From a virus, in the IMG/VR virus record IMGVR_UViG_3300025030_000367, positions 1 to 27,443 of that record: DNA of 27,443 nt. The stretch is one strand, 5' to 3'. Below the pieces are notes generated by a model. The model saw only the letters and a program-made list of their open reading frames with translations. It had not been told where the DNA came from and made no database searches. Position numbers and translations under genes: made by a program. Positions within the stretch are counted from its first letter, which is position 1. Each line of letters starts with the position of its first letter. Below, piece by piece: positions 1-27,443 of this stretch.

Positions 1-550
1 TCAGAAAAGAATTTGCTGTTTGGGTAGAAGTTCCTGTATATTTAAACATAGTTGCAAATGTTTCATCGTGAGCAGGGATCGCAGGTTTAGTTTCAACCCA
101 AACCATTTCAGGACCATCTAAATAACTTAGCCAATAACCTTCAGCATCAACAGCTTCAATGTGTTTTATGAACACAGAATCTGTTGATAACTTATCATTC
201 AACCAAATTTCTTTTATCTCTTCGACTTCATGACCAGTAAATGCGACTACTAGCGAGATGTATTTGTTTTCCCCATCTTCACTTTCACCAGTAGCGGGAT
301 TAATTGAATGAGTTTGAGCATAAACAAGCACTCCGCTTGTCATACACTCACCATAAAGAACTCGGTGAGGTTGAATTGAGGAACGAACAGTTTGAAGACG
401 TTTTGTAGCGTCAGGTTGGTTAGGAGCCTCCATTGTAGCCATCATATAAGCTGAGTAAGCTACAGAAGCTAAAGTTACGGCATAAGCCACAACAGTAAAA
501 ACTCCATATAACTCAATAAGACCTATTACTGTCGCCACTACAGGAGGCAT
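1..550 (-). CDS. Tail tip attachment protein, J-like (N-terminal 183 aa, cut by window edge)
   Basis: The gene runs off the left edge without a stop. It starts MPPVVATVIGLIELYG, with a hydrophobic stretch at residues 3-40 (Ala/Val-rich). This is followed by TKRLQTVRSSIQPHRVLYGE and by VAFTGHEVEEIKEIWLND. The 'R-x-S-x-x-P-x-R-x-V-Y-G' block followed by 'GHEV..I.E.WLND' is typical of the N-terminus of lambda J-like central tail fibre or host-specificity proteins, which bind the receptor at the tail tip. The start codon overlaps the preceding stop in TAATG. Its position after the NlpC-like gene, the last step of the tail module, agrees. The receptor-binding C-terminus is not in the window. Confidence 0.75.
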   Translation of the reverse strand, partial: MPPVVATVIGLIELYGVFTVVAYAVTLASVAYSAYMMATMEAPNQPDATKRLQTVRSSIQPHRVLYGECMTSGVLVYAQTHSINPATGESEDGENKYISLVVAFTGHEVEEIKEIWLNDKLSTDSVFIKHIEAVDAEGYWLSYLDGPEMVWVETKPAIPAHDETFATMFKYTGTSTQTANSFL

Positions 551-954
551 TAAGCAACCCTCCAAGCAGCAACGGCTTCTTGAATAGAAACCTTAGCAAG
601 CCCATTGTATCCAGGTGCAAAACAATACTCACCAGCACACACAGCCAAAGTATCACCAAACTCTTTAGTTTTTATAAGCACAATGTCACCTCTTTGGGCT
701 AACAACGGCTGAATTTCATCACCTAATGCATTTTCAACTATAGCTTTGACGCCACCTAGTTTCTTTATGATTCTCGCAGCGCCTAAATGAGTTCTGTATC
801 TACCGCGCAGAAACTGAGCGTGATCAATTCCAGTTAATTCATTAACAACATCAGCCGCAAACAAACAGCAATCGTGTTTTCCCCACACAAAAGACTTGTT
901 TGAAGCAGTTTGAATCAACGAGTTAAACCTTTTAGGCCAATCTTGATGTCTCAT
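550..954 (-). CDS. NlpC/P60-like (DUF6950-type) tail-tip protein
   Basis: This 134-aa protein carries the block WGKHDCCLFAADVV at about residues 24-37. Its Cys sits in the W-x3-D-C arrangement used as the nucleophile region of NlpC/P60-type peptidases and the related DUF6950 phage proteins. RGDIVLI near residue 88 and the C-terminal VSIQEAVAAWRV match the usual pattern. In lambda-like tails the NlpC domain (K-like protein) belongs to the tail tip and may open peptidoglycan during DNA entry. The gene follows the hub protein gene with TAAATG coupling and precedes the J-like gene. A clear catalytic His is not obvious, so activity is uncertain. Confidence 0.65.
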   Translation of the reverse strand: MRHQDWPKRFNSLIQTASNKSFVWGKHDCCLFAADVVNELTGIDHAQFLRGRYRTHLGAARIIKKLGGVKAIVENALGDEIQPLLAQRGDIVLIKTKEFGDTLAVCAGEYCFAPGYNGLAKVSIQEAVAAWRVA

Positions 955-1512
955 TTAATCGCTCCGGTTCCATTTCAAATCTTTCTGGACCATTTGATCA
1001 ACATACCTAAATCCACGATCATTCGGATATTCACTACGCTGATCTTCATCGTTAAAGCGTCTAACTCTAGGTCGTTCCCAATCAACTAGACGGCTTTCAA
1101 CACTTACTGTAACAGTACAAGTATCACCTAGTGAAATGTCCATTGTGTCCATTCTACCTTTAAACACTACAACAGGATCGGCAATTATAACATAATCTTC
1201 AGTTAAAGGTGCAATCCAAATAGTAGCAGAACGGCCTTGATAAGTTTGTGTGAAAGCTTCGCTAATAACCTCAGAAGGAATGCCGGAAAGAGTTAATTGA
1301 CAACCGTACATCTGTAACGCAATCCCTTCACTAATAGCTTCAATTGAACCTAACGTGCCAATACCAAGCCAATCGTAACCGTTCCATTTGAAAGTATAAC
1401 CTGCGTTACATAAACGAACAAAACCATCAGCAAAGTCTAGTTCAACTAGAGCTAGAGATGGAAAGTTTAATTGCGAAAATGCGTTTTTAGCCGCTGTAGT
1501 TAACGAACGCAT
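955..1512 (-). CDS. Minor tail / hub-type protein (DUF2163-like)
   Basis: This 185-aa protein has LALVELDFADGFVRLCNAG near the start, WNGYDWLGIGTLGSIE at about 43-58, a conserved-looking KGRMDTMDI at 117-125, and RRFNDEDQRSEYPNDRGFRY near the C-terminus. This pattern is common in siphophage minor tail proteins between the distal tail protein and the NlpC-like protein, and resembles the N-terminal half of DUF2163 proteins. A structural place at the tail tip is inferred from position. The start ATG follows the previous stop directly (TAAATG). No enzymatic motif was seen. Confidence 0.6.
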   Translation of the reverse strand: MRSLTTAAKNAFSQLNFPSLALVELDFADGFVRLCNAGYTFKWNGYDWLGIGTLGSIEAISEGIALQMYGCQLTLSGIPSEVISEAFTQTYQGRSATIWIAPLTEDYVIIADPVVVFKGRMDTMDISLGDTCTVTVSVESRLVDWERPRVRRFNDEDQRSEYPNDRGFRYVDQMVQKDLKWNRSD

Positions 1513-2487
1513 TTAGAACATCTCCAAGCACTTAATTGTCACAGAAGAGTTGTTCTTTTCCTGAAACGGAAAGTTGTCTTGCTTATCATCTTCAAGCATC
1601 ATTATGCACTTAGGGGAACTTGTTATTAAAACATCGCTTTCAACAAGAACTTGCTTTATAGACACATTATCTATAGAGCCTACTGTATTATTCAAACTAC
1701 GCACACCGCCGTTAGAGGTAGTTGCCGTTATAACTTCAGTGTAAGTTCCGGGTGCATTGCGGGTAGTGCCTGATACACCTCCAATTCTAGCAACAAAACC
1801 TGTGCCTGATGTAACACTAACTATGGTGTAAGTAATTTCATACTTTAATCCTGCTGCAATTGTAGCAGCTTGATAAATTGCCGAATTTGCAGTGGTTCCA
1901 TCACACGAAGCAACACCGCCTGATATTACCCAACCGCCTTGGTTTGACCATGCCGTATCTGTAGCAAAACTTCCATTTGTCAATAGTTCACTGCTAAGAG
2001 TTCGTGATGCAGGACTAGACCTAAGCGGCGGCTCAAAGGTCAGCGTTGCATTTCCGCTACCATCCGACGCAGCAGTTTCGGTAATCACGCAAAGCTGAGA
2101 GCCAACGCTGAAATAATCGCCAGGAAGCAGCAAAGCGGTCTGATTCGGCGTCCATCCTGACGTGACAAGGGTACGACCTGTTTGGCTCGCCCCGTTGACT
2201 ACAGGCGAACCTTGGGCCGTTCCTGACGGTATTTTGTGCGTGTGATCGGTGAGGTAGAAGCGGCCTGCTCGCCCTGAGAGCTTATTGAGCCATGCTTTCA
2301 AAATACGCACGTCTAAATCAGTCAAACCGTTCCAACCAAATGTTGAAACCCACCTTGCGCCGGGAAGTTCAGAAGTCTGAACTGTACCGTTAAGCGGAGA
2401 AGTGAAACTTGCCGTATTAGGCATCAATGAAAATGTCTGAAAGGACGGTGCTGTTCTACTAAATGCGGGTAAACTTAGTATGGTCAA
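1513..2487 (-). CDS. Distal-tail-like protein with an inserted carbohydrate-binding-like domain
   Basis: This 324-aa protein starts at TTG, overlapping the tape measure stop as TTGA. Residues 1-160 look like a tail protein found just after the tape measure: FTSPLNGTVQTSELPGARW, KLSGRAGRFYLTDHTHK, and GDYFSVGSQLCVITE followed by LTFEPPLRSSP. The C-terminal 40 residues (MMLEDDKQDNFPFQEKNNSS) complete that fold in related phage proteins. Between them, about residues 165-280, sits a beta-rich segment beginning LLTNGSFATDTAWSNQGGW and ending SIDNVSIKQ. This is the layout of CBM_4_9-like jelly-roll domains in phage virion proteins. The domain probably adds glycan or surface binding at the tail tip. 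The family call is from memory of patterns. Confidence 0.65.
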   Translation of the reverse strand: MTILSLPAFSRTAPSFQTFSLMPNTASFTSPLNGTVQTSELPGARWVSTFGWNGLTDLDVRILKAWLNKLSGRAGRFYLTDHTHKIPSGTAQGSPVVNGASQTGRTLVTSGWTPNQTALLLPGDYFSVGSQLCVITETAASDGSGNATLTFEPPLRSSPASRTLSSELLTNGSFATDTAWSNQGGWVISGGVASCDGTTANSAIYQAATIAAGLKYEITYTIVSVTSGTGFVARIGGVSGTTRNAPGTYTEVITATTSNGGVRSLNNTVGSIDNVSIKQVLVESDVLITSSPKCIMMLEDDKQDNFPFQEKNNSSVTIKCLEMF

Positions 2488-5400
2488 CGTACCCTCCCTG
2501 AAGCAAGTGCGAACTCTCCACCACGATTCATTGAATTAAGTATTTCAGCTTTGGTTGTTTCGTTGGCTCTTTTGACTATTGAAGTAATCTGTTGCTCATT
2601 CAATGTAGAGTTACGAGCGTCAATGTTATAAACAGGCGCGTAAGTAGAGCCGCCGAGCTTGCTAGCCGGTGTTATAACACCATTTACACCGGGAGTAAAG
2701 TATTCTGGACCCTCGCTCGCACGATTTTCGTTGACAATATAAGTTTGCCCTGCGATTACCGGTCCACCGTTGGCGCGACCTCCTGCGATGTTCATTCCCT
2801 GGATCGCACTACCGGCCATAACTAAACCAATCGACATTGCTTCATAAGCACTAATACGCGATATTGCAGCAGCTTCCATTGCAGGACTTAACGGACCAGC
2901 CATCTGAGCAGCGGCGATTGCTGCGCTCTTAGCTACAGCAGAGTTCATCATAATTCTTGAGATAGCAATTGAAGTTTCCATTGCCAAGATAACAACTTGC
3001 ATCGCTTTACTATCAGCAAAACCTTGCTTCGCTATGTTCAAAGCATCTTCAGAAATAGATAAACCTAACGCTTCTTTCTGAGCAGCGTACAACCTATCCA
3101 TTTGAAGCATTTCTTCGTTAAACTTCTGCTTATCAATAAGCTGCGTTGAATACATATCACGCAACTTCTGGCTTTCAGCATCGTATTCGCTATCAATACC
3201 TGCAATCTGAGAGCCGTAATTAGCGCCACCGAAAGCAGATTGCATCTTACCGGCGTTATCAAAAATACGCTGTTTATCTCTAACTTGACCTTGCAATACA
3301 TCAAAAGCAGATAGCTTATCGCGCTCGGCTCTTTCTTCATCAGAAAGCGCATTATACTCAGGACTTAATTTTTCAAGATCACGCCTTGCAATAGCAACCT
3401 TCTCATACTGTTCTGATAATTCTAAAATTTGAATTTTAAGTTCTTCAAACCCTCTAATTTCCTTATACGTAGCTTCGCCAATTCTAGCGTTATCAATCAA
3501 AAATTTACGTGCTCTCTCTTCAAGCGTCCAATCGTTCTGCATTGCATTTTCAGCGATTATTGCTTCAGTAACAGCTTTTGTATAACTTTTAGCAACTTTC
3601 AAAATACCTACTTCTTGTCCAGCTAACGATTTTTCAATTTTATCATGAAAAATCATAGATGCTTCTTCGCCCAATTCTTTATATCTTTGTTTTATAACTT
3701 CAAGATCAACCCCATTTTGCTCCAAAAGTAATTTTTTACGAGCATCTAACTTATTATAAGCGTTTATTTCAGCTTCACCAGATGCTTTGATAAATTCAAG
3801 CTGCTTAGATAAATTCATCATGTCTTGCATTGATGATTGTTTTGCAGTATTCTTCTCAAATTTAGCAGCATAATCTTTAGCGGATTGTTCTTCAGATGCA
3901 TCAAGTTTTGCTATTTTCTGATTTCTTAACCACTCTATCGGATCACCATCAAAACCCTGCTTCTTCTGAAACGCCGCAAATGATTTACGTTCAGATTCAC
4001 TCATTGAATCATAAGCGGTCTTCAAATTCATTATCTGAGTTTCAATCTTAGCTAACTTAGAGTCGTAGTTGTCTAGCTCAGCACTATCAACCAAGTTGTT
4101 AAACATACCTGCAAACTTATTGTAGTCGGACACGCTTGCTGCTTCATCACCCCCTGCTCCTTTCGGCGCTTTAGGAATCTTGATAGCATTAGCAGCAACA
4201 GCATCAGCCTTCATTGCGTTTATAGCGTTCTGATTTATTGACAAACCCATTGAATTAACAATACTCGCAGCATCAGCATTATTACCAGCGGTCTTTTTAA
4301 CAGCACCTGCTTTAATCCACTCAGCAATTTCAGCATTAGAAGCTAAAGGATTGGCTCTAAGAATCTTTTCCAAGTCATAAGTAGTGAGTCTATCAACACG
4401 CTCACGTTGTAAACCAGCAGAAAGCGAACCTTTAGAACCGTCAACAGCACTAGCTTTAATGTCCTTAAGTCTAGATTCCATTTCACCGGCTTTAAAATAC
4501 TCTTTGCCGGTATAAGCAGCCGCTGCAATCAAACCAGCAACCAATATATTCAAACCAGCGGTAGCTAAAGTAATTTCAGAAGTAAGCGTAGTCATTGACG
4601 TAGCTACTTTGATAATACCGGCAGAAATACCTAACCAAATAGCAGGTTCGGCAAGATACGAAGCAGCTTTGCCCACATTCCATAGGTACTCAGCCGCTAC
4701 TTTAGCCCAACCGAAACCTTCTTTCAGCATTGCTTGAATCTTTTCTTTGTTATCGTTAGCCTGCTTCGCAATCTCCTTCATCTGAATAACTATCTCTTCA
4801 AACCCTTCCTTCAATCCACCGCGCAGCACTTCATCCCTGATAGTGCTCATGGTAGACTTAACAGTAGTCCAAAGCGAATCAATGTCACCACTAGCAGCAG
4901 CGTAACCGACAAGCAGCGGTCCAAGCTTCTCAAGTACATAACCTGCATTACCTGTTTCAGCGGCGATTTTCTTCCAATCAGCCAAATGATCTTTCAAAAG
5001 CGGATCAATTGCTTTCAACTGCCTAAACAGCATATTTGTAGGCTTATCTTCGCCGTTTAGTAAGCCGCGTATCTCCTGGCTGAACTGCATGTCAGGGTTA
5101 GACATGCCAGCAGAAATAGTAGCCAAGGCGTTAGCAGTGTTCTGATAGCCTTCAAGTTGTTTCTTGTTGTTAATGTCAATAAACACACCCTGGTTAACAA
5201 AGGCGTCGTTCATCAATTGAAGTTGTTTATAGGATGCAATAGTGTGAGCATCCATCTTAACAAGAACGTTCTGAACTGCTTCAGCGTATTTTTTATTCTC
5301 CTGGTATGCTTTACCAATATCCGCTACACCGCCGCCCATAGAGGTAATAACAGCGGCGTTTTTGATCATTGAAGACTGAAACGTTTCAATAGCGTCAACG

Positions 5401-7097
5401 GCAGTGCTAGGCAAGCTACCAATCAAGCTCATTGTCTGATTGATCAAAGAGTACAGAATCTGAACTTTGGCAATCGCTGCAATGGAAGCTAAGCTTAGGA
5501 GATTAATGCTATTAGTGTGCTTGTTTGCAGGCGAAGTAGTACCTTCAATTTCATCAAGTTTACGCTTCATTGCAGCGTGAGCTTGCTTGATTTCATTTGC
5601 ACTCGCTACACCAGAAGCTTTTATCTTTTCGAATGCAGCAATAACCTTAGCGCGTTCGACTTCGATATTCAGCGAGGATTTCAGACCAAGAACGTCGAAA
5701 GAGCCTTGAAGTCTGTCACCAGCCAAACCTTGATTCTTTGTTGCATAAACATTTGCTTCAGCAGCTTCTTTGGCAACTAAAGCGGCACGTTTAGCAGCTT
5801 CAACAGCCATATCTCTAGTGCGTTTTTGGTCAAGCATTACTGCTTCATCATACATCTTAATCTGTGCTTGAATCTTGTCATGCGCTAAACGCTTATCCAT
5901 TAACACAGCTTCGTCATACATCTTGATTTGCGATGCTATTCTATCAGCGTTACTTTTACGCTCTTGCTGTTCTATTTCAACAAACATACGCTCATACATA
6001 GAAGTTCTATCGACAACTTCTTTCTGAGCAGCAGCGGCCTTTTCAGCAGCGGCCTTTTCAGCGGCAATTACAGCCTGTCTTTCTTTCAAAAACGCTTGGT
6101 CAAAAAGCCCTGCGTAAATAGCATCTCTATCAGCAACTTCTTTAGCAGTAGCCGCAATCTTATCAGCAGCAGCTTTCTCTTCAGCAATAACACCTTTACG
6201 CTCTTGCATGTACGCTTCATCGAAAAGGCGAGCATACATAGCTTCACGCTCAGAAACTTCTTTCTGAGTAGCAGCAATCCTATCTCTAGCAGCCTGCTCA
6301 GCTACGGTAAGAGACTCTTTTTCAAGGCGCTGTAAAGTATCCTGCATTGCCGTATAAGCACGTTCAATATCAGCAGGCGCTGCACCACTGCTTTTAACGT
6401 TATTGAAATTATCAATTACACTTTGGCGCTCTTTGTTTATATCGTCAGTTGATCTAATTCCTAAACCTTTAAAGGAATTAGAAAGCGACTGCTCTTTCAC
6501 CATCTTCTGCATTTCAGCATTAACAAGCTCAAGCTCAGAACGCAAGTTTTTAACAGCTTGTTCCGCACCAGTAAACTTGCTAAAAGCTGCGTTTAACACG
6601 TTAACAGAAGCTTCACCAGCTAATTGCATTGCTACAAAGTCGCGCTGAGCCTGATCCTTCATTTCCTCCATTTTAGCAATGGCGGTTTGGCCCATTTCAC
6701 CAAATTTAGTGCTAAGCCTGCCCACACTAGCACCTGAAGCATCAAGTACGCCAGGAAGCTGCGAAATCTTGGCCCTAGCAGCCGCTTCAGCGCGTTCAAT
6801 TTCCCCGAACGAGGTAACACCTGACTCTCTTATCTTGACGAAAGAAGCTATGGTAGCGAAAGCCGCGCTTTCAATAGATTTTGCGGTTGTGGTTCCAAGG
6901 GAATTAAATTCACGCTGAAGACGGTCAATCGAAGTCATTCCGGCTTCAGCCATCTTAGCAATATACTTTTCGCCTTGCTGAGCACTCCTTACAGTAATGT
7001 TAGCCCATCGCTCAACAGATTGACCGGCTTTACCTAAGTCATTCTGAAAGCGCGCAGTATCGGCAGATATGCTTATTACAAGATCGCCCAGTGACAT
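2484..7097 (-). CDS. Tail tape measure protein
   Basis: At 1537 aa this is the largest gene. It sets tail length and is ejected with the DNA. The N-terminal 520 residues are mostly helical and coiled-coil (ISADTARFQNDLGKAG at the start). Hydrophobic segments follow around residues 530-565 and 830-880, then a long helical region and a glycine-rich C-terminus containing GPEYFTPG, typical of tape measure proteins. Tandem 40-residue repeats lie at 272-384 and a degenerate 50-residue unit occurs three times (about 60-114, 212-258, 468-518). The ATG is preceded by AAGGGGTAAATT. That Shine-Dalgarno sequence overlaps the -35 box of a promoter firing the other way into the nuclease gene. No lysozyme or peptidase motif was noticed. 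Confidence 0.93.
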   Translation of the reverse strand: MSLGDLVISISADTARFQNDLGKAGQSVERWANITVRSAQQGEKYIAKMAEAGMTSIDRLQREFNSLGTTTAKSIESAAFATIASFVKIRESGVTSFGEIERAEAAARAKISQLPGVLDASGASVGRLSTKFGEMGQTAIAKMEEMKDQAQRDFVAMQLAGEASVNVLNAAFSKFTGAEQAVKNLRSELELVNAEMQKMVKEQSLSNSFKGLGIRSTDDINKERQSVIDNFNNVKSSGAAPADIERAYTAMQDTLQRLEKESLTVAEQAARDRIAATQKEVSEREAMYARLFDEAYMQERKGVIAEEKAAADKIAATAKEVADRDAIYAGLFDQAFLKERQAVIAAEKAAAEKAAAAQKEVVDRTSMYERMFVEIEQQERKSNADRIASQIKMYDEAVLMDKRLAHDKIQAQIKMYDEAVMLDQKRTRDMAVEAAKRAALVAKEAAEANVYATKNQGLAGDRLQGSFDVLGLKSSLNIEVERAKVIAAFEKIKASGVASANEIKQAHAAMKRKLDEIEGTTSPANKHTNSINLLSLASIAAIAKVQILYSLINQTMSLIGSLPSTAVDAIETFQSSMIKNAAVITSMGGGVADIGKAYQENKKYAEAVQNVLVKMDAHTIASYKQLQLMNDAFVNQGVFIDINNKKQLEGYQNTANALATISAGMSNPDMQFSQEIRGLLNGEDKPTNMLFRQLKAIDPLLKDHLADWKKIAAETGNAGYVLEKLGPLLVGYAAASGDIDSLWTTVKSTMSTIRDEVLRGGLKEGFEEIVIQMKEIAKQANDNKEKIQAMLKEGFGWAKVAAEYLWNVGKAASYLAEPAIWLGISAGIIKVATSMTTLTSEITLATAGLNILVAGLIAAAAYTGKEYFKAGEMESRLKDIKASAVDGSKGSLSAGLQRERVDRLTTYDLEKILRANPLASNAEIAEWIKAGAVKKTAGNNADAASIVNSMGLSINQNAINAMKADAVAANAIKIPKAPKGAGGDEAASVSDYNKFAGMFNNLVDSAELDNYDSKLAKIETQIMNLKTAYDSMSESERKSFAAFQKKQGFDGDPIEWLRNQKIAKLDASEEQSAKDYAAKFEKNTAKQSSMQDMMNLSKQLEFIKASGEAEINAYNKLDARKKLLLEQNGVDLEVIKQRYKELGEEASMIFHDKIEKSLAGQEVGILKVAKSYTKAVTEAIIAENAMQNDWTLEERARKFLIDNARIGEATYKEIRGFEELKIQILELSEQYEKVAIARRDLEKLSPEYNALSDEERAERDKLSAFDVLQGQVRDKQRIFDNAGKMQSAFGGANYGSQIAGIDSEYDAESQKLRDMYSTQLIDKQKFNEEMLQMDRLYAAQKEALGLSISEDALNIAKQGFADSKAMQVVILAMETSIAISRIMMNSAVAKSAAIAAAQMAGPLSPAMEAAAISRISAYEAMSIGLVMAGSAIQGMNIAGGRANGGPVIAGQTYIVNENRASEGPEYFTPGVNGVITPASKLGGSTYAPVYNIDARNSTLNEQQITSIVKRANETTKAEILNSMNRGGEFALASGRVR
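5814..6284 (-). repeat. Tandem 120-bp and 66-bp coding repeats in the tape measure gene
   Basis: Residues 272-311, 312-351 and 352-384 are successive copies of a 40-residue unit: DRIAATQKEVSEREAMYARL, DKIAATAKEVADRDAIYAGL and EKAAAAQKEVVDRTSMYERM, each followed by a variant of FDEAYMQERKGVIAEEKAAA. Two shorter 22-residue units follow at 385-428, sharing QIKMYDEAV. The repeats are charged and helical and lengthen the tail ruler. Antisense reading frames across this stretch are artefacts of the repeat. Confidence 0.85.
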
Positions 7098-7107
7098 AAT
7101 TTACCCC

Positions 7108-7136
7108 TTGACTTTCTGCCTCATTCAACGTATATT
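7108..7136 (+). promoter_or_regulatory. Consensus-like sigma70 promoter giving a leaderless nuclease mRNA
   Basis: TTGACT (7108-7113), a 17-nt spacer and TATATT (7131-7136) form a near-consensus promoter. Only seven bases separate the -10 box from the ATG at 7144, so transcription should start at or beside the A of the start codon. The -35 overlaps the Shine-Dalgarno of the divergently read tape measure gene. Confidence 0.75.
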
Positions 7137-7143
7137 CCGAGAC

Positions 7144-8028
7144 ATGATACCTACTAGAGAAGAATTGTGCGAACTATACACTAATCAACGCCTTACCTCA
7201 AGGCAGATTGCAGAAATTTTTAATACTAACAAAACCTACGTTCTACGTTGGTTAAAAAATTATAATATACAGACAAGGTTGTCCCATACAGGATTTGATA
7301 TTGATGTTAAACGTCCTTCAAAAGAAGAACTTTACAAATTTGTTCACGTTCAATTTTTATCACTAAGTGAAATAGGTAGCATGTATAACGTAGATAGAAC
7401 TGCTGTTCATTATTGGCTAAAGAAATACAACATCCCTGCCAAACCTCAATACTTGAATCGTTCAAACATTCCTTCCAAAAATGACTTGATTGAACTTTAT
7501 TTAAATTCTAACATGTCTTCTGAGCAGATTGGCGCCAAATTTAATTTACCTAGAAAAGTTATAACAAACTTATTAGCAAAATACGAAATAGAAATAAGAC
7601 CTTCTGGTTTCACAGGAAGAAGGTTTGCTTGCAAACACGGTCATGACGTTCAATCTTCATACGAATTAGCCGTAGATAACTGGTTATTTGAAAACAATAT
7701 TGATCATGAATACGAACCATTAATTACCTCAAATCGAAGACTAAAAGCTGATTTTTACGCCAACGGACTTTATATTGAAGTTTGGGGTATTAGTAAAAGC
7801 CCTAAATATGCAGCACGGAAACAAGAAAAAATTGCACTTTATAAAGAGTTAAATTTAGAATTACTTGAAATAAGCTGGCATGATTTTGCAACTAAGACAA
7901 ACGAAAGATGGAAACATAAGCTTGAGGCTGAATTTGGTTTTTACAAAATACACAACATCGACGTAACAACTCTTCCAGGTTATGTCAAACTAACAGACGA
8001 AGAATTATTGTACGGATTATCCGATTAA
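7144..8028 (+). CDS. Free-standing homing-type endonuclease: three HTH repeats plus PD-(D/E)XK-like nuclease
   Basis: This 294-aa protein lies opposite to the tail genes around it. Residues 1-45, 58-100 and 108-152 are three helix-turn-helix-like repeats of the form 'P(T/S)(R/K)xxLxxLY…S(x)xQIxxxF…WLxxYxI', probably a sequence-reading DNA-binding array. Residues 160-250 look like a compact PD-(D/E)XK-related nuclease: GHDVQSSYELAVDNWL with E174, LKADFYANGLYIEVWG with D203 and E212, then KYAARKQEKIALYKE. Similar modules occur in EDxHD/Vsr-like phage homing endonucleases. The start at 7144 is chosen because an upstream in-frame ATG (7069) would lie inside the tape measure gene and upstream of the promoter. 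The 3' end overlaps the gp10-like gene by 12 bases. It probably cuts copies of this locus that lack the insert. Confidence 0.7.
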   Translation: MIPTREELCELYTNQRLTSRQIAEIFNTNKTYVLRWLKNYNIQTRLSHTGFDIDVKRPSKEELYKFVHVQFLSLSEIGSMYNVDRTAVHYWLKKYNIPAKPQYLNRSNIPSKNDLIELYLNSNMSSEQIGAKFNLPRKVITNLLAKYEIEIRPSGFTGRRFACKHGHDVQSSYELAVDNWLFENNIDHEYEPLITSNRRLKADFYANGLYIEVWGISKSPKYAARKQEKIALYKELNLELLEISWHDFATKTNERWKHKLEAEFGFYKIHNIDVTTLPGYVKLTDEELLYGLSD

Positions 8029-8481
8029 ATCTAACCGCTCAGCAATATACTTCTTCACTACTTCAGTTACCTCTTCTTGTGTTTCTTCAAATGCAGGCCG
8101 CATAAAACCGGTTCCACCGTTTTGTGCAGCATGTCTACTGGTTCCAAACTCCTGAAACCTCCAATACCAACCGGTTGCGTTTTTAACGTACACTTCGTAG
8201 CTAATTTTAAACCTTCGTGTTCCACTTCGATCAACCTTCACTCTAACCATTCGCCGCATGTTACCTGGAAGAATGGTGATATACTCGCCTCTAACTTTTA
8301 ACTTATGAGGTCCTTTACTATCTCTTATTTTAGACTTTGCGCTTTTTTGAATTACTTTAGCACCTTCCCGAATAGCACCAGCAAGTATGTTCTTAGCCAT
8401 CTTATCAGGCAAAAGCATCAGCTTGTCTTGCAATGCAGAAAGCCCTTCTATGGTGATGTTACCTGCTTTAACATCATTCAT
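8017..8481 (-). CDS. HK97 gp10-like head-tail / tail completion protein
   Basis: This 154-aa protein reads as the HK97-gp10_like family: IEGLSALQDKLMLLPDKMAK, then AIREGAKVIQKSAKSKI, then WYWRFQEFGTSRHAAQNGGT and GFMRPAFEE at about 107-134. The 'W-R-x-x-E-F-G-T-S-x-x-x-A…F-x-R-P-A-F' block is diagnostic. Such proteins help join or complete the tail and normally sit next to the head closure and tail terminator genes. Here the gene is about 4 kb away, between two plus-strand insertions and just before the tape measure. Start ATG follows AAGGAGCCTTTCT. It probably depends on a promoter in the gap to its right. Confidence 0.85.
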   Translation of the reverse strand: MNDVKAGNITIEGLSALQDKLMLLPDKMAKNILAGAIREGAKVIQKSAKSKIRDSKGPHKLKVRGEYITILPGNMRRMVRVKVDRSGTRRFKISYEVYVKNATGWYWRFQEFGTSRHAAQNGGTGFMRPAFEETQEEVTEVVKKYIAERLDLIG

Positions 8482-8520
8482 AGAAAGGCTCCTTAAACAC
8501 GAATAGGGATTTTAGCGTAT

Positions 8521-8550
8521 TTCATAACACAAAATCCTAATTAAAGTCAA
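8521..8550 (-). promoter_or_regulatory. Candidate late promoter for the gp10-like and tape measure genes
   Basis: On the minus strand TTGACT (8550-8545), an 18-nt spacer ending TGT, and TATGAA (8526-8521) resemble the candidate promoters at 27394-27365 and 24102-24073. It lies about 40 bases upstream of the gp10-like start and could restart tail transcription past the opposing cassette and its hairpin. Confidence 0.45.
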
Positions 8551-8580
8551 TTACATTTGTAAATTATAATGCTTTGGGGC

Positions 8581-8609
8581 TTGACTCTTGATAGTTGTAG
8601 TGATAATAG
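8581..8609 (+). promoter_or_regulatory. Candidate promoter of the plus-strand cassette
   Basis: TTGACT at 8581-8586 is followed by GATAAT at 8602-8607 (15-nt spacer) or TAATAG at 8604-8609 (17-nt spacer). The first cassette gene starts at 8647 after AAAGGAGAAAACTAA. It sits back to back with the minus-strand candidate at 8521-8550. Confidence 0.5.
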
Positions 8610-8646
8610 TATTCGCACAATTTTGAAGCGCAAAGGAGAAAACTAA

Positions 8647-8982
8647 ATGATATGCCCCAAGTGCAGTTATTACTGGAAAGCTAGAGTGGAAAACCCTGTT
8701 GCATGTCCGTCTTGCAAAGTAAGAATTAAAGAGTTTTTAATTCAGTGTGAAATACAAACCGTTCACGACAAACCTGATAACAATTATGCAAAAACCGTTA
8801 TTGAAGCGACAATAGACAATATTAAAATAGGTTCTGTAGTTAGACTTAAAACAGGAAGTCCTAAAATGACAATTGTTGAACTATTCAATGACAAAATGTG
8901 CAAATGCTATTGGTTTGTCGATAGAACTTTGAACGAACGCGAATTTAACATTGAACACCTAGTTATTGAGCCTTTAACATGA
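8647..8982 (+). CDS. Zinc ribbon fused to a YodC/DUF2158-like domain
   Basis: This 111-aa protein opens with a four-cysteine zinc ribbon: C3-x2-C6 and C20-x2-C23 (MICPKCSYYW and VACPSCKVR). After a linker, residues 58-108 read IKIGSVVRLKTGSPKMTIVE, then CYWFVDRTLNEREFNIEHL. This matches the small DUF2158/YodC pattern 'GDVV.LKSGGPKMTV…C.WF…..F…L'. That domain has no clear function known to me. The gene has a good Shine-Dalgarno and its own likely promoter, and it ends in an ATGA overlap with the next gene, so the two are translated together. A nucleic-acid-binding or regulatory role is a guess. Confidence 0.65.
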   Translation: MICPKCSYYWKARVENPVACPSCKVRIKEFLIQCEIQTVHDKPDNNYAKTVIEATIDNIKIGSVVRLKTGSPKMTIVELFNDKMCKCYWFVDRTLNEREFNIEHLVIEPLT

Positions 8983-9374
8983 ACACTGAAATTCCTTACG
9001 GTTACTGTCATTGTGGGTGTGGTGAATTAACAGGTGTCGCTAAAAGTAACAACAAAGCGCACAAACGAGGTGAGAGGTTAAAATTCATAAATGGACACAA
9101 CGTAACTAACAAAGAAACACGCAAAACTTTATGTATTAAAGGGCACGTTAGAAATGAAAAGGCTTTAAGAAAAAACGGAACTTGTAAAATTTGCGAACAA
9201 GAAAGAACAAGAATTGAGAATAAACGCAAAATTAAAACAATAACTAACGTTTATGTTGCACAAGTTATGAGATCGAGAGTTTCAGACCTTCATCCTCAAG
9301 TCATCGAAGCTAAACGCTCAATAATAAGAGCAAACCGCACAGTACGTGCATACCTAAAAGGAGAATTAAAATGA
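8979..9374 (+). CDS. Two-zinc-finger protein resembling the non-catalytic parts of phage HNH proteins
   Basis: This 131-aa basic protein has an N-terminal knuckle YCHCGCGELTGVAKS…FINGHN (C10, C12, C14, H40) and a second one, LCIKGHVRN…GTCKICEQE (C52, H56, C69, C72). Both are common in front of HNH cores in phage endonucleases, but no H-N-H catalytic triad follows. The C-terminus (YVAQVMRSRVSDLHPQVIEA, then KRSIIRANRTV) resembles a short helical motif I associate with small phage proteins of unknown role. It may be a DNA-binding protein or a nuclease remnant. It overlaps both neighbours by ATGA and sits in the plus-strand operon. Confidence 0.55.
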   Translation: MNTEIPYGYCHCGCGELTGVAKSNNKAHKRGERLKFINGHNVTNKETRKTLCIKGHVRNEKALRKNGTCKICEQERTRIENKRKIKTITNVYVAQVMRSRVSDLHPQVIEAKRSIIRANRTVRAYLKGELK

Positions 9375-9580
9375 GCAAAGCTAAAGTAAGTCAACTTGAC
9401 ACCCTGAGAGAAGCCCTTGACGCCGAAACCAGAAAGCTGTTTTCTGAAGAAACCACTGTAGCTAAAGTTAACGCAGGTAGCGGAGCATTGGGCAAAATTA
9501 TCGGATCACTTAATACTCAGATGGCTTATGCTAAAGCCAGAGGCGAAGTACCTAACGTTCCTTATCTTACTCAGAAGTAA
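9371..9580 (+). CDS. Small conserved-looking phage protein, function unknown
   Basis: This 69-aa protein includes VAKVNAGSGALGKIIGSLNT and then QMAYAKARGEVPNVPYLTQK. The ending 'Y.K.RGE.P..P.L' after a helical segment recalls small phage proteins that accompany HNH or zinc-finger genes. I do not know its function. The start overlaps the upstream stop (ATGA). It is followed by a 15-bp-stem hairpin before the last cassette gene. Confidence 0.6.
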   Translation: MSKAKVSQLDTLREALDAETRKLFSEETTVAKVNAGSGALGKIIGSLNTQMAYAKARGEVPNVPYLTQK

Positions 9581-9588
9581 AACTTTCA

Positions 9589-9630
9589 ACTAAATCCGCA
9601 ACAGTTTCGATTTAATGTTGCGGATTTAGT
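9589..9630. other. 15-bp perfect hairpin inside the plus-strand cassette
   Basis: Arms 9589-9603 and 9616-9630 (ACTAAATCCGCAACA and its exact complement) enclose a 12-nt loop. No U-run follows on either strand, so this is more likely an RNA-processing, stability or partial-termination element than a full intrinsic terminator. It ends 19 nt before the next start codon. Confidence 0.7.
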
Positions 9631-9649
9631 CATACAAGGAGGCTATCGA

Positions 9650-10252
9650 ATGAACATATCACAACAAGAACGAAACAGAACATACATGGAATTTGTTAAA
9701 ATGAATATGGAAGAACGTTGTATGTATTTCAAAGCTCTCAACGCTTTTGAAATGAAGAAGTTTTTAAACATAATGTCAGACAATAATAAACATAAGCTAG
9801 TTATTATAGCAGACGGCGAAACAACTAGAGATTTGCACAAATTAAAACATATAGATGAATGGTTGTGTGATTATGGCAATCACAACATGCTTTGCACAAT
9901 ATGTAACCATGAAGTGCATACATCGGATACCGATTGGCATCGCCCTCTTTTGACCTTATTCAAACAAACAGCGAAATCAAAAGTTAAAGAAAAATCCAAC
10001 TTAAAACTCCTATTTTTAAACATATTTACATTTGTAAAGAATTTTGAAGTCAATAGATTGGGAATGAAAAACTCAGGTCGAGGATTGATAGCACAATTTA
10101 AATGGCATTGTCTTTGTAATTCCCTTGGTGACGCCTTGAAAGCTATTTTCTCTGACGAACCAAAAGAAGAAAAGAAACGACAAAGACAACCTTTACTTAA
10201 ACAACAAATCCCCGTTAGCATTAGGTTGCTAACGGGGATTTCCGCGTCTTAA
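9650..10252 (+). CDS. Unrecognised 200-aa cassette protein with a Cys/His cluster
   Basis: The gene has an excellent Shine-Dalgarno (AAGGAGGCTATCGA before ATG). The product is basic and mostly helical. It has a putative metal site at residues 82-90 (CTICNHEVH), WLCDYGNH just before it, and a second pair CLC at 154-156. Residues 168-182 are strongly charged (DEPKEEKKRQRQ). I recognise no family. The last 16 residues are encoded by a strong hairpin (10206-10241), so the original C-terminus may have ended near residue 185. It is the last gene of the plus-strand unit. Position and own signals suggest a moron-like accessory gene, for example host interaction or exclusion, but nothing in the sequence fixes this. 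Confidence 0.6.
   Translation: MNISQQERNRTYMEFVKMNMEERCMYFKALNAFEMKKFLNIMSDNNKHKLVIIADGETTRDLHKLKHIDEWLCDYGNHNMLCTICNHEVHTSDTDWHRPLLTLFKQTAKSKVKEKSNLKLLFLNIFTFVKNFEVNRLGMKNSGRGLIAQFKWHCLCNSLGDALKAIFSDEPKEEKKRQRQPLLKQQIPVSIRLLTGISAS
10206..10241. terminator. Bidirectional terminator-like hairpin between convergent units
   Basis: A perfect 15-bp stem (AAATCCCCGTTAGCA, 10206-10220, with its complement at 10227-10241) closes a 6-nt loop. A-runs and T-runs at the stem base (AAA/TTT) suit both directions: the plus cassette ending at 10252 and the minus tail chaperone gene ending at 10279. It lies inside the last codons of the cassette's final gene. Confidence 0.7.
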
Positions 10253-10278
10253 TTCCATTTTACTGCACCTTTGCGCGG

Positions 10279-11033
10279 CTAACTTCCGAATATCTTGTCT
10301 GCATAGGCTTCTAATTCAGCCTCAGAATACACTCTGTCAGGAGGTTTAACTACATAGTTCATGCACTCCAAAGCAGTAAACGGTTCACTTCGTTGTTTAC
10401 TATCACGATTCAAGTTCAGATGAAGCGCCATCTGCTGACCATGACGCAATTCATTTCTCATTTCACCAAACGGCTCAATCTGATCGTAAGCAAGCCAATC
10501 ATTAATCTGTGAGGCTGTTAAACCGGCTTTCCCTGGCAAGGTAAGGGTAAGGCACCGAGGCTTACCAAACCACGTTCCTAGAGGCATCCTGAGAAGCGTT
10601 ATAGGCGTACCCACAATTAGTTCATCAGGATGTCTTACACCAAGCTCTAAGCAGAGACGGAAGAGGAATCTTCTGCTTCCGTCTCGTTGGAGTTTTTTGA
10701 TTCGTCACCAGTCATACCGTTGACTTTACGAGCAGCTTCAGCCAACTTGAAGAACACACCATTAGCGCCACGCATTACAGCGTCAATGTCTTCATCTTTG
10801 AAAATACGTTGATTCTTATCATCAACAGCACCGTAAACAATCAGCGCGGCCTGGAAGCGACCCATTTCCATTGTTTCAACACCGTCAACCATTTTCCTGT
10901 TAGCAGGATCAGTGTAAAGCTTCATGTAATCAGGACCGGAAAGCTCAGTCATAATCACATCACCGTTGTCCAGTTTCACAAGTTCAGTCTTAAGCCTCAG
11001 TTCGTTAAGCAGACTATTGCGGTCGAGTACCAT
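10279..11033 (-). CDS. Tail assembly chaperone frameshift product (G-T-like, about 251 aa)
   Basis: A -1 ribosomal shift at A-AAA-AAC (10698-10692) joins the upstream chaperone (first 113 codons) to the frame ending at 10279. The -1 frame is open from the slip site on and clearly codes: RRFLFRLCLELGVRHPDELI, then LTASQINDWLAYDQIEPFGE and NRDSKQRSEPFTALECMNYV. The last parts match the DUF4035/GpT-like pattern 'ls..e..eW.ay..iePFGe…N.nr…..F…dfm'. As in lambda gpG/gpGT, both forms probably coat the tape measure during tail assembly and then leave. The position between tail tube and tape measure is the canonical one. A separate start for the second part (GTG at 10614) is less likely. Confidence 0.88.
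10647..11033 (-). CDS. Tail assembly chaperone, short (G-like) form
   Basis: This 128-aa protein is made when no frameshift occurs. It reads MVLDRNSLLNELRLKTELVK, then MTELSGPDYMKLYTD and IYGAVDDKNQRIFKDEDID in variant form, ending in an acidic serine-rich tail (SNETEAEDSSSVSA). The 'd.G.v.v.eLsg.d…l….' layout followed by 'd..g..lF.deD…l' is typical of G-like or gp-TAC proteins. The last 14 codons lie over the frameshift-stimulating hairpin. The start follows GAAAGGAACACAAAACAA. Confidence 0.85.
   Translation of the reverse strand: MVLDRNSLLNELRLKTELVKLDNGDVIMTELSGPDYMKLYTDPANRKMVDGVETMEMGRFQAALIVYGAVDDKNQRIFKDEDIDAVMRGANGVFFKLAEAARKVNGMTGDESKNSNETEAEDSSSVSA
10654..10698 (-). promoter_or_regulatory. 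Programmed -1 frameshift signal: slippery heptamer plus hairpin
   Basis: On the minus strand, A AAA AAC (10698-10692) is in register with codons TCA AAA AAC. Six nucleotides later, GAGACGGAAG (10685-10676) pairs perfectly with CTTCCGTCTC (10663-10654) across a 12-nt loop. Heptamer, spacer and stem have the standard geometry of stimulated -1 frameshifting. The zero-frame stop is at 10649-10647. Confidence 0.9.
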
Positions 11034-11068
11034 TTGTTTTGTGTTCCTTTCTTTGTTGGAGTTAACTA

Positions 11069-11145
11069 CTAAATGAACTTAGCAGCCACGAGGTTTGCCG
11101 AACAGCAACTGTTCAACCTAACTCGCAACCGCTAAAATGAACTTA
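11069..11145. repeat. Direct repeat flanking a small palindrome upstream of the chaperone gene
   Basis: CTAAATGAACTTA (11069-11081) recurs as CTAAAATGAACTTA (11132-11145). Between them is the palindrome GAACAGCAACTGTTC (about 11100-11114). The region is the intergenic gap between tail tube and chaperone genes. Function is unknown; duplication scar or regulatory site are both possible. Confidence 0.45.
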
Positions 11146-11802
11146 CGAAACGGTGATAAGGCCGTTAATCTGGAACTCTGCGGAGCCGGTCTGTACACTG
11201 TCAACAGCCAAGTCAGGAGTTGTGGGGAACTTCAGGCAAGTCGCATTGAAGGTACGAGTTTTACCAGGAGTAGTGATCTTGTAGTTGTTGGTAGTTGCGT
11301 TAAGGAATGCAGCAAGTACAGCAGCCTGTCCTGGATCGCTTTCAAGAACGTTGATGTCGCAACTGAACGAACCATGATCAACAAGACCCGAACGATACTC
11401 TTTAGCAACCGAATCAAGATCAGTAACATCAATCTTAGACGCGACTGCGGAGTTAGGTTTGATGCTCTTAATCTCTTTCACAGGCGTCCAGGCGGCAGGT
11501 GTAGCAGTTGCTGTACCAATGGTAATGGTTTTACCTACGGTGTTGACATCAATGGTAAACGTATCATTAGTTGCACCAGTAGCATAATGAGTAACTACGA
11601 AAGATTTACCGTTAAGTTCCGCTGCATCTGCACCAGCAAAGTTTGCGAGTGCAACAACGTCACCATTAGCAACACCAGCATGACCGGTGATTGCAATAAT
11701 CGTAGGATATCCTACGGTAACGGCGGTAAGAGCTTCCGCTGCGCCGGAAGACCCTTCAATATACAACTTCGACAACTGAGCAAGCTGAGCGTTGATAGAC
11801 AT
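11143..11802 (-). CDS. Major tail tube protein with an inserted FCCH-like beta domain
   Basis: This 219-aa protein has tube-protein features in its C-terminal half: GLVDHGSFSCDINVLESDPG, QAAVLAAFLNATTNNYKITT, then a repeat of beta-strands ending SAEFQINGLITVS. Residues about 35-92 look like an inserted small beta domain, ITGHAGVANGDVVALANFAG, then ELNGKSFVV and DTFTIDVNTVG. This follows the pattern 'GLxNGDxVxLxGxxGMxELNGxxYxVxxxxxxTFTLD' annotated as UBA_E1_FCCH-like in many phage virion proteins. Such domains are usually displayed on the virion surface. Start follows AAAAGGAGAACTAATT. Its place before the chaperones supports tail tube identity. Confidence 0.8.
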   Translation of the reverse strand: MSINAQLAQLSKLYIEGSSGAAEALTAVTVGYPTIIAITGHAGVANGDVVALANFAGADAAELNGKSFVVTHYATGATNDTFTIDVNTVGKTITIGTATATPAAWTPVKEIKSIKPNSAVASKIDVTDLDSVAKEYRSGLVDHGSFSCDINVLESDPGQAAVLAAFLNATTNNYKITTPGKTRTFNATCLKFPTTPDLAVDSVQTGSAEFQINGLITVS

Positions 11803-11851
11803 AATTAGTTCTCCTTTTTGAACTTATGAAGTTTGAACCCTTTTGCTCAAA

Positions 11852-12127
11852 CTATTGATTGTTATGTGGCGGGTAACAAGACATTCCGGCTGCTTTGCGT
11901 TCTTCGCATCTAGTTTCTATTGCTTTAATTCTTGCTTCGTGATCGTTACGATCCTCGAACAATTCTTTAATCAAATCTTTTAACTCTTGAAGAGTACTTT
12001 GAAGTCCCGCAAACATCTGCTTCAAAGTAAAAATGAGATATGAACCGATAACACTAAGCGCCCCGCCGAGTACAATGACCAGGAAAATCAAAAACCACGC
12101 CGGTACACCATTCAAAAAGTCAGTCAT
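11852..12127 (-). CDS. Single-pass membrane protein with a coiled coil, unknown role
   Basis: This 91-aa protein has one strong membrane segment at about residues 8-33 (VPAWFLIFLVIVLGGALSVI then GSYLIF). It is followed by a charged helix (LQSTLQELKDLIKELFEDRN, then DHEARIKAIETRCEERK), probably a coiled coil, and a short tail with a second Cys. Similar membrane-plus-coiled-coil proteins occur among head-tail genes of some proteobacterial siphophages. A holin- or spanin-like role is possible but not shown. The start at 12127 is chosen over an ATG at 12142 because GGGAGG lies 8 nt upstream of it. Confidence 0.6.
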   Translation of the reverse strand: MTDFLNGVPAWFLIFLVIVLGGALSVIGSYLIFTLKQMFAGLQSTLQELKDLIKELFEDRNDHEARIKAIETRCEERKAAGMSCYPPHNNQ

Positions 12128-12149
12128 TGCTGTTCCTCCCAAGTTTTAT

Positions 12150-12575
12150 TTATGACCGGCACCAAGCGTACCATTCACTGTGCAAAACAAACCGCTTTGT
12201 ATCAGGTTCATAATCGTCAGTCGGCTCGGCAACAGCAACGTTCGGCAAAGCTAACAAAACTTCGAGAGGATCATTACCAGCATCAATGGTTTGACCAGCT
12301 AAAGTATTAGCCACCAACATTGCAGCTTCTAGTTCAACTTCTTTTGCTTTCAACTCACCATAGCTAGTTGAGTAAATTGAAACTTGAACTCTAGTTCGTC
12401 TTAAGCTTCCATCACCTTCCAAGCTACCGAACTTCCTACCACCAATCTTAGTATAAACAGCATAGAGGTTAGACACGCTGCTTTCTAAGCCATCAGGATC
12501 AGGATGAACTACAGGATAGAGTTCATCGCCAAATACAGGCGTCAAAATCGCTGCAAATTTCTCTTCGACTGTCAC
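12150..12575 (-). CDS. Tail terminator / tail completion protein (DUF3168-like)
   Basis: This 141-aa protein starts with GTG in a GTGA overlap with the previous stop. MTVEEKFAAILTPVFGDELY is followed by SNLYAVYTKIGGRK, then LRRTRVQVSIYSTSYGELKA and KRFVLHSEWYAW. This is the DUF3168 pattern: short N-terminal helix, 'P.i.Y..i', 'r.qidvya.s..ea..l', and a terminal beta strand. These proteins cap the tail tube and stop its growth at the head-proximal end. The position between head closure and tail tube genes agrees. Confidence 0.75.
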   Translation of the reverse strand: MTVEEKFAAILTPVFGDELYPVVHPDPDGLESSVSNLYAVYTKIGGRKFGSLEGDGSLRRTRVQVSIYSTSYGELKAKEVELEAAMLVANTLAGQTIDAGNDPLEVLLALPNVAVAEPTDDYEPDTKRFVLHSEWYAWCRS

Positions 12576-12808
12576 TTAACACGCTCAATAAGTTCAAACT
12601 CAGCAGTTACCAGTTCAATACCTTGCAAATCTTTATCTTCAGGATAATATTCACATTTGATGATAATAGGTTTACAAAGTTCAACTTTCAACTCAAAGCT
12701 AGTAGTATTCTTAGGCAAATGAAATAACTTACAAAGCTTTGCTCGAATATCAACCGTTTCCGAATCCTGAGCTTTCACATCTCTTTTAACATCAAAACCC
12801 GATGACAT
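12572..12808 (-). CDS. Hypothetical 78-aa protein in the connector cluster
   Basis: No family was recognised. The product has charged N-terminal residues, then KLFHLPKNTTSFELKVELCK, PIIIKCEYYPEDKD and a hydrophobic beta-rich end (IELVTAEFELIERV). It occupies the place where an HK97 gp10-like gene is often found, between head closure and tail terminator. The start follows the previous stop directly (TAAATG) with GGGAG upstream. It overlaps the next gene by GTGA, so translation is coupled. It may be a small virion or assembly protein. Confidence 0.6.
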   Translation of the reverse strand: MSSGFDVKRDVKAQDSETVDIRAKLCKLFHLPKNTTSFELKVELCKPIIIKCEYYPEDKDLQGIELVTAEFELIERVK

Positions 12809-13135
12809 TTAAGCTCCCTTCATACCAGATTCACAAGTTAAATAAATATCTCTATGTCTCAAATCAACATCATCAACATCAAGAATTGAGTAAATTACAC
12901 CTTCGTAACTTACTCGCATTGTGGGCAATACACCTTTGATATAAGGAAAGCCGATCTTAGCAGTCGCTGTAGGCCAGGAAGCTTTAGCAACCGTCTTCTC
13001 ATACCCTTTGAGCGATTCGATGCTTGCCCACACTTTATTGTATAATTGCCACTCCGTACTAGCGGCTGCAAACTTATCTTTGGTCACAACTGGTTGTTCA
13101 ATTGAAATTAAATGTCGTCTATTACCACTTCTCAT
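12809..13135 (-). CDS. Head closure / head-tail joining protein (SPP1 gp16-like)
   Basis: This 108-aa protein is typical of the phage head-tail joining family: MRSGNRRHLISIEQPV at the start, STEWQLYNKVWASIESLKGY in the middle, and MRVSYEGVIYSILDVDDVDL near the end followed by 'RDIYLTCE'. The order 'G.lr.ri.i…..d..G…..w…..vwA.i….g.E' and 'h.r.i..g..y.I..v.d…r' is diagnostic. Such proteins close the connector after packaging and bind the tail. It overlaps the connector stop as ATGA. Confidence 0.85.
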   Translation of the reverse strand: MRSGNRRHLISIEQPVVTKDKFAAASTEWQLYNKVWASIESLKGYEKTVAKASWPTATAKIGFPYIKGVLPTMRVSYEGVIYSILDVDDVDLRHRDIYLTCESGMKGA

Positions 13136-13758
13136 AGTCTTGGTAACCGATAATTAGCAATTAGACCATCGGCAAGAGTTGTAAGTTCGATTAAATTCAA
13201 GCGACCTTCCACAATCACTGTTTCTCTGTTGCTGAACAAGTTTGCAATATTCAACAACATCCATTGTTTAATTCCATTAGGAACATTGTTCGGCATTACT
13301 TTATCAGGGTCTTCAGGATCATCGGAAGCAAATGGGCCATAGCCACACTTAAACCGAACCCGCACAACAGCTTGATCATAACGCGTAGCAGGCCAGCTTA
13401 AGCCATAAGCAGGAATCACGTCAGCAGGCTCGCAATCAGCCAACAACCTGTATGCTATCGAATCGAGAGTTTGCTCAACACCATTTGTATCAATATATTT
13501 AATCGAAGTTATGCTTTGAACAGGTGCTTTAGGTAAGGTGATAGGAACTCTGCCACTAGGAAAGCCATCAAGAACAAGTTCCCATTCCTGAGTAATCAAA
13601 GCTCGCCTAGTCATAGCTTCAGCTTGCTCTCTAATAGCAGCAATAAACAAGTTAACCGTAGCAACTTCTTCAGACAAATCGACAATACGAATTTGACCAC
13701 AAACCTCTTCAATAGTCACTGGTTCAGTCAAAGGCGCTGTGATTTGTTTAAGTACCAT
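13132..13758 (-). CDS. Head-tail connector protein (gp6-like)
   Basis: This 208-aa protein begins MVLKQITAPLTEPVTIEEVC, then GQIRIVDLSEEVATVNLFIA, AIREQAEAMTRRALITQEWE and PITLPKAPVQSITSIKYIDT. It ends with NVPNGIKQWMLLNIANLFSN. This is the gp6-like connector pattern: 'P.epvtleeak.hLr' with an early helix pair, central beta domain, and a final helix 'ip..i..ail.lva..y..Re'. It forms a ring below the portal. The start at 13758 is preferred because AGGGGATACAGA lies just upstream; an in-frame extension to 13821 lacks this support. Confidence 0.85.
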   Translation of the reverse strand: MVLKQITAPLTEPVTIEEVCGQIRIVDLSEEVATVNLFIAAIREQAEAMTRRALITQEWELVLDGFPSGRVPITLPKAPVQSITSIKYIDTNGVEQTLDSIAYRLLADCEPADVIPAYGLSWPATRYDQAVVRVRFKCGYGPFASDDPEDPDKVMPNNVPNGIKQWMLLNIANLFSNRETVIVEGRLNLIELTTLADGLIANYRLPRL

Positions 13759-13817
13759 TCTGTATCCCCTGAAAGCTGCTTCCTGCGGTCTTCTGTAACA
13801 TAAAAGAATGGTAATAA

Positions 13818-13952
13818 TCAAGGCAAAAGTGGTTTCTTAGAAGCTTTTAATATACGTTGATCCAGCCTAAACCTGCGGTCAACGCCTTTGGTCATCATTG
13901 TAATAATGAAATAAGCTTTGGTCGGTATCTCTGGAATACCGAAAATCTTCAC
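13818..13952 (-). CDS. Small 44-aa protein coupled to the secreted protein gene
   Basis: A GTG start overlaps the upstream stop as GTGA. The product begins MKIFGIPEIPTKAYFIITMM and continues TKGVDRRFRLDQRILKASKK. It has a short hydrophobic segment followed by a basic tail. Upstream AGGTTCA offers a weak Shine-Dalgarno. No family is known to me. It fills an otherwise empty 190-base gap between the secreted protein and connector genes, which supports it moderately. Confidence 0.4.
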   Translation of the reverse strand: MKIFGIPEIPTKAYFIITMMTKGVDRRFRLDQRILKASKKPLLP

Positions 13953-14299
13953 TGAACCTGAAGCTCGCCGTTGGTGCAACCACTGTAATTAACGTAAGGA
14001 GTTGCCGAATTAACTACTCTTTCAGTAGTAGCGTTAGCAGGAAGCGTGTGTTTAATTCCAACTTTAGTTGCTGTACTCATAAGCCTAAAGCCGCAAGCCG
14101 TAGGTGTGTAAACACTCCATCTGATGTCATCGGTGTAATTAGTAGTTTGCGAGTTAACGGTAAGTTGAACTGATTTCTTACCACTAGGAGCAAAACCTTG
14201 AATTTTCATGCCTTGACCATCACGCGGCAGTTCGGGTTTAACAGCAAACGCAGTTGAAGCTACGGTGAGCAATGCACAAACTAGCAAGGTCTTTCTCAT
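13949..14299 (-). CDS. Sec-exported small protein in the head operon, unknown function
   Basis: This 116-aa protein has a textbook signal peptide, MRKTLLVCALLTVASTAFA, with cleavage expected after AFA at residue 19. The mature part is beta-rich and polar, with two cysteines (C69 in TPTACGFRL, C108 in YSGCTNGE) that could form a disulfide in the periplasm. ATG follows AATAGGAGTTATTT. A secreted protein between virion genes is unusual. It could act at the envelope during late infection, for example in superinfection exclusion or lysis control, or be a moron. No family was recognised. A hairpin (ACAGGC with GCCTGT) lies just upstream of the gene. Confidence 0.7.
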   Translation of the reverse strand: MRKTLLVCALLTVASTAFAVKPELPRDGQGMKIQGFAPSGKKSVQLTVNSQTTNYTDDIRWSVYTPTACGFRLMSTATKVGIKHTLPANATTERVVNSATPYVNYSGCTNGELQVQ

Positions 14300-14376
14300 A
14301 AATAACTCCTATTGTGAGAGCAATGATAAAGTTACAGGCGAAACCGTAAAGCTTAGCCTGTAAGTTCAGCATTGAT

Positions 14377-14712
14377 CTACTTCTTACCCCAAGTCGGCGG
14401 CTGAGTCAGATTACCGGTAGCAGGAGCCGCAACCGGCGAAGCAGGTTGACCTACAGGCGGCGTTTGTGCGGCAACTGGACCCTTACCCTGCCCTGCAATC
14501 TCAGCGGGGCTAGAAACAGCCTTCTGAGGCGGGGTGATAACGGCGACTTCGGGAGGCCGAACCACGGCAACCTCGAAAGGCTCAAGCGCCGTTGCAAGGT
14601 GCGAAGTAACGTAAGCGCGAGCTTCCTCAACGCTTACGTCCCTAATCTCACCTTCGTTCCAGTTATCAGTCACAACAGGACCACATTTAGTTGTGTTCAT
14701 TCGGATTCGCAT
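14377..14712 (-). CDS. Small virion-cluster protein with Pro/Ala-rich tail
   Basis: This 111-aa protein has an N-terminal half, MRIRMNTTKCGPVVTDNWNE, then VSVEEARAYVTSHLATALEP, resembling small phage head-operon proteins of the 'mkVR…..G….y..Gev..l….A..li..G.A' type. Residues 55-111 are low-complexity and rich in Pro, Ala and Gln (VISPPQ-like and AQTPPVGQPASPVAAPATGN). It may be a minor virion or linker protein. ATG follows AGGTGACTTGAA. Function is unknown. Confidence 0.6.
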   Translation of the reverse strand: MRIRMNTTKCGPVVTDNWNEGEIRDVSVEEARAYVTSHLATALEPFEVAVVRPPEVAVITPPQKAVSSPAEIAGQGKGPVAAQTPPVGQPASPVAAPATGNLTQPPTWGKK

Positions 14713-14723
14713 TTCAAGTCACC

Positions 14724-15230
14724 TTATGCGGTTTTGACAACGTACAGGGTAACAACCATAGTACCGGCAGTGATAGAAGTAAAGTCAGCACCGCCTGTTA
14801 CAGTAACCCTAGCAGTTGCAGCGGCAGCTTCAAACACATTACCAGCCTTCACAGTCGAACCTACAGTACCGGCAGCAACAACAGAACCAGAAGTTACAGC
14901 AGAATACTTATCTACAGCACCGCTAACACCTACTTGAATAACAGCGGTAGTATCACCAGTGAAGCCTACTGACGTTACAGCTTTCCATCCCAACACAATA
15001 GAGCCTGCTGGAATCTGAGTGGTAATGTCAATATAGCCAGTCGTGTTAGTGTTGTCAGTGAAGTCAGAAAACACAAGAGATTGAGATTCTATTGCTATTA
15101 CTACAGGACTATTAACAATAGCACTTGCATCAATAGCAAGTTCACCATCAGGCTCAATTGTAATTTTACCGCCAGCTTTCACAACAAGCTCATCGCCACC
15201 TTGTTTCATATAAACTTTAGCATTATACAT
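14724..15230 (-). CDS. Probable virion structural/decoration protein
   Basis: This 168-aa beta-rich protein begins with a short turn-repeat, GGDELVVKAGGKITIEPDGE, and continues with IDITTQIPAGSIVLGWKAVT, then VIQVGVSGAVDKYSAVTSGS and VTVTGGADFTSITAGTMVVT. This block is frequent in unnamed proteins located after the capsid gene of siphophages. A capsid decoration or stabilising role is inferred from place and composition only. Start follows AAAAGGAGAGCTTT. A GC-rich hairpin separates it from the previous gene. Confidence 0.6.
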   Translation of the reverse strand: MYNAKVYMKQGGDELVVKAGGKITIEPDGELAIDASAIVNSPVVIAIESQSLVFSDFTDNTNTTGYIDITTQIPAGSIVLGWKAVTSVGFTGDTTAVIQVGVSGAVDKYSAVTSGSVVAAGTVGSTVKAGNVFEAAAATARVTVTGGADFTSITAGTMVVTLYVVKTA

Positions 15231-15245
15231 AAAGCTCTCCTTTTA

Positions 15246-15269
15246 AGGGGCGGCTGTTACACCGCCCCT
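15246..15269. other. GC-rich hairpin between two head genes
   Basis: AGGGGCGG (15246-15253) pairs with CCGCCCCT (15262-15269) over an 8-nt loop. It sits directly after the 15281-15730 gene and before the next Shine-Dalgarno. There is no U-run in the minus direction, so it may protect or attenuate the mRNA rather than end it. Confidence 0.6.
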
Positions 15270-15280
15270 GTTAGTTCAGA

Positions 15281-15730
15281 TTACTCTTCAGGAGACTGAA
15301 GGAAGGTGGATTTCAGAGTAGACGCAGGCTGAGTGTCAGGATGTACGCGCCCGTTGTACTGGATAGCGGTAATACCCAAGATGACAGCATTCTGAGTGGC
15401 CGGGGTAAGTTGTGCTTCGAGATACCGATGAAGCGACGGATCAGGCTGAAAGATGTCAACCACAATGCAAGACTTCGCAAGAGCCGCGTTAGCAGCGGTA
15501 ATGGTGTGAGCGGTAGTGGTTTTCAGCCGAGTCATACCGGAAGTGTTGTTAGCAGCGTCACCGCTAACAAAGCAATCAACAGTGCCGTTTTCAATGGTCG
15601 TACCAAGTTCATAAATGAACATGACGCCATCATAGTTAGCCATATCAATGATATCGGCCTTTCGCGCAGTAGTACCGGCAGCATAGTAGCCGAGTACCTG
15701 AGTGACTTTCACGTTTTTGCTAAGATTCAT
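15281..15730 (-). CDS. Probable head structural protein following the capsid gene
   Basis: This 149-aa protein includes ADIIDMANYDGVMFIYELGT, SGMTRLKTTTAHTITAANAA and YLEAQLTPATQNAVILGITA, then 'IQYNGRV'. The pattern 'D…..dGv.fi…Gt…' with 'a..viDi..P…..r…v….nav….a…g.r..P' recurs in proteins next to HK97-type capsid genes. It is probably a minor capsid or decoration protein. ATG follows AAGGAGAAAGCT. No catalytic motif was seen. Confidence 0.6.
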   Translation of the reverse strand: MNLSKNVKVTQVLGYYAAGTTARKADIIDMANYDGVMFIYELGTTIENGTVDCFVSGDAANNTSGMTRLKTTTAHTITAANAALAKSCIVVDIFQPDPSLHRYLEAQLTPATQNAVILGITAIQYNGRVHPDTQPASTLKSTFLQSPEE

Positions 15731-15744
15731 AGCTTTCTCCTTGT

Positions 15745-15766
15745 AGCCCCTCAGTTAAGAGGGGCT
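15745..15766. other. Hairpin immediately downstream of the capsid gene
   Basis: AGCCCCTC (15745-15752) pairs with GAGGGGCT (15759-15766) over a 6-nt loop. It lies between the capsid gene stop (15799) and the next gene. A role in 3'-end stability of the abundant capsid mRNA or in lowering downstream transcription is possible. Confidence 0.6.
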
Positions 15767-15798
15767 TAAGTTAGGTTGTCAGTTCATTACTGCTTCAA

Positions 15799-17019
15799 TT
15801 AGGAAGCAGCGAGTTTGATACGGGAGAAGGATTCGGCCAGTACTGGCATACCGTCAGTTTCGAGGCGAGCAATGAAACCAACTTTGTTCTCAACAGCGTA
15901 CAGTTCATTCAGACGCATGAACTGAAGTGCAAGAGAGTCAGCAATCCAATAGTTAGAGAAGTCAGCGAACATACCCACATACTGAGAAGAAGTGAAGGTA
16001 TTCGGCGCGTATTCAGACATGATCAGCGGGCGACCAAGCAGCATATCAGGCACATCTGCTTTTTCAGCCAGCTTGAAGATGTAGTTACCGTTACCGTCTT
16101 TCAACTGAGCAATCTGCGAAAGAGCGTCACGATGGAACAGCCACTGCGCCTTAGTCATATAAGGCGCTTTCAGGCTGTATTTAGTCTGAATAAGACCGTC
16201 AGCAGTCATTGCGGTAGTGTTACCGGTAGCCATAGTAATATCCCTGGAAGTCGGAATACCATCAGCAGAAGCGGTAAACACACCAAGAGGCTGACCTACA
16301 CCAGTACCGACAAGGTACGCTTTCTCCATTGCAATACCGAACTTGTAAGCCATACGGTCATTGACAATAGACTCAGGATTCAGTGCAGCGTTACGAAGCA
16401 GCTTATTGCTGATCTTCACCAGCTTGGTAAGCATGTGGGGAGACAGTTCACGCTTACCGAAAGCAATCCCGGTATCTTCAAGAACAGTCTTGACTTCAGG
16501 AGTCCAATCAGCATCGCCAACATCGGAATCCAGGGTAGGAACACCGCAACTAGCCGCTTCGTTCAGCGGAATGATGGTAGCCAGTTTCCGCATGAAAACG
16601 TTATCCTTCACGTTAGAAATCAGCTGTGCTATGAAGGTTTGCGGAGTCATGATGAAACCGCCCTGAGTGTCAGTACCGGCAGTAAGAGAACGCATTTCAT
16701 CGTTGCTCATTGCCTTGTCGCCATGCAGCACGAACTTGCGGAACGCAGCCGAACGAGCTTCTTCAGCCGGAACGCCGGTACGCTGTTCACCAGCATGTTT
16801 AATAGCATCAGCAGCCATTTCACGCTCAAGTTCCTGCGCCCTCTCTTCGTCCTCGATGTCTTTCTTCAGACGATCCACATCAGCAATGAAAGCGTCGTAC
16901 TGACGAATTTCATCTTCATTCCTTGCGCGGTTTTCCTTTTCAGCGCGGTCAAGAATAGCCCTTGCGTCGGCAAACGCCTTTCCACGAAGATCGCGGAGTT
17001 CTTTCAGATTCTTAGCCAT
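15799..17019 (-). CDS. Major capsid protein, HK97 fold, with N-terminal scaffold (delta) domain
   Basis: This 406-aa protein has a helical, charged N-terminus (MAKNLKELRDLRGKAFADAR, then EEERAQELEREMAADAIKHA-like, residues 1-95). It is followed by SLTAGTDTQGGFIMTPQTFI at 111-130, IIPLNEAASCGVPTLDSDVG, and RMAYKFGIAMEKAYLVGTGV then GQPLGVFT at about 220-250. These are hallmark features of HK97-type major capsid proteins. The N-terminal segment acts as scaffold and is removed by the prohead protease encoded next to it, probably in residues 95-115. The classical order portal, protease, capsid is intact. ATG follows AAAGGAGAAGCAAA. Confidence 0.95.
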   Translation of the reverse strand: MAKNLKELRDLRGKAFADARAILDRAEKENRARNEDEIRQYDAFIADVDRLKKDIEDEERAQELEREMAADAIKHAGEQRTGVPAEEARSAAFRKFVLHGDKAMSNDEMRSLTAGTDTQGGFIMTPQTFIAQLISNVKDNVFMRKLATIIPLNEAASCGVPTLDSDVGDADWTPEVKTVLEDTGIAFGKRELSPHMLTKLVKISNKLLRNAALNPESIVNDRMAYKFGIAMEKAYLVGTGVGQPLGVFTASADGIPTSRDITMATGNTTAMTADGLIQTKYSLKAPYMTKAQWLFHRDALSQIAQLKDGNGNYIFKLAEKADVPDMLLGRPLIMSEYAPNTFTSSQYVGMFADFSNYWIADSLALQFMRLNELYAVENKVGFIARLETDGMPVLAESFSRIKLAAS

Positions 17020-17087
17020 TTTGCTTCTCCTTTCGCTCCGGTCTTTGTCGGTAGCGTGTTGCGGGGTTTGGGCTTACACAGCCTTTG

Positions 17088-17849
17088 TTAATTCATTTCC
17101 AGTTCAAGCAGTTTCAATCTTGCTTTTGCATTATCAGTTTCAATCTGAGCTTTTCTTTTCTCTTCAGCTACGCGCTCAGTTTCTTCTTCTTCTTCGGCCA
17201 GTTCAGCAGCAACGCGTTGTTCCTCTTCGAGTGCAGCAGTTGCTTCGTCAGCTTTGCGTTGTTCTTCGGCTTGCTGTTGTTCAGTTCTAAGTTGTTCAGC
17301 TTCTTGTTTCTTTTGATTCAATGAGCGTACTGCACAAGAAGTAGAAGTGTAAGCAGGATATGTCACAGGAGAAACATCATACAGTTGCTCAACCTGATGA
17401 ATAGTTCTAATCCATAAACCATCAGAATCTTCTTTCCAATGATCACCGTCAGCAGCTACGCGAAACCCAAACGAACATTGATTAACATCACCACGACGCA
17501 TTGAAATTTGCAGGTCTTTCACATACGAAATTTCCATATCAGGATCAATTTCAAAACGAAGACCTTTTTCATCTTCGAAAACACGCAGCGTACCTGCTGC
17601 TGTTCTACCTAAAATTTTGTCAGGATTATGATTAAACAAACCCCTAATATCCGAAACGCCCAAAGCTTTCTTAAAGCATCCAGGCATTAGAATTTCTCTA
17701 AAACCACCTAGATTCTCAGAAAGGCTATTGAAGTTAGCAGCATAACCATCCATAACAGGAGTTTTGGTGTCGCCGTTTTCTTTGACGCGCATTTGCACAA
17801 CATGTGTGCGTCTTTCGACATTTTCATCTTTTTCAATGTCAGGCTTCAT
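17088..17849 (-). CDS. Prohead maturation protease (HK97 gp4-like) with charged C-terminal extension
   Basis: This 253-aa protein has a protease domain covering residues about 15-165: VMDGYAANFNSLSENLGGFR, then ILMPGCFKKAL, GLFNHNPDKILGRTAAGTLR with H74, and MRRGDVNQCSFGF with S126. His and Ser match the catalytic pair of the HK97 prohead protease family (U35), which removes the capsid delta domain and then itself. Residues 174-253 form an unusually long Glu/Gln/Ala-rich helix (EQQQAEEQRKADEATAALEE and onward), likely a coiled coil. ATG follows AAAGGAGTGATAT; the gene starts four bases after the portal stop. Confidence 0.93.
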   Translation of the reverse strand: MKPDIEKDENVERRTHVVQMRVKENGDTKTPVMDGYAANFNSLSENLGGFREILMPGCFKKALGVSDIRGLFNHNPDKILGRTAAGTLRVFEDEKGLRFEIDPDMEISYVKDLQISMRRGDVNQCSFGFRVAADGDHWKEDSDGLWIRTIHQVEQLYDVSPVTYPAYTSTSCAVRSLNQKKQEAEQLRTEQQQAEEQRKADEATAALEEEQRVAAELAEEEEETERVAEEKRKAQIETDNAKARLKLLELEMN

Positions 17850-17852
17850 ATA

Positions 17853-19172
17853 TCACTCCTTTGTTGCGGAAGGTTCTTTAGGCTCAACAACTTTACTAAA
17901 CTGACTACCTGCCAACCTCGCAGGGAAAATACCGGAAGGAACAAATACTTCATCCGATTCAGGTCTATTGTCAGGACTTTCACCGCTATTGCGGCGAATA
18001 TCATTAGGCGACCAAGAAGCAGTTTCAAACCTCGACTTGTTATAAGCAGCCTGTGCAGCCATATCGCCGCGCATCAAAGCATTAAAGTCAAAATTGAAGT
18101 AGTAATCTTTTTCAGAGTCGTACATCAAATCTACTTTTAATCTTTGTTCCCAATTCTCAAACTCAGGTTGCATATTCAAAGTAATAAACATTTGCATTAC
18201 TACTTCGGCACTTGCAAAGGTTTGATTCTTATCACCGGAACGATGAATCAGCATCATCGGTACGTCTAAGAAGCTGCAAATATCCTCAACCTGAAATTTT
18301 CTCGACTCGATATATTGGCTGTCTTGCATAGTCATACTTAAACTACTTATGTCCATGCCGTTTTCAAGAATAATTGTTTTGTGGGAATTACCGACACCAG
18401 TGTACTTATCCAATTGAGCTTTCAGACGATCAAATGCAGGATCATCAAGCTTAGCCGGATGCTTAAATACTTTTGCTATCTGAGCACCGTTAGTAAACAA
18501 CCTTGCACCTTGTTCTTCCATTGCCATTGCAAGGCCGACAGATTCAGCCATCAACTTAACTACAGATTTGCCCACAATACCGTTGTCACTGTATCCTCTA
18601 ATATGCAGAATCTCTTTCGCAGTGAAAATCTCGCTTTGACCATTCACCGGAAAATACTGATAGTAGAGCTTCGATCCACGCGGCGGCGTAGGCGAATTGT
18701 CATACATAAAATACGTTGCACCTTCAGGAGTAATCACAAACGGAAACACTCTGTCAGGATGCAACGGAATCAACTGATTGATACCACGTCCAGGCGTTGA
18801 CTGAATGTAGTTATAGAAGTTACCGCGCAACATCTTATGAGCTTGGCCCATTAAACGCCAATCAAAAGACGTTTGCCATTCATTAGGCTTATCGTGCATT
18901 TGCTTATAAAGCCTATGGCTCTTAGCAATTTTATGACCACCTTCAGGCAATTCCTGCATTACATGCAAAGGAAGCATTGCAAGAGTCAACGCTTTACGAT
19001 TAACACAAGCGTAAACAGTGCTGATCTTTACCGCAGTATCAGCATTAACAGTCTGACTTGAAGCAGTATTAGGCATATAGCCCATGTAGCCAGATAACGC
19101 AGGATCACCTACAAGCATAGACGGCTGTACTGAAGCGCGAGTTTCCCCGCAAATTCTTTCAAGCCAAGTCAT
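17853..19172 (-). CDS. Portal protein, HK97 family
   Basis: This 439-aa protein has family landmarks in order: AVKISTVYACVNRKALTLAM near residue 45, LPLHVMQE, then LMGQAHKMLRGNFYNYIQST, EILHIRGYSDNGIVGKSVVK, LENGMDISSLSMTMQDSQYI and FQVEDICSFLDVPMMLI at about 290-305. The C-terminus contains NDIRRNSGESPDNRPESDEV. It forms the dodecameric ring through which DNA is packaged and ejected. ATG follows AAGGAGTCTAA and overlaps the previous gene's stop as ATGA. Confidence 0.95.
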   Translation of the reverse strand: MTWLERICGETRASVQPSMLVGDPALSGYMGYMPNTASSQTVNADTAVKISTVYACVNRKALTLAMLPLHVMQELPEGGHKIAKSHRLYKQMHDKPNEWQTSFDWRLMGQAHKMLRGNFYNYIQSTPGRGINQLIPLHPDRVFPFVITPEGATYFMYDNSPTPPRGSKLYYQYFPVNGQSEIFTAKEILHIRGYSDNGIVGKSVVKLMAESVGLAMAMEEQGARLFTNGAQIAKVFKHPAKLDDPAFDRLKAQLDKYTGVGNSHKTIILENGMDISSLSMTMQDSQYIESRKFQVEDICSFLDVPMMLIHRSGDKNQTFASAEVVMQMFITLNMQPEFENWEQRLKVDLMYDSEKDYYFNFDFNALMRGDMAAQAAYNKSRFETASWSPNDIRRNSGESPDNRPESDEVFVPSGIFPARLAGSQFSKVVEPKEPSATKE

Positions 19173-19360
19173 TTAGACTCCTTGAACTTGAAAGTTTTAA
19201 TAACCCTGAGAACACCAGGAGCCATAAATATGCAACCTAAAAGGATAAATGCGACAGCAGGACTAAGAAGGTAAGTACCGTAGAAAAGTAGCGCAGCACC
19301 GATGAAAAACAGTACGTCGCTAAAACTAGGCAAAAATGAAAGGAGTTTTTCTTTTGTCAA
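19169..19360 (-). CDS. Small two-helix membrane protein before the portal gene
   Basis: This 63-aa protein starts at TTG and has two hydrophobic segments (about residues 14-31, DVLFFIGAALLFYGTYLL, and 34-50, AVAFILLGCIFMAPGVL) with a basic C-terminus (VIKTFKFKESK). It is a probable inner-membrane protein of unknown role. The stop overlaps the portal start (ATGA), so the two are coupled. AAGGGAAG lies about 10 nt upstream of the TTG. Confidence 0.55.
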   Translation of the reverse strand: MTKEKLLSFLPSFSDVLFFIGAALLFYGTYLLSPAVAFILLGCIFMAPGVLRVIKTFKFKESK

Positions 19361-19391
19361 TGCGGTATCTTCCCTTGTAGCTTACCGGCTT

Positions 19392-19479
19392 AAGGCTTTC
19401 TCCCCGACATGCGAGAAAGCCTTTGTTGCTATTGTGAGTGTAAGTATCATAAAGCCCTATCCAGAGTCAAGGGCTTTAT
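19392..19479. promoter_or_regulatory. Two hairpins with an embedded promoter-like site ahead of the portal block
   Basis: In the 150-base gap, AAGGCTTTCTC (19392-19402) pairs with GAGAAAGCCTT (19413-19423), and ATAAAGCCCT (19449-19458) pairs with AGGGCTTTAT (19470-19479). On the minus strand TTGACT (19470-19465) and GATACT (19448-19443) with a 16-nt spacer overlap the second hairpin. This could separate transcription of the packaging genes from the head genes. No small gene was seen in this gap. Confidence 0.45.
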
Positions 19480-19512
19480 TAGATATTATTGAGCATTGGA
19501 GGATTTTAATAC

Positions 19513-19728
19513 TTATCTGAGGCGTATTGAACCGTTTTCCAGAGCTTCTTGAATAAGCTTTTTGATCGCGGTCATAGTTTCAAGCGTTTGTACTTGAGGA
19601 ATTTCAACTACGCAAATAGGCAACGCTTGAGATAAATATTCTTCAACATCACTTACAGGAATTACTCTCAAAGTTTCATTCCACTCACTGGCACGCCTAG
19701 CTTTATTCATTAATTCGGTTTTAGTCAT
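19513..19728 (-). CDS. Hypothetical 71-aa protein
   Basis: The sequence begins MTKTELMNKARRASEWNETL and contains VSDVEEYLSQALPICVVEIP and LETMTAIKKLIQEALENGSI. It is soluble, helical and acidic to neutral. I recognise no family. ATG follows AAAGGAGAAACAA, and the gene is the last in a run of small genes between terL and the portal block. Confidence 0.6.
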   Translation of the reverse strand: MTKTELMNKARRASEWNETLRVIPVSDVEEYLSQALPICVVEIPQVQTLETMTAIKKLIQEALENGSIRLR

Positions 19729-19752
19729 TTGTTTCTCCTTTGAGTCATAAAT

Positions 19753-20037
19753 TCAGAAGTTAGGATGAATTGCGTTGCGAGCTATGCTTTCTTGTACTGT
19801 TTTAACGATGAACTCAGCAAGTTGAGGTTCGGTCATATCGCCTAATCTCTTGGTTACAGTTCCTTGGACATTTATATCACAGCCATGCTTATCAAGTAAA
19901 CCGCCTTGCTGGTTCAACATCTCCATTACTTCAGCAATCATTTCAGAAGCAACATCATACTTGCGTTCACAGGTGATATGCTCAGTTCTGTAGCGTTTCA
20001 AGTAACCTAGTAAAACGTGAGCTTCGGGTCTAGTCAT
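19753..20037 (-). CDS. Hypothetical 94-aa protein
   Basis: The product starts MTRPEAHVLLGYLKRYRTEH and contains YDVASEMIAEVMEMLNQQGG and GDMTEPQLAEFIVKTVQESI. It is predicted helical and cytoplasmic. I recognise no family. The start at 20037 is chosen because AAGGAGGAAAGAA precedes it; it overlaps the upstream gene's end by 8 bases. A longer in-frame reading with a hydrophobic N-terminus up to 20142 lies over the neighbouring gene and lacks such a site. Confidence 0.6.
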   Translation of the reverse strand: MTRPEAHVLLGYLKRYRTEHITCERKYDVASEMIAEVMEMLNQQGGLLDKHGCDINVQGTVTKRLGDMTEPQLAEFIVKTVQESIARNAIHPNF

Positions 20038-20269
20038 TTCTTTCCTCCTTATTAGCAAAACTCCAACCGTTAGGAAAGCTGCGCCGAACAACTCTAATCG
20101 CCAACAAATCTTGCAAGCGATGCAAAGAAGTTGTAAATTCAATGTTCTCCATAGGATGATCTTTAGGAAGCTTGCTGTAAATTCGATAAGCTTTGACTAA
20201 AGCATTCATGCACATTTGTTCGTCAAAGGTTAGCCCAGTAACAGGACTTGCGGTTTCTCCTGCTTTCAT
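20030..20269 (-). CDS. Small phage protein of unknown function
   Basis: This 79-aa helical protein reads LTFDEQMCMNALVKAYRIYS and IEFTTSLHRLQDLLAIRVVR, then RSFPNGW. The 'F…lH.lQ.ll..R..rr..P' block resembles an unnamed small protein found in other tailed phages near structural genes. ATG follows AAGGAGGTGAGAA. It ends overlapping the next gene by 8 bases. No function is known to me. Confidence 0.55.
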   Translation of the reverse strand: MKAGETASPVTGLTFDEQMCMNALVKAYRIYSKLPKDHPMENIEFTTSLHRLQDLLAIRVVRRSFPNGWSFANKEERND

Positions 20270-20280
20270 TTCTCACCTCC

Positions 20281-20823
20281 TTAAGTTGAAATTATAGTAA
20301 ACGGACCTTTAACACCAACTAAAACACTCTCAGCAGCTTCAAGCGCAATTGTAATTCGTTCTTCAACCTTCAGCTTCATAGCTTTAGTTGTAAACAAACT
20401 ACCTTTAGCAGCTTCGTCACCGCAACCAACTACATCATAATCTTTGCAATTAATTATGCTAAAATCATCTTGCATTCGATACAGCTTATCTTTATAGCCA
20501 ATAAGAAAAGTACCGCCTTGCTCAACACCGTTATTCACTTTCGTAAAGCCGCCGTCTTTCAAACATTTCCGAACAGTTTCAACAAAAGTAGTTCGCATAA
20601 ACTTATCCATGTTAACAGTAGCTACAGGTTGGCCTTCAGGTAACGCAAGCGAATATTCAAGCAAATCCAGCATCCTGAAGCTAGTAGTCCCGCCTATAAC
20701 AAATTCGCCAACTCTAAACACTTTAGAGTGATTGCAATTCTCATAAACATATCCGTTTGAGCCGCAACTATCACCGCCCAAATACACTTTACTTCCGTTA
20801 AGCAAACCAATTATGCAAGTCAT
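20281..20823 (-). CDS. HslV/proteasome-like Ntn hydrolase
   Basis: This 180-aa protein begins MTCIIGLLNGSKVYLGGDSC. If the initiator Met is removed, Thr is residue 1. Asp then falls at 17 (LGGDS) and Lys at 33 (NHSKVFR), exactly the catalytic numbering of proteasome beta subunits and HslV (Thr1, Asp17, Lys33). FVIGGTTSFRMLDLLEYSL matches the strand-helix following the active site. VVGCGDEAAKGSLF at 131-144 corresponds to the 'GSG' loop, with Cys in place of Ser. No ATPase partner (HslU) is in the window. The start at 20823 is set by GGAGGTG eight bases upstream and by the ATGA overlap with the small zinc gene; an ATG at 20841 overlaps that ribosome site. The substrate could be phage assembly proteins or host proteins. 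Confidence 0.75.
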   Translation of the reverse strand: MTCIIGLLNGSKVYLGGDSCGSNGYVYENCNHSKVFRVGEFVIGGTTSFRMLDLLEYSLALPEGQPVATVNMDKFMRTTFVETVRKCLKDGGFTKVNNGVEQGGTFLIGYKDKLYRMQDDFSIINCKDYDVVGCGDEAAKGSLFTTKAMKLKVEERITIALEAAESVLVGVKGPFTIIST

Positions 20824-20987
20824 TTCTTCAACACCTCCCACTGTTCTTCAGTAAGCCAAGTTCTAGCATTACAAATAGAACAATTAACATGCATAATTGG
20901 TTGATTGCTCATTTGAGCGTTGTACCTGAATTCAGGCTTACCACCTCTACCGCTGTTCGCTATCCAGTTGCATTTGTGTTCAGACAT
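20820..20987 (-). CDS. 55-aa zinc-finger-like protein coupled to the Ntn hydrolase
   Basis: The product starts MSEHKCNWIANSGRGGKPEF. Its pairs H4-x-C6 and H33-x2-C36-x2-C39 (MHVNCSICNARTW) suggest one bound zinc. AAAAGGAGAAAATA precedes the ATG. Its stop overlaps the Ntn hydrolase start as ATGA, so both are made together. I recognise no family; an adaptor or cofactor for the hydrolase is a possibility suggested only by the coupling. Confidence 0.6.
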   Translation of the reverse strand: MSEHKCNWIANSGRGGKPEFRYNAQMSNQPIMHVNCSICNARTWLTEEQWEVLKK

Positions 20988-21016
20988 TATTTTCTCCTTT
21001 TAGTTGTTTGCCCACA

Positions 21017-22867
21017 TTACAGTACGCGTAATATCTCCTGCTCGCCTCTTGCCGCTCTAGCGTTGTATGAATCACCTGTATCTTCATCATTAGCCATCAA
21101 GCGAGCCAAAGCCATGATTGCTCCAACCGCGCCATCTATTTTATTTGCATTTGTAGTCTTAGTTGGAAAGTAATGTTTTACATTTCCACCGGAACGAGAT
21201 TGTTTCAGAACAACATTCCCGCACATCCATTCAAACATTTTGTTTCCGTCATGAAGAAAAGCATTATCAGTAACCATAGCCTCTAGTTCCTTACACGGCT
21301 CACTGATGTTCGCAGGCGACTGCGTAAATTCAACACACTCGAACGAAGCCCATTTCTGAATATTAGAAATAAGCATTGATGCTTCACGCGGGTCAAACAC
21401 AAGTTCTTGAATGTTAAACATACCATTCAACATTTTAAGGTCATCTTCAACAACATTAAAGTCAGTACGTTCACCTTCTGTAGCAGTAAGCAGACCTTCT
21501 TTCTCCCATAGTTGATAATGCTGGTTTTCTTTCTTATTAACCGTTGCTTCAGGTAGATAAAACTTGGAAAAACACACCACGCGCTTATTAGTCTTGCGAT
21601 TCCAACTACACGTAGGATTTTCGCCTAGACTGTTAGCACAGTTGTATCGTTCGTCCTGGTAAACAGCTTTGGCTCCGCATCTAGGACAAACTTCAAGCTT
21701 TACACCTTCTATCTCAAACAGTATTTCAAGAGCAACAACGTCAATTTTGCTCGCCAAGTCCAAACCTAAATAACATTTACTTCCAGCAAATTGCTCAAGC
21801 TTAAAAGAAGGATTACCGCAAGCTTTAAACTTAATCATATCAAGCCACGCACGACCAGCAGATTGCCACATGTTCAAATGTTTAGTTAAAAGTATGTTTC
21901 TTTCGCTCATTTTAGTTAAAGCGTCATTGTACTTACCTCTCAAATAATTCTCGTTCACTGAAACCCCAAGATTTGGATTAGCCCTTTTCCATACCTCAAA
22001 ATCTTCATATGAATCTTCTGGATCAATTCCGAAAATAACAGCGAACAAATTATCTTCAACAAGAGTACCTTCTATAACTTTCACAGCGTTTAAATACATT
22101 TCATAGCAAGGTGAACTGATATCTACACCAGCGGTAGTTATCACGCAAAGGAGTGGCTGCGATCTTGCCCCCATTCCAGTTGACATACTATCATACAAAG
22201 CACTTGTCTGTGCTTCGTGATACTCGTCAATCAGCGCAGCGTGAGGCGACTGCCCATCAGAAGCCTTTCCTACAACTGGCTCAAACCTACTCATGTCATC
22301 ATTTCTATACACTGACGTAGGATTACGCACTGTACCTGTTAAAGTAAGTCCAAACGCCTCAACTAAATCTGGATTTAACTTACACATAGCGTATGCGGGT
22401 TCGAAAACGCACATGGCTTGCTTTTCAGTTTGAGCACCAGCGTAAACTTCGGCTCCTGGTTCATTGTCACAAAAGGCCATATATAGGCCTATGCCAGCCG
22501 CAGCGAGGCTCTTGCCCGACTTTCGAGGGAGCATCCAAAAAACTTTATTAAAACGTCTAAGATTATCTTCTTTACGTTTCCAACCAAACAAAGTTGTGTG
22601 AAGAAAAAGCTGATGATTTTCTAATACAAGTAACGTACCTCTCCAAGACCCCTTTGTGTGGGGTAACTTCTCCATAAAACGAGCGTGTCTATTTCCAGCA
22701 GCAACGTCAAAATAATAAGGAAAATCTTCGTCATTTTGACGTTGCAAATCACTCAAATGTCGCTGATAAGCTAATTTTTCAAGCTTTGAGGCTTTACGAT
22801 TAGGAAGTTGATCGTTAACAGCAGCAATACAATATTCGTAAGATAGTTGACAATGATCCCTACTCAT
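21017..22867 (-). CDS. terL: Terminase large subunit (ATPase and nuclease)
   Basis: This 616-aa packaging motor has Walker A at residues 115-120 (RKSGKS in VFWMLPRKSGKSLAAA), Walker B at 212-218 (LIDEYHE), and the coupling segment CVITTAGVD at 241-249. The RNase H-like nuclease domain carries D370 (YLGLDLASKIDV), D492 (VFDPREASM) and D578 (KIDGAVGAIMA). A four-cysteine zinc ribbon (C394-x2-C397, C410, C420) is inserted between the first and second nuclease acids, where related terminases have a short loop. The ATG lies 8 bases inside the end of the preceding HNH gene. Sequence type resembles the HK97/P27-associated terminases. Confidence 0.95.
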   Translation of the reverse strand: MSRDHCQLSYEYCIAAVNDQLPNRKASKLEKLAYQRHLSDLQRQNDEDFPYYFDVAAGNRHARFMEKLPHTKGSWRGTLLVLENHQLFLHTTLFGWKRKEDNLRRFNKVFWMLPRKSGKSLAAAGIGLYMAFCDNEPGAEVYAGAQTEKQAMCVFEPAYAMCKLNPDLVEAFGLTLTGTVRNPTSVYRNDDMSRFEPVVGKASDGQSPHAALIDEYHEAQTSALYDSMSTGMGARSQPLLCVITTAGVDISSPCYEMYLNAVKVIEGTLVEDNLFAVIFGIDPEDSYEDFEVWKRANPNLGVSVNENYLRGKYNDALTKMSERNILLTKHLNMWQSAGRAWLDMIKFKACGNPSFKLEQFAGSKCYLGLDLASKIDVVALEILFEIEGVKLEVCPRCGAKAVYQDERYNCANSLGENPTCSWNRKTNKRVVCFSKFYLPEATVNKKENQHYQLWEKEGLLTATEGERTDFNVVEDDLKMLNGMFNIQELVFDPREASMLISNIQKWASFECVEFTQSPANISEPCKELEAMVTDNAFLHDGNKMFEWMCGNVVLKQSRSGGNVKHYFPTKTTNANKIDGAVGAIMALARLMANDEDTGDSYNARAARGEQEILRVL

Positions 22868-23945
22868 TTTCGCACCAATCTATGTCAGTTTCTTTTGAAA
22901 ATTTTAAAAGTTCGGCCTCTTTAGCAGCCTTGTCAGCACGTCGTTTCTCCCAAGATTGGCGCATTTTAGCTCTAGTTTCTTCAGTTACTATGCGAGTCTG
23001 ATTTGACTTAATGATAGCCGCTCTTTGCTCAGAAGATATCACAGTATTACCGTGTTTACCTTTTCCAGACGCTGACATTTTAGCACGCGTTTCATCTGTA
23101 ACAGGTCTTGTTCTGTTTGAATGAGCTATTTTAGCCCTTATTTCATCCGTATATTCCCAAGTAGGAGCCTTTCCCTTTTTAACAATACTCATATTTTTAC
23201 GCCATTCTTCAGAAAAAGGAGGTCGTTTCACACCTTTTCTAGCTTTGCTCATATTAGCTCTATGAGTATCAGTGAGAGACACACCTTTTCGCCTTATACT
23301 CATTGCTATTCTCATTTCAATAGGTAACTTAGTTCCTTTTTTAGAAGCGCCTAATTTTCTAATACGCTCTAAAGCTTCAGGCGTTCTATTGATTTCACTT
23401 AATTTTTTTCTAGTCTCTTCGCCAACTATTCTACCTTTCCCTGCTTTGCTTATTTTTTCTCGTTGATCAGCATTTAAAGAAATACCCAAACAACGTTTCC
23501 TATTAGCAATTGCAATATTCACAGCGACATGAGGCGGTCTAGGCACACCCTTTTGTAGAGCACTCATTCTTTGTTTAAGCCAACTGTAAATTTTATTATT
23601 CGACCTATTGAGATCACGACTTTTACCAGTCATGTAAACAGCAGCAAATAACAACTTCTTATTTGAAGGAAACAATTTAACTAAAAGCTGATGTGCAATA
23701 TAATGTTCTTCAGGAGTTAAAATTGCATAATTTTCGTCACAATTTGCACCACCTAAACATTTTGGAATAACATGATGCTTTTCTGTATAACTATCAACAA
23801 CTCTGTCTTTAGCTCTAACTACAAGCTTGATATAATGACTTGCCCAATGCCTATGCTTGATAGATTCAAAAAATTCTTCAATCGAATTATAAGTTTCAGC
23901 TACTTTTTCAACAACAGGAACATCTTCAATAACAAATTCTTGCAT
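22860..23945 (-). CDS. HNH homing endonuclease with many NUMOD3 repeats, inserted before terL
   Basis: This 361-aa protein has an HNH core at about residues 56-90: EKHHVIPKCLGGANCDENYA, then LTPEEHYIAHQLL (H57, H58, N72, H81, H85). From about 120 to 345 it has roughly ten NUMOD3-type DNA-binding units, such as ISKAGKGRIVGEETRKKLSE, MSKARKGVKRPPFSEEWRKN and MSASGKGKHGNTVISSEQRA. This is the architecture of free-standing phage homing endonucleases. The start at 23945 follows AAAGGGGTTGTT; an upstream in-frame ATG at 23981 lies in a hairpin loop. Its last 8 bases overlap the terL start. A structured leader and promoter-like site precede it. Confidence 0.85.
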   Translation of the reverse strand: MQEFVIEDVPVVEKVAETYNSIEEFFESIKHRHWASHYIKLVVRAKDRVVDSYTEKHHVIPKCLGGANCDENYAILTPEEHYIAHQLLVKLFPSNKKLLFAAVYMTGKSRDLNRSNNKIYSWLKQRMSALQKGVPRPPHVAVNIAIANRKRCLGISLNADQREKISKAGKGRIVGEETRKKLSEINRTPEALERIRKLGASKKGTKLPIEMRIAMSIRRKGVSLTDTHRANMSKARKGVKRPPFSEEWRKNMSIVKKGKAPTWEYTDEIRAKIAHSNRTRPVTDETRAKMSASGKGKHGNTVISSEQRAAIIKSNQTRIVTEETRAKMRQSWEKRRADKAAKEAELLKFSKETDIDWCENE

Positions 23946-23964
23946 AACAACCCCTTTAAATAGA

Positions 23965-24004
23965 GAAAGCTCCCTACACAATGGCAGTTGCGTAGGGAGC
24001 TTTC
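23965..24004. other. 13-bp hairpin in the homing endonuclease leader
   Basis: GAAAGCTCCCTAC (23965-23977) pairs exactly with 23992-24004 over a 14-nt loop. It ends 19 nt before the endonuclease start codon. Weaker inverted repeats (AAGCACT with AGTGCTT, CAGATT with AATCTG) lie further upstream. It may limit read-through or control translation of the endonuclease. Confidence 0.7.
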
Positions 24005-24072
24005 AAGGCACAGATTTAATCTGTAGCCACTTTAAAGCACTCTGCCAAGTGCTTGTATCAATGTTGGCAAGC

Positions 24073-24102
24073 ACCATAACAGAAACTAATACCGAAAGTC
24101 AA
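24073..24102 (-). promoter_or_regulatory. Candidate promoter for the homing endonuclease and terL
   Basis: On the minus strand TTGACT (24102-24097), an 18-nt spacer ending TGT, and TATGGT (24078-24073). It would give a leader of about 120 nt with the hairpins described. Together with the hairpins it fills the 240-base stretch between the small gene ending at 24186 and the endonuclease; I see no convincing gene there. Confidence 0.4.
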
Positions 24103-24185
24103 GGATTGTTAACATATTTTAACCCTTTTCGCGCTTGCAACGCTCAATTAGTTCGATCAACCATTGAGGCAAAGGTGTGGGTATG

Positions 24186-24344
24186 TTATACCTTTTCAAG
24201 CTTAATACCTTTATTCAGCCAAAACTGAACTTTCTCAGGATTAGGATAATTATCAGTAAGCCAGCAAACCATGCTCAAGCCGCTAAGATACAACTTCAGC
24301 CACCATTTGACTTTTACTCTGATTACCAGTTCACACTTAGTCAT
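24186..24344 (-). CDS. 52-aa Trp-rich small protein after terS
   Basis: The product starts MTKCELVIRVKVKWWLKLYL and continues SGLSMVCWLTDNYPNPEKVQ, then FWLNKGIKLEKV. The layout 'mk.El.i.vk.kWW.klYl.gl…c.lt…P…k….i.kGiklk' is one I associate with unnamed small proteins of many tailed phages, with an amphipathic or membrane-proximal segment. ATG overlaps the previous stop (TAATG). Function is unknown. Confidence 0.6.
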   Translation of the reverse strand: MTKCELVIRVKVKWWLKLYLSGLSMVCWLTDNYPNPEKVQFWLNKGIKLEKV

Positions 24345-24457
24345 TAAATCTCAACCTTTGCTTCGAGATATGTATCTTCAAATAAAGTTTTCTCTTTAAA
24401 CAAAAGAGGGTGAACAAAATATCTGCTAGGTTTAAGTTCAGGAGGCCATATGAACAT
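24344..24457 (-). CDS. 37-aa small protein coupled to terS
   Basis: The frame starts one base after the terS stop (TGA-T-ATG) and ends in TAATG with the next gene, so it is precisely fitted between two genes. The product reads MFIWPPELKPSRYFVHPLLF and ends KEKTLFEDTYLEAKVEI. No family is known to me. The tight coupling is the main evidence. Confidence 0.5.
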   Translation of the reverse strand: MFIWPPELKPSRYFVHPLLFKEKTLFEDTYLEAKVEI

Positions 24458-24458
24458 A

Positions 24459-24911
24459 TCAATCATCCAAATCCGCAAAGCTGTTTCGTTTCTCCTGCTT
24501 TTTCTGCATCTTAACGTTGCGGCTAGACGCAGGACTTAGACCAAACTCCTTAAGTATCTTTTCCATCGTATTCTTAGCTTCATTCCTCATTGCTACTTCG
24601 GGATAAGGTTTAATTTGTCCATTTTCAGTAGTATAAGTTCGACCATTCCACTTAATGTAAGCAGACAATTCAAGGTAATCTTCCTCAGCTTCAGCGTAGA
24701 GGGCTAAAAGCTCGCAATGAGAAGCTGAAGGAGGGTAAAGTTCAGCTATACGCAGTACCATTCGCTCAAAGATACCTGCTGCTTTAGGTGACAAGCGAGA
24801 TGGTGTAACAGGCCAATCCTTAGACGGTTCAGGATTGTCATAGTCATATAAATGCTGGTGTGCTTTGTCTACTACTTTGAGATGGACCGGCTTTAATGAG
24901 TTGTTCGCCAT
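24459..24911 (-). CDS. terS: Terminase small subunit, P27-like
   Basis: This 150-aa protein contains PEPSKDWPVTPSRLSPKAAG, then FERMVLRIAELYPPSASHCE and LLALYAEAEEDYLELSAYIK. Residues 93-125 (NGRTYTTENGQIKPYPEVAM, then RNEAKNTMEKILKEFGLSP) complete the P27 family pattern 'P..L…a…w….' with 'G……G.…hP……a……..l…lGl.P..R'. It recognises phage DNA and recruits the large subunit, encoded 1.6 kb downstream beyond an endonuclease gene. ATG follows AAGGAACTAAA. Confidence 0.9.
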   Translation of the reverse strand: MANNSLKPVHLKVVDKAHQHLYDYDNPEPSKDWPVTPSRLSPKAAGIFERMVLRIAELYPPSASHCELLALYAEAEEDYLELSAYIKWNGRTYTTENGQIKPYPEVAMRNEAKNTMEKILKEFGLSPASSRNVKMQKKQEKRNSFADLDD

Positions 24912-24920
24912 TTTAGTTCC

Positions 24921-25316
24921 TTAGATGAATCTTTCTCGTTCTTTTGATGCATTACCATACCCATTATCCTCTCTAGCCGTTTTTGAGGAATGATGTGCAT
25001 GGCATAGCGGCTGTAAGTTGTTGATATCCCAGAACAATTTCTGATCCCCCTTATGAGGAATAATGTGGTCAACACATTGAGCTAAAACCAACTTACCTTC
25101 CTTTTCACACATCACACACAAAGGGTTTTGTTCTCTGTATCTTTTACTAAACTTGTTCCATTCGTGCGTATAGCCCCTTGAAGCCGCAGAACCACGATAC
25201 CGATCTTTGATACGAACTTCTTCTTTCTTTTGAATAGTGTGCGCGGAGCAATAAGGAGTATTCCCTAGAACTCCGCACCCAGGCTTAAGGCAAGGTCTAC
25301 GGGGAGCACTAGGCAT
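24921..25316 (-). CDS. HNH endonuclease next to terS
   Basis: This 131-aa protein has an N-terminal zinc knuckle at residues 9-26 (C9, C14, C23, H26) and a central SRGYTHEWNKFSKRYREQNP. The HNH core spans 67-112: CVMCEKEGKLVLAQ, then VDHIIPHKGDQKLFWDINNL and QPLCHAHHSSKT, giving zinc-binding C67/C70/C105 and catalytic H84 and N100 positions. HNH proteins of this type beside the terminase are needed for packaging in HK97-like phages. Its ATG overlaps the upstream microprotein stop (TAATG). It ends nine bases before terS. Confidence 0.9.
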   Translation of the reverse strand: MPSAPRRPCLKPGCGVLGNTPYCSAHTIQKKEEVRIKDRYRGSAASRGYTHEWNKFSKRYREQNPLCVMCEKEGKLVLAQCVDHIIPHKGDQKLFWDINNLQPLCHAHHSSKTAREDNGYGNASKERERFI

Positions 25317-25429
25317 TACTCTTCCTCTTCCATATCAACAAGCGGCGTATCTGTTTCACAACAGCAACAACCGTCGCAAGGAATAGTGTCATAAATGCAC
25401 GTAGAATCATCCCCGTATCCCGTTCCCAT
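25316..25429 (-). CDS. 37-aa Cys-rich acidic microprotein
   Basis: The product is MGTGYGDDSTCIYDTIPCDG then CCCCETDTPLVDMEEEE, with six cysteines in 14 residues and an acidic end. AAGGGG lies five bases upstream of the ATG, and the stop overlaps the HNH start as TAATG, so the frame is tightly fitted. A second frame over the same DNA (25309-25410) encodes MILRAFMTLFLATVVAVVKQ plus a basic tail, a membrane-like peptide, so which frame is used is open. Confidence 0.45.
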   Translation of the reverse strand: MGTGYGDDSTCIYDTIPCDGCCCCETDTPLVDMEEEE

Positions 25430-25432
25430 TCA

Positions 25433-25717
25433 TCACCCCTTCAACTTAAGTACAGCCATTTCAAGCGCGGCGTTAACCATAGCAGTACCCACATTAACAC
25501 CTACTTCAACTCCTTTAGCTTTCAGGTTCTGCACGATCAGCCCGTAAGCGTAATCACGCTTCTGAGCGTCAGTTGCACCGCTCATGTTATTAGCCGTAAT
25601 CTTGACTGCTTCAAGCGCAGCAGCGGCCAGGATCGGCCCGTACTGGCTCAGCATTTGCTTCAGAAAAGGAGCTACAAAACCCCATACCCAACTAAAAATA
25701 ATCTTCAGTTTGTCCAT
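25433..25717 (-). CDS. Holin-like protein (LLH-type pattern)
   Basis: This 94-aa protein has an N-terminal hydrophobic, Trp-containing stretch (residues 5-35, IIFSWVWGFVAPFLKQMLSQ, then YGPILAAAALEAV). Its C-terminal soluble part is ATDAQKRDYAYGLIVQNLKA then KGVEVGVNVGTAMVNAALEM. The C-terminal 'kk..a…l...l.akGi.v…..i.a.iea.v' resembles LLH-type phage holins. It lies in the lysis cassette with a second holin-like gene. Start overlaps the previous stop (TAATG). Confidence 0.5.
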   Translation of the reverse strand: MDKLKIIFSWVWGFVAPFLKQMLSQYGPILAAAALEAVKITANNMSGATDAQKRDYAYGLIVQNLKAKGVEVGVNVGTAMVNAALEMAVLKLKG

Positions 25718-25902
25718 TACTTTTCTCCTTTAGATTGCTTCACAGCGGCGACTATTTGACCGTTCATGAAAGCAGTTAAGATACAAGCGTGTTTATCAAC
25801 AATTTCAGCTTTAGACTTTTGAGTAGATAAGTCGATGAGCATGTGATTCAAAGTGTTAACAATGTAATCATGTTCAAAGCTATTTGAATCAAACTGAGTC
25901 AT
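25717..25902 (-). CDS. Hypothetical 61-aa protein in the lysis cassette
   Basis: The product begins MTQFDSNSFEHDYIVNTLNH and contains AEIVDKHACILTAFMNGQIV. It is soluble and helical, with no recognised family. ATG follows AGGAGAAAGAA, and the stop overlaps the next gene as TAATG. Confidence 0.6.
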   Translation of the reverse strand: MTQFDSNSFEHDYIVNTLNHMLIDLSTQKSKAEIVDKHACILTAFMNGQIVAAVKQSKGEK

Positions 25903-25956
25903 TTCTTTCTCCTGAACAGTTTAGATACCCATTCATCCCAATTACAAACAAAAGTT

Positions 25957-26220
25957 TTACCGATTGAGAACATCGCGTTGTTCTTGCGTGAGTTCGGGAG
26001 ATGTAATTGTTTGTTTATCAACAACAGTTCCAGTAACTTCAACTTTAACCTCCTTGTTATCAGCAGTTACAGTGAAAATTAACGCAATGATAGCGGTAGC
26101 CGCTGTAACAATAGCTTCAGCGAGTTCAGGTTTAAGAGTGTATCCCATAAGACCAAGCAAAGTAATAATACCAGACCAAGTGCTACGCTCTTTGAGTCTT
26201 TTCAGCATCCAAGTTTTCAT
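25957..26220 (-). CDS. Holin-like membrane protein
   Basis: This 87-aa protein has KERSTWSGIITLLGLMGYTL, then PELAEAIVTAATAIIALIFT as two hydrophobic segments (about 14-29 and 34-52), and a polar C-terminus ending ELTQEQRDVLNR. The 'sr…wsgi..l.g..g..l.pe.aeai…..a..g.i.v…d' pattern is common in proteobacterial phage proteins annotated as holins. It would form the membrane lesion that frees the endolysin. ATG follows AAAGGAGATTTAA. Confidence 0.65.
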   Translation of the reverse strand: MKTWMLKRLKERSTWSGIITLLGLMGYTLKPELAEAIVTAATAIIALIFTVTADNKEVKVEVTGTVVDKQTITSPELTQEQRDVLNR

Positions 26221-26268
26221 TTAAATCTCCTTTATCCTAATATAAAGATTAGAAGTCTAATCAGTTCT

Positions 26269-26346
26269 TCATTTCTTGTATCTATCGCAGAGTTCACAAT
26301 TAGTACACTCAACATGCCGGTTGTAAATACATTTATCTTTTGCCAT
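26269..26346 (-). CDS. 25-aa Cys-rich microprotein
   Basis: The frame reads MAKDKCIYNRHVECTNCELC then DRYKK, with C6, H11, C14, C17 and C20, a plausible single-zinc knuckle. AGGAGTTAATTAAA precedes the ATG. It lies between the lipoprotein and holin-like genes. The good ribosome site and the similarity in layout to the 29-aa protein at 27235-27324 support it. Confidence 0.5.
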   Translation of the reverse strand: MAKDKCIYNRHVECTNCELCDRYKK

Positions 26347-26358
26347 TTTAATTAACTC

Positions 26359-26613
26359 CTATTTAGCAACTTCAATCGGGGTTCTGATTAAGCCTAGCGT
26401 TAAAACAGCAATCAAAGAATCAAGAGGTCCTGGTTTACCTTGATTGTTAACTTCTAACAAAACACCACCTTGTTTAAACTTAACAGTTGCATCGTGCATA
26501 CACATTACTTTGTAAACTTCACCTGAAGGTAATCGCACGCTTGATTCACGCTGACCTAATGTAGCACAGCCGGTTAGCATTAATACAACTATAAGCAAAG
26601 CTAACTTACGCAA
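26359..26613 (-). CDS. Lysis-cassette lipoprotein (possible spanin)
   Basis: Read from TTG at 26613, with GGTGAG seven bases upstream, the 84-aa product starts (M)RKLALLIVVLMLTGCATLGQ. This is a short lipoprotein signal with lipobox LTG-C16. The mature part is polar, VRLPSGEVYKVMCMHDATVK and so on, with a weakly hydrophobic segment near the end (SLIAVLTLGLI). Position directly after the endolysin, overlapping its last codons, is that of outer-membrane spanin lipoproteins. The C-terminal segment could suggest a unimolecular spanin, but it is short. A GTG at 26625 is an alternative start. Confidence 0.6.
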   Translation of the reverse strand: MRKLALLIVVLMLTGCATLGQRESSVRLPSGEVYKVMCMHDATVKFKQGGVLLEVNNQGKPGPLDSLIAVLTLGLIRTPIEVAK

Positions 26614-27031
26614 TTTGAATCTCACCGGCTTTCCATTTAGCTTGCTGTTGTTTCCAACGCGGATGCTCAACATGCGGTGCGTCATGAATACTCTTAAAGT
26701 AGAAACCTGAAGTAAGACCCATTTCAACGGCAATGTCAGCCATCACTTTAAACAAAGCTTGGCTAGCACCCCAATCAAAGTTTTTGCCATCAGCTTTAAG
26801 CGGCCAAAGATCAATTGCATAGCCGAAATTATGAGCCGATTGCCCAGGCTTAGCGTTTGAAACTACCTTTCCCGGCTTAGTTCGGCCTTGAGCATAAATA
26901 TCACGCTGCTGAGCCATAGTGCGGCGAGCATCGCTAATAGCCCATTGGCGATTAGTAGCGGTTTCAGTTCGTTTAATCAGTTCTTCGACTTGAGCTTTAA
27001 AATCAGGTTCAAGAGTATCAATTCTAGCCAT
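26606..27031 (-). CDS. Endolysin, M15 (VanY-like) peptidase
   Basis: This 141-aa protein has the M15 zinc peptidase motifs: SAHNFGYAIDLWP (H67, D74) and HDAPHVEHP (D117, H120, E122/H123). It also has ISDARRTMAQQRDIYAQGRT earlier, typical of L-alanyl-D-glutamate or D-Ala-D-Ala-type phage endolysins that cut peptidoglycan cross-bridges. There is no signal peptide, so it needs a holin. The start at 27031 follows GAGGTGAAACAA; an in-frame ATG at 27052 lies within the upstream gene. Confidence 0.9.
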   Translation of the reverse strand: MARIDTLEPDFKAQVEELIKRTETATNRQWAISDARRTMAQQRDIYAQGRTKPGKVVSNAKPGQSAHNFGYAIDLWPLKADGKNFDWGASQALFKVMADIAVEMGLTSGFYFKSIHDAPHVEHPRWKQQQAKWKAGEIQIA

Positions 27032-27215
27032 TTGTTTCACCTCGTTTAGCAAGAGTCATTAGCTTAAGCAAGTTATTGGTAGCATGTCGAATCTTCGGCT
27101 TATAAATACAATCACATCCATTCAACTCAAGTTCAATAGCTCTCAGGATATTAAGAGCAGGACATACAAGAGCGTTGACACTTTCACGGCTAAATTCTTC
27201 AGTTTGCGGCGGCAT
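27024..27215 (-). CDS. Hypothetical 63-aa protein before the endolysin
   Basis: The product starts MPPQTEEFSRESVNALVCPA and contains NGCDCIYKPKIRHATNNLLK. It is soluble with three cysteines and unknown in function. The start at 27215 follows AGGAGGTATT, a strong site, and is preferred over an upstream in-frame ATG at 27266. Its last 8 bases overlap the endolysin start. Confidence 0.6.
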   Translation of the reverse strand: MPPQTEEFSRESVNALVCPALNILRAIELELNGCDCIYKPKIRHATNNLLKLMTLAKRGETNG

Positions 27216-27234
27216 AATACCTCCTGACAACTGG

Positions 27235-27324
27235 TTAACGCAATCTTCCGCAGGATTTGCATTCAACGCTCATATAACAATGACCGTATTGCCTCAAGAT
27301 AGGGCAATGAATGCGAGGTTCCAT
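27235..27324 (-). CDS. 29-aa Cys-rich microprotein, first gene of the unit
   Basis: The frame reads MEPRIHCPILRQYGHCYMSV then ECKSCGRLR, with C7, C16, C22 and C25 and two His, a possible zinc knuckle. TAAGGAGATTCTA precedes the ATG. It is the first open frame after the promoter at 27365-27394, about 34 nt into the transcript. Unknown function; it could also act as a leader peptide. Confidence 0.5.
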   Translation of the reverse strand: MEPRIHCPILRQYGHCYMSVECKSCGRLR

Positions 27325-27330
27325 TAGAAT

Positions 27331-27353
27331 CTCCTTAAACTAAAGTTTTGGAG
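27331..27353 (-). promoter_or_regulatory. Hairpin covering the first ribosome binding site
   Basis: On the minus strand CTCC (27353-27350) can pair with GGAG of the Shine-Dalgarno (27334-27331), and the adjoining AAAC with GTTT, over a small loop. It could delay translation of the first gene. Confidence 0.4.
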
Positions 27354-27364
27354 CTTGCGGCGAT

Positions 27365-27394
27365 ACTCTAACAAATTTTAATCGTGAATGTCAA
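27365..27394 (-). promoter_or_regulatory. Promoter at the head of the lysis/late unit
   Basis: A perfect TTGACA (27394-27389), an 18-nt spacer ending TGT, and TAGAGT (27370-27365) on the minus strand. The predicted start near 27358 leads into the 29-aa frame and the lysis genes. Confidence 0.65.
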
Positions 27395-27408
27395 GAGTTC
27401 GGCAAAAG

Positions 27409-27430
27409 AAAACCCGCTTTAACAGGTTTT
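27409..27430 (-). terminator. Intrinsic terminator of the upstream unit
   Basis: Minus strand AAAACCTG (27430-27423) pairs with CGGGTTTT (27416-27409) over a 6-nt loop and is followed by CTTTT. It ends a gene lying beyond the right edge. An overlapping alternative stem (GCTTTGACAG with CTGTTAAAGC, 27443-27416) is also possible. Confidence 0.65.
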
Positions 27431-27443
27431 AATCTGTCAAAGC

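Follow-up and report, generated by a model that had tools for sequence, protein, structure and literature searches.

A predicted proteasome-like threonine peptidase in a swappable slot between the terminase and portal genes of a phage

Results

A proteasome-like hydrolase encoded among phage head genes

The 27.4-kb viral fragment analysed here as a whole (the window) encodes a proteasome/HslV-type Ntn hydrolase, an assignment given by both its residues and its fold. The best overall explanation, which we consider likely, is that the protein is a predicted ATP-independent, ring-forming threonine peptidase of PHROG 1040 that resembles BPH and is carried as optional accessory cargo. The initial annotation of this DNA had also recognised a proteasome/HslV-type hydrolase, and that part of it stands. 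The partnership with HslU and the zinc-protein adaptor that it considered do not, which leaves its remaining option, that the enzyme works alone. The family is catalogued and widespread, and the window protein adds one member to it. Phage proteasome-like proteases having been catalogued already, what is new here is the demonstrated swap of the cassette that holds the gene and the existence of carriers without HslUV. The literature searched yielded neither an experimental study of this phage protease family nor an assay of a phage proteasome-like protease. The protease gene and the adjoining gene for a 55-aa Cys/His protein lie between the terminase and portal genes, in a head-gene block that also has a major head protein (Table 1).

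Table 1. Positions of the protease gene, its slot and the surrounding head genes in the window
Feature	Position	Strand	Remarks
N-terminal-threonine hydrolase gene, proteasome-like (PHROG 1040, most likely AAH-type)	20281..20823	(-)	180 aa
55-aa Cys/His microprotein (His4, Cys6, His33, Cys36, Cys39)	20820..20987	(-)	constant 5' flank of slot; possible zinc-binding protein
ATGA stop/start overlap (TGA of the 55-aa gene within the protease ATG)	20820..20823	(-)	where DNA homology to the sister phages stops
Exchanged cassette (protease gene and 79-aa ORF)	20053..20818	(-)	single unrelated genes instead in L018 and L019
79-aa ORF, the cassette's other cargo gene	20030..20269	(-)	PHROG 13916/21487, uninformative annotation
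99-aa gene (MTRPEAHVLLGYLKRYR...)	19753..20052	(-)	constant 3' flank of slot; kept in L018 and L019
Terminase large subunit, upstream of slot	21017..22867	(-)	phrog_9, E 2.8e-142
Portal protein, downstream of slot	17853..19172	(-)	phrog_12, E 1.4e-90
Prohead protease (Peptidase_S78), ordinary maturation protease	17088..17849	(-)	PF04586, E 1.1e-46

Sequence, fold and conservation of the protease

The protease ORF (N-terminal sequence MTCIIGLLNGSKVYLGGDSCGSNG) starts with an ATG at 20823, and its 180-codon translation begins MTCIIGL. When the threonine is numbered as residue 1, with the methionine removed, Asp and Lys fall at positions 17 and 33, exactly as first described. The other recognisable parts are Gly43, which we aligned by eye with what we take to be the oxyanion glycine of HslV and the proteasome (HslV numbering), and Gly132-Cys133-Gly134 within the GCGD loop (residues 132-135), where Cys133 stands at the place at which HslV and the 20S proteasome have their active-site Ser. 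The protein matched the PHROG 1040 profile ('peptidase HslV family') over its full length (residues 1-178, E 6.7e-19). In the single-sequence Pfam search PF00227 (Proteasome subunit) reached 17.2 bits, under the gathering cut-off of 22.4, and among the NCBIfam models only arc_protsome_B was matched (17.9 bits), the HslV model TIGR03692 not being among the matches.

An AlphaFold2 model built from a 100-sequence alignment had a mean pLDDT of 94.8 and a pTM of 0.90 and adopted the alpha-beta-beta-alpha Ntn fold of the proteasome-like clan. Its best structural match was BPH (5ovt, Z 21.2, 2.3 A over 169 residues), with further matches to HslV (Z ~19) and to 20S beta subunits (Z ~18-19). The family profile, compared with PDB sequences, likewise placed BPH first (3.5e-8) and matched HslV at 4.3e-7. 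The model has helices at residues 49-58 and 69-90, the latter being a 22-residue H2, and its final element is a strand after H4.

A tblastn search of 50,697 phage records found relatives of the protease in 175, T5-like phages, Geobacillus virus E3 and Moorella phage MTATph1 being examples. Collection scans gave 80 loci in viral contigs and a further 80 in 84,980 bacterial and archaeal species; the query was a 4-member alignment, the full 15-member alignment having no conserved stretch of sufficient length. Across 174 aligned homologues Thr1 was kept in all but one, which has Ser, and Lys33 in every one, although these two counts are partly built in, some homologues having been recruited by motifs that contain T1 or K33. 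Asp17, which was part of no search motif, was present in all 174, as were Gly43 and Gly132. Thr1 also occurred in 79 of the 80 bacterial loci, a set recruited without the T1 motif, and all three residues were present in the 12 phage records obtained by plain tblastn from the annotated collection. Because the Thr1/Asp17/Lys33 spacing is kept across the aligned homologues, it is not a product of chance. The cysteine of the GCGD loop, initially singled out as unusual, proved to be the family consensus (Cys in 150/174, Ser in 24/174). In the homologues the start codon stands immediately 5' of Thr1; the family therefore has no propeptide. A Met-Thr start is a normal substrate for methionine aminopeptidase. 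On this conservation the Thr1/Asp17/Lys33 chemistry appears well supported, and the protease is probably catalytically competent. Of the two outcomes that the initial annotation had named as refuting it, a fold other than Ntn and a Thr1 that varies among homologues, neither occurred.

Two further conserved features were seen. The stretch TSSFRMGQ (positions 45-52) is nearly invariant, with S47, F48, R49 and M50 each in at least 167 of 174 homologues, and an acidic residue, E100, is present in 156/174, in the loop that follows H2 (about residues 91-103). The first of these bears on the alternative that survives best, which we nonetheless consider rather unlikely, namely that the protein acts with high specificity, as an amidohydrolase or transpeptidase, on one defined host or phage protein and has no general peptidase activity. 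TSSFRMGQ lies close to where proteasomes form their substrate pocket, and the proteasome-like family does include a ligase, connectase (PMC8665760). However, the helical insertion between S3 and S4 of connectase is absent from the AlphaFold2 secondary structure of the protease, and no constant genomic partner was seen among the neighbour clusters listed, which were limited to head and metabolism genes of phages and to host genes common to close relatives. A general, BPH-like threonine peptidase remains the preferred reading.

Phylogenetic position and variants of the family

Genomic relatives of the protease came mainly from Azospirillum, Rhizobiales, Streptomyces and Frankia, and also from Firmicutes, whose members clustered with viral contigs in a quick tree. 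In the midpoint-rooted tree, whose root is uninformative, the window protease fell among 17 rows that form a group of phage sequences only (SH-aLRT 96), apart from the chromosomal homologues. Its nearest kin in the tree were L021, L023 and L024 (SH-aLRT 99). The L021 protein is the closest homologue, at 76% identity, and its gene also lies between terminase and portal; the L023 and L024 proteins are 65-66% identical and are encoded away from head genes, in phages of 113 kb and 59 kb.

In Vibrio and Pseudoalteromonas phages (L010, L012, L013 and L017, 4001 to ~5170) the protease carries an extra C-terminal tail of 110-210 aa. Three of these four tails end in YPHNIG, FPHNIG or APNIG followed by a helix-like stretch containing Leu and Lys that by eye looks HeH/LEM-like; the tails scanned had no Pfam match. 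The Azospirillum homologues (L134, L122 and L151, ~5001) adjoin genes for NAD synthase, glutamyl-tRNA synthetase and a DJ-1/PfpI-like protein, a setting that suggests a chromosomal rather than a prophage location.

HslU is not a general companion of the protease

The window contains no hslU gene, in line with what had been reported from the sequence. Among 26 bacterial genomes that carry a relative of the protease, HslU and HslV both scored over the curated cut-offs in 15, and neither was found by these cut-offs in the other 11. The latter are from three Frankia, one Actinomadura, five Streptomyces, one Chitinophagales and one Chloroflexia, some of these assemblies being incomplete. Because 11 of 26 carriers are without HslU, it is not a general requirement of the family, and wherever HslU does occur among the carriers it is accompanied by its own HslV. 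The idea that the family as a whole partners with HslU thus did not hold. An AAA_2 (Clp/HslU-type) protein scored over cut-off in just one of the 22 searched phage or viral records that carry a protease relative, and in 0 of the 12 annotated phage records; hence no phage-encoded unfoldase of the Clp/HslU type accompanies the protease. On these gene distributions, dependence of the protease on HslU appears unlikely.

That the protease ring instead borrows HslU, or ClpX, from the host in the manner of HslV is very unlikely in our view. The fold shared with HslV, the match of the family profile to HslV and the 15 HslU-positive carriers would fit such an arrangement, but those 15 already pair HslU with an HslV of their own, 11 carriers have neither protein over cut-off, and the related BPH did not bind HslU in a pull-down, a genome search and pull-down having yielded no partner unfoldase for it at all (PMC5777263).

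Genomic context differs between small and large phages

The protease family often adjoins terminase and portal genes in small phages. Many large phages place the gene in nucleotide-metabolism or replication regions, often near thymidylate synthase, DHFR, ribonucleotide reductase or PhoH, and these neighbours hint at early or middle expression there. Since the neighbours differ between large and small phages, they imply no single stage of infection. The position within the packaging and head block, together with the frequency of terminase and portal as neighbours in small phages, would suit a protein of the virion or of its morphogenesis, or a relic without catalytic activity. We regard this as highly improbable, since the catalytic residues are all intact family-wide, many large phages keep the gene outside the head region, and sister phages with the same head genes lack it.

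The separate prohead protease that had been noted in the window is real, but it is an unrelated serine protease, and the presence of a second peptidase is not in itself special. Two endonuclease-like genes were also seen in the window. One, of the NUMOD/HNH homing type (22860-23981, (-)), separates the gene for the small terminase subunit from that for the large one and overlaps the latter at its start; the other, of HTH/HNH type (7069-8028, (+)), lies on the opposite strand and overlaps the beginning of the tape-measure gene.

The protease gene is swapped for unrelated genes in sister phages

Upstream of the protease gene is the 55-aa gene, whose ATGA overlap with the protease start is exactly as first reported. 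Its product matched no Pfam or PHROG family. The AlphaFold2 model was of low confidence (pLDDT 75, pTM 0.50), too uncertain for a zinc-ribbon fold to be assigned. The protein is also encoded, at 93% identity and with the Cys/His residues conserved, by L018 and L019, two viral contigs of a single metagenome. A third apparent IMG/VR carrier, L020, was rejected because it shares only the stretch EEQWEVLKK, by chance, within a protein of 173 aa. The 50,697 phage records contained no relative of the 55-aa protein, and when the head-region DNA was searched against phages there was no match.

Comparison of the window with these two sister contigs revealed a sharply bounded exchange. Their DNA is 92-95% identical to the window through the 55-aa gene up to the ATGA; similarity is then absent from ~20806 to 20052 and resumes at 20052/20051, in the 99-aa gene. 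Behind the same ATGA, L018 has a gene of 142 codons and L019 one of 114 codons; both are unrelated to the protease and matched no Pfam family. The 94.9-kb L019 record contains no member of the protease family anywhere. This comparison marks the protease gene as an optional, exchangeable cargo in a swappable slot. The sisters keep the ATGA with other genes, and L021 has no 55-aa homologue upstream of its protease gene; the overlap therefore belongs to the end of the 55-aa gene, with the protease gene as exchangeable cargo. A count of ATGA starts over the protease homologues was uninformative because the Thr codon starts with A: practically every member begins ATGA, and most of the upstream frames are non-genes.

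Least probable of all is the earlier proposal that the 55-aa protein is an adaptor or regulator forming one module with the protease, for although the ATGA overlap implies translational coupling in the window phage and the Cys/His residues are conserved, L018 and L019 have the same gene and overlap before unrelated genes, L021 keeps the protease between terminase and portal with no such gene upstream, and 0 of 50,697 phage records have a relative of the 55-aa protein against 175 with one of the protease.

The sister contigs themselves differ in their relationship to the window. Over the whole terminase L018 is the nearer (86% DNA identity), and L019 is a mosaic whose terminase (545-2290) is ~53% identical to that of the window and whose portal (5150-6469) is 92.5% identical. 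L018 also encodes two small proteins (2476-2862 and 4165-4593) with a CxQACxAxLxD-type motif that is reminiscent of C39-like peptidases, with no Pfam match; one of them occupies the slot held by the protease in the window.

A speculative further reading, to which we give a low probability, is that the slot behind the 55-aa gene is a dedicated site for swapping effectors. The microprotein gene and its ATGA would form a fixed, translationally coupled entry into which host-directed proteins of different kinds would be plugged by different phages, in the window a threonine protease that works by itself against a host or defence protein.

Discussion

Proposed mode of action

We propose that the window protease works as a BPH-like threonine peptidase. 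The host methionine aminopeptidase would remove its start methionine and expose Thr1, which would then attack peptide bonds with the help of Asp17, Lys33 and the backbone of the oxyanion-hole Gly43, as in the proteasome and HslV. By analogy with BPH, the subunits may self-assemble into a closed ring. Such a ring would cleave only peptides and unfolded chains, with neither ATP nor an AAA+ unfoldase. In the phage its gene is a dispensable accessory, with peptide clearing, removal of a host or defence protein and quality control during late expression as candidate roles. We infer its catalytic activity, its ring assembly, its independence of ATP and its benefit to the phage. Because family members persist in Streptomyces and Frankia genomes that lack HslUV, and in phages that lack an unfoldase of the Clp/HslU type, a threonine protease working without an AAA+ motor is the natural hypothesis. 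The swapped cassette shows the gene to be optional in this group of phages, whose carriers and non-carriers offer a natural comparison for any benefit that it brings.

Comparison with known systems

BPH (PDB 5OVS, 5OVT, 5OVU) is the top match of the window protease in both the structural and the PDB profile comparison. It has no propeptide, forms a tetradecameric double ring of two heptamers with a long acidic pore loop, binds epoxomicin and has no partner unfoldase that could be found (PMC5777263). The window protease likewise has no propeptide and no known unfoldase, but the two proteins share only ~18% identity and differ in genomic distribution. With HslV (ClpQ) the protease shares Thr1/Asp17/Lys33, the oxyanion Gly, the G-S/C-G loop and a structural similarity of Z ~19. 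It differs in not matching TIGR03692, in having no hslU alongside and in a family whose carriers commonly do without HslU, and we rejected an identity with HslV on these grounds.

Fuchs, Alva and Lupas described 22 new proteasome homologues, including PPH and AAH (PMC8665760). PPH, which occurs in phages and their hosts, is ~140 aa long and lacks helix H2 (PMC8665760). The window protease is also phage-borne and proteasome-like; at 180 aa, with a 22-residue H2, it is not PPH. It belongs to the same family as the PHROG 1040 members of T5-like phages, Moorella phage MTATph1, Geobacillus virus E3 and Psychrobacter phage D'Alembert. The MTATph1 protein is 42% identical to it over the full length, with the same triad and, again, no propeptide. 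The annotated PHROG 1040 phages carry the gene mostly beside thymidylate synthase, DHFR or ribonucleotide reductase, whereas in the window it lies between terminase and portal. AAH is found in alpha-proteobacteria and Actinobacteria and in many phages, and has been carried by phages into Firmicutes and Bacteroidetes (PMC8665760). The family studied here has a similar range (Azospirillum, Rhizobiales, Streptomyces, Frankia, phages and Firmicutes), and the window protease has the AAH-like compact core H1-H4, with no propeptide, S12 or C-terminal H5. Matched to the published description by taxon range, fold elements and lack of a propeptide, the PHROG 1040 family most likely corresponds to AAH. 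A point of difference is that the window protease lies in a phage-only branch.
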